Assembly: GCA_903829015.1 (NCBI GenBank)
Contig: CAIKOJ010000182.1
Span: 1 to 40,566, forward strand
Reading direction: 5' to 3'
DNA length: 40,566 bases
DNA from: an uncultured Bacteroidota bacterium
GTDB taxonomy: Bacteria > Bacteroidota > Bacteroidia > Chitinophagales > Chitinophagaceae
Below, in pieces: positions 1 through 40,566 of this stretch. The notes beneath the pieces are model-generated. The model did not search any database, was not told the DNA's origin, and saw only the letters and a program-made list of their open reading frames with translations. The position numbers were made by a program, and so were the translations under genes. Each line of letters begins with the position of its first letter. Position 1 is the stretch's first letter.

Positions 1-294
1 AACATTAAGAGTTACGCCGGTTATTACCCACGCCCCAGCTATTGTACCTGTGGTCCCGTTGTACAAATTAAAAATGTCTCCTGCAGTTGTGAAATTAGAT
101 GGTGCAGTTCCGGTGCCATCGGTATTGGTACCCCAGTTAGACAATGTCTGTAATGCACTCGTTCCTGAAACCTTGTTATAATAAGTTACCGCAAAAGAAT
201 TTAGACTTATGCAATAAAGCGTCACCACCATGAAACAGGCCTTCAGTTTACCAACCGGTAATTGATCCATAATTTGTTTCAAAGTGGGCTTCAT
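1..294 (-). CDS. N-terminal part of a secreted/surface protein (cut by window edge)
   Basis: The frame stays open for 98 codons from an ATG at 294 to the window edge, so only the N-terminus is visible. It starts with a basic segment (MKPTLKQ, then GKLK) and a hydrophobic stretch ending near LNSFA, which reads as a signal peptide. The mature part begins VTYYNK and is rich in Gly, Thr, Asn and Ser, with a segment NWGTNTDGTGT. Such low-complexity, Gly/Thr/Asn-rich sequence is common in large Bacteroidota surface and adhesin-like proteins, but no named domain can be assigned. It lies downstream of the chaperone gene on the same strand, 122 bases away, so it could be a client or partner of that locus; this is inference. 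Confidence 0.6.
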   Translation of the reverse strand, partial: MKPTLKQIMDQLPVGKLKACFMVVTLYCISLNSFAVTYYNKVSGTSALQTLSNWGTNTDGTGTAPSNFTTAGDIFNLYNGTTGTIAGAWVITGVTLNV

Positions 295-416
295 TTTTTT
301 GGTTCTTTACTTTATTTATTCAATTTGCTTCGTAACAAAAAGTAAATACTGTCTGTGCCGCTATGCTCATGAATTCGAATTGGACTGCATCAGTATCTTT
401 GTAGAATGCCAATATC

Positions 417-1307
417 CTAGTTCATTAAAGCTATGCTGGTTTCCGCCAGCACTTCTTTCTTATCTTTATCCTGGTTCCTGAATACGAGGTGTACCCTGCC
501 TTCTTTATAATTTACTCCATCTTTAGTTTGTAAAGGGAGTTCGAAATATCGTTTTTTGTTTGTGGTATATATAGAGATTCCTTTTGCATAACCAACCTGA
601 GTTTCCACACCGTCTTTTGAAATGTAATTAGCGGTTAGTTCACCATAAGCAGAAACACTGCCAGTTCTTGAAAACGTAAGAGCCAATTTCTTTTCGTTTT
701 CATTTGCAATCAATTTCGCGTCGGTCATTTCAACATTCAGATCAGAGCTAGTGCCTACTCTTAAAATAATAGGGATTGTGATGCCAAATACCGCTTTGAG
801 CGGGCCGATAGTGATACCGCTAGCGGTATCACGGGGTTTTGTTGTTTTCTCACCCAGTGGCAATACGTTTGGTACTGCCCTTAAGTAAAGATGAGACCGG
901 TACTCGCATTGCTTCATTAGCCCTGCATGTACCAGTTGAACTTTTACTGTTTGTGTTTTATTGGGCCATAGTTTCACACGGCGGGGATAGATACGTACAA
1001 ACTTATCAGCGAAAAACTGCGTAGTATCATCGCCAGATATCATCTCCTGCCTTCCTGAATCACTTACACTCATGTTCACAACAGAGATATCGTATACAGC
1101 AGTATCAGCGCCGGTATTATTCAGGCTGATCTCCTGTGTTGATTTGTTTCCGTTGAGTACAACTCTTTTTGGTAAGATCATTAAATTTCCTTGTGCAGAT
1201 GCATGGAATGTGCCAAAAACGAAAAAGACCATGCATACACTAAGACAAAATGCACCTGCTCTGTTCGTAGCCTTTGTAATCATTGTGTTTAAAAATTGTG
1301 CGTTCAT
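417..1307 (-). CDS. PapD-like periplasmic (fimbrial-type) chaperone
   Basis: 296 aa. A hydrophobic stretch at about residues 18-38 ending in ASAQ is a signal peptide for export to the periplasm. The mature protein begins NLMILPKRVVLNGNKSTQEISLNNTG, broken here only for description: it matches the first Ig-like strand pattern of PapD-type chaperones, in which a P-x-R motif is followed by a paired strand of polar and hydrophobic residues. KFVRIYPRRVKLWPNKTQTVKVQ (about 103-125) resembles the end of domain 1, where the F1-G1 strands donate to a pilin subunit. It follows the DUF4402 gene in the same orientation, the usual partner of such chaperones in Bacteroidota. No usher is visible in the window. 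Family membership is fairly sure; the client is inferred. Confidence 0.7.
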   Translation of the reverse strand: MNAQFLNTMITKATNRAGAFCLSVCMVFFVFGTFHASAQGNLMILPKRVVLNGNKSTQEISLNNTGADTAVYDISVVNMSVSDSGRQEMISGDDTTQFFADKFVRIYPRRVKLWPNKTQTVKVQLVHAGLMKQCEYRSHLYLRAVPNVLPLGEKTTKPRDTASGITIGPLKAVFGITIPIILRVGTSSDLNVEMTDAKLIANENEKKLALTFSRTGSVSAYGELTANYISKDGVETQVGYAKGISIYTTNKKRYFELPLQTKDGVNYKEGRVHLVFRNQDKDKKEVLAETSIALMN

Positions 1308-1357
1308 GATTTACGTTTTATGATATGGTTAATTGAATTTCTGATTCCGTAGGTAGT

Positions 1358-1400
1358 TATAGCCTTCCAAAGCGCATATTTTGCGTTTTGGAAGGCTATA
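1358..1400 (-). terminator. Long hairpin between the DUF4402 gene and the chaperone gene
   Basis: Arms 1358-1376 and 1381-1400 pair over 14 bp (TATAGCCTTCCAAA with its complement), then one mismatch, then CGCA, closed by a short AT loop. It lies 7 bases past the DUF4402 stop and 50 bases before the chaperone start, both on the minus strand. There is no clean U-run on either side, so it may stabilise or process the upstream transcript, or only partly terminate, rather than be a classic intrinsic terminator. Confidence 0.65.
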
Positions 1401-1407
1401 TAACATA

Positions 1408-1950
1408 TTAATAGTTAAGAGTAACTGAAAACACACCGCTACCACCTGTAGTCAAAGCGTATACACCTGGAGTCTGGCTACCTGCAATGTGCAACGTACC
1501 ACCTACATACAGAGTTTCTGTAGAGAAACCAGTACCTGAGAAAGTGTGAGTAGAACCGAAGTTGTTAGTCCATGAATCAAGAGTCATTGTATGACTTGAT
1601 CCATCAGCAAGTGTAGAAGCTGAAGATGGAAGAGTAATAGTGTAAGTATCACCACCTTCACCTGTTACTGTGTAAGAAGCAGCACTTACTGTTCCTGTTA
1701 CACCTGGAAGGCTTACACCACCTGTTGCAGTACGACCACCTGATCCTGAAGTTGGAGCCATTACTACTGTACCTGAAGTTGGAGTTACGGCCATGTTACC
1801 GAACCTCATATCCGTTAACCATGTAATAGTCAGCGGAGAAACAATTGTGCCTGTAGCGTTAGATGTTGCGCTTACTGACTGTGCTGATGCGCTCTGGGCC
1901 ACTGCGAAGCTAGCGATAGCTAATGCGAGTACTTTTACTGTTTTTTTCAT
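1408..1950 (-). CDS. DUF4402 domain-containing secreted protein (subunit-like)
   Basis: 180 aa. MKKTVKVLALAIASFAVAQSASAQ is described here as a Lys-rich start, hydrophobic core and AxA-Q cleavage site: a signal peptide of about 23 residues. The mature chain is almost entirely Ser/Thr/Gly/Val and beta-rich. It has the DUF4402 pattern of an early segment (PLTITWLTDMRFGNMAV), a central TGTVSAASYTVTGE and a C-terminal GVYALTTGGSGVFSVTLNY. The alternating hydrophobics of the last strand resemble the chaperone-bound strand of pilus subunits. Together with the chaperone gene downstream this suggests an exported structural subunit. The domain call is fairly firm; the pilus-like role is inference. The ATG is preceded by an A-rich leader with no strong Shine-Dalgarno site. 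Confidence 0.75.
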   Translation of the reverse strand: MKKTVKVLALAIASFAVAQSASAQSVSATSNATGTIVSPLTITWLTDMRFGNMAVTPTSGTVVMAPTSGSGGRTATGGVSLPGVTGTVSAASYTVTGEGGDTYTITLPSSASTLADGSSHTMTLDSWTNNFGSTHTFSGTGFSTETLYVGGTLHIAGSQTPGVYALTTGGSGVFSVTLNY

Positions 1951-1962
1951 TTTACTTTGTTT

Positions 1963-1992
1963 TTGGTTGTTAAAAAATTGGTTGTTAAAAAA
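1963..1992 (-). repeat. 15-bp perfect tandem duplication in the DUF4402 leader
   Basis: TTGGTTGTTAAAAAA occurs twice in direct succession (1963-1977 and 1978-1992). Read in the direction of the gene it puts two copies of TTTTTTAACAACCAA 13 bases upstream of the ATG, in what should be the 5' untranslated region. Unit number could change by slippage, altering leader length. Confidence 0.8.
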
Positions 1993-2489
1993 AGTTTACT
2001 TGCAGGATGTAGTCGTGGGCCTGCTAGTTTAATAACCTACGCTACATCTATGCAGGGTTTAAAACAATTAGCGTGCCGAACGACAATATGCTTACAATAA
2101 GCACATTATGCATTAATACTAATAAATATATTATACCAATTTGGAGCAACTTGTCCCATAATGGGATAAAATCCAGAAAAGGGTGGAGATTCACCAAAAA
2201 AAGAGTGATTGAGGTAGTAACAGATGCGCAACCTAAAGGTCCGCAACATCCTTTGTCCGCTAAAACGAAAGTCTGTACCCATAAAACGCTGACTTCGATA
2301 CGGAATTACACAAATGGGCTCCATTTGCCTCTACAGAACGAAAACTCTGAAAATCAATGCCTAAGAAGCTGCAGATGTGACCAAACAGACTGAAAAGACT
2401 AATTGCGTCCGGAACACAACTAGTCAAACCGACTCGAATCATCTGCTAATTTGCAAGGCTGACTTCATCAATAAGAAAACTTAAAGACG

Positions 2490-2518
2490 GGAAAAGCCCG
2501 CAAATGGCGGGCTTTTCC
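2490..2518 (-). terminator. Intrinsic terminator of gcvP
   Basis: Perfect 12-bp stem (GGAAAAGCCCGC, 2490-2501; complement at 2507-2518) with a 5-nt loop, 31 bases past the gcvP stop. A T-rich run follows on the minus strand. Confidence 0.85.
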
Positions 2519-2549
2519 TGTAGTGTGAACTACAACTTTATACTATTAA

Positions 2550-5426
2550 TTAAGCGTATGACTCAGTTGGCTCACAGGTACAAACCAGGTTACGATCGCC
2601 GTGGGTGTTGTTTACACGGGCCACGCTTGGCCAGAATTTGTTGTTCTTAACGTAAGGCAACGGATAGGCTGCATGCTGGCGAGTGTATGCGTGGCTCCAC
2701 TCATCGGCAGTGATCACAAACTGCGTATGCGGTGCGTGCTTCAGCATATTATCAGCTTTGTCGGCTTTGCCTGTTTCTATGGCATGTATCTCTTTACGGA
2801 TACCGAGCAATGCATCACAGAAACGATCGAGCTCTGCTTTGTCTTCGCTTTCTGTTGGTTCGATCATGATCGTACCTGCAACAGGGAAGCTCATGGTAGG
2901 CGCATGGAAACCATAGTCTATCAAGCGTTTTGCAATATCCTCAGCCTCGATCTCAGCAGTTTTCTTGAACGGACGCAGATCCACAATAAACTCGTGGGCG
3001 CAGGTGCCACCAGGACCTGTGTACAATATATCGAAGTGCTTCTGCAGGCGGCTGCGCATATAGTTTGCATTCAGAATAGCATATTCTGTAGCCATACGCA
3101 CACCTTTAGAACCCAACATACGTATGTAGGCATAAGAGATAAGCAATATGCTCGCAGAGCCATAAGGCGCAGCACTTACTGAGTGCGCGGGACTTCCCAC
3201 ATTGTCTCCTTCAGCCAGAGCAACGTGACCAGGCAGGAACGGAGCAAGGTGCTGCTTAACGCAGATTGGCCCCATGCCCGGACCGCCACCACCATGTGGT
3301 ATAGCGAATGTTTTGTGCAGGTTCAGGTGACAAACGTCGGCACCAATGAGGCCGGGGGCAGTAAGGCCCACCTGCGCATTCATGTTTGCACCATCCATGT
3401 ATACCTGACCACCATGCTCATGAATCACCTGAGTGATCTCTTTTACAGACTCTTCAAATATGCCGTAGGTAGATGGATAAGTGATCATGATACCCGCCAG
3501 ATGCTTGGCATGGTGTGCTGCTTTTTCTTTAAGATCTGCCACATCGATATAACCATTCTCCAATGCCTTAACGACTACAACTTTGTAACCTGCCATTACT
3601 GCACTTGCAGGGTTGGTACCATGTGCAGAAATAGGAATTAGAATTACATCTCTATGCCCTTCGTTGCGGCTCTCGTGGTAGCGGCGTATAGCCAGCAGGC
3701 CGGCATACTCACCGTTAGCACCACTGTTTGGCTGTAGGCTGCACGCATCAAATGCTGTGATCTCGCACAGGTAATCAGAAAGTTGTTTTACGATCTGCAG
3801 GTAGCCCTGTGTCTGGCTTTGTGGCTGGAACGGATGCATTTTGCTCCAGTGCGGCCAGCTCAGCGGAATCATTTCAGAAGCTGCGTTCAATTTCATAGTG
3901 CAGCTGCCTAATGAGATCATGCTGGTATTAAGGCTCAGGTCTTTGTTCTCGAGGAACTTCAGGTAACGCATCATCTGCGTTTCGCTGTGGTGGGTGTTGA
4001 ACACCTGCTGCGTGAGGAACCTGCTTGTGCGTGTAAGTGATGTAGGGATATGCGTGAGTGCCATATCAGCATCGATACTGAAAGAAGACGCACTATCCTG
4101 ATGTGTGAACAAGCTGATGATATTCAGTACGTCTCTGGCTGTTGTTGTTTCATCGAGAGAAATAGATATACTGCCGTCGGCAGCATAATGGAAATTGATA
4201 CCCTTAGCTTCAGCCTCAGTGCGTACATTGCTGTCGGCACCGGTTACTGTGATGGTATCAAAGTGCGTTTTGTTTTTGATGGTCAGCCCGGTTGCGGTAA
4301 GTGCATCGGCGAGCGACTGTGTTAAAGCAGCCACACGTTTTGCGATCAGGATAAGACCTGATGGACCGTGGTAGATGGCATACATTGCGGCGATATTGGC
4401 CAGCAATGCCTGCGCAGTACAAATATTTGATGTTGCTTTCTCACGCTTGATGTGCTGCTCGCGTGTACCTAATGCCATACGCAGGGCACGGTTGCCATGT
4501 GCATCGATACTGATACCGATGATACGGCCCGGGATCATGCGCTTGAATTCGTCTTTAGTAGAGAAGAATGCAGCATGAGGACCACCGAAACCCAGCGGCA
4601 CACCATAACGCTGTGCACAGCCAATTGCCGCATCAGCGCCCAACTCGCCCGGAGGTGTGAGCAGCGTTAATGCCAGCAGATCTGTAGCCATAACTACATA
4701 AGCACCAGCCTCGTGCATAGTAGCAATGAAACCTCTGTAGTCTTCAACGCTGCCTGTGCAATCGGGATACTGCAGCAGCGCACCGAAGTAAGTAGTATCG
4801 ATATCAGCAACACGGAAATCACCGATGATCACTTCGATACCCAACGGAACTGCTCTTGTAATCACCAGATCTTTTGTTTGTGCAAATACGTTATGATCAA
4901 CAAAGAACCTTGGACGTGCAATGTGAAGATGGTCTTTGTTCAGCGTATGGAAGAACATGTTCATTGCTTCGGCAGCAGCGGTTCCTTCGTCGAGCAAAGA
5001 AGCGTTGGTTATTGGCAAGGCAGTGAGTTCGCTGACCATTGTCTGGAAGTTCAATAGATTCTCCAGACGACCCTGACTGATCTCGGCCTGGTATGGCGTG
5101 TACTGCGTGTACCAACCCGGGTTTTCGAATACATTCCGGAGAATAACACTAGGCGTGTGGGTGTCGTAATATCCCTGGCCGATATAATTTTTGCAAAGTT
5201 GATTCTTCTGGGATATTTCTTTCAGTTCGGTGAGGTATTCTGCCTCGCTGATCGCTTCGGGTATACGGAGCTTATGATCCATTCTGATGGATTGAGGCAC
5301 CGTTCGTGCTATCAGGTCTTCCATGCTGTTCACACCGATCGTGTCGAGCATTACTTTGGTATCTGCTTCATTGGGCCCTATATGGCGGCCAATAAATTCC
5401 TCGCTTTGAATGGAAAATAAATTCAT
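2550..5426 (-). CDS. gcvP: Glycine dehydrogenase (decarboxylating), P-protein
   Basis: 958 aa, the usual length of the single-chain, homodimeric P-protein. It decarboxylates glycine with PLP and passes the aminomethyl group to the lipoyl arm of GcvH in the glycine cleavage system. The start is typical of the family (FIGRHIGPNEAD near residue 11). The N-terminal half carries MDEGTAAAEAM-type and GADAAIGCAQRYGVPLGFGGPHAAFF segments. The C-terminal half carries SCTMKLNAASEM, NSGANGEYAG and the PLP-lysine motif LNLHKTFAIPHGGGG, with the lysine at about 705. The gene stands alone: gcvT and gcvH are not in the window. It ends at a strong terminator and has a TATCTTTG -7 box about 47 bases before the ATG. 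No glycine riboswitch was recognised in the leader. Confidence 0.97.
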   Translation of the reverse strand: MNLFSIQSEEFIGRHIGPNEADTKVMLDTIGVNSMEDLIARTVPQSIRMDHKLRIPEAISEAEYLTELKEISQKNQLCKNYIGQGYYDTHTPSVILRNVFENPGWYTQYTPYQAEISQGRLENLLNFQTMVSELTALPITNASLLDEGTAAAEAMNMFFHTLNKDHLHIARPRFFVDHNVFAQTKDLVITRAVPLGIEVIIGDFRVADIDTTYFGALLQYPDCTGSVEDYRGFIATMHEAGAYVVMATDLLALTLLTPPGELGADAAIGCAQRYGVPLGFGGPHAAFFSTKDEFKRMIPGRIIGISIDAHGNRALRMALGTREQHIKREKATSNICTAQALLANIAAMYAIYHGPSGLILIAKRVAALTQSLADALTATGLTIKNKTHFDTITVTGADSNVRTEAEAKGINFHYAADGSISISLDETTTARDVLNIISLFTHQDSASSFSIDADMALTHIPTSLTRTSRFLTQQVFNTHHSETQMMRYLKFLENKDLSLNTSMISLGSCTMKLNAASEMIPLSWPHWSKMHPFQPQSQTQGYLQIVKQLSDYLCEITAFDACSLQPNSGANGEYAGLLAIRRYHESRNEGHRDVILIPISAHGTNPASAVMAGYKVVVVKALENGYIDVADLKEKAAHHAKHLAGIMITYPSTYGIFEESVKEITQVIHEHGGQVYMDGANMNAQVGLTAPGLIGADVCHLNLHKTFAIPHGGGGPGMGPICVKQHLAPFLPGHVALAEGDNVGSPAHSVSAAPYGSASILLISYAYIRMLGSKGVRMATEYAILNANYMRSRLQKHFDILYTGPGGTCAHEFIVDLRPFKKTAEIEAEDIAKRLIDYGFHAPTMSFPVAGTIMIEPTESEDKAELDRFCDALLGIRKEIHAIETGKADKADNMLKHAPHTQFVITADEWSHAYTRQHAAYPLPYVKNNKFWPSVARVNNTHGDRNLVCTCEPTESYA

Positions 5427-5473
5427 AAAAGATATCCGGTATTTTTAGTGGAAAAATGGTCTAAAAAGAGGCG

Positions 5474-5481
5474 CAAAGATA
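5474..5481 (-). promoter_or_regulatory. -7 box (TATCTTTG) upstream of gcvP
   Basis: Exact match to the Bacteroidota TAnnTTTG -7 consensus on the minus strand, 47 bases before the gcvP ATG. No good -33 TTTG was seen at the expected distance. Confidence 0.5.
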
Positions 5482-5725
5482 ATTTAATTACGGGAAATGT
5501 GGGAATGTGTTGGGGACGTATGAACCACGGATTGAACGGAAATAAGTTAGAGGTGCAGATTTTGTCCATATCAGATTAAATTTTTTAGTTTAATTTTATG
5601 TTGAGCAGTGAGTATTCGTCAAACATAATTTATTGATAATATTGACCAACGCAGTGTACAGAGATATTTTTCCTTTGGTACTTTGGCTCCCCATGACAAT
5701 TAATTTAATAATAAATTGAAGGATA

Positions 5726-7066
5726 GTGAAAAGGTTAGCATTCATAATTATTTTTTTATTGCCTTTCGTTACACGGTCGCAGACCATCTCTACGGTCGCT
5801 GGTAATGGGCTGAGTGGAAACACTGGTGATAATGGTTCTGCTACCCTAGCTCGCATCGGAGATCCTACCGGTATCGCATTTGATAAAAAAGGAAATTTGT
5901 ATATATCAAGCCCTTTAGGTTATAAAGTTAGGAAAGTGAATCCGCTAGGGATTATTACGACTTTTGCTGGAATTGGAATATCTGGATATAGTGGAGATAA
6001 TGGACCCGCTACTGCCGCAAAGCTTGGTTATCCAACTTATTTAGCTACTGATACAATTGGCAATGTATATATATCAGATGCTAGTAATTGGAGAATAAGG
6101 AAAATTGATACACTTGGAATTATTTCAACTTTTGCTGGGAATGGAACTAGCGGCTATAGTGGAGATAATGTTCAAGCTACAACTACGTCGATATATACAC
6201 CTCAAGGAATAAATTTCGATAAAAACGGTAATCTTTTTATTGCTGATTATAATAATCATAGAATTCGCAAAGTTGATGTCAATGGAATTATTACCACGTT
6301 TGCGGGGATGGGAATTATGGGTTTTAGTGGAGACGGCGGGATGGCGACAAGCGCAAAATTAAATTCACCAATGTCCGTGGCATGCGATGCGTCAGGTAAT
6401 GTTTACATTGCTGATTTTCAAAATAATAGGGTTCGTAAAGTAGACTTATCGGGTTCAATTAGTACAATTATAGGAAATGGTAGTGTGACATATAATGGAG
6501 AAGGTTTAATGTCTACCTCCGCCCAATTGTCAGCTTGGCAAATAGCAATTGATGATTCGGATAACATTTTTGTTGCCGATGCAAGTAATGAAAGAATAAG
6601 AAAAATAAGTGCATTAACTGGGTTAACTAATACTATTTCAGGCACTGGAACCGGTGGATATTCTGGAGATGGGATTCCAGCTGTGACAGCCGAAATATAT
6701 TCACCTGAAGGACTTGCCTTTGATAAGTGCCAAAACATATTCATTGCGGATTTAAACAATTTTCGAATTCGGAAAGTAACTTTTAACCCTACATGCAATC
6801 CATCTTCATTGAATACAGATGTGGCCGATGTACCCGAGAATATTTCAATCTATCCAAACCCAGTAAATCAAAACTTACAAATAGAAAATGCACAACCTAA
6901 TACTCAGTATGAAATATGTAATCTAGTGGGCGAACTTCAACAGCAAGGTAATCTAAAACAAGGCAATAATACTATTGCGCTCAAGCACTTGCCACTGGGC
7001 ATGTATATGCTGGTACTCACAGATGATGAGGGAAGGAAAATTGTAAAAAAGATCATAAAAGAATAG
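5726..7066 (+). CDS. Secreted NHL-repeat protein with type IX secretion sorting domain
   Basis: 446 aa, starting at a GTG just after AAGGAT; there is no ATG nearby and the following hydrophobic run to TRSQ makes a signal peptide. Residues of about 20-360 form six NHL/beta-propeller repeats of the form TFAGNGTSGYSGDN...A.L..P.GIA.D..GN.YI.D..N.RIRKV. The C-terminus (about 368-446) starts NISIYPNPVNQNLQIE and ends MYMLVLTDDEGRKIVKKIIKE, the pattern of the Por secretion system type A sorting domain. The protein should therefore be exported across the outer membrane and anchored or released at the surface. Its ligand is unknown. The gene is AT-richer than its neighbours and stands alone between gcvP and a repeat-rich gap. 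Confidence 0.88.
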   Translation: MKRLAFIIIFLLPFVTRSQTISTVAGNGLSGNTGDNGSATLARIGDPTGIAFDKKGNLYISSPLGYKVRKVNPLGIITTFAGIGISGYSGDNGPATAAKLGYPTYLATDTIGNVYISDASNWRIRKIDTLGIISTFAGNGTSGYSGDNVQATTTSIYTPQGINFDKNGNLFIADYNNHRIRKVDVNGIITTFAGMGIMGFSGDGGMATSAKLNSPMSVACDASGNVYIADFQNNRVRKVDLSGSISTIIGNGSVTYNGEGLMSTSAQLSAWQIAIDDSDNIFVADASNERIRKISALTGLTNTISGTGTGGYSGDGIPAVTAEIYSPEGLAFDKCQNIFIADLNNFRIRKVTFNPTCNPSSLNTDVADVPENISIYPNPVNQNLQIENAQPNTQYEICNLVGELQQQGNLKQGNNTIALKHLPLGMYMLVLTDDEGRKIVKKIIKE

Positions 7067-7357
7067 CTACAAGAGACTGAATTGCAACAAAATGGTCGCC
7101 CCCAGCAACTGTCATTCATTTTCGTTCACTCCAAGGGAGGTAGACTCGCATTCGCTGAAAAAGCAACTGCGGGTGAAAGAGGTTAAGCACAGATTGCCGA
7201 ACATAATAACGACAAAACTTTTTTCATCACAGGCCCCCTCCGTCCCATCATAGGCCACATACGTCCCGTCATAGAATTTCAATTTTGTCATTTCCACCCA
7301 ATACCCGATATTTACAAATAGGCGGCAACATATAAACTTTCATGTTTATTAAATATA

Positions 7358-7414
7358 AGTAAGCCCCTTTTAGGCTTTTTAGGTTTAATCAACATGAGTA
7401 AGCCCCTTTAGGGG
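7358..7414. repeat. Paired AGTAAGCCCCTTTAGG repeats
   Basis: AGTAAGCCCCTTTTAGG at 7358-7374 and AGTAAGCCCCTTTAGG at 7397-7412 differ by one T. The second is part of a palindrome CCCCTTTAGGGG (7403-7414). Hairpins of the CCCCTAAAGGGG kind are widespread intergenic elements in Bacteroidota. Confidence 0.6.
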
Positions 7415-7437
7415 TTGGGGTTTCGCAATTCGTACAC

Positions 7438-7460
7438 AATTAATTGATTATCAATTAATT
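7438..7460. repeat. Perfect 11-bp inverted repeat AATTAATTGAT/ATCAATTAATT
   Basis: The two arms (7438-7448, 7450-7460) are exact complements around a single T. The 13-mer ATTGATTATCAAT at its centre recurs at 7732-7744. Confidence 0.7.
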
Positions 7461-7466
7461 AAACCA

Positions 7467-7501
7467 CTTCCGGTTTTTCCGGTACCGGAAGAAACCGGAA
7501 G
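7467..7501. repeat. Nested CTTCCGG inverted repeat centred on GGTACC
   Basis: CTTCCGGTTTTTCCGGT pairs with ACCGGAAGAAACCGGAAG with one bulged base, giving a long hairpin built of four CTTCCGG/CCGGAAG half-sites. Another CTTCCGGT follows at about 7517. Confidence 0.7.
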
Positions 7502-7673
7502 AAAACCCGCAATTTGCTTCCGGTGGGTTTTATAACAATCAGTGCCTTGTGAACCTTGTGCAGACTTCGTGAACTTGGTGGTGAAAAAAATCCGTATTTA
7601 TATAGGAATAATCTGTGCAATCATTGAATTCAGATTAACCTGTCTGCCGATAGGCAGGTCAGCGGTTCAGACT

Positions 7674-7697
7674 AAAATACCCCAAGTGGGGTATTTT
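7674..7697. repeat. Terminator-like inverted repeat AAAATACCCCA/TGGGGTATTTT
   Basis: Perfect 11-bp arms (7674-7684 and 7687-7697) around a 2-nt centre, followed by TT and by a second GGGGTA...TACCC pair. It looks like an intrinsic terminator, but no gene ends nearby. Confidence 0.65.
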
Positions 7698-8077
7698 TGG
7701 GGTATTATTACCCACATTCTGGTTGCAACAAATTGATTATCAATATTTTAGTAAAAACAACACAAATAATTACCCACCTGGGGAATTTTATAAAAATCAG
7801 ATCCAGAAAATCCAGATTCCTGATCTTCCCAATTGGGTAGTTTTTGAGAAATTCCTCCGGAACAAACTATTGACAATCAATGTTTTAGCACTTTTTACAA
7901 CTTATTGCAAAAAGTGGGAAATTTCCTTCGCCCGCTTTATCTGCCGAAGCAATTGCGTAGGTAGACGTAGCTTTTTTTATTAACAGCCATAGTTTCAACG
8001 ACGGCTGTAGCGAAGGAGGGGCGACTGCATGTTGAGATCGTATAATAGGAATGCTATTTGGGTGAGTGCTAATTCTC

Positions 8078-8139
8078 GGGGGATTTCTCACAGCACTTCG
8101 TTTCGGCTGCGCCTGCACTGCGTTTGTTCGAAATGACGA
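8078..8139. repeat. GGATTTCTC...TTCGAAATGACG intergenic element
   Basis: The pattern GGATTTCTCACAGCACTTCG followed by GCGTTTGTTCGAAATGACG resembles a repeat family often met between genes in Bacteroidota (a stem formed by TTTC and GAAA sides). Only one copy is in the window, so the repeat nature rests on recall of other genomes. Confidence 0.35.
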
Positions 8140-8172
8140 CTCTGATGGTCTGGTGTTAAGTTGCTGGCAGGA

Positions 8173-8709
8173 TTAATTGTAACTAAGTCTTGTTTTCAGA
8201 AAAAAGTCAGTCCATTTTTTGAGGAAGTCGTCGGGTAGTTTTTCTTTTTTTAGGGCTACAAAATTTGTGTAGAGGCCCTGCTTGCCCTGTACCACAAACC
8301 ATAGCTGTGATTCGGGTATTGGATCTGTTTTGAATTCAGGGGCTTCGATGCTGAAGAGTATCCAGGGGCATTCCTGCATCTCCCCTTTCTTTACCATAGT
8401 TAGTTTGGCATCGGGGGCTTTGGCTATGGCCGATAAAAACATGAAGTACATGGCGGTGTCGACGGGTATGTACAGCATTCCCTTCAGTGAGGTGGAATTT
8501 GCCATTTCGGTCCACAGAGCCAGCGATTCATTTTCGTGCACCATGTCAACGGAGTGCATACGGTTATCCGACTGATCCTTGCCTACTTTCCAGTGATCGT
8601 TTTCGGGCCATTCAATTTTCAGGGATTCGGTTTTGGTATTGGGTGTGCTCTGAGCAAATACAAAAACAGGCACAATAAGTGCAGCCACAAAAAAGTAAAG
8701 TTTGCTCAT
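8173..8709 (-). CDS. Secreted protein of unknown function
   Basis: 178 aa. Residues 1-19 (MSKLYFFVAALIVPVFVFAQ, cleavage after FAQ or just before) form a signal peptide. The mature part has no recognised motif; it contains WPENDHWKVGKDQ and a conserved-looking NESLALWTEMAN segment, and ends in a basic FLKKWTDFFLKTRL. It begins 65 bases after the cysteine desulfurase stop on the same strand, so the two could share a transcript, although the pairing has no obvious functional logic. Probably a periplasmic or surface protein. Confidence 0.7.
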   Translation of the reverse strand: MSKLYFFVAALIVPVFVFAQSTPNTKTESLKIEWPENDHWKVGKDQSDNRMHSVDMVHENESLALWTEMANSTSLKGMLYIPVDTAMYFMFLSAIAKAPDAKLTMVKKGEMQECPWILFSIEAPEFKTDPIPESQLWFVVQGKQGLYTNFVALKKEKLPDDFLKKWTDFFLKTRLSYN

Positions 8710-8774
8710 GTTCAGATCGGCTGGTGTAAAAAGTATGCCACCGGGGATTGAAGTTACGGAACGTAGAAAACAAA

Positions 8775-9908
8775 TTACACCAATTCTTTTAATTTTTCTA
8801 CGACCTCATCTATTTCTTCTTTGGTATTGTGCCTGCAGAATGAAAACCTGAGCGGCACCATAGATGCAGCATCGGCGCCATAGAGGCCTGTGATAACGTG
8901 GCTTACGGAATTGGCACCACTGGTGCAGGCACTGCCGCCGCTTACACAAATACCAGCCATATCGAGGTTGAACAGCAGCATATCAGACTTCTCAGTCATA
9001 GGGAAGGAGACATTGAGAACGGTATAAAGGCTGCTGCCAAAGGTATCGCCGTTGAACTGCACACCGGGAAAAGCCTGCTTTAGTTTTTCGGCCATGTACA
9101 GTTTCAAACCCTGGATCTTTTCGCTGTCCTCGGCATAGCGGTTGGTAGCGATCTCGAGTGCTTTAGCAAAGCCTACGATGCCGTAGAGGTTTTCTGTGCC
9201 GGCACGCATATTGCGCTCCTGCGAGCCGCCGTTGATGTATGGTTTGATGCTGATGTTTTCGTTGACGTATAAAATACCCACACCCTTAGGACCATGAAAT
9301 TTATGACCGGCTCCGTTTATAAAGTGTACATGAATATCCTTGAGATCGAAGGGATAGTGGCCAACGGTCTGTACTGTATCTGAATGAAATATTGCGTCGT
9401 ATTTTTTGCACAACTCACCCACCGCTTTTATTTTAAGCAGGTTACCGATCTCGTTGTTGGCATGCATGAGGGTAACCAGGGTGCGTTCTTTATTAGCAGC
9501 GAGCAGTTCTTCGAGGTGAACAAGGTCGATATGGCCTTTTTCTGTGAGCTTAACATAGCTCAAAGAAGCATGCTTAAAGTGAGCCATATGCTCGACCGTA
9601 TGCAGTGTAGCGTGGTGTTCTATTGTGGAGGTAATGATATGTTTGCAGCCAAGATCGCGGATAGCAGCGGTAATAGCAGTATTTGTACTCTCGGTGCCAC
9701 CTGATGTAAAGAATATCTCGCCCGGACTTGCATTGAGGGTTTTTGCAACAGATTTACGAGCGTTTTCAATGGCCATTTTAGTTTCCCTGCCGTACGAGTA
9801 AATGGAAGAAGGGTTTCCAAATTTCTCGGTAAGGAAAGGCATCATCACTTCCAGCACATCTGGATCGAGTGCGGTAGTAGCGGCATTGTCGAAGTAAATC
9901 CGGCTCAT
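8775..9908 (-). CDS. Cysteine desulfurase (NifS/IscS family)
   Basis: 377 aa, a PLP enzyme that takes sulfur from cysteine as a persulfide for Fe-S cluster assembly or tRNA thiolation. The N-terminus IYFDNAATTALDP is diagnostic. FTSGGTESTNTA (about 68-79) is the PLP phosphate site, ATLHTVEHM follows EHH, the PLP lysine is K203 in GAGHKFHGPKG, and the persulfide cysteine is C328 in GGSACTSGA. The loop around this Cys is long, as in group I (IscS/NifS) enzymes rather than SufS. No isc or suf partners flank it, so its exact role is open. A TAATTTTG -7 box lies 36 bases upstream. Two tiny membrane-protein genes precede it on the same strand. Confidence 0.93.
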   Translation of the reverse strand: MSRIYFDNAATTALDPDVLEVMMPFLTEKFGNPSSIYSYGRETKMAIENARKSVAKTLNASPGEIFFTSGGTESTNTAITAAIRDLGCKHIITSTIEHHATLHTVEHMAHFKHASLSYVKLTEKGHIDLVHLEELLAANKERTLVTLMHANNEIGNLLKIKAVGELCKKYDAIFHSDTVQTVGHYPFDLKDIHVHFINGAGHKFHGPKGVGILYVNENISIKPYINGGSQERNMRAGTENLYGIVGFAKALEIATNRYAEDSEKIQGLKLYMAEKLKQAFPGVQFNGDTFGSSLYTVLNVSFPMTEKSDMLLFNLDMAGICVSGGSACTSGANSVSHVITGLYGADAASMVPLRFSFCRHNTKEEIDEVVEKLKELV

Positions 9909-9944
9909 TAAGCTAATGTTAAGTAACTATTTAGAAAAGGATGG

Positions 9945-9952
9945 CAAAATTA
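9945..9952 (-). promoter_or_regulatory. -7 box (TAATTTTG) upstream of the cysteine desulfurase
   Basis: Exact TAnnTTTG match on the minus strand, 36 bases before the ATG at 9908. No clear -33 element. If active, the desulfurase has its own promoter apart from the small membrane genes upstream. Confidence 0.45.
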
Positions 9953-10042
9953 ATCTAAAAATTTAATTTAACCGAGAGGAGGCGGTGTGATGTGCAAGGC
10001 GGGGAAGCCAATATTATCATACGGTATGTTCGGACAAAGCAA

Positions 10043-10207
10043 TTATTCGTCGGTTTTGCGGTTTTCAGACATCTGCCTGTATTTTCTGCGAATGATCCAT
10101 TTAAATGCATATTGGCAAATCCAGACTATCGAAAGTATTGCGACGAGCAGTAACAGTAGGGGAAACAAATTGGCACCCGGCGCACCACCTAATATTATTT
10201 TGTACAT
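10043..10207 (-). CDS. 54-aa single-pass membrane protein, related to its neighbour
   Basis: A short frame from ATG at 10207 to TAA at 10043. It begins MYKIILGGAPGANLFPLLLL, continues with a single hydrophobic segment to about residue 32, and ends in a basic tail (KWIIRRKYRQ). It shares start, GG.(.)GAN..PL motif, membrane span and basic tail with the 67-aa protein encoded 20 bases upstream (10228-10431), which argues that both are real and arose by duplication. No function is known. Small proteins of this shape can regulate a membrane partner, but that is only a possibility. Confidence 0.55.
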   Translation of the reverse strand: MYKIILGGAPGANLFPLLLLLVAILSIVWICQYAFKWIIRRKYRQMSENRKTDE

Positions 10208-10227
10208 GTTGAGCAAGGAATTATTGA

Positions 10228-10431
10228 TCAGTTTTCCGGGTCGTGGTTATGAACTACGTCCAGGTGAGTGATTTCGTCTGTTGCGGGGTGACTGGTACGC
10301 AGCTTTCTTTTCTTTAGGAATTTTATGGTGGCATCACCTACATAAAGAAGGATGGCAAACAGTAGCAATGGCGCAATCAGTGGTAACCAGTTTGCACCGT
10401 ATCCGCCACCAGAAAGGAAGAGCGTGGTCAT
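10228..10431 (-). CDS. 67-aa single-pass membrane protein
   Basis: Begins MTTLFLSGGGYGANWLPLIA, with a hydrophobic segment at about 16-32, a basic stretch KFLKKRKLR (about 38-46), and a His/Asp-rich tail ending in HNHDPEN. The paralogous 54-aa gene follows after 20 bases, suggesting one transcript. No domain was recognised. The ATG is at 10431 with no strong Shine-Dalgarno site, as is common in this phylum. Confidence 0.55.
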   Translation of the reverse strand: MTTLFLSGGGYGANWLPLIAPLLLFAILLYVGDATIKFLKKRKLRTSHPATDEITHLDVVHNHDPEN

Positions 10432-10625
10432 AAGTCGAAGATTTTGTAATGTAATTTACTAATTTAACTCGGCATATGCTATTTGTTTAACATTAATTAA
10501 CCGGGTTGAGAAACTGTAACTTCTTGAATTGAAGTAGGATCCGGTGCCGCCAAAAAAGCATTTTAAGGCTGCAATATCAATATTATTTATTGGGTATACG
10601 GGAAAACATAACGAAAACCGATTAT

Positions 10626-10659
10626 TTTGTTTAACTTTGCGAAACAATAATTAAACAAA
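10626..10659 (+). promoter_or_regulatory. carH promoter: -7 box inside a perfect 9-bp dyad
   Basis: TAACTTTG (10632-10639) is an exact TAnnTTTG -7 box 20 bases before the ATG of the MerR-type gene. It is flanked by a perfect inverted repeat TTTGTTTAA (10626-10634) and TTAAACAAA (10651-10659), the right arm ending at the base before the start codon. A dyad overlapping promoter and transcription start is what a dimeric or tetrameric autorepressor would need. The function as an operator is inferred. Confidence 0.6.
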
Positions 10660-11547
10660 ATGCAGTCTTACCCCATACACGAGCTAGAAAGATTAACCGG
10701 TGTGAAAGCACATACCATTCGCATATGGGAGAAAAGATACGGGCTGGTGGAGCCCGACCGCACCGTTACCAACCGGCGCATCTATAATGGCGACCAGGTA
10801 AGGAAACTGCTCAATGTGGTGACTCTGTTATCGAAGGGATACAAGATCTCCAAGATCGCAGAACTATCTGAAACGCAACTGCACGAAGAAGTGCAAACAG
10901 ATAAGACAAGGTGGCAAGGTGAGACAATATATGTTGGCTACATAAACGACTTGGTGAAAGCCATGATCTCGTTTGATGAGGCTGGATTTGAAAAGATATT
11001 TTCAACTGCTTCCACCCGATTTGGTGTGTATGAGGCGATGATAAAGGTTGTGTATCCATTTTTGAGTAAAATAGGTGTTTTGTGGACCGTTGATAAAGCT
11101 GATCCGATGCAGGAGCATTTTGCGACCAGCGTTATTAAAAGAAAACTGATGGTAGCGATTGATGGTTTGGAGCAGGGGACCACTATTGTGAACAAAAAAT
11201 TTCTGCTTTTTCTACCGGAAGGTGAACTGCATGAGATAGGATTACTGTTCGCCAATTACATCATCAGATCGAAGGGGTATCAAACGCTTTATCTGGGACA
11301 AAACGTTCCGGATTCGCATCTGGAGGAGTTTGTGAAACTATTGAAGCCAGACTATATGCTGCTGTTTTACATAGCATCGAGAACAAAAGAACAGGTAAAC
11401 GCACACATAGCTGAGTTATCGAAAATGAGTCAGCATACGCAAGTATTGGTAACAGGCAACTTTGAGTTGTTTGATACTGAAGGAAAGAAATTACCAAATG
11501 TGCGTTTTTTAGAAGGTGCACAACAACTATTGGAAATAATTGAATAA
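10660..11547 (+). CDS. CarH/LitR-type B12-binding MerR-family transcriptional regulator
   Basis: 295 aa. Residues 1-75 form a MerR winged helix (YPIHELERLTGVKAHTIRIWEKRYGLVEP). Residues of about 90-170 are the helical B12-cap domain and 180-295 the cobalamin-binding Rossmann domain. The residues that make CarH proteins light sensors are present: W142, E152 and H153 in LWTVDKADPMQEH, with the same W-to-EH spacing as Thermus CarH (W131, E141, H142), and H191 in GELHEIG as the expected lower axial ligand of cobalt. In known CarH proteins the dark tetramer with adenosylcobalamin represses carotenoid genes and light breaks the Co-C bond. Here it heads the crt operon, 48 bases before crtI, so it likely represses its own operon in the dark. 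No experimental gene name applies. Confidence 0.88.
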   Translation: MQSYPIHELERLTGVKAHTIRIWEKRYGLVEPDRTVTNRRIYNGDQVRKLLNVVTLLSKGYKISKIAELSETQLHEEVQTDKTRWQGETIYVGYINDLVKAMISFDEAGFEKIFSTASTRFGVYEAMIKVVYPFLSKIGVLWTVDKADPMQEHFATSVIKRKLMVAIDGLEQGTTIVNKKFLLFLPEGELHEIGLLFANYIIRSKGYQTLYLGQNVPDSHLEEFVKLLKPDYMLLFYIASRTKEQVNAHIAELSKMSQHTQVLVTGNFELFDTEGKKLPNVRFLEGAQQLLEIIE

Positions 11548-11595
11548 GGGTTCAAGGGGTATCAGCAATATCGAATTGGATATAAAAAGGAGTAT

Positions 11596-13065
11596 TTGAA
11601 AAAAGTAACGATCATAGGTAGCGGGTTTTCTGGTCTGTCGGCGGCATCATTTCTGGCGAAAGCCGGGGCTGATGTAACTGTGCTTGAAAAGAATAGCACA
11701 ACTGGTGGCAGAGCACGGAATTACAGCGAGCAGGGGTTCATGTTCGACATGGGGCCAAGCTGGTACTGGATGCCCGATGTGTTTGAAAGATTCTTTGCAA
11801 ATTTTGGTAAGCACCCAAGCGATTACTACAAACTGGTGCAGCTAGATCCGGGTTTTCAGATGATATTTTCGGAAGATGATATTGTGCAGATACCTGCGAG
11901 TATTGAAGGGATTTATGAAGTGTTTGAGGGGATAGAGAAAGGCAGTGCAGATAAGCTGAAGATTTTTCTGGAAGAAGGTGCCTATAAATATAAAGTGGGT
12001 ATGCAACACCTTGTGCACCAGCCTGCATATTCGTGGCTGGAGTTTGCCAGGTACGATATCATCAGGGATGCATCGAGGCTACATATGTTCAAGTCTGTGC
12101 GGGAATATGTTTCGCAGTTTTTTAAAGACGAGCGGCTGGTGGCGCTGATGGAGTTCCCTGTATTGTTTCTGGGAGCAACAGCGAAGCAAATACCTGCACT
12201 ATACAGCCTGATGAATTATTCGGCATTATCGCAGGGCACCTGGTACCCCATGAAAGGGATGGCTGAGATCATAAAGGGCATGGAGGCGCTGGCTGTATCG
12301 ATGGGTGTGGAATTTGTCACCAGCTGCGAAGCAAAGAAGATAGATATAACCGGTAACAAGGCCATCAATATAAAAACGAATAAGGGTGTCTATACAACGG
12401 ACGGCATAATAGCCAGCGGCGACTACCACCATATAGAGCAGAACCTGTTGGAGATGCGATATAGGAACTACTCAGAAAAGTACTGGGACAAAAGAGTACT
12501 GGCGCCATCGAGCCTGATATTTTATGTGGGTGTGAACAAAAAGATAAAGAAACTTATCCATCACAATTTGTTTTTTGATGCATCGCTGAACGTTCACGCA
12601 CATGAAATCTATCATGACCCCAAGTGGCCCAATGATCCGCTGTTCTATGTTTGCTGTCCATCGAAAACAGATGCAAGCGTTGCACCCGAGGGAATGGAGA
12701 ATCTGTTTATACTGATACCGATAGCACCGGGCCTTAGCGATACAGACGAGATAAGGGAACACTACTTTAAAGTAGTTATAGAAAGAATGGAAAAGGTTTG
12801 TGTCGAAAGCATAATGGAGCATATTGTGTACAAAAAAAGCTACTGCAAGAATGACTTTGTGAGTGACTACCATGCCTACAAAGGAAACGCTTACGGACTG
12901 GCGAATACACTGCGGCAGACAGCAGTGCTGAAACCAACATTGAGAAACAAGAAAGTGAAAAATATGTTTTACGCCGGGCAGCTGACCGTGCCGGGACCGG
13001 GGGTACCACCCGCACTCATCTCGGGACAGATAGCCGCAGAGCAATTATTACTACACTTAAAATAA
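11596..13065 (+). CDS. crtI: Phytoene desaturase (CrtI family)
   Basis: 489 aa. FAD-dependent desaturase that introduces the double bonds turning phytoene into lycopene at the membrane. The dinucleotide-binding motif GSGFSG lies at residues 8-13 with TVLEKNSTTGGRAR after it. FMFDMGPSWYWMP and the C-terminal FYAGQLTVPGPGVPPALISG are the bacterial CrtI signatures. Translation begins at a TTG at 11596, placed three bases after AAGGAG; no ATG is available and the Rossmann motif begins at residue 4, so the start is secure. crtB follows after 6 bases. Confidence 0.95.
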   Translation: MKKVTIIGSGFSGLSAASFLAKAGADVTVLEKNSTTGGRARNYSEQGFMFDMGPSWYWMPDVFERFFANFGKHPSDYYKLVQLDPGFQMIFSEDDIVQIPASIEGIYEVFEGIEKGSADKLKIFLEEGAYKYKVGMQHLVHQPAYSWLEFARYDIIRDASRLHMFKSVREYVSQFFKDERLVALMEFPVLFLGATAKQIPALYSLMNYSALSQGTWYPMKGMAEIIKGMEALAVSMGVEFVTSCEAKKIDITGNKAINIKTNKGVYTTDGIIASGDYHHIEQNLLEMRYRNYSEKYWDKRVLAPSSLIFYVGVNKKIKKLIHHNLFFDASLNVHAHEIYHDPKWPNDPLFYVCCPSKTDASVAPEGMENLFILIPIAPGLSDTDEIREHYFKVVIERMEKVCVESIMEHIVYKKSYCKNDFVSDYHAYKGNAYGLANTLRQTAVLKPTLRNKKVKNMFYAGQLTVPGPGVPPALISGQIAAEQLLLHLK

Positions 13066-13071
13066 AGGTTG

Positions 13072-13908
13072 ATGAAACAAATATTTGACGACCTGTCGCA
13101 AAGGTTCAGCAAGATAACCACCCAAACCTACAGCACCAGTTTTTCGCTGGGCATCAGGTTTTTGGATAAGCGCTTTCATGGGCCTATCTATTCTGTTTAT
13201 GGGTTTGTGCGGTTTGCAGATGAGATCGTAGACTCGTTTCACGGGTACAATAAAGCGGAACTGCTCAGCGAGTTCAAAGAGGAAACATGGAAAGGGATAG
13301 CAAACGGTATCAGCCTGAACCCAATACTGAATAGCTTTCAGAAAGTGGTGAATGCATACAATGTTGATTTTGAACTGATCGAGCGGTTTTTTGATAGTAT
13401 GGAGACGGACCTTGAACAGAAAACCCACACCGAAGAATCATATAACCAATACGTACTAGGATCGGCAGAAGTGGTGGGGTTGATGTGCCTGTGCATATTT
13501 ACTGAGAATGATACTGAACTGTATAAGAAACTGAAAAGACCTGCGATGAAACTTGGTGCGGCATTCCAGAAAGTGAATTTCCTCAGAGATCTGAATGCAG
13601 ATTATGAAGGACTGGGTAGAACCTATTTCCCCGGCGTAGATTTTAACCGATTCTCGATGCAGGAAAAAGAGCGCATTCAGCAAGAGATTGAAATGGATTT
13701 TTCTGAAGCCCTGGCGGGAATCAGAAAATTGCCAACGTCGTCAAGAAAGGGGGTGTATCTAGCCTATTACTATTACAGAAAACTGTTTCTAAAAATTACT
13801 AATACGCCTGCCGAACTAATTTTGAAGACCAGAATAAGGATATCCAATCACAGAAAGATAGGGTTGATGTTTAAGTCTATGCTGAGACACCAGTTGAATC
13901 TGCTATAG
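13072..13908 (+). CDS. crtB: Phytoene synthase (CrtB family)
   Basis: 278 aa. Condenses two geranylgeranyl diphosphates to phytoene, the first committed carotenoid step. Both Asp-rich Mg-diphosphate motifs are visible: ADEIVD (D50 and D54) and RDLNADYEGLGR (D173, D177). The ATG at 13072 is preferred over a TTG at 13069 because the AAAGG ribosome site at 13064-13068 would touch the TTG. It overlaps no gene but starts 6 bases after crtI, and its ribosome site overlaps the crtI stop codon, so the two are probably translationally coupled. Confidence 0.95.
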   Translation: MKQIFDDLSQRFSKITTQTYSTSFSLGIRFLDKRFHGPIYSVYGFVRFADEIVDSFHGYNKAELLSEFKEETWKGIANGISLNPILNSFQKVVNAYNVDFELIERFFDSMETDLEQKTHTEESYNQYVLGSAEVVGLMCLCIFTENDTELYKKLKRPAMKLGAAFQKVNFLRDLNADYEGLGRTYFPGVDFNRFSMQEKERIQQEIEMDFSEALAGIRKLPTSSRKGVYLAYYYYRKLFLKITNTPAELILKTRIRISNHRKIGLMFKSMLRHQLNLL

Positions 13909-13949
13909 ATGTTACTAAGAGAAAAGAAGTTGAGTTGGTTACCTAAAAT

Positions 13950-14429
13950 ATGAACATGAAAATTTACGAACTGAAGAGAGAGCAAATGTTGCCGATTGGT
14001 GTTGAAGAAGCCTGGAAATTCTTCTCGAAAGCGGAGAATCTATCCAAGATCACGCCGCCGGAATTGTCATTCCATATTCTTACTGATCTGAAGGATGAAC
14101 CTGTTTACTCGGGTTTGAAGATCGACTATACCGTAAAGCCATTGCTGGGAATACCAATGAGATGGACAACGGAGATAACAGGAGTTAATGCTCCTCATGT
14201 TTTTACCGACAGGCAACTTAAAGGGCCGTACAAACTATGGGAACACACCCATACCTTTGAAGCCGTGCCCGGTGGCGTGAAAATGACTGACTTGGTAAGA
14301 TATGCGATGCCGTTGGGATTGCTGGGAGAACTGGGGCATATGATCGTAGTAAAGAAGAAACTGGACGAGATTTTTGAATTCAGAAGAACGACTTTGATCA
14401 AATTACTTGGAACATACACAAAGCCATGA
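13950..14429 (+). CDS. SRPBCC-family (START/Bet v1-like) protein in the carotenoid operon
   Basis: 159 aa, no signal peptide. The pattern LKREQMLPIGVEEAWKFFSKAENLSKITPPEL at the N-terminus and the hydrophobic-pocket segments PYKLWEHTHTFEAV and LVRYAMPLGLLG are typical of SRPBCC ligand-binding folds related to coenzyme-Q-binding and cyclase/dehydrase proteins. It lies between crtB and crtZ and its stop overlaps the crtZ start (ATGA), so it is cotranscribed and probably binds a hydrophobic pathway intermediate or product; its biochemical role is not established. An alternative start is the ATG at 13956. Confidence 0.8.
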   Translation: MNMKIYELKREQMLPIGVEEAWKFFSKAENLSKITPPELSFHILTDLKDEPVYSGLKIDYTVKPLLGIPMRWTTEITGVNAPHVFTDRQLKGPYKLWEHTHTFEAVPGGVKMTDLVRYAMPLGLLGELGHMIVVKKKLDEIFEFRRTTLIKLLGTYTKP

Positions 14430-14896
14430 ACATAGCGATCGTAGATATTTTAATAGTTGTCGGCACCTTCTTAGGTATGGAGGCAGTAGCGTGGCTGGCA
14501 CACAAATTTCTGATGCATGGGCTCTTGTGGCAACTGCATGAGGATCACCATAAAAAGAACCCCACGTCGTTTTTTGAAAAGAATGATTACTTCTTTTTGA
14601 TATTTGCTATACCAGGGATTATTTGCCTGGCAGTTGGGATCTATACAAGTGTTACCTTTCTCTTGTATATAGGATTAGGTATAACCCTGTATGGTGCGGC
14701 TTACTTTATGGTGCATGATATTTTCATTCACCAACGGTTTAAGTGGCTGAGGAATATAGACAACAGCTATTTCAGGGCCATAAGGAGGGCGCATAAGATG
14801 CACCATAAGCATCTGGGAAAAGAAGACGGAGAGTGTTTTGGCATGTTGCTGGTGCCACGCAAGTATTTTATGGAAGCAAAAAAAACAAACAAGTAA
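14426..14896 (+). CDS. crtZ: Beta-carotene hydroxylase (CrtZ family)
   Basis: 156 aa membrane protein of the fatty-acid hydroxylase fold. The four histidine motifs that bind the di-iron centre are all visible: HKFLMH (H26, H31), HEDHH (H38, H41, H42), HDIFIH (H97, H102) and HKMHH (H123, H126, H127). It adds hydroxyl groups to the beta rings, turning beta-carotene into cryptoxanthin and zeaxanthin. Hydrophobic spans lie at about 5-22, 54-75 and 76-95. It overlaps the SRPBCC gene by 4 bases and abuts the lycopene cyclase gene with no gap. Confidence 0.95.
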   Translation: MNIAIVDILIVVGTFLGMEAVAWLAHKFLMHGLLWQLHEDHHKKNPTSFFEKNDYFFLIFAIPGIICLAVGIYTSVTFLLYIGLGITLYGAAYFMVHDIFIHQRFKWLRNIDNSYFRAIRRAHKMHHKHLGKEDGECFGMLLVPRKYFMEAKKTNK

Positions 14897-15616
14897 ATGC
14901 CCGATAAATACACTTATCTGCTGGTTGACTTTTGTTGCTTGGTGGTTCCGTTTATTTTTTCATTTCACCCGAAAATAAACTTCCACAAGCAGTGGAAACA
15001 TTTTTTCATTCCCTGCATTGTAACGGCGCTGCTATTTTGCGAATGGGATATGTTGTTTACAAGGTGGGAGATATGGAGTTTTAACCCTCGGTACATCTGC
15101 GGAATTCACATCATCAATTTACCAATTGAAGAGTGCCTATTCTTTTTGTTCATCCCTTATTGCGGTGTATTTACTTACCATTGCATCACCAATTATTTAA
15201 ATTTCGATAGGTTTGCGAAACACGCAAGGGTGCTATCCATTATTCTGATCGTATTTCTTTTTGTTGTTGCTGGTTTCAATTTGCATAAGTATTACACTGC
15301 CACTACTTTTATATTGCTTGCCGTGATGCTCATTTTTATGATCCGATTAAAAGCATGGTTTATGCCAGCTTTCTATTTCTCTTTCGCATTGATACTCATT
15401 CCCTTTTTCATATCAAATGGTATACTTACGGGGAGTTTCCTGGCAGAGCCTGTGGTCTCATACAATCCAAACCATATTCTGGGGCCGAGAATGTTTACTA
15501 TACCGGTGGAGGATACTTTTTATGGGATGCTGTTGCTTCTGGCGAACGTTGCAGGATTTGAATACATGAAAAGAAGAAATGCGGAACATGAGCCTGCAAT
15601 AACCGTTAGCAAGTAA
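14897..15616 (+). CDS. Lycopene cyclase, fused CrtYc-CrtYd type
   Basis: 239 aa, very hydrophobic, with about seven membrane spans. It contains two copies of the lycopene cyclase domain pattern: NLPIEECLFFLFIPYCGVF in the first half and TIPVEDTFYGMLLLL in the second, with the conserved P-x-E-(E/D). This matches the single-chain fusion of the heterodimeric CrtYc/CrtYd cyclase and not the FAD-dependent CrtY. It closes the ends of lycopene to give beta-carotene. The ATG directly follows the crtZ stop codon, so coupling is expected. It is the last gene of the crt operon; no terminator was seen before the next gene 61 bases on. Confidence 0.92.
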   Translation: MPDKYTYLLVDFCCLVVPFIFSFHPKINFHKQWKHFFIPCIVTALLFCEWDMLFTRWEIWSFNPRYICGIHIINLPIEECLFFLFIPYCGVFTYHCITNYLNFDRFAKHARVLSIILIVFLFVVAGFNLHKYYTATTFILLAVMLIFMIRLKAWFMPAFYFSFALILIPFFISNGILTGSFLAEPVVSYNPNHILGPRMFTIPVEDTFYGMLLLLANVAGFEYMKRRNAEHEPAITVSK

Positions 15617-15677
15617 ATATGGGGCTGAGTTAAACCTTTGATGTAATTTGCAGGTCTAAACTGCTTACATCCCTGAA

Positions 15678-18531
15678 ATGTTTATCCGCACACTTTTTGT
15701 ACTGGCTTTTACCGTTTTTACCCTACCTGCGTTTTCGCAGACCTTTAAAATTACCGGCAAAGTAATTGACGATAAGGACGCATCCTCTCTACCTGGGGTT
15801 ACTGTGGTTATTTCTAAAACCACAGATTCATTGGCTGTACGGGGCGGAATAACCGACGCTGATGGAAATTTTGAGGTAGCCGGATTTGAGCCCGGAACAT
15901 ACTCGCTTCGATTGGAGTATACAGGATATGCAGTTGCACGCAGAAGGGTCACCGTAGCTGATAAGGACGTTGCTATTGGTAGTATAAAAATTAAAACCCG
16001 TGAAAATGAATTGAAGAGTGTAACTGTAAAGGAAAACCAGATAAGGGCGGAACAGAAGGGCGATACAGCACAATTTAGAGCGGATGCTTTTAAAACCCAC
16101 GTTGATGCCAGTGCAGAGGATCTGGTAACAAAAGATGCCGGGTGTGACATCTGATAATACAGGTGTAAAGGTAAACGGAGAAAATGTGCAACAGGTGTAT
16201 GTAGATGGCAAACCATTTTTCGGAACCGACCCTACCCTTGCGTTGAAAAACATGCCTGCCGAAATTGTTGATAAGATACAGGTGTTTGACAAACTGAGTG
16301 ACCAGGCGATGTTTACAGGTTTTGATGACGGGAGCTCCCAAAAAACAATGAACATAGTTACCAAGAAAGGTAAAAGCGAAGGTACATTTGGAAAACTATA
16401 CGCGGGCTACGGAACAGATGAGCGGTATACCGCCGGCGGGAATATCAATATTTTTCATGGAGAGCAGAAGATCAGCATTCTGGGCATGAGCAACAATATC
16501 AATGTTCAGAACTTTAGTTCGGAGGATCTGCTGGGTGTGAGTGGCGGTGGTGGTGGCCGCAGCAGAGGCGGTGGTGGCAGAGGTAATTTCGGCGGCGGTA
16601 GTGGCGGAGCGAGTAATTTTATGACCGGACAACAAGGAGGAATTACCAATACAAACTCTTTTGGTGTGAATTATTCGGATGCATGGGGAAAGAAAATAAA
16701 GGTAAGTGGCAGTTACTTTTTTAACGGCACCGATAACAACAATACAAATGACATTGCCAGAGACTATTACACCCCAAACTCAATCACCAACCATTACATT
16801 GAAAATGACACTTCCGAGTCAAAGAATTTCAATCATAGGTTCAACTTAAAATTCGAGTACACTATTGATTCATTTAATTCGATCATTTTCACACCGGGTA
16901 TCAGTTTTCAGGAGAATAAAACGACCGGAACATCGCCGGCAAATGATTCAATAAACAAGATCATTGCCAGCATTACCAACAACAACAGTACTGCCAATAA
17001 CAGCGGCTATAGCTCATCTAATAATCTGCTGATACAGCACAAGTTTAAGAAGCAACGCAGAACCATATCGTTGAATATCAGTGCTTCGCTGAACGACAAG
17101 ACGGGGGATGGAACAAACTATTCTGACAATAAATATTACGACAGTGTAGGCAATCTGATTAAACTTCAATATTACGATCAGCAGTATTCGCTTGGCAGTA
17201 ACGGGTATACGGTATCGCCCAATGTGACCTATACGGAGCCCGTGGGCAAGAGGGGTCAACTGATGGTAAATTATAATCCATCATACACCTACAACTATGC
17301 CAACAAAGTCACTAACGACTTCGATACCGTCTCTCAAAAATTCGATAAACAAAATGACACCTTCTCGAACAAATACAATTCAGACTACAATTTGCAAAGA
17401 GGCGGATTGAGTTACCGGGTGGGCGATAGAAAGTTGTCGTTAACAGCAGGTGCTAATGTGCAATATGCGACACTGAACGGAGAACGCACCTATCCGAATC
17501 TGTTCTCAGTGAATAAGAACTTTACCAGTGTGCTTCCGTCGGTTACATTCAACTACAGATACAGCGAAGGGCGCAACCTGCGTATTGTCTACAGAACCAA
17601 TACAAGTTCGCCAACAATAACCCAATTACAGGACATCGTTGATATCAGCAACCCGCTACTTTTAAAGACCGGTAACCCCGGACTGAAACAGGATTACGAA
17701 CACACGTTCATTATAAGATATGGTTCGACCAAGGCGAAAACAGCACGATCATTGTTCTTCAACCTGTATGCTAATTATGTGACTGATTATGTATCGAATG
17801 CCACCTATACAACCGCAGACTATACTAATCCTGTAACCAATGAGCAGGTAAAAATAGCACCGGGCAGTCAACTCACAGTACCGGTGAATCTGGACGGCTA
17901 TTTTAACGGCAGAACTTTTCTGGCATATGGGCTCCCTGTGAAACCGATAAAGTGTAACCTGAATTTGAGCGGAGGTTTCAATTACAGCCGCACACCGGGA
18001 TTGATCAATAATGTGCTGAACTATACCAATAACTCTGCGCCGCAAGCGGGGGTTGTGCTCAGCAGTAACATAAGCGAGCAACTGGACTTTACTTTATCGT
18101 ACAACGGCACTTACAATATTGTAGACAACACCTCACAGAAACAAGCCAATAACAATTATTATAACCACATAGCGGCTTTTAAGATCAACTGGGTATTTAA
18201 AAAACACCTTGTTGTGAACACAAATATCACGGAGAACTACTACACGGCATTCAGTGGCACCGGTACACAGGATTTCTATTTATGGAACGCATACATTGGC
18301 TATAAATTCCTGAAAAACAATGCGCTGGAAGCACGTATATCGGCATATGATCTGCTGAAACAAAACAAGAGCATTAACCGCAACGTAACAGAAAACTATA
18401 CTGAGAACAGCGTAACGCAGGTATTGCAACAGTATTTTATCTTCCAGCTCACTTACACCATCAGGAATTTTAAGGGAGCCCTGCCAACTGAAGAAAAAAG
18501 TGATGGACCGTGGGATGGTCACCGGCATTAA
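15678..18531 (+). pseudogene. Outer-membrane beta-barrel (TonB-receptor-like) protein, split by a frameshift
   Basis: Two adjoining frames make one protein of about 950 aa. Part 1 (15678-16154) has a signal peptide (to PAFSQ) and a carboxypeptidase-regulatory-like domain (ITGKVIDD...LPGVTVV...GYAVARRRV), ending ASAEDLVTK. Part 2 (16135-18531) continues MPGVTSDNTGVKVNGENVQQVYVDGKPFF, split here only by wording: a plug-like domain followed by a long beta barrel, with a glycine-rich loop near 16535-16620. The expected junction DLVTK-MPGV needs ACA AAG ATG CCG, while the window reads ACAAAAGATGCCG, one extra A in the run at 16130-16133. It may be a real mutation, a phase-variable tract or a sequencing error. 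The rest of both frames is intact. Family: outer membrane beta-barrel proteins; substrate unknown. Confidence 0.8.
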
Positions 18532-18552
18532 TAGTACTGTGAGCAAAAAAAA

Positions 18553-18576
18553 TCAGCCACCCGATGGGGTGGCTGA
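18553..18576 (-). terminator. Intrinsic terminator of the aldolase gene
   Basis: Perfect 10-bp stem TCAGCCACCC/GGGTGGCTGA with loop GATG. Eight A residues on its left become a U-run for the minus-strand transcript. It lies between two converging genes, so it may act on both. Confidence 0.9.
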
Positions 18577-18598
18577 CCAAAATATACTGTTGAAAATA

Positions 18599-19657
18599 TT
18601 AAGCTATTGTAACTGAATTATCCATGTACACATCCTGGATAGCGTTCAGCAATTCCACACCCTGATTCATTGGTTTCTGGAAAGCTTTACGGCCGCTGAT
18701 AAGACCCATACCACCTGCACGCTTGTTCACCACTGCTGTCATTACTGCTTCTGCCATATCGGTAGCGCCTTTAGACTCACCACCTGAGTTGATAAGACCT
18801 ACACGACCCATGTAGCAATTAGCTACCTGGTAGCGGCACAGGTCGATTGGGTGATCAGTAGTCAGTTTTTCGTACACCAGCTTGCTTGTTTTACCAAAGT
18901 TGATAGCGTTATAACCACCATTGTTGGTTGGTAATTTTTGCTTGATGATATCTGCCTGAATGGTTACGCCCAGGTGATTAGCCTGACCAGTAAGATCAGC
19001 AGCTGCGTGATAGTCTACTCCGTCTTTTTTGAAACCACTGTTGCGCAGGTAGCACCACAATACAGTAGCCATACCCAATTCGTGAGCGTATTCGAAAGCC
19101 TTAGCTACTTCAACGATCTGACGAGCACTCTCGTCTGAACCGTAGTAGATAGTAGCACCTACTGCCACAGCACCCATGTTCCATGCATCTTTAATGGTGC
19201 CGAACATGATCTGATCGAATTTGTTAGGGTAGCTAATGAACTCGTTATGATTTACCTTAACAATGAAAGGAATTTTGTGAGCGTATTTGCGAGCCACTGA
19301 ACCCAGCACACCATAAGTAGACGCAACAGCATTGCAACCACCTTCGATAGCCAGTTTTACAATATTCTCAGGATCGAAATAAATAGGATTTGGAGCAAAA
19401 GATGCGCCGCCACTGTGCTCAATTCCCTGATCTACAGGAAGGATAGACACATAGCCTGAGCCTGCAAGGCGACCATGACCCATGATGCTATTGATACTAC
19501 GCAATGTCTGTACATTACGGTTTGACTGAGTCCAAACGTCGTCGAGATGATTTGGCGATGGGACGTGTATAGAAGACTTATCAATGGTCATGCACTTATG
19601 ACCCAAGTAGTACTCAGCTTTGTCGCCGAGGAGCTCATGTAATTTGTTTGCAGACAT
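18599..19657 (-). CDS. Fructose-bisphosphate aldolase class I (DhnA/FbaB family)
   Basis: 352 aa. Cleaves fructose 1,6-bisphosphate to dihydroxyacetone phosphate and glyceraldehyde 3-phosphate by Schiff-base chemistry. The DhnA-family signatures are [11 protein letters not shown] (about 72-82), [19 protein letters not shown] (about 199-217, expected to hold the Schiff-base lysine, probably K210) and [16 protein letters not shown]. The tail [12 protein letters not shown] is the phosphate-binding segment. It is a metal-independent enzyme, unlike the class II FbaA. A TACCTTTG -7 box lies 27 bases before the ATG and a strong terminator follows, so it is transcribed alone. Confidence 0.93.
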
Positions 19658-19684
19658 ATAGTATTTTTATTTTTAATTCGGGTG

Positions 19685-19692
19685 CAAAGGTA
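19685..19692 (-). promoter_or_regulatory. -7 box (TACCTTTG) of the aldolase gene
   Basis: Exact TAnnTTTG match on the minus strand, 27 bases before the ATG at 19657. A -33 TTTG is not obvious. Confidence 0.5.
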
Positions 19693-19815
19693 TCGCAAAA
19701 TGTTTATAGATAAAAGGATAGTGGGTAAAATGGGGCGTTTGGGGACAAATTCCCGTCATAAACCATAAGTTTTTTTACTAACGAGATTATTGCTATATCC
19801 TTTAAAAAGAGAGTT

Positions 19816-20003
19816 GCACCCCTACAGGGTGCCGGTTACAGAATACAAAAAGCTACAAAGCTTGGACTTCTAAAGGAGTCGCACAATTAACCGATGCGTG
19901 ATTCTAGTGTCCATTTGAAATGATACAGAACAGATTGAATTTGCACTACCGATTCTGACTAAAGCCAATCTTAGTTATTGTTTCTCCCCGACTTAAAGGT
20001 CGG
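19816..20003. repeat. Cluster of three short hairpins with CTACA/TAAA loops
   Basis: GCACCC-CTACA-GGGTGC (19816-19832), GACTTC-TAAA-GGAGTC (19865-19880) and CCGACT-TAAA-GGTCGG (19988-20003) lie in 190 bp. They share the design of a 6-bp stem around a tiny A-rich loop, like the CCCCTAAAGGGG hairpin near 7403. This suggests one intergenic element or a structured RNA; only one copy is in the window. Confidence 0.5.
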
Positions 20004-20080
20004 TGCTGCTATGTATTTGGTTTGCATCTGATGCCCAGATGGTACAATTCAATACACAACGCATAAGTCAGCAAAAAAAA

Positions 20081-20103
20081 CAGTCCCGATAAAATCGGGA
20101 CTG
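20081..20103 (-). terminator. Intrinsic terminator of pnp
   Basis: Perfect 10-bp stem CAGTCCCGAT/ATCGGGACTG around AAA, with eight A residues on its left giving a U-run on the minus-strand RNA. It begins 26 bases after the pnp stop. Confidence 0.92.
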
Positions 20104-20128
20104 CTCAGTTAATCGGGGATAAAAAGAA

Positions 20129-22507
20129 TTATAAGGCCAGATCCGCTTCGTCGGCTGAATTTACCTGAGGTGCAGACTGGTCTGCTGAACCTGCGTTGTT
20201 TTCGTTTCTTGGTTCGCGTGGTGCACGGTCGCCGCCTTCTCTTGGGCCACGATCATTACCGCCTTTGCGGTCGTTACCACCACGGCGGTCATTGCCACCT
20301 CTGCGGTCGCCACGATCACCACGGTCGTTACGATCACCACCTTCTCTGCGCTCACGTGGAGCCGGTTCTACATAACCTTCAGGCTTAGGCATCAACACTT
20401 TACGGCTCAGGCGCAGTTTGCCAGTTTTAGGATCAGTGCCTGTGAGCTGTATTTTTACTTTATCGCCTTCTTTAAGCACACCTTCCAGACTGTCGAGGCG
20501 TTTCCAGCTTACTTCAGAGATATGCAACAAGCCTTGCTTACCCGGCATGAACTCTACAAACGCACCGAAAGGCATAATGCTCTTCACAGTACCTTCGTAA
20601 GTACCACCAATTTCTGGTATAGCTACAATGCTTCTGATCCATGCAGTTGCTTTATCAATGCTTTCTTTATCGTTAGAGAATATTTTGATGACACCCTGAT
20701 CACCCACTTCTTCGATATTGATCTTAGCACCTGTTTCGCGCTGAATTTCCTGAATGATCTTACCACCTGGTCCGATAACCGCACCAATGAATTCACGATC
20801 GATATTCATCTGTATGATGCGTGGCGCGTGAGGTTTCAAATCAGCGTTAGCTTGTGGCAAACATTCGTACATCGCATCGAGGATGTGTAAACGACCGCGT
20901 TTAGCCTGCTCCAGCGCCTGCATCATGATCTCCATGCTCAGACCGTCGCATTTAATATCCATCTGGATACCACAGATACCATCGCGTGTACCGGTTACTT
21001 TAAAGTCCATATCACCCAGGTGATCTTCATCACCGAGGATATCAGTAAGTACAGCAAATTTTCCGTCTTCTGCTATCAGGCCCATTGCCACACCACTTAC
21101 GTGCTTAGGGAAAGGAACACCTGCATCCATCAATGCCAGAGAACCGGCACAAACGGTAGCCATAGAAGAAGAACCATTTGACTCAAGAATATCAGAAACT
21201 ACACGAACAGTGTATGGATAATCGACAGGCATCATCTGCTTCAATGAGCGGAGCGCCAGATTTCCATGACCCACTTCGCGGCGGCTTTGACCACGCATCA
21301 TCTTCACCTCGCCTGTAGAGAACGGAGGGAAGTTGTAGTGCAATATAAATTTAAGGTAGTCTGATGTTTGTGCTGTTTCCAGTAACAATTCATCATCTAC
21401 AGTACCAAGCGTAACAGTAGTTAATGACTGAGTTTCGCCACGAGTAAATAAAGAACAACCGTGTGGTGAAGGTAACAGTCCGGCTTCGATAGTGAGTGGA
21501 CGAACAACTTCGAGACCGCGACCATCGAGGCGCACCTTTTCGTTGATCATCATGGTACGTATCACTGCTTTCTCGAGGTCATGAAAATATGTGCCTATGA
21601 GTGCAGCGTCTTCAGACTTAATATAATTTGGTTCTTCAGGCTTGTCGGTCTGACACATTGCTTTGAAGTCTTCCTTAACCTGTTTGAACGCATCAGAACG
21701 TTCGTGCTTACCGAGTGCACTTTTAGCAATTGTATAGATACGGTCTTTACCAAAAGCCGCAATCTTTGCTTCCAGTTCAGGATTAGTGTATGGCTTGGTA
21801 TAATCGCGCTTAGCAGTAATTCCTGCTTTTTCGCGAAGATCGTGTTGCAGTTTAATCTGTTCACGAATAGCTTCGTGACCAACTTCAATAGCTTTAACAA
21901 GTCCTTCTTCGTTGCACTCCTTACCTTCTCCTTCCACCATCATGATGTTCTTATCGGTAGAGGCAACAATAATGTTGATATCAGCATCTTTCAACTGAGT
22001 ACGAGTAGGATTCACAACGTATTCACCGTTGATACGCGCTACGCGCACTTCAGAGATCACTTCGAGTATCGGAATATCAGATACGGCTAGTGCGGCAGAT
22101 GCAGCAAGACATGCAAGCGCATCTGGCATGATTTCAGGATCACTGCTGATCAAAGAAACAAGTACCTGAACTTCGCACAGATAATCATCGGGGAACAATG
22201 GACGCAGTGCACGATCGATGAGCCTTGAAGTAAGTATTTCGTAATCGTTGAGGCGAGCTTCACGCTTGAAGAAAGAGCCCGGAATACGACCTGCAGATGC
22301 AAATTTTTCCTGGTAGTCTACACTTAATGGAAAGAAAGACTGGCCTGGCTTTGGTTCTTTGGTAGCTACAACGGTAGCCAATATCATGCAATTGCCCTGG
22401 CGAACTACAACGGCGCCATCGGCCTGGCGGGCCATCTTGCCCGTTTCTATTGAAATTTCACGTCCATCGGCTGATTTCAGCGATACGGAAATGGGATTTG
22501 GAATCAT
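20129..22507 (-). CDS. pnp: Polyribonucleotide nucleotidyltransferase (PNPase)
   Basis: 792 aa. Phosphorolytic 3'-5' exoribonuclease, an RNA-decay enzyme that forms a trimer. Two RNase PH-like domains fill residues 1 to about 550 (QADGAVVVRQGNCMILATVV; HYNFPPFSTGEVKMMRGQSRREVGHG broken by description, with the GRSRREVGHG-type active-site segment). A KH domain follows at about 560-620 with GPGGKI near 577, then an S1 domain at about 632-702 (GTVKSIMPFGAFVEFMPGKQGLLHISE). The last 85 residues are an unusually long Arg/Gly/Asp-rich tail made of GGNDR and GDRGDR repeats, likely an extra disordered RNA-binding region. rpsO precedes it, the classic rpsO-pnp order, but a terminator lies between them. 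Confidence 0.97.
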   Translation of the reverse strand: MIPNPISVSLKSADGREISIETGKMARQADGAVVVRQGNCMILATVVATKEPKPGQSFFPLSVDYQEKFASAGRIPGSFFKREARLNDYEILTSRLIDRALRPLFPDDYLCEVQVLVSLISSDPEIMPDALACLAASAALAVSDIPILEVISEVRVARINGEYVVNPTRTQLKDADINIIVASTDKNIMMVEGEGKECNEEGLVKAIEVGHEAIREQIKLQHDLREKAGITAKRDYTKPYTNPELEAKIAAFGKDRIYTIAKSALGKHERSDAFKQVKEDFKAMCQTDKPEEPNYIKSEDAALIGTYFHDLEKAVIRTMMINEKVRLDGRGLEVVRPLTIEAGLLPSPHGCSLFTRGETQSLTTVTLGTVDDELLLETAQTSDYLKFILHYNFPPFSTGEVKMMRGQSRREVGHGNLALRSLKQMMPVDYPYTVRVVSDILESNGSSSMATVCAGSLALMDAGVPFPKHVSGVAMGLIAEDGKFAVLTDILGDEDHLGDMDFKVTGTRDGICGIQMDIKCDGLSMEIMMQALEQAKRGRLHILDAMYECLPQANADLKPHAPRIIQMNIDREFIGAVIGPGGKIIQEIQRETGAKINIEEVGDQGVIKIFSNDKESIDKATAWIRSIVAIPEIGGTYEGTVKSIMPFGAFVEFMPGKQGLLHISEVSWKRLDSLEGVLKEGDKVKIQLTGTDPKTGKLRLSRKVLMPKPEGYVEPAPRERREGGDRNDRGDRGDRRGGNDRRGGNDRKGGNDRGPREGGDRAPREPRNENNAGSADQSAPQVNSADEADLAL

Positions 22508-22548
22508 ACATCAGATGTTTGGTGGTAAGAAAAATGCTTAACCGCAAC

Positions 22549-22567
22549 ATCGCTTTTATATAGCGAT
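22549..22567 (-). promoter_or_regulatory. Small hairpin in the pnp leader
   Basis: ATCGCT-TTTATAT-AGCGAT forms a 6-bp stem about 41-60 bases before the pnp ATG. In enterobacteria a leader hairpin is the site of RNase III processing and PNPase autoregulation; whether this one serves the same purpose is not known. Confidence 0.35.
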
Positions 22568-22675
22568 ACTATTAGTGGTTAAACCAAATTACTCCTACCT
22601 GGTTATAAATTACGCGAGCCATCATGACTGAGCGCCTTCAACGCAAGTGCGGTGGTATTATCATTTAAAAAAACA

Positions 22676-22700
22676 ATTCCCAACTGAATAAGTTGGGAAT
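22676..22700 (-). terminator. Intrinsic terminator of rpsO
   Basis: Perfect 10-bp stem ATTCCCAACT/AGTTGGGAAT with loop GAATA, 17 bases past the rpsO stop. A run of A on the left gives a U-run on the minus-strand RNA. It separates rpsO from pnp, perhaps only partially. Confidence 0.85.
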
Positions 22701-22717
22701 GGCTTACTGCTTACTGC

Positions 22718-22993
22718 TTATTTACGTAAGCCAAGTTTTTCGATCAACGAACGATAAGAGGTAAGATTCTTATGGCTAAGATATTGCAACAGACGTTTAC
22801 GACGTCCAACCATCTGCATCAACCCGCGATTGCTCGAGAAGTCTTTCTTGTTGTTGTTCTTCAGGTGGTTAGAAATGTGGTTGATACGCTCAGTGAGCAT
22901 AGCGATCTGTGCTTCAATGGAACCTGTGTTTGTTTCAGATCCACCATAAGTTTTAAAAATGTTTGCCTTTTTTTCAGCTGTAAAATGAGACAT
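22718..22993 (-). CDS. rpsO: 30S ribosomal protein S15
   Basis: 91 aa, the family's usual length. The sequence has the S15 pattern NTGSIEAQIAMLTERINHISNHLK, then KDFSSNRGLMQMVGRRKRLLQYL, with the conserved His and Ser-Arg-Arg contacts to 16S rRNA. A longer open frame runs upstream to 23188, but the residues before MSHFTAEKK are not S15-like, and the promoter box at 23059-23066 lies inside that extension. The true start is the ATG at 22993, or possibly 22999. Confidence 0.96.
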   Translation of the reverse strand: MSHFTAEKKANIFKTYGGSETNTGSIEAQIAMLTERINHISNHLKNNNKKDFSSNRGLMQMVGRRKRLLQYLSHKNLTSYRSLIEKLGLRK

Positions 22994-23362
22994 TTGCATC
23001 AATATTTTAGTAATCCTGTTAATCCCACCAATATGTAGGTTTGCTTTTTTTCGAGCGGCAAAGATAGGTAAATAATATGAAAAATTCGGAATAATCGGGG
23101 ATTTAATATGGAAAATAATACAACCATTGAAATCCGCGATTAGAAGTACTCCAGATATGGAGTTTCGTTCCCTTTTTAAAGAAAGCAATCCATGTTATTA
23201 CAAACAAAAGCATTCATATCTCGTGGATAATGAATAACTAACCAAGACTTGTCTTTGAAATTGCGGATTCTCAAATAAAATGTGGATTAATGTAACGCAA
23301 AAGATATGCATATCGGGTTCCTTTTTTTAGCTTCGCCCAAAAATCAACAAACTATAAGAAGT
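22994..23362. other. Intergenic region between divergent rpsO and the DUF3078 gene
   Basis: Holds the rpsO promoter and leader at its left and the upstream region of the DUF3078 gene at its right, where TAGCTTCG (one mismatch to TAnnTTTG) precedes the start. Nothing else was recognised. Confidence 0.5.
23059..23066 (-). promoter_or_regulatory. -7 box (TATCTTTG) of rpsO
   Basis: Exact TAnnTTTG on the minus strand, 65 bases before the rpsO ATG at 22993. The same octamer serves rpsL (26070-26077) and gcvP. Confidence 0.5.
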
Positions 23363-24382
23363 ATGAGAAGTATTTTATTGCCATTTTTGTTTTTGATGTC
23401 GGTAAACAGCGCGTATGCGCAGGTAGGAAAAACTGATGATGTTAAAAAATCGCTGACAACCACCAATAAGGATACCGTTTGCTGGGAGCATGGCGGAATT
23501 TTTACCCTGGGCATCAATGAAGGGTTCCTTCACAACTGGGCCGCAGGTGGTGAGGTTGCTTCACTTTCTATAAACAGTGTATTGCACGGAAACATCACTT
23601 ACTACCATCACTCAAGCGTGTGGACCAACAATCTGGATCTGGCTTATGGTTTGAATTATGCACAGTCGACAGGTTTTTTACCAAAGAAGACTGACGACAG
23701 AATTGATTTCACATCGAACTTTGGCTCAAATCTGAAAAACTCGAAAAACTTTTATTTTGCCGGTCTGTTCAATTTCAAATCTCAGTTTACAAAGGGATAT
23801 GACTATTCGGACACAGCGTGGATGAGAAACCCAAAATCTACATTTTTGTCTCCTGCCTATTTTACTTTGGCGGCCGGTATAGAGTATAAAAGAGGTGCAG
23901 CACTTAGCCTGTTCCTGTCACCGATCGCCGGCAGGGAAATTGTTTCAGACAAGAGATACACTTCGCTGAGTAAAACGGGTGCCTTTGGTATAGACTCAGG
24001 TAAAACCAATAAGTTTCAGTTTGGCGCCTATTTCTCTGGCAGATATAAGGTAGACCTGACCAAGAAAACACAATTCAGCACACGCCTGGATCTCTATAGT
24101 AATTATCTCGCCAAGGATACGAAAGACGATTCAGGCAAGGTGATCAAGAAAGACGGGCCAGGCAACATACAGGTGTATTGGGATAACCTGCTAGTTTTCA
24201 AAGCGTTCAAGAGCCTGAGCCTTACATTGGGATTGACAGTAGTTTACGACAACAATTTCCCGTATACAAAAACAACCACAAATAGTGCCGGTGCTACAGT
24301 GGACAAAGACCAGCCGGGAAATGATCTGGGCTGGGTGCAGATCAATCAGGTATTTACAGTTGGTATTGCCTATAAGTTTTAA
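23363..24382 (+). CDS. DUF3078 domain-containing outer-membrane-like protein
   Basis: 339 aa from the ATG at 23363. A signal peptide (MRSILLPFLFLMSVNSAYAQ) directly follows this start; an in-frame ATG 57 bases upstream would put 19 odd residues before it and is rejected. The mature part has the DUF3078 pattern LGINEGFLHNWAAGGE, a repeated strand design of alternating aromatic and polar residues, and ends FTVGIAYKF with a terminal Phe. This is typical of small outer-membrane beta barrels assembled by BamA. Function is unknown. mscL follows after 40 bases, so they may share a transcript. Confidence 0.8.
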   Translation: MRSILLPFLFLMSVNSAYAQVGKTDDVKKSLTTTNKDTVCWEHGGIFTLGINEGFLHNWAAGGEVASLSINSVLHGNITYYHHSSVWTNNLDLAYGLNYAQSTGFLPKKTDDRIDFTSNFGSNLKNSKNFYFAGLFNFKSQFTKGYDYSDTAWMRNPKSTFLSPAYFTLAAGIEYKRGAALSLFLSPIAGREIVSDKRYTSLSKTGAFGIDSGKTNKFQFGAYFSGRYKVDLTKKTQFSTRLDLYSNYLAKDTKDDSGKVIKKDGPGNIQVYWDNLLVFKAFKSLSLTLGLTVVYDNNFPYTKTTTNSAGATVDKDQPGNDLGWVQINQVFTVGIAYKF

Positions 24383-24422
24383 AACGTGAATTATTATTTT
24401 ATAACCATCTAAAACAAGAACA

Positions 24423-24863
24423 ATGGGTTTCGTAAAAGATTTTAAAGAGTTTGCCCTTAAAGGCAATATCATGGACCTGGCTGTGGGTGTGATCATAGGC
24501 GGGGCATTTGGTAAGATCGTATCAGCCATGGTTGATGACGTGATCATGCCAGTAGTGGGTATGGCTACAGGCGGTGTAAGTTTTGTAGACAAATTTGTGG
24601 TGCTGAAAGCAGCGAAAGATGGTGATGTTTATAAATCGCTGGATGAAGCTAAGAAAGCCGGAGCTAACGTGTTTGCCTACGGACATTTCATGCAGACTGT
24701 GTTTGACTTTTTGATCATCGCTATCTGCATATTCGTAATGATCAAGGCTATTGCAAAAGCTAAGAGAAAAGAAGAAGCGGCACCTGCAGCACCAGCTACA
24801 CCACCACCGCCAACACCTACAGAAGCACTGCTTATGGAGATACGCGATGCACTGAAAAAGTAA
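24423..24863 (+). CDS. mscL: Large-conductance mechanosensitive channel
   Basis: 146 aa. Pore protein of the inner membrane that opens under tension to release solutes after hypo-osmotic shock. The N-terminus GFVKDFKEFALKGNIMDLAVGVIIGGAFGKIV is the MscL signature, with helix S1 and TM1 to about residue 45; TM2 lies at about 90-110 (FLIIAICIFVMIKAI). The C-terminus has a Pro/Ala linker and a helix LLMEIRDALKK that forms the cytoplasmic bundle. The gene ends at a good terminator. Confidence 0.96.
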   Translation: MGFVKDFKEFALKGNIMDLAVGVIIGGAFGKIVSAMVDDVIMPVVGMATGGVSFVDKFVVLKAAKDGDVYKSLDEAKKAGANVFAYGHFMQTVFDFLIIAICIFVMIKAIAKAKRKEEAAPAAPATPPPPTPTEALLMEIRDALKK

Positions 24864-24885
24864 ATTGATTTGAGTTTATTTATAG

Positions 24886-24917
24886 CCCCGAAGCAACCGT
24901 CTTCGGGGTTTCTTTTT
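24886..24917 (+). terminator. Intrinsic terminator of mscL
   Basis: Stem CCCCGAAG/CTTCGGGG (24886-24893, 24901-24908) with a 7-nt loop, followed by TTTCTTTTT. It begins 22 bases past the mscL stop. Confidence 0.92.
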
Positions 24918-25020
24918 GTGCTTACCTGAGTAGAAGACGAGACTGGAACCAGAGATGCAAAATAGCAAAGACAGATTTTCTGTTGCTGTGTGTACTAAGC
25001 ACAGATTTGTTTTGAAATTC

Positions 25021-25048
25021 GTGTGTGTGTGTGTGTGTGTGTGTGTGT
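25021..25048. repeat. (GT)14 dinucleotide microsatellite
   Basis: Fourteen uninterrupted GT units followed by TGTTGTT, between the terminators of the convergent mscL and rpsG genes. Long perfect GT tracts are unusual in bacterial chromosomes. It lies outside any gene. Confidence 0.97.
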
Positions 25049-25078
25049 TGTTGTTAATGATGTATTTTTTGTAGCAAC

Positions 25079-25108
25079 AAAAAGTCCCGCCGAGTGGCAG
25101 GACTTTTT
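25079..25108 (-). terminator. Intrinsic terminator of rpsG
   Basis: AAAAAGTCCCGCC/GGCAGGACTTTTT with one mismatch and loop GAGT; the A-rich left arm gives a U-run on the minus-strand RNA. It begins 22 bases past the rpsG stop. Confidence 0.88.
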
Positions 25109-25130
25109 AAATATACTCAAATGATTATTG

Positions 25131-25598
25131 TTATATCTTGAAGTGCGAGAACGCTTTGTTGGCTTCAGCCATACGATGCGTATCTTCTTTCTTTTTGAAA
25201 GCACCACCTTCACCCTTTGCTGCTGCTACGATTTCGTTAGCAAGCTTGTCGGCAATAGTTTTGCCATTACGCTCACGTGAAAAACGAATAAGCCATTTCA
25301 TGCTCAAAGAAATTTTACGATCAGGGCGAACTTCAGAAGGAATCTGGAAAGTAGCACCACCGATACGACGGCTGCGAACTTCTACAGCAGGAGTAACATT
25401 ATTCAATGCACGCTTCCACACTTCATAACCGTCTTCGCTGGTTATTTTAGAAACTTTATCAACCGCATCATAAAATGCGCTCAATACAACAGTTTTGTTA
25501 CCGCCTATCATCAGACAGTTTACAAAACGGGTTACGTTTTTATCGTTGAACCTTGGATCCGGAGCTAACGGAATTTTTTTTGCCTGTGCCTTTCTCAT
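25131..25598 (-). CDS. rpsG: 30S ribosomal protein S7
   Basis: 155 aa, normal length. MRKAQAKKIPLAPDPRFND is the typical S7 start; VTRFVNCLMIGGNKTVV, ALNNVTPAVEVRSRRIGGATFQIPSEV and LANEIVAAAKGEGGAFKKKEDTHRMAEANKAF (quoted in pieces) are conserved rRNA-contact segments. S7 nucleates the 30S head. It follows rpsL by 33 bases as in the str operon, but a terminator comes next and neither fusA nor tuf follows in the window. Confidence 0.97.
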   Translation of the reverse strand: MRKAQAKKIPLAPDPRFNDKNVTRFVNCLMIGGNKTVVLSAFYDAVDKVSKITSEDGYEVWKRALNNVTPAVEVRSRRIGGATFQIPSEVRPDRKISLSMKWLIRFSRERNGKTIADKLANEIVAAAKGEGGAFKKKEDTHRMAEANKAFSHFKI

Positions 25599-25631
25599 CG
25601 AATGACTCGCTTATATTAATGTGTTAAAAAA

Positions 25632-26036
25632 TTATTTTTTCTTAGCTGCTGCAGCTGCCGCACCTTTTTTATCCCTCTTAGTACCATACTTGCTACGGCT
25701 CTTCTTACGGTCTTTTACACCAGCAGTATCAAGTGCACCACGAACGATGTGATAACGAACACCTGGAAGATCCTTAACACGACCACCGCGAATCAGCACG
25801 ATAGAGTGCTCCTGCAGGTTATGGCCTTCTCCGGGAATGTATGCAATCACCTCTACCTTATTGGTAAGACGCACTTTTGCTACTTTACGAAGCGCAGAGT
25901 TTGGCTTCTTTGGAGTTGTAGTATAAACGCGGGTACAAACACCACGGCGCTGAGGGCAGGAGTCAAGTGCACGGGACTTGGATTTGGTCCTCATCTGCTC
26001 ACGGCCTTTACGTACTAATTGTTGTATAGTTGGCAT
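25632..26036 (-). CDS. rpsL: 30S ribosomal protein S12
   Basis: 134 aa. The S12 signatures [42 protein letters not shown] and [15 protein letters not shown] are all present. Both lysines of KKPNS, the position where streptomycin-resistance changes arise, are unchanged, so no resistance allele is seen. The C-terminus has an Ala/Lys-rich extension. It is the first gene of the rpsL-rpsG pair and has an unusually complete Bacteroidota promoter upstream. Confidence 0.97.
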
Positions 26037-26069
26037 GCTTACTTTTAATGAAAATTTTTAAACGGAGCG

Positions 26070-26100
26070 CAAAGATAGGAGAAACACTTTTAAAAACAAA
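26070..26100 (-). promoter_or_regulatory. rpsL-rpsG promoter with -33 and -7 elements
   Basis: On the minus strand TTTG (26100-26097), 19 bases, then TATCTTTG (26077-26070), an exact match to the Bacteroidota vegetative consensus. The -7 box lies 33 bases before the rpsL ATG. Confidence 0.8.
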
Positions 26101-26190
26101 AAGTTATATCAATTTTTATCAGCAGAAAAAATATTTAGTGTCTGGAAAGGGCAAAAATAGACATAAATTTAAATATAACTACCCTATTTA

Positions 26191-26227
26191 TGCGGTATAA
26201 TTATGGTATGGTGGGGCAAATACCGCA
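26191..26227. repeat. Perfect 8-bp inverted repeat TGCGGTAT/ATACCGCA
   Basis: Arms 26191-26198 and 26220-26227 with a 21-nt spacer, in the 291-bp gap upstream of rpsL. Could be a regulator site or chance. Confidence 0.4.
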
Positions 26228-26327
26228 GTTAGCACGAAAAAGAATGGCGATTAACCACCCAGACGTACCACCTAAGGGCAGTATAATAATATACCGGCCT
26301 TGTTTTGAGAGAGCGGATTATTAATAA

Positions 26328-26516
26328 CTATACCTCCCGGGCCATTTTAAGCAGGTTAGCTATTGCCTGCGGACGCGGCTGGAGCAGGTCTTTTGCAATT
26401 TCCCTGAGCAGATCACGGTCTTCCAAAACGGAGCCTCCGTCGTTACTCAATAAGTAAGCCTTAGATTGGCTGTACAATTGCTTTTCAGTAAGTTTCTTGT
26501 GTAAAGTTTTGTGCAT
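26328..26516 (-). CDS. 62-aa protein of unknown function
   Basis: A soluble, charged, mostly helical small protein (KTLHKKLTEKQLYSQSKAYLL..., then DRDLLREIAKDLLQPRPQAIANLLKMAREV). No domain was recognised. Its ATG at 26516 is well placed and its amino-acid composition is protein-like, with heptad-like leucines in the second half. It stands alone, divergent from the SDR gene. Plausible but unproven. Confidence 0.45.
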   Translation of the reverse strand: MHKTLHKKLTEKQLYSQSKAYLLSNDGGSVLEDRDLLREIAKDLLQPRPQAIANLLKMAREV

Positions 26517-26658
26517 CGAGTAGTTTTGTTTTGAAAAAACGCAAAACGGTAGAATATTATTGTATGGACAACAGTAACAAAATAGAAATTAATGTTAAAC
26601 AGCCTTAAAGTGGTAAAAATATATTATTTTTGATAATAATTAATTTACAAAAGAGCTA

Positions 26659-27570
26659 TTGAAAACGATTGGAATTACGGGCGGAACAGGGTTTGTAGGT
26701 AAACATCTGACCAAATTACTGACAAGTAAAGGATATAAGGTAGTAATATTCACAAGGTCGACAGGCAGGCAGGCCTCTGGTTTGGTTTCTTATACAAAAT
26801 GGGACCCGAAAATGAGAGTATGCGAATCGTCGGAAATGCACGAGCTGGATGGAATTATACATCTGGCGGGCGAGGCAATTGCTGAAAAAAGACTTACAGA
26901 AAGCCGGAAGAAAGAAATCATTGAAAGCAGGATAAACAGCACAGAGTTTTTGCTCGATCAGCTTGAAAAATATGCGCCCAACTGCAAAACATTTATTGCA
27001 GCATCGGCAACCGGTTTTTATGGTCCTGACAGGGCTGGTGCTGCACCTTTTGAAGAAGATGCACAACCATTTACTGATTTTCTAGCAGAGACCTGTAAGC
27101 AATGGGAAGATGCTACCAGCAAGGCCTCGGCGCGTTACAGGACGGCGATTATCAGAATTGGAATAGTACTTGGAAAGGAAGGCGGTGCATTCCCTAAACT
27201 CTCACAACCTGTATCATTCGGAATAATGCCGATACTTGGTTCAGGCTCACAGATGGTAAGCTGGATAGATGTAGATGACCTTGCAAAGATGTTTCTGTTT
27301 ACCATTGAAAATGAAAGTATCAAAGGCATATATAACGGTGTTGCTCCTACGCCGGTTTCGCATGAAGAACTGATGAAAACAATAGCGCAGGCAAAAGGCG
27401 GATGGAAATTACCTATACCTGTGCCGGCTTTTGTGCTAAAAGTGATGGTGGGAGAAATGAGTGAAGAAGTTCTGAAAAGCTGCACAGCCAGTGCAAAAAG
27501 AATCACAAAAGCAGGTTTTGTTTTTGATTTTCCCGATATTGCCGCAACAATACAACATTGCTATGCCTAA
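26659..27570 (+). CDS. TIGR01777-family SDR (nucleoside-diphosphate-sugar epimerase-like)
   Basis: 303 aa, no membrane span. Extended short-chain dehydrogenase fold with GGTGFVG (residues 8-14) binding NAD(P). The family markers are DGIIHLAGEAIAEKRL, the SATGFYG segment with the active-site Tyr, and WIDVDDLAKMFLFTIEN; the C-terminus holds the DUF1731-like part (KVMVGEMSEEVLKS). Homologues include E. coli YfcH, whose substrate is unknown. Translation starts at TTG 26659; the Rossmann motif begins within six residues, so no later start is possible. Confidence 0.88.
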   Translation: MKTIGITGGTGFVGKHLTKLLTSKGYKVVIFTRSTGRQASGLVSYTKWDPKMRVCESSEMHELDGIIHLAGEAIAEKRLTESRKKEIIESRINSTEFLLDQLEKYAPNCKTFIAASATGFYGPDRAGAAPFEEDAQPFTDFLAETCKQWEDATSKASARYRTAIIRIGIVLGKEGGAFPKLSQPVSFGIMPILGSGSQMVSWIDVDDLAKMFLFTIENESIKGIYNGVAPTPVSHEELMKTIAQAKGGWKLPIPVPAFVLKVMVGEMSEEVLKSCTASAKRITKAGFVFDFPDIAATIQHCYA

Positions 27571-27683
27571 AGTAGCTTTGCAGGCTATTCTGTGAGTAGC
27601 ATTTTCAGATAAAAAGCACATTGTTTGACCACAAATAATGCTAATTTTAAAACGAATTTGCGAGAATTGATAATTGCGTATTT

Positions 27684-28511
27684 ATGAAAGCAACCTACCT
27701 ATATAATTTACTGAGAACGTCGTTTGCTATGACCCTGGTGGTATTTTTTATGTACTCCTGCAATAAAAGCAAGACTGAAGACATCAGTTACACAGCAGAC
27801 CACACTATTGCCGAGCAGACGTTTGATGATATTCAAAGTATTAGTGAACAGGCAGCGGGATTGACAACCGGAGCAACGCTGGATTATAAAACCACGGCAA
27901 CTACCATTTCGGGCTGTGCCACAGTAACCAGCGAACCAGGGGTGATCACTATTGATTTTGGGAACACCAACTGCGAATGTAAGGACGGAAGGACAAGACG
28001 AGGAAAAATAATCATCACGTATGCAGGTAATTATTTTGATTCCGGCACTGTACATACGATCACTTTTGACGAATTTTTTCAGGGCGACAATAAAGTTACC
28101 GGCACGAAAACCGTTACGAACCTGGGATTCAATCGATTGGGTGAACCTTATTACAAGATACACATTGATGGTTCGGTTACTTTAAAAAGCGGCGGAACGA
28201 TAGGCATATTATGGAATCGGGAACGCACCTGGACGGCAGGATATGATACGCCGGATGACAAATCGGACGATGTGTTTAATTTATTAGGTGCTGGCACCTT
28301 GACCAGACCGGATGGCTCGGTATTAAATATTAACATAACAATCCCTCTGGTAGTAGCTACCAGTTGCAAATGGGCGAAAGCAGGAACTGTGATTTTTACC
28401 TTACCCGGTGGAAAAACAAAGGCACTGAATTATGGTGATACGCCAACGTGTGACGAATTCGCTAAAATGACCTTGTCGAACGGAACGGTAAAGACCATAA
28501 CCCTGCCGTAA
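27684..28511 (+). CDS. Lipoprotein of unknown function, paralogue 1
   Basis: 275 aa. A hydrophobic start leads to a lipobox MYSC with the acylated Cys at 26, so it is membrane-anchored. The body is beta-rich. Segments shared with the next gene are FGNTNCECKDGRTRRGKI (C97, C99), TVHTITFD, TSCKWAKAGTV (C228) and LNYGDTPTCDEFAKM (C256); a further Cys, C78, aligns with C81/C82 of the paralogue. The conserved cysteines suggest disulfides or metal binding in an oxidising compartment. No known domain was recognised, although similar sequences occur among unnamed Bacteroidota lipoproteins. The spacing of 153 bases to the second copy allows cotranscription. Confidence 0.75.
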   Translation: MKATYLYNLLRTSFAMTLVVFFMYSCNKSKTEDISYTADHTIAEQTFDDIQSISEQAAGLTTGATLDYKTTATTISGCATVTSEPGVITIDFGNTNCECKDGRTRRGKIIITYAGNYFDSGTVHTITFDEFFQGDNKVTGTKTVTNLGFNRLGEPYYKIHIDGSVTLKSGGTIGILWNRERTWTAGYDTPDDKSDDVFNLLGAGTLTRPDGSVLNINITIPLVVATSCKWAKAGTVIFTLPGGKTKALNYGDTPTCDEFAKMTLSNGTVKTITLP

Positions 28512-28664
28512 AAGCTTGATTTTAAATAAAATTACAGGTGTAAAAAAGCGTGTTCTAATATATTTTGTGTGCTTCTGTATGCATTATTAAACACTATTAG
28601 TTATATTAGCGTCGAAATTTACTGAAAAGGCGACTCTTTATGAGCGCGTTTAAATAAAAAATCT

Positions 28665-29522
28665 ATGCATTTCAATTCGATTTTTAAAAGAGGATCATTA
28701 ATTATTGCTGTTTCGATGGTACTGATGACCGCATGTAACCCAACATCGATCAATGAACTCAGTAATGACGATGATAATGGTGGTTATGCATCAGATCTGT
28801 CGAGAGTAGAATGGGCAAATAACGACGCTATTTCGATTGCAGATGCGGCAGGCTCTGTTTTTAACGGTGCCTATATGCGTACTACACAGAATACAATAGG
28901 ACACTGCTGTACTGTAGGTACTGATACAAACCATACACCTCACTTGCTTACTATCCGTTTTGGGCCAACTGACTGCGTATGTCTTGATGGCCGTAAACGC
29001 AGAGGAACAATATTAGTTTCTTACAGCGACCAATATTATGATACAAGCAGGATACACACAATAACATTTGACAATTATTACGTAAACGGAAACAGGCTAA
29101 CCGGCACCATAAAGACCATTAGAATTGATACCACAGTTTTGGGTAACTGGTACTATAAGGTTTTGGTAAATGACTCATTGAACGTGAGCCCTGATCCGCT
29201 GAACAGCCTGTATATTGTATGGCAGGGAAATCTTGTAAGGAAATGGGCTCAGGGTTATACAACCGGAGCTACAAGGGCAGATGATGTGTTTTCTATTTCT
29301 GGAAACACCACACTGACACGCCCGAACGGTCATCAATTCAGCTGCGATATTTCTGCTCCATTGCAATTTGCACTAGGTTGTGATTTTGCTCAAGCCGGAG
29401 TTGTAAATGTTACCGGTTACAATCCACCAATGCGTGTTTTGAATTACGGAGCTGGCAATTGTGATGCCATGGCACAGGTAAACATTGGTATCAATGTGGC
29501 AAATATCAATCTGACGAAATAG
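28665..29522 (+). CDS. Lipoprotein of unknown function, paralogue 2
   Basis: 285 aa. The lipobox is MTAC with Cys at 24, followed by Asn, then an acidic Asn/Asp-rich linker (ELSNDDDNGG). The body matches the preceding gene: FGPTDCVCLDGRKRRGTI (C104, C106), RIHTITFD, ALGCDFAQAGVV (C239) and LNYGAGNCDAMAQV (C266). The two proteins are diverged, with the cysteine motifs best kept, so the duplication is old. It ends 15 bases before a long bidirectional terminator. Function unknown. Confidence 0.75.
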   Translation: MHFNSIFKRGSLIIAVSMVLMTACNPTSINELSNDDDNGGYASDLSRVEWANNDAISIADAAGSVFNGAYMRTTQNTIGHCCTVGTDTNHTPHLLTIRFGPTDCVCLDGRKRRGTILVSYSDQYYDTSRIHTITFDNYYVNGNRLTGTIKTIRIDTTVLGNWYYKVLVNDSLNVSPDPLNSLYIVWQGNLVRKWAQGYTTGATRADDVFSISGNTTLTRPNGHQFSCDISAPLQFALGCDFAQAGVVNVTGYNPPMRVLNYGAGNCDAMAQVNIGINVANINLTK

Positions 29523-29537
29523 TTGAAAGAAAATATT

Positions 29538-29580
29538 TAAAACGTAAAAAGGAAGGCCTAGCCTTCCTTTTTACGTTTTA
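29538..29580. terminator. Bidirectional terminator with perfect 20-bp stem
   Basis: TAAAACGTAAAAAGGAAGGC (29538-29557) pairs exactly with 29561-29580 around CTA. U-rich arms serve both strands. The right arm includes the stop codon of the convergent aminotransferase gene, and the left arm begins 15 bases after the second lipoprotein gene. Confidence 0.92.
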
Positions 29581-30759
29581 AAGGCATGATAAAATAATAG
29601 CGCAGGCCTTTCTGATATCTTCCTCCGAAATAGTAAGCGGAGGAGCAACCCGTATATATTCAGGTGCAAATAAGAACCAATCGGAAAAAAGACCTTTATC
29701 CAGGCAACTCTTTAAGGTCTGGCTGACACTTGTTGCGGAATCCAGTTCTACAGCCATGAGTAGGCCCTTGCTTCTTACTGAAACGATGGCCGGGTGTTTC
29801 AATAACGAATGGAAAAGAGCTTCCTTTTCCGGGACGTGTTCAATGATCGCATCCTGCATCAACACATTCATGGCAGCCATGCCTGCGGCACAGCATACTG
29901 GGTGCCCACCGAAGGTAGTGATATGCCCGAGAACAGGGTTAACGGTGAGTGTTGCCATCAATTGGTGAGATGAGATAAATGCGCCTAACGGCATACCTCC
30001 GCCCAAGGCTTTGCCCAGCAAAAGTATATCAGGTTCTACATTGTAATGTTGAAAACCCCACATTTTGCCAGTTCGTCCAAATCCGCATTGTATTTCATCG
30101 AAAATAAGCAGTGTACAAGTATCATCGCATTTGCTCCGTAGGGCTTTTAACCAATTATTATCCGGAACTATTACCCCTGCCTCGCCCTGAATAGTTTCAA
30201 TGATTACACAGGCTGTATTCTCGTTTACAGCATCTATTAATTCCCGGCTGTTAAAGTCGTAATGCCCTACACCGGGCAGCAACGGTCTGAATGCATTCCG
30301 CCAATACTCATCACCCATTATGCTGAGCGCACCGAGCGTATTGCCGTGGTATGCTTTGTTGCAGCAGATAATATCTGATTTGCCGGTAACCCGGCGAGCA
30401 AGTTTTAATGCACCCTCTGTGGCTTCGGAGCCTGAATTTGTAAAATATACACAGTCGAGATGGGCAGGAAGCTGACTAGCCAGTAGTTCGGCATATTTCA
30501 CCTGAGGGCTTTGCACTACCTCGCCGTACACCATTACGTGTAAATAAGCCTCGGCCTGCTCCTTAATTGCATTAACGACAGCCGGGTTTTTGTGCCCAAT
30601 GTTACAAACGCTGATGCCACCTATCAGGTCGATGTATTGCTTACCGTCACTACCGAACAGATAACTGCCTTCGGCGCCAACTATCTCAATACCCATAGGG
30701 GTGGGAGAAGTTTGGGCTACATGCTCCAGAAACAACTGACGGTTAGTTTTATTGATCAT
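29578..30759 (-). CDS. Class III PLP-dependent aminotransferase
   Basis: 393 aa from the ATG at 30759; a TTG 24 bases upstream is less likely because homologues begin near NRQLFLEHVAQTS. Fold-type I, class III signatures: YFTNSGSEATEGALKLAR (PLP phosphate), IIETIQGEAGV, LLIFDEIQCGFGRTGKMW, and LLLGKALGGGMPLG with the Schiff-base lysine at about K250. TTFGGHPVCCAAG follows. It resembles the acetylornithine/ornithine/4-aminobutyrate aminotransferase group, but the amino donor cannot be settled by sequence reading alone. It begins 16 bases after the CCA-adding enzyme on the same strand and probably shares its transcript, with no clear functional link. Confidence 0.88.
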   Translation of the reverse strand: MINKTNRQLFLEHVAQTSPTPMGIEIVGAEGSYLFGSDGKQYIDLIGGISVCNIGHKNPAVVNAIKEQAEAYLHVMVYGEVVQSPQVKYAELLASQLPAHLDCVYFTNSGSEATEGALKLARRVTGKSDIICCNKAYHGNTLGALSIMGDEYWRNAFRPLLPGVGHYDFNSRELIDAVNENTACVIIETIQGEAGVIVPDNNWLKALRSKCDDTCTLLIFDEIQCGFGRTGKMWGFQHYNVEPDILLLGKALGGGMPLGAFISSHQLMATLTVNPVLGHITTFGGHPVCCAAGMAAMNVLMQDAIIEHVPEKEALFHSLLKHPAIVSVRSKGLLMAVELDSATSVSQTLKSCLDKGLFSDWFLFAPEYIRVAPPLTISEEDIRKACAIILSCL

Positions 30760-30775
30760 ACCTCCGTATTTAATA

Positions 30776-32194
30776 TTAAGCAACAGGTTTGAGATTCAGT
30801 TCACCTGCTTTTTCTAACAAAAGCTTGTAGGCTGCATCATGTGTGTTGGGTATCAGCCCGTCGAGAATAGCTTCTCTGATTGCGGTTTTAAGCACACCTA
30901 CCTCCCTCGAAGGTGTAAGATTGAATATCTGCATGATATCGTCGCCCGAGATTGGTGGCTGCCAATTTCTGATACTGTCTTTTTCTTCTACTTCCTTCAG
31001 CCTTTGCTTTACAAACTCGAAGTTCTCCAGATACCTTTTAACCTTCATTTTGTTCTTCGAAGTGATATCACTTTCGCATAAGATCATCAGATCTTCCAGG
31101 TCTTCACCCGCATCGAACAGCAGGCGACGCATGGCAGAGTCGGTTATATCTTCTTTGGTGAGACTGATGGGCCTGAGATGCAGCCCTACGAGCTTTGCCA
31201 CATACTTCATTTTTTCGTGCAGCGGCAGTTTGAGCTGCTTGAAAATCTTTGGCACCATACGCTCCCCTACCACCTCGTGCCCGTGAAAAGTCCAACCGTG
31301 GCCTTCTTCAAAGCGTTTTGTGGCAGGCTTGGCGATATCGTGCAGCAGCGCGGCCCAGCGCAGCCATGGGTCGTTGCTTTTGGATGCGGTATTATCCAAC
31401 ACCTGCAGAGTATGGTAGAAATTATCTTTGTGCCCTTTCCCTTCGATGATTTCAACACCAGTAAGGTCTACCAGCTGCGGAAAAAATTCTTTGAGCAAAC
31501 CACATTTGTACAAAAGATCCAGGCCAACAGAAGGCTTGTCTGTTGCCATAATTTTATTGAGCTCGTCGGTAACACGCTCCTGTGAAATGATTTTGATGCG
31601 TCCGCTATTTCTGGTGATGGCATCAAAAACCTCATCGATAATTGTGAACCCAAGCTGAGCAGCAAACCGAATGGCGCGCATCATGCGGAGCGGATCGTCT
31701 GAAAAAGTAACATCAGGATCAAGCGGGGTACGGATTATTTTCTGCTCCAGATCGCTAACCCCGTTAAAAGGATCTATTAACTTTCCGTAGTCTTCTTTAT
31801 TCAGGCTGATTGCCAGAGCATTTATGGTGAAATCGCGCCGGAGCTGATCATCTTCGATAGTACCTTCTTCTACCTGCGGTTTTCGGGAATCTGATGAATA
31901 AGACTCCTTACGTGCACCAACAAATTCCACATCAAACCCATGGTGCCTGAACTGAGCGGTACCGAAATTCTTAAAAAAATTAACCTGCGGATTGTGTGGT
32001 AGTGAACCGGCAACCAAATGTGCCAACCGGATACCATCGCCCTGACAAACAACATCTACATCCTTGGTTGGCCGCCCCAGCAATTTATCTCGCACAAACC
32101 CACCAATCAGGTAACATTGCACCCCCATTTCACTAGCAGCTGCGGCAATACGCTCAAATAACTTAATTTCCTCTTTTGAACATTCAATATCCAT
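30776..32194 (-). CDS. CCA tRNA nucleotidyltransferase with HD domain
   Basis: 472 aa. Adds or repairs the CCA end of tRNAs. The class II nucleotidyltransferase head has [13 protein letters not shown] (from residue 29) and the catalytic Asp pair DVDVV (D45, D47); [10 protein letters not shown] (about 119-128) is the nucleotide-binding motif. The tRNA-binding neck follows, then an HD phosphohydrolase domain with H261 (FYHTLQVLD), H285 and D286 (LLHDIAKP) and HGHEVVG. The HD domain suggests an added 2',3'-cyclic phosphatase or phosphodiesterase activity, as in related enzymes. Length fits this subtype. A TAGCTTTG -7 box sits only 9 bases before the ATG. Confidence 0.94.
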
Positions 32195-32203
32195 ACACTA
32201 CTG

Positions 32204-32211
32204 CAAAGCTA
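32204..32211 (-). promoter_or_regulatory. -7 box (TAGCTTTG) of the CCA gene
   Basis: Exact TAnnTTTG on the minus strand with 9 bases between it and the ATG at 32194, implying a very short or absent leader. It is divergent from the ytxJ promoter 30 bases away. Confidence 0.5.
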
Positions 32212-32234
32212 TGATTTTGGCGGGTAAGTAGGTA

Positions 32235-32264
32235 TTGATTGATGACTGAATGTCTGTAATTTTG
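32235..32264 (+). promoter_or_regulatory. ytxJ promoter with -33 and -7 elements
   Basis: TTG (32235-32237), 19 bases, then TAATTTTG (32257-32264): spacing and both elements fit the Bacteroidota vegetative promoter. The ATG follows 21 bases after the -7 box. Confidence 0.75.
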
Positions 32265-32285
32265 CAGGCAAAGTAGATAACAAAG

Positions 32286-32615
32286 ATGGACTGGATTGAG
32301 ATAATCGGAGCTGATCAAATAGAGCAAATAAAAAATGAAAAAGACAACAAAGCAGTAGTGATATTCAAGCACAGTACACGTTGTAGCATCAGCAACATGG
32401 CGAAAATGCGCCTGGAAAGAGAGCAGCAGCCTACCGGCACCCGCTTTTATTTACTTGACCTGCTGAAATACAGAGCACTTTCGAATCAGATTGCTGAAGA
32501 CTTCAAAGTACACCATGAATCGCCACAGATACTCATTATCAGAAACGGAGACTGCGTATTTGAGGAGAGCCATAATGGGATCGATATGGCTGAAATTGCT
32601 GAGCAGGTAGCTTAG
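32286..32615 (+). CDS. ytxJ: Bacillithiol system redox-active protein YtxJ
   Basis: 109 aa, thioredoxin-like (DUF2847). The motif FKHSTRCSISNMA puts a single redox Cys at residue 33 where glutaredoxins have CPxC, the hallmark of YtxJ. The remaining fold is recognisable from YLLDLLKYRALSNQIAEDFKVHHESPQ with the cis-Pro before QILI. YtxJ is thought to remove bacillithiol from mixed disulfides, so this bacterium probably makes bacillithiol. It has a good promoter and its own terminator, so it is transcribed alone. Confidence 0.88.
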   Translation: MDWIEIIGADQIEQIKNEKDNKAVVIFKHSTRCSISNMAKMRLEREQQPTGTRFYLLDLLKYRALSNQIAEDFKVHHESPQILIIRNGDCVFEESHNGIDMAEIAEQVA

Positions 32616-32681
32616 AATTGATCACATAGCATATTATTTGACCTGACCTGAGTTATTCGCAAAACCTCTCAATTTATTGTT

Positions 32682-32705
32682 GCACCGATAAATCGGTGCT
32701 TTTTT
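32682..32705 (+). terminator. Intrinsic terminator of ytxJ
   Basis: GCACCGAT/ATCGGTGC stem (32682-32689, 32692-32699) with a run of six T after it, 67 bases past the ytxJ stop. Confidence 0.85.
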
Positions 32706-32785
32706 CATTTTCTAAATTTTATTCTACAAAGTTTTAATGCCTACGGCATTTGTGGTCGAGCAGTAAAGTTTGTAAATTTTGCAGA

Positions 32786-34141
32786 TTAAATGTCCTTCCC
32801 TTTCCATCGTCCGCTTTTAAGGTATATGGTAGAGGCTATGAGCAGGAGCGTCCAATACACGAACTCTGAGCCCCAACAAAGGTATAAAGGGCTTTTCCAG
32901 GTGTAAATGACAAAGTAGCAATAGACCAGATAACAACCTACGCATGTTATTTCGATAGTTAGGTTAACCAAAGTATTTCCGGTGCCCACAACACCATTAA
33001 AAACCACCGTAGAAAGTGACATGATCAAGGTGGCCAAAATTATCACTTTGAGGCTAGGTATGGCAAAAGTGATCAGCGACATATCGCTGGAGTAAATAGA
33101 CAAAAATTGCTTAGAAAACGCGAGAATAATAATACACAGTGCTATTGCGTAAATCAGACTGAGCTTACATATCTTCCAAATAACACCAGGTACATCCCTC
33201 CTTCGGCCCTGACCAATTATGTTGCTGACCATGGTATTGCAGGTGGTGGCAAGCGCCCATGTACCCACACCAACCAGTCCGAAAATGTTACGAAGTACCT
33301 GTGACGCTGCAAGTGACTGAGCACCGAGATGTTCAATGAAAATAAAAAATACCAGCCAGCCACCGATGCTGAACAGGAACTGTACAATAAGCGGAGCAGC
33401 TACTTTAAGGGTACGCTGTGACAACGAAAAGTCGAAGTGTTTGAAACTGAAAACCGGGAACTGATGATGCATTTTGTTGCCGAAGAACATCACAACCATT
33501 GTAACAGCATAAAACACCTCAGCAATTACAGATGCGAAAGCAGCACCTTTAAAGCCAAGCATAGGAAAACCCAACTTGCCGAAAATAAGGAGGTAATCAA
33601 AAATGATATTCAGAACGGTTGCCACCACTGAACCGTAGATAAGCAACCTGGACCGACCAATAGAAATGAAGAACGCACTAAACAACTGACTGAGCATTAG
33701 GAACGGTAAACCCCACACTCGTATATATACAAAACTTACACTTAAGGCAAAGTTGTCGTTGTCGTTCAGGCTATAACCAAACAATACAGGCACAAACCAA
33801 AGTGTCATTAACATTAATCCCAATGAAAATACTACAGACAGCATTGCGCCATTGGTCATCAACTCAGCTAAACCCCTTTTATCCCCCTCTCCTGCCCTTC
33901 GGGCCATTTGTATCTGCATGCCACTGCTCAGACCATACCCGATCATAGCTAAAATCAGGTAAAACACCCCGGTAATACCGTTCACGCCCAATTCCCGTTC
34001 GCCCAGCTGCCCAATGAATACCGTATTAACAAAATAGCTTATCTGTGGAATGAGTAATGCCAGAGAAATAGGTGCGGCAAGCTGTAAAATTTGTTTATTG
34101 GTAGTTTTTACTCCAAGGTTATTTGTATCTATTTGACTCAA
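32786..34141 (-). CDS. MATE family efflux transporter
   Basis: 451 aa with about 12 hydrophobic spans in two similar halves. Starts at TTG 34141, four bases after GGAG. MATE signatures include ISYFVNTVFIGQLGERELG near residue 34-52 (TM1-TM2), and the second-half copy VQFLFSIGGWLVFFIFIEHLGAQSLAASQVLRN, described in pieces. It exports small molecules, often drugs, using a Na+ or H+ gradient across the inner membrane. The substrate cannot be predicted. It diverges from the DUF3822 gene, with about 100 bases between the starts. Confidence 0.92.
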   Translation of the reverse strand: MSQIDTNNLGVKTTNKQILQLAAPISLALLIPQISYFVNTVFIGQLGERELGVNGITGVFYLILAMIGYGLSSGMQIQMARRAGEGDKRGLAELMTNGAMLSVVFSLGLMLMTLWFVPVLFGYSLNDNDNFALSVSFVYIRVWGLPFLMLSQLFSAFFISIGRSRLLIYGSVVATVLNIIFDYLLIFGKLGFPMLGFKGAAFASVIAEVFYAVTMVVMFFGNKMHHQFPVFSFKHFDFSLSQRTLKVAAPLIVQFLFSIGGWLVFFIFIEHLGAQSLAASQVLRNIFGLVGVGTWALATTCNTMVSNIIGQGRRRDVPGVIWKICKLSLIYAIALCIIILAFSKQFLSIYSSDMSLITFAIPSLKVIILATLIMSLSTVVFNGVVGTGNTLVNLTIEITCVGCYLVYCYFVIYTWKSPLYLCWGSEFVYWTLLLIASTIYLKSGRWKGKDI

Positions 34142-34242
34142 AATTCTCCGGTTTAATAGGTATGCTCGTTTTTAGACTACTTTTGCAACAGTTTGCGAAT
34201 AGAATAGTTTGGCAAATTTATTCTATAATTGCGTGTAATTGT

Positions 34243-35076
34243 ATGAAGTCGGTTAATAATAATATTTACGAACAGGTTTATAATGCACAGGAAGACCCCT
34301 CGATACTTGCGAAGGTGACGATTGTGACGGTAGTATTGGTGCAACGAGGTATACTTGTGGCCGGCTTTAATGCAGCGAAGGAATTGCTGACATTACATTT
34401 CACCGGATACAATAAGTCGAAACCGATTTGGGAGATCAATTTTTTTGAGCATATTTTTTTCCAGGAACCACTGTTAGCAGCACGCGATAAAGTGAAAGGT
34501 GTTTTTTTCTGCTCCAACAAAAATATGGTGGTACCGGAAGCACTGTACGATGAAGCTGAAGCCAAAAAATGGCTGCAGCACATTCATTTTATAGAAAGAA
34601 AGGACGTTATTGAATCGTATCTTATAGAAGAGGATAAGTCGCAATATATGCTGGCGATGCCGGTAGAGATCACAGAGCTGGTAAAGATCAATTTTAAGAA
34701 AGTTACAACGCTCCCTCTCCCTGTTTATCATTTCAACAATGCCAGTAAGCAAAGCTTGTATTTGCAGTGTTTCATCACTTCAGAGCAGGTATGCGCTACA
34801 TTACATAATTACAGTCAATTGCTGTGGCACCGGGTTTTTGATTATACCACAGCGGAAGACATTGCATTTGAGATCAGGCAATTGTGCATGGAAAACAATA
34901 TTTCTCCGTCTAAAATTTCGCTCAGGTGTAATACCATAAGTGCGGCTGAATATGATGTAGTGAATGAGTTATCTCAATACTTTCCCGGACTTCGTGCAGG
35001 TAACGGTCGCTCGCTCAGCTCAAGATGGGATGGGGCAATTTATCTATCCCAACAATTAATGTCATGCGTATTGTAG
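34243..35076 (+). CDS. DUF3822 family protein
   Basis: 277 aa from the ATG at 34243. A longer open frame begins at 34123, but its first 40 residues overlap the divergent MATE gene and are not family-like. The protein has a two-lobed, ASKHA-like look (FFCSNKNMVVPEALYDEAEAKKWL, LPLPVYHFNNA, LQCFITSEQ). The family is found in Bacteroidota, typically just upstream of rsmD and coaD as here. Function unknown. Its end overlaps the rsmD start by 13 bases, so translation is probably coupled. Confidence 0.82.
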   Translation: MKSVNNNIYEQVYNAQEDPSILAKVTIVTVVLVQRGILVAGFNAAKELLTLHFTGYNKSKPIWEINFFEHIFFQEPLLAARDKVKGVFFCSNKNMVVPEALYDEAEAKKWLQHIHFIERKDVIESYLIEEDKSQYMLAMPVEITELVKINFKKVTTLPLPVYHFNNASKQSLYLQCFITSEQVCATLHNYSQLLWHRVFDYTTAEDIAFEIRQLCMENNISPSKISLRCNTISAAEYDVVNELSQYFPGLRAGNGRSLSSRWDGAIYLSQQLMSCVL

Positions 35077-35606
35077 GAGGCACTTTCGGCGGAAGAAGGT
35101 TCAGCCCACCGTCACGGATTCCTGCGCGCCCAACCACAGAGGTTGCGAAGGAAGGCTTGTTCAATATCCTCAACAACATGATTGACTTTGAGGGTTTGAA
35201 AACGCTCGATCTGTTTGGAGGCACAGGCAGTATCAGCTACGAACTCGCCTCTAGAGGCGCAACGGATTTGACGCTGGTGGAGCGGGATCTGATAACCATA
35301 GACTTTATTAAGAAAACTTCAAAAGAACTTGCCATCACAGACAAGCTTCAGATAATAAGGGGCGATGTATTCAAGTTCATGAAAACCAATATTGAACAGT
35401 TCAACTTTATTTTCGCCGGTCCGCCTTACGCGCTAGACACTATTGATGACCTGCCGTTGCTGGTGTTTGAGAAAAAAATGCTGCTGCCGGATGGTATTTT
35501 TGTGCTGGAACATACCCCAAGAAATGACTATCAGCAACACCCTAATTTCCTGAAGTTAAAAAACTACGGCACAACTGTTTTTTCTTTTTTCGCACAGTCA
35601 AAATAA
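35064..35606 (+). CDS. rsmD: RsmD-family 16S rRNA (guanine-966-N2) methyltransferase
   Basis: 180 aa from the ATG at 35064 (MRIVGGTFGGRR), the family's normal start; an upstream in-frame ATG at 35025 lies within the DUF3822 gene. The Rossmann methyltransferase motif I is LDLFGGTGSISYE (48-60), with the acidic ribose contact at E73. In motif IV the sequence reads FAGPPY (117-122), where RsmD normally has D/N-PPY/F: the catalytic Asp or Asn is Gly119 here. The family normally methylates N2 of G966 in 16S rRNA in the 30S head. Either this lineage tolerates Gly or activity is reduced. It starts inside the DUF3822 gene and is followed by coaD after 6 bases. Confidence 0.87.
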   Translation: MRIVGGTFGGRRFSPPSRIPARPTTEVAKEGLFNILNNMIDFEGLKTLDLFGGTGSISYELASRGATDLTLVERDLITIDFIKKTSKELAITDKLQIIRGDVFKFMKTNIEQFNFIFAGPPYALDTIDDLPLLVFEKKMLLPDGIFVLEHTPRNDYQQHPNFLKLKNYGTTVFSFFAQSK

Positions 35607-35612
35607 CCAGCT

Positions 35613-36071
35613 ATGCAGCGCATTTGTCTTTTCCCCGGCACATTTGACCCAATAACACTAGGACATGTAGATGTAATAGAAAGAGCGGTAAATTTGTTTG
35701 ACAAGCTTGTGATAGGCATAGGAATCAACTCTTCCAAGCGGCCTATGTTTTCGGTTGAGCAACGCATTAACTGGCTGAGGGAAATTTATAAAAACGAGCC
35801 ACGCGTTGAGGTTGCGGGCTATGAAGGTCTGACCGTAGATTATTGTAAAACGATAGACGCGCACTTTATCTTGAGAGGCATCAGATACATCAGTGATTTT
35901 GAGTACGAAAAAGCCATTGCTGATATGAACAGAATGCTGGCACCCGATATTGAAACAGTTTTCTTAACCTGCTCACCTTTGTATTCTACGATATCGTCCA
36001 CTTTGGTTAGAGATGTTATTCGCAACGGCGGAGATGCCGGCATGTTCATGCCAAAGGAAGTGAAGATCTAA
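35613..36071 (+). CDS. coaD: Phosphopantetheine adenylyltransferase
   Basis: 152 aa. Transfers AMP from ATP to 4'-phosphopantetheine, the penultimate step of coenzyme A synthesis. LFPGTFDPITLGHVDVIERA contains the T/HxGH nucleotidyltransferase motif (LGH), RGIRYISDFEYE is the substrate loop, and TISSTLVRDVI is the second ATP motif. The gene lies 6 bases after rsmD, the common rsmD-coaD pairing, and ends before a convergent START-domain gene. Confidence 0.96.
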   Translation: MQRICLFPGTFDPITLGHVDVIERAVNLFDKLVIGIGINSSKRPMFSVEQRINWLREIYKNEPRVEVAGYEGLTVDYCKTIDAHFILRGIRYISDFEYEKAIADMNRMLAPDIETVFLTCSPLYSTISSTLVRDVIRNGGDAGMFMPKEVKI

Positions 36072-36101
36072 GTGCACTGCTGAAAAAGGAACTCAAACAA
36101 A

Positions 36102-36779
36102 TCAATCTTTGATAAAATCGACAGTGGCATTTTTAAATTCAGGTTTATTAACGCCTTCGCGCAGTTTCTGAAAAGTTTGGATCGGGCCTTTGGCAAGGAA
36201 CAGATTTACCAGCCATGCGGGCAAAGTACCACCAGGGTCGAACTGGACAGTGTAAACCACGTGCTGCACGTCCCGGCTGATGGCACTGACCATCCAATGC
36301 GCCTCTGAGTACCTTACCCGTATCAATTCGGCCTTTTCGGGCATCAAACCTGATTCAGTTATAGCATCAATTTTAAGCGTCTTCGCATCGGGATGGGTGA
36401 AGGTAATATGCGAAACATAGTCGCGGTTGGCGATAGGCCAGGGCATGCTTACAACCGCATAAAATACTATTTGGTTGGGATTGATCTTTTTGAGTAGTAC
36501 CGCCTTCTTATTTGCATATACCCATTCGTTTTGCTTGCTCACATCCATTAAGTAAGCTACGAGCTGCGATTGACGGGTGTTTATATTAAATTCAATTTTT
36601 ACAGTCTTAAAATTCGAGTTAGGCGTTTTAGCAGTGTATACTTTTATGCCGTCCTCTTCTTTTTTGAACTGCCAGTTTGTTTGCGAAAATGCAGTAGTGT
36701 GTAGTACACAAAGCAGTACTACACCCACCCATACACAGGCAGAAAGACGGGATTTGCAGAAAATGATACCGGAACGCAA
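36102..36779 (-). CDS. Secreted START-domain protein
   Basis: 225 aa. It starts at a TTG at 36779 (no ATG in frame nearby); a signal peptide ends at FSQ near residue 33. The mature part begins NWQFKKEEDGIKVYTAKTPNSNFKTVK, the common opening of bacterial START (StAR-related lipid transfer) proteins, and has the PWPIANRDYVSHITF and PEFKNATVDF patterns. It should bind a hydrophobic ligand in the periplasm; the ligand is unknown. It faces coaD convergently. Confidence 0.82.
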   Translation of the reverse strand: MRSGIIFCKSRLSACVWVGVVLLCVLHTTAFSQTNWQFKKEEDGIKVYTAKTPNSNFKTVKIEFNINTRQSQLVAYLMDVSKQNEWVYANKKAVLLKKINPNQIVFYAVVSMPWPIANRDYVSHITFTHPDAKTLKIDAITESGLMPEKAELIRVRYSEAHWMVSAISRDVQHVVYTVQFDPGGTLPAWLVNLFLAKGPIQTFQKLREGVNKPEFKNATVDFIKD

Positions 36780-36911
36780 GTCATAAAAATAATCAAAATA
36801 TTTACAAACTACTATTTAATTACTATAACAGCTGAGTCCTGCAATTCGCATGGTTTTGGGAAAGCAGTTTGAAGTGACCTAAACTACGAAAATTGGTTAC
36901 TGTTTATGATG

Positions 36912-37229
36912 TCAATCTAAATTGCATCTCCTCTCCATAGCCTTAAATCGGTTGAACCTATGGGTTTCGAATAGGCATCTTTTACCTAACAGACAAAGAA
37001 CTACAGCGTCATCCAGCCAGCCTACTATGAACTTATTATCCGGAATAAGATCATTTGTAATAATAACGTAGCTGACGGCTGCCACAAACAGCAAAATAGT
37101 CAATACCGACATGCGGTATTGCCCCCTTGCTACCTCTTTCAGCATCAGCCAAAGTGTTTTCTGGCCTTTTAAGTGCCACCATTTGAATCTTAATGTATTA
37201 CCCGGCCGTAAAGGCCTGACTGCAGACAT
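36912..37229 (-). CDS. DUF1232 (YkvA-like) small membrane protein
   Basis: 105 aa. A hydrophobic span (MSVLTILLFVAAVSYVIITN, about 40-59) precedes DLIPDNKFIVGWLDDAVVLCLLGK, the DUF1232 core in which the DLIPD and GxLDD motifs are diagnostic. Basic residues flank both sides. Function of the family is unknown. A TAACTTTG -7 box lies 16 bases before the ATG. Confidence 0.82.
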   Translation of the reverse strand: MSAVRPLRPGNTLRFKWWHLKGQKTLWLMLKEVARGQYRMSVLTILLFVAAVSYVIITNDLIPDNKFIVGWLDDAVVLCLLGKRCLFETHRFNRFKAMERRCNLD

Positions 37230-37245
37230 ACCAGCTATTTTGGTA

Positions 37246-37253
37246 CAAAGTTA
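37246..37253 (-). promoter_or_regulatory. -7 box (TAACTTTG) of the DUF1232 gene
   Basis: Exact TAnnTTTG on the minus strand, 16 bases before the ATG at 37229. No matching -33 element. Confidence 0.5.
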
Positions 37254-37347
37254 CCCGGCAACATGTTGAGGTCTTGTTAATGAAACAAAACAGAAAAGTT
37301 AACTTTCGCCTCAAGTGCCAGTGCATGTGCAGCAAGTACTATCAGAA

Positions 37348-37983
37348 TCATTCCACGATACCCGCCTGACGGAACACCTCCCGCACTGCCTCGTAAGATT
37401 TAGAAAGATATGGCGCCAAATCTTCCTTCCTGATCCAGCGTGCTTCAAGTATATTTTCTTCCTTTTGGGGAGTGAGCTTATCTAAAGATGAACCATTCAT
37501 GCGGTACCACGCTGTACGTTTCAAAATCTGCTGTTTGCTTTGTTCGTAAATGTGGTAGGTGTCGCAGATCTTCTCACCTAAATCAATTTTTACAAGTCCG
37601 GTTTCTTCCTGCACTTCACGGATTGAGCATGCCGCAATGTCTTCTCCGGCGTCCAGCTTTCCCTTTGGCAGGTCCCACTTGCCTTTGCGGAAGATCATGA
37701 GGAACTCGCTGTGCTCATTGCAAACTAACCCACCGCCAGCATCTATTGGCTCAAACATCGCATCAAGCTGCTGTATGAGTGCGTCGGGTGAGGCATCTTC
37801 AATTATGACTCCATTTCTTCCCGGCTTTTCCAATTGTTTAAATGCCTTGGAAAAAGTATCAGCTGTAGCTGCTTCAAAAACCATATAGTCTTCAGCTGCT
37901 GGATGTTGACTCATATACTCTTCCCTGTTTGTAGTAAGAATAAGGGATTTATCGATGACGTATATTTTCCGGGTGAATGCCAT
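37348..37983 (-). CDS. Nudix hydrolase
   Basis: 211 aa. An N-terminal domain of about 80 residues precedes the Nudix fold. The Nudix box is complete: G108, E114, R122, E123, E126, E127, G129 in the pattern G-x5-E-x7-REVQEETGL. It hydrolyses a nucleoside diphosphate linked to another group; the substrate is not predictable. The N-terminal segment, which resembles that seen in some fused Bacteroidota Nudix proteins (VIIEDASPDALIQQL), is not identified. A TACATTTG -7 box lies 4 bases before the ATG, suggesting a leaderless transcript. Confidence 0.88.
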   Translation of the reverse strand: MAFTRKIYVIDKSLILTTNREEYMSQHPAAEDYMVFEAATADTFSKAFKQLEKPGRNGVIIEDASPDALIQQLDAMFEPIDAGGGLVCNEHSEFLMIFRKGKWDLPKGKLDAGEDIAACSIREVQEETGLVKIDLGEKICDTYHIYEQSKQQILKRTAWYRMNGSSLDKLTPQKEENILEARWIRKEDLAPYLSKSYEAVREVFRQAGIVE

Positions 37984-37987
37984 GGTG

Positions 37988-37995
37988 CAAATGTA
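37988..37995 (-). promoter_or_regulatory. -7 box (TACATTTG) at the Nudix gene start
   Basis: Exact TAnnTTTG, ending 4 bases before the ATG at 37983. Transcription would begin at or just after the start codon. Confidence 0.4.
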
Positions 37996-38135
37996 AAGCT
38001 ATAATCAGTAAAGAACCTTCCATCTGATCGGGCAATTTCATTTTGAATTATGTTATCAAATTGGAAAATCACCAGTCATAAATAAAATCAATTGTTAGTT
38101 ACAGGAATTCACAATCCGGAAAGAATTTGAATACC

Positions 38136-38143
38136 TACCTTTG
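38136..38143 (+). promoter_or_regulatory. -7 box (TACCTTTG) overlapping the proposed GPx start
   Basis: Exact TAnnTTTG whose last three bases are the TTG used as the start codon of the next entry. If it is a promoter, the mRNA begins near 38150 and translation would start at ATG 38159. Confidence 0.4.
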
Positions 38144-38704
38144 AAAAAAAAAATACCAATGGCACTACTTTCGATTTTCCTGTTTAAATTAATGTTCTTC
38201 TTTACTCCAACACCCGCCGAAAGCATCCCGGCTAGTATATACGATTTCAAAGTACCAGCTCTTACGGGCGGAACCATTGATTTCTCGAAATTCAAAGGCA
38301 AAAAAATACTGATAGTGAATACGGCATCAGAATGCGGTAACACGCCACAATATGCCGAACTCGAGGCAATGTCGAAAAAGTATCAGGGCAAGCTGGTGAT
38401 AGTAGGTTTCCCGGCAAATGACTTTGGTGCACAGGAGCCTGGCTCAAATAAAGAGATAGCAGCATTCTGCGAGAAAAACTATCAGGTTACATTTCCTATG
38501 GCGGCCAAAATTACTGTAAAAGGCGATGGCAAAGCACCAATTTATGTGTGGTTGACCTCTTTGAAATACAATGGATTAAAAGACAGCGAAGTGAAATGGA
38601 ACTTTCAGAAGTACCTGATCAATGAGCAGGGTAAACTGGTTGCTGTGTTTGCCCCCGGTATGAAGCCAAACAATCCGGAGATAATTTCGGCCATAGAAAA
38701 ATAA
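38141..38704 (+). CDS. Glutathione peroxidase-family thiol peroxidase
   Basis: 187 aa from TTG 38141, or 181 from ATG 38159. The TTG start gives a proper signal peptide (MKKK, then a hydrophobic run to PAES); the ATG start lacks the basic end. The catalytic tetrad of the family is visible: C65 in NTASECGNTPQY, Q98 in NDFGAQEPG, and W153-N154 in WNFQ. A second Cys, C110 in FCEKNYQVTFPM, is the likely resolving cysteine, so it probably works with thioredoxin-like donors rather than glutathione. It reduces peroxides, presumably in the periplasm. The N-terminal region has a run of ten A (38144-38153). Confidence 0.92.
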   Translation: MKKKIPMALLSIFLFKLMFFFTPTPAESIPASIYDFKVPALTGGTIDFSKFKGKKILIVNTASECGNTPQYAELEAMSKKYQGKLVIVGFPANDFGAQEPGSNKEIAAFCEKNYQVTFPMAAKITVKGDGKAPIYVWLTSLKYNGLKDSEVKWNFQKYLINEQGKLVAVFAPGMKPNNPEIISAIEK

Positions 38705-38735
38705 CCTTTTGCTTTTGGGTGGAGATTGCCTCAAT

Positions 38736-39197
38736 TCAGACGTGCTGCCCCCAGACCATTTCATTGTTTTTTGCTTTAAAACCAAATTCGGCATACATAG
38801 TCATGCCATTGGGCGAGGTATGCAGCGAAGCCTGTTTTATACCCCTAGCTGTTACTTCTTCCATCAGTTTCGCAAAAAGTATTTTGGCTGTCCCTTGCCT
38901 GCGGTATTGAGGCAAGGTGTACACATTGAGTATATACGCTCTCTGCCCCGCCGTGGTGATAAAATTAGGAGGGAAGTCGTAGAAAAATATGCCGTTATTG
39001 CTAACAATATTATCTCCGTCTATGGCCAGCCAATTGACATAATCACCTTTTGGCAAATGTTCTTCAAAGTATTTAACAAGTTCATCCGTTATATCTACAG
39101 ATGGCTTATCAATCTTCATCACTTCTTTGAGCAAAGCAATACGGAGTTGTACGAGGGCCGGTATGTCGGCTATGGTGGCTTTACGATATTGCAGCAT
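38736..39197 (-). CDS. GNAT-family N-acetyltransferase
   Basis: 153 aa from the ATG at 39197 (MLQYRKATIADIPAL). An open frame continues upstream to 39308, but its residues are not GNAT-like. The acetyl-CoA motif is ILNVYTLPQYRRQGTAKILF (about 93-112), with Q/R-x-x-G-x-A, and LHTSPNGMTMYAEFGF is the last conserved strand-helix. Substrate unknown. It converges on the GPx gene, with 31 bases between the stops. Confidence 0.87.
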   Translation of the reverse strand: MLQYRKATIADIPALVQLRIALLKEVMKIDKPSVDITDELVKYFEEHLPKGDYVNWLAIDGDNIVSNNGIFFYDFPPNFITTAGQRAYILNVYTLPQYRRQGTAKILFAKLMEEVTARGIKQASLHTSPNGMTMYAEFGFKAKNNEMVWGQHV

Positions 39198-39509
39198 GGG
39201 TGAAATTGAGTTTATTAGTTTAAAATGAGCCAAACCTAATAGTATGCAACCTCTCTCAAAACAGCGATAGAGGCTGAAATATCCGACGAGGTATTTAACG
39301 GAGAACAACCTGCTGAAACCATGAAGGAACGTAGCAATAAAGCCAGTGAGAACATGCCATTCGGTAGGTGTTGCCTGTTAAGAATAAAATTAGCTTATTT
39401 ATTCAGACATAGAGAAAAACAATGTTAAAATGGGATATATCAAGCAGTGTTGGGGTGCTTTGCTTTAATAATTATCATAACTTTGCGAACATTTTAATTG
39501 TAAACATAT
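39198..39509. other. 312-bp intergenic region upstream of ahcY
   Basis: Carries the GNAT upstream region and the ahcY promoter. A 34-codon frame on the plus strand at about 39320-39424 (MKERSNKASENMPF...) has no start signal or relatives and is not called. Confidence 0.5.
39478..39485 (+). promoter_or_regulatory. -7 box (TAACTTTG) of ahcY
   Basis: Exact TAnnTTTG, 24 bases before the ATG at 39510. A TTTG at 39459-39462 lies 15 bases upstream, shorter than the usual 19. Confidence 0.55.
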
Positions 39510-40566
39510 ATGAGCACAATGACTCGTTCAAAAATTGACTTCAAATTACCTTACAAGGTTAAGGACATTACCCTCGCAGAGTGGGGACGTAAAGAAATCA
39601 GACTTGCTGAGGCGGAAATGCCGGGTTTGATGGCAATTCGTGCTGAATATGGCAGCCAAAAGCCATTGAAAGGCGCTCGTGTAGCTGGTTGCCTGCATAT
39701 GACCATACAGACTGCAGTGTTGATTGAAACACTGGTTGAACTGGGTGCAGAAGTACGCTGGAGCTCTTGTAACATTTTCTCAACTCAGGATCATGCAGCA
39801 GCGGCAATCGCAGCAGCGGGAATCGGAGTATTTGCATGGAAAGGACAGTCTCTGGAAGATGCAGATTGGTGTATTGAGCAGACTTTATTCTTTGGCAGCG
39901 AAGACCGCCCATTGAATATGATCCTTGATGACGGTGGTGATCTTACCAATATGGTGCTTGATAACTACACGGAGCTGATTCAGCACATTAAGGGATTAAG
40001 TGAAGAAACTACTACAGGTGTTCACCGTTTGTATGAGCGCATGGAAAAAGGCACTTTGCCTATGCCAGCGATCAACGTAAATGACTCTGTTACCAAATCT
40101 AAATTTGATAACAAATATGGCTGCCAGGAAAGTCTGGTAGATGCTATTCGTCGTGCTACAGATGTGATGATGGCAGGAAAGGTAGCAGTAGTAGGTGGAT
40201 ACGGTGATGTGGGCAAGGGTAGCGCATTGTCGCTGCGTGGTGCTGGCGCACGTGTTATGGTTACTGAAATAGATCCAATATGCGCATTGCAGGCTGCTAT
40301 GGATGGTTTTGAAGTGAAACGCATGATCGATGCAGTAAAAGAAGCAGACATTGTTGTGACTGCATCTGGTTGCCGCGATCTGATCACTGAAGCACATTTC
40401 CGTGCTATGAAGGATAAGGCTATTGTGTGCAACATTGGTCACTTCGATATCGAAATCGACATGGCATGGCTGAATGGCGCTTATGGTAACACCAAGGACA
40501 CTATTAAGCCACAGGTTGATCTGTATAACATAGATGGTAAGGAAGTAATAGTGCTGGCAGAAGGTC
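39510..40566 (+). CDS. ahcY: Adenosylhomocysteinase (cut by window edge)
   Basis: First 352 residues of an enzyme normally about 430-470 aa long. It splits S-adenosylhomocysteine to adenosine and homocysteine, closing the methylation cycle. Signatures: [22 protein letters not shown] at the N-terminus, [16 protein letters not shown], the catalytic [13 protein letters not shown] (K197, D200, N201), and the NAD-binding [13 protein letters not shown] (about 228-239). The start used is ATG 39510; ATG 39519 is possible. The frame is open to the window edge. Confidence 0.95.

Follow-up and report, generated by a model that had tools for sequence, protein, structure and literature searches.

Can a bacterium of the phylum Bacteroidota read light through vitamin B12, and thereby set the expression of its pigment genes? 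The question is raised by one operon in the window analysed here, a 40,566-nucleotide stretch of DNA from an uncultured member of the Chitinophagaceae, in which the gene for a CarH-like MerR regulator stands ahead of carotenoid (crt) genes. The original prediction was that light, sensed through adenosylcobalamin (AdoCbl), would switch on both the pigment genes and the repressor itself. The best-supported reading of our own analysis is of this kind, namely that the AdoCbl-bound protein would repress its own gene and the crt genes in the dark, and that light would relieve the repression.

The regulator gene (10660..11547, forward strand) is an open reading frame of 295 amino acids. Its product carries a MerR domain (Pfam PF13411, 4.7e-17) with a recognition helix of the RxWERRY type (R21-I-W23-E24-K-R26-Y27, the R, W, E and R being invariant in an aligned set of 110 proteins) and a B12-binding_2 domain (PF02607) above the Pfam cut-off, and it aligns with the Thermus CarH structures 3whp and 5c8d at E ~1e-20. 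The fold predicted by AlphaFold (mean pLDDT 92.8) has CarH as its top PDB matches, with TMt values up to 0.86 for cobalamin-domain chains of Thermus thermophilus CarH (TtCarH), and a four-helix bundle with a Rossmann cobalamin domain is recognised from PF02607 and from the comparison of the model with TtCarH. The regulator scores 100.5 bits against the NCBIfam TransRegCarH equivalog (NF052513), for which the cut-off is 400, and therefore lies outside it.

The same alignment places W142 (codon 11083-11085), E152/H153 (11113-11118) and H191 (11230-11232), all on the forward strand, at Thermus W131, E141/H142 and H177, with an identical W-x9-EH spacing, as had been predicted. All four residues are invariant in 110/110 aligned proteins (109 distinct), and as such the residue observation holds as more than chance. 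The set comprises the query, 29 loci (the best of 71 non-own matches) and the best 80 of at least 580 further proteins; L013 and L104 are the same sequence, and some other pairs that match in length share 90-97% identity. The search patterns for the set of at least 580 included ExExHE, such that the conservation of E189 and H191 is partly selected, whereas W142, E152 and H153 lie outside the patterns. Further invariant columns number ten in the DNA-binding half, and the invariant residues in the rest of the protein are G139, W142, E152, H153, K162, E189 and H191. W142, E152 and H153 make up the Wx9EH adenosyl-contact motif, and E189xH191xxG194 the ExHxxG lower-ligand motif (E and H in 110/110, G in 63/110). 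Furthermore, the SignatureFinder signature for light-responsive cobalamin domains (GxxW, EH, GxxH and GxxxP, as described in PMC11796333) is complete, as G139xxW142, E152H153, G188xxH191 and G213xxxP217, with Gly at G188 in 69 of the 110 proteins, at G213 in 108, and Pro at P217 in 107.

To have called the residue set complete was nonetheless too strong, as the tail motif discussed below is degenerate, the NCBIfam CarH score is far under its cut-off, and the equivalent of Thermus His132 is Thr143 in the regulator, with His at this column in 0/110 proteins. Many CarH proteins, although not all, possess this histidine. In Thermus CarH it becomes the upper cobalt ligand after light, and most TtCarH protein that lacks it is still tetrameric after light (PMC10442372). 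Because the partner for a bis-His state is Thr143, the light state of the regulator must differ from that of Thermus CarH. Light sensing stays plausible, however, because some B12 photoreceptors that lack this residue have been validated. One of these is CtMerR of Chloracidobacterium thermophilum (PDB 8JBS), a light-responsive B12 MerR protein with Arg in place of His132 and a DNA-binding domain only 25% identical to that of TtCarH; its dark tetramer is reported to monomerise in light (PMC11796333), and the bis-His state is therefore not needed in CtMerR. The notion that the missing His132 is a Bacteroidota peculiarity was rejected: among 12 plasmid-borne relatives compared, out of 48 records found, Wx9EH and the cobalt His are both intact in seven, and His132 is present in just one of the seven, that of Thermus.

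That the regulator heads a crtI-crtB-SRPBCC-crtZ-lycopene cyclase operon agrees with both the order of the reading frames and the domain matches, all genes lying on the forward strand. These encode a phytoene desaturase (crtI, 11596..13065, NCBIfam), a phytoene synthase (crtB, 13069..13908, Pfam SQS_PSY, with no NCBIfam model at cut-off for its product), an SRPBCC-type protein (13950..14429, a weak Polyketide_cyc match below cut-off), a crtZ-like carotene hydroxylase (14426..14896, FA_hydroxylase PF04116, the crtZ name being given by eye) and a lycopene cyclase with two CarR-type domains in a single protein (14897..15616). The predicted product, zeaxanthin, is likely and not certain, because CrtI scores above the cut-off of a second NCBIfam model as well, CrtID (phytoene desaturase/3,4-desaturase; 718.9 bits, cut-off 640).

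A candidate operator is provided by a perfect 11-bp inverted repeat at 10624..10661, in which ATTTTGTTTAA (10624-10634) and TTAAACAAAAT (10651-10661) are separated by 16 bp, with a core of TGTTTA-N18-TAAACA at 10628-10657. The -7 promoter consensus of Bacteroidota is TAnnTTTG, and a match to it, TAACTTTG (10632..10639, forward strand), lies inside the palindrome, which covers both promoter and start codon of the regulator operon; no -33 box was seen by eye in this promoter. The geometry is fixed: in 110 CarH loci (1,337,577 bases) TGTTTA/TAAACA pairs occur 90 times at a gap of 18 and 11 times at a gap of 19, all other gaps from 0 to 60 occurring at most three times each. No two of the 90 gap-18 sites have the same sequence, and TAnnTTTG is enriched inside such palindromic sites. 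An additional half-site, TTTGTTTAA (10482..10490, forward strand), stands alone, with no partner at a gap of 17-20.

Known CarH operators are described as direct repeats of the same half-site (PMC9304148, PMC8156234). In the CarH loci, 11-bp direct repeats of nAnnTnnACAn gave only 1 and 1 pairs at a gap of 5 (the 11-bp period), and such repeats were rejected as the operator for want of signal in the pair counts or the site profile. The A that is described three positions ahead of the T in TnnACA was likewise rejected, with only 43% A in 180 arms. The inverted-repeat site appears to be newly recognised, with an operator geometry that would differ from the published direct repeats. Separately, we note that GAAACA-N5-TAAACA in the regulator promoter does have the 11-bp direct-repeat spacing.

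At E<=1e-20, with weaker relatives counted as absent, 63 of the 296 genomes sampled have a match to the regulator, the present genome among them, and neither the residue set nor the operon is out of the ordinary for the phylum. The extended palindrome is tied to the regulator across the phylum: it occurs in 42/63 genomes with the protein (a perfect site was not found in the other 21) against 13/233 without, and the sites number 110 against 18 for a reversed control in the former and 13 against 16 in the latter, counts which are not independent, the loci being related (many are from Algoriphagus). The 80 named loci, of which one record (L068) carries the label Thalassovita, possibly through misbinning, and the others Bacteroidota, hold 79 sites; 74 lie within 1.3 kb of carH and 76 outside reading frames of at least 100 amino acids, and a perfect site was not found at 27 of the 80. 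In one genome (G249) carH and crt lie at a distance from each other (loci L137 and L138), and the site is present at both. In this genome the perfect extended site occurs twice only, at carH-crt and at a DUF2805-SDR gene pair. The short form, TGTTTA-N17-20-TAAACA, was discarded for genome-wide search here, with 8 occurrences against 7 in the reversed control, which leaves the extended form as the informative one; when as many as two mismatches were allowed, the extended form too was set aside (9 occurrences, two perfect and seven with two mismatches, against 9).

In relatives the palindrome stands before crt genes and those for a sigma factor, photolyase, pterin enzymes (FolE/PTPS) and fasciclin proteins; SDR and DUF2805 genes are also among the neighbours of the site, and in four genomes of one genus the site precedes a BtuC/siderophore-type ABC operon. 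Gene context was taken from 40 site regions drawn from among the sites listed, seven of which contain carH; in 12 of the 40 there is no reference-family gene and no fasciclin gene, and some matches next to sites may be due to chance, SDR and sigma factors being large families. The regulator and its relatives appear to act on a palindrome in front of genes for pigments and for protection from sunlight, and a response to sunlight of this kind may be widespread.

This genome encodes a PduO adenosyltransferase, with a further B12-binding-domain protein adjoining its gene, and carries a cobalamin riboswitch. PduO is present in 63/63 genomes with the regulator and 158/233 without, which we rejected as strong proof of a link, as nearly the whole class has PduO. 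A cell that handles B12 in this way might use the protein as a sensor of B12 supply, one that binds AdoCbl and represses crt such that pigment is made when B12 runs short and light has little effect. The transporter operon behind the site in the one genus fits this idea, and what the residues point to is, at the most, selection for a corrinoid with an adenosyl cap. We consider it unlikely, as the neighbours of the site are photoprotective and close to the light-induced sets described for Pseudomonas (PMC9758184), and green light photolysed AdoCbl in all four signature proteins tested, as reported in PMC11796333.

Parts of the classic B12 motif, SxT/V and GG, are absent from the regulator (the Ser is F236, and the first G is T265 in T265-G266), its PF02310 match is below cut-off (20.2 bits against 32.1), and three Bacteroidota plasmid paralogues are degenerate, without EH and without the cobalt His. 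These features are consistent with a CarA-like, B12-independent repressor that is relieved by a different signal, whether light or redox, for which CarA and class II LitR are described as precedents (PMC9304148, PMC9758184). We regard this as more doubtful still, as the Trp of Wx9EH is described as lost in CarA (PMC9304148) and the invariance of W, E, H and H in 110/110 proteins is hard to explain without an adenosyl cofactor. Last, an activator of the MerR type, working by a twist in the promoter DNA, would accord with the constant half-site gap of 18 or 19 bp and with the palindromes within or overlapping promoters that MerR proteins classically bind (PMC8156234), but is very improbable given a palindrome in a blocking position over the -7 element and start codon, its variable distance to the next gene start, and the description of CarH, CarA and class II LitR as repressors in the literature consulted.

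Comparison with known systems is instructive. Thermus CarH (a class I LitR) shares with the regulator a MerR winged helix with RxWExRY, the four-helix bundle and Rossmann B12 domain, Wx9EH, ExHxxG, the half-site TnnACA, and phytoene synthase and photolyase neighbours; at ~22-32% identity, the regulator differs in its lack of His132, of SxT/V-GG and of the R176-D201 dimer salt bridge (L190/N215 here), and three 11-bp direct repeats contrast with a candidate inverted repeat whose half-sites are 18-19 bp apart. Class II LitR of Pseudomonas (PplR/PmlR) is similarly a light-relieved repressor, with photolyase, FolE, cryptochrome and SDR in its regulon, whereas of its B12 domain just the four-helix portion is kept, PmlR2 is relieved by a LOV protein, and the class II site is T(G/A)TACA-N12-TGTA(C/T)A (all as described in PMC9758184). 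CarH and CarA of Myxococcus and Cystobacter are likewise crt repressors with 11-bp TnnACA repeats, CarH being B12-dependent, but are thought to read direct repeats, as is argued in PMC9304148 even where palindromes were first proposed. Within the Bacteroidota, the crt cluster of Nonlabens spongiae is described with a MerR gene first (PMC11855829), and that of Chryseobacterium lacus as light-induced, with zeaxanthin the presumed product, in a strain for which the authors report finding no car or lit genes (PMC7064467).

For the AdoCbl- and light-dependent reading, the signature motifs, promoter palindrome and B12-handling genes stand in favour, and the missing His132, the divergent tail motif and salt bridge and the lack of a direct-repeat operator against. 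On balance, a repressor of the CarH type that depends on AdoCbl, acts in the dark, is relieved by light and reads an operator of altered geometry is the best explanation of these sequences and probably the correct one. The sequences themselves show the residues, the predicted fold, the operator-like palindrome with its fixed geometry and its tie to the regulator, and the neighbouring genes; DNA binding by the regulator, AdoCbl binding, the oligomer and the direction of the light effect we infer. In the dark, H191 would hold AdoCbl, W142 and E152/H153 would cap it, and the regulator would oligomerise; two of its DNA-binding domains would then take hold of the inverted half-sites TTTGTTTAA and TTAAACAAA. 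As these half-sites lie across the -7 element and the start codon of the regulator's own operon, RNA polymerase would be blocked. In light, the Co-C bond would break, the adenosyl group would leave and the oligomer would loosen (a tetramer-to-monomer switch is a prediction borrowed from Thermus), and crtI-crtB-SRPBCC-crtZ-cyclase would be transcribed along with the repressor gene. The second site, before the DUF2805-SDR pair, would make this a small two-operon regulon.

More tentatively, and with somewhat more doubt than confidence, we propose that Bacteroidota have a distinct lineage of CarH that would regulate responses to sunlight throughout the phylum, as an AdoCbl-bound assembly that is two-fold symmetric (head-to-head) on a palindrome with an 18-19-bp gap, switching without a bis-His state and driving a cascade of crt, ECF-type sigma factor, photolyase, pterin and fasciclin genes and, in one genus, the BtuC/siderophore-type transporter. 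Such a regulator would bear on light-induced zeaxanthin in Bacteroidota, a question left by the Chryseobacterium lacus study (PMC7064467). If the proposal is true, its regulon would have a concrete, searchable DNA site, roughly a hundred natural proteins would probe the need for the bis-His light state of Thermus CarH, and green-light gene switches would gain a new operator geometry; B12-based light sensing would be a main means by which this phylum, common in lake, soil and marine settings, protects itself against sunlight.

The MerR-type regulator encoded at 10660-11547 on the forward strand (295 aa; ORF and Pfam calls) contains a MerR domain (PF13411, 4.7e-17) and the four-helix B12-binding domain PF02607 (35.6 bits, cut-off 23); the Rossmann B12 domain PF02310 is weak (20.2 bits, below its cut-off of 32.1), and the NCBIfam CarH equivalog model scores 100.5 bits (cut-off 400). 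Its top PDB sequence matches are Thermus CarH/LitR (~1e-20). When an AlphaFold model of the protein (54 sequences, mean pLDDT 92.8, pTM 0.75) was used in a PDB structure search, CarH chains ranked first, with TMt up to 0.86 and rmsd ~3 to the cobalamin-domain chains of Thermus thermophilus CarH (TtCarH). The closest named relatives among the matches listed are metagenome-assembled Bacteroidota, including Taibaiella and Chitinophagaceae, at 51-54% identity. As originally predicted, the gene is followed by crtI (11596-13065), crtB (13069-13908), an SRPBCC-type ORF (13950-14429), a crtZ-like hydroxylase gene (14426-14896) and a two-domain lycopene cyclase gene (14897-15616), an order borne out by ORFs, Pfam and NCBIfam. 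Zeaxanthin may not be the sole end product of this operon, since CrtI passes the NCBIfam CrtID model (phytoene desaturase/3,4-desaturase). Beyond it, a gene judged by eye to be of outer-membrane beta-barrel type is split into overlapping forward-strand frames (15678-16154 and 16135-18531), which reflects a true frameshift or else a fault in the assembly.

The cofactor and light-sensing residues singled out in the original prediction do occupy CarH positions in a PDB alignment with Thermus CarH (W142=W131, E152/H153=E141/H142, H191=H177; Thermus numbers were counted along this alignment), and all parts of the published light-response signature (GxxW, EH, GxxH, GxxxP) are found. The description of that set as complete did not hold: Thermus His132 is T143, the Ser of SxT/V is F236, and GG is T265-G266. 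We aligned 110 proteins (109 distinct sequences), namely the query, 29 from a 296-genome survey (best of 71) and the best 80 of at least 580 named relatives. The His132 column contains Q (55), L (14), T (9), V (7), S (7) and others but His in none, and Ser occupies the SxT/V position in 9/110. Thermus R176 and D201, which we take to be the Arg-Asp dimer pair, correspond to L190 and N215, columns with Arg in 0 and Asp in 4 of the 110. In Thermus CarH the dimer is held by a salt bridge between an Arg and an Asp (PMC9304148). PMC10442372 describes His132 of TtCarH as becoming the upper cobalt ligand once lit, and H132A as largely still tetrameric after light. CtMerR has Arg in place of His132, yet passes from dark tetramer to monomer in light (PMC11796333), which argues for caution against over-reading the missing His132.

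Only 17 columns are invariant among the 110 proteins. Ten belong to the DNA-binding half (T19, R21, W23, E24, R26, P32, R34, R40, Y42 and S64) and seven to the remainder (G139, W142, E152, H153, K162, E189 and H191), where published corrinoid motifs account for all except K162. The invariance of E189 and H191 was partly selected by the search pattern used for the named relatives, whereas W142, E152 and H153 lay outside that pattern. Three Bacteroidota plasmid paralogues (L161, L162 and L163; two Persicobacter, one Spirosoma) keep the architecture and have lost the EH and the cobalt His; they are perhaps CarA-like B12-independent regulators. The existence of such drifted relatives, together with the invariance among the 110, shows that selection maintains these residues in the lineage.

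In the carH-crt promoter, two 11-bp arms at 10624-10634 and 10651-10661, with 16 bp between them, form a perfect inverted repeat. The right arm ends within the carH start codon, and the left arm continues into TAACTTTG (10632-10639), a match to the Bacteroidota -7 promoter consensus. The repeat is a candidate operator with the core TGTTTA-N18-TAAACA. Across the window and 109 CarH loci (1,337,577 bases), TGTTTA...TAAACA pairs number 90 at a gap of 18 and 11 at 19; none of the remaining gaps between 0 and 60 yields more than 3. The 80 named loci hold 79 sites at gaps 18-19, spread over 53 loci, compared with a mean of 0.4 pairs (maximum 3) at other gaps; 74 of the 79 lie within 1.3 kb of carH and 76 outside ORFs of at least 100 aa. 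Nine one-mismatch sites of gap 18 were found near carH in the 27 loci lacking a perfect site, other gaps from 5 to 44 giving at most 3 each. The arm profile from 90 distinct sites is TTAAACAAA, with no direct-repeat signal in that profile, and TAnnTTTG occurs within 34 of the 90, versus 3.6 (sd 1.9, highest 11) in 500 spacer shuffles. Some promoters contain two or three palindromes (L074, L082, L102, L070, L016, L019). Certain neighbours among these lie at distances of 44 or 55 bp, and the fact that both are multiples of 11 suggests stacked binding; other spacings also occur, e.g. 63-64 bp (L062, L072).

The site also accompanies the regulator. The extended form TTGTTTA-N18-TAAACAA is present in 42 of the 63 sampled Bacteroidota genomes with a CarH match (E<=1e-20) versus 13 of the 233 without (Fisher 6e-24, computed as if genomes were unrelated), and its totals against the reversed pattern are 110 vs 18 and 13 vs 16, respectively. 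The single site examined from a genome without the protein (L211) lies within a coding ORF. In the genome holding the window, the form longer by one base on each side gives 2 perfect, 0 one-mismatch and 7 two-mismatch copies, a total of 9 against a control of 9, such that just the perfect copies stand out. The second of these (L126:9914, C170:17913-17944) lies ~90 bp upstream of a gene pair, DUF2805/TIGR03643 first and a short-chain dehydrogenase (SDR) second.

Around carH, the 80 named loci (many on short contigs) contain crtI in 37, crtB in 36, crtZ in 33 and the cyclase in 26. The palindrome usually lies either upstream of an operon-leading carH or in the space separating carH from the operon that follows, which in several loci listed is headed by an ECF-type sigma factor (Pfam-checked in two); in one sampled genome (G249), carH and crt are ~0.7 Mb apart with a site at each. 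Of 40 site regions from the sampled genomes, taken among the sites listed, 18 show, no more than 3 kb away, relatives from the carH, crt, photolyase, sigma, FolE, PTPS, SDR, SRPBCC or CHRD families, 12 have neither these nor fasciclin, and in 10 more a fasciclin gene start adjoins the site (L173, L176, L178, L179, L189, L191, L192, L197, L201, L202; 10/10 pass Pfam Fasciclin). The SRPBCC-type protein of the window is without a good Pfam or NCBIfam family; in two other genomes (L188, L196) a relative directly follows the palindrome, with photolyase genes nearby. In four genomes of one genus (L182, L208, L209, L210) the palindrome is upstream of a three-gene ABC operon whose permease has BtuC as its top match, below cut-off, from which we infer transport of B12 or a siderophore; here CarH may regulate the import of corrinoids or iron. 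The site-linked genes resemble the light-induced photolyase, FolE, cryptochrome and SDR genes of Pseudomonas PplR/PmlR, as given in PMC9758184. The same paper describes the site of class II LitR of Pseudomonas as T(G/A)TACA-N12-TGTA(C/T)A. Beta-proteobacterial CarH-like genes have compact upstream palindromes of the kind TTTGTCCTGGACAAA (L165) or TTTGTCCTAGACAAA (L156), which resemble neither direct repeats nor the N18 form.

With respect to cofactor supply, the genome encodes a PduO adenosyltransferase, a nearby 171-aa B12-binding-domain protein resembling by eye the small part of methylmalonyl-CoA mutase, and a cobalamin riboswitch a few genes upstream of a TonB-dependent receptor. PduO occurs in 63/63 genomes with the CarH match versus 158/233 others, and its presence is a necessary but weak condition. 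Among the best-ranked hits of a literature search, which reached few subscription papers, none dealt with a CarH operator or a B12-based light response from Bacteroidota, a result that does not prove novelty. The nearest reports describe a Nonlabens spongiae crt cluster headed by a MerR gene (PMC11855829) and a light-induced production of presumed zeaxanthin in Chryseobacterium lacus, a species in which that study detected neither car nor lit genes (PMC7064467).

The window protein lies outside the strict CarH family, since tests for a direct-repeat operator, the SxT/V-GG residues and a score at the model cut-off each gave a negative outcome. It belongs within the wider CarH/LitR group, and its sequence predicts, with good probability, a CarH-like action. 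The residue set alone is of a known type; the novelty lies in the conserved palindrome and its regulon.
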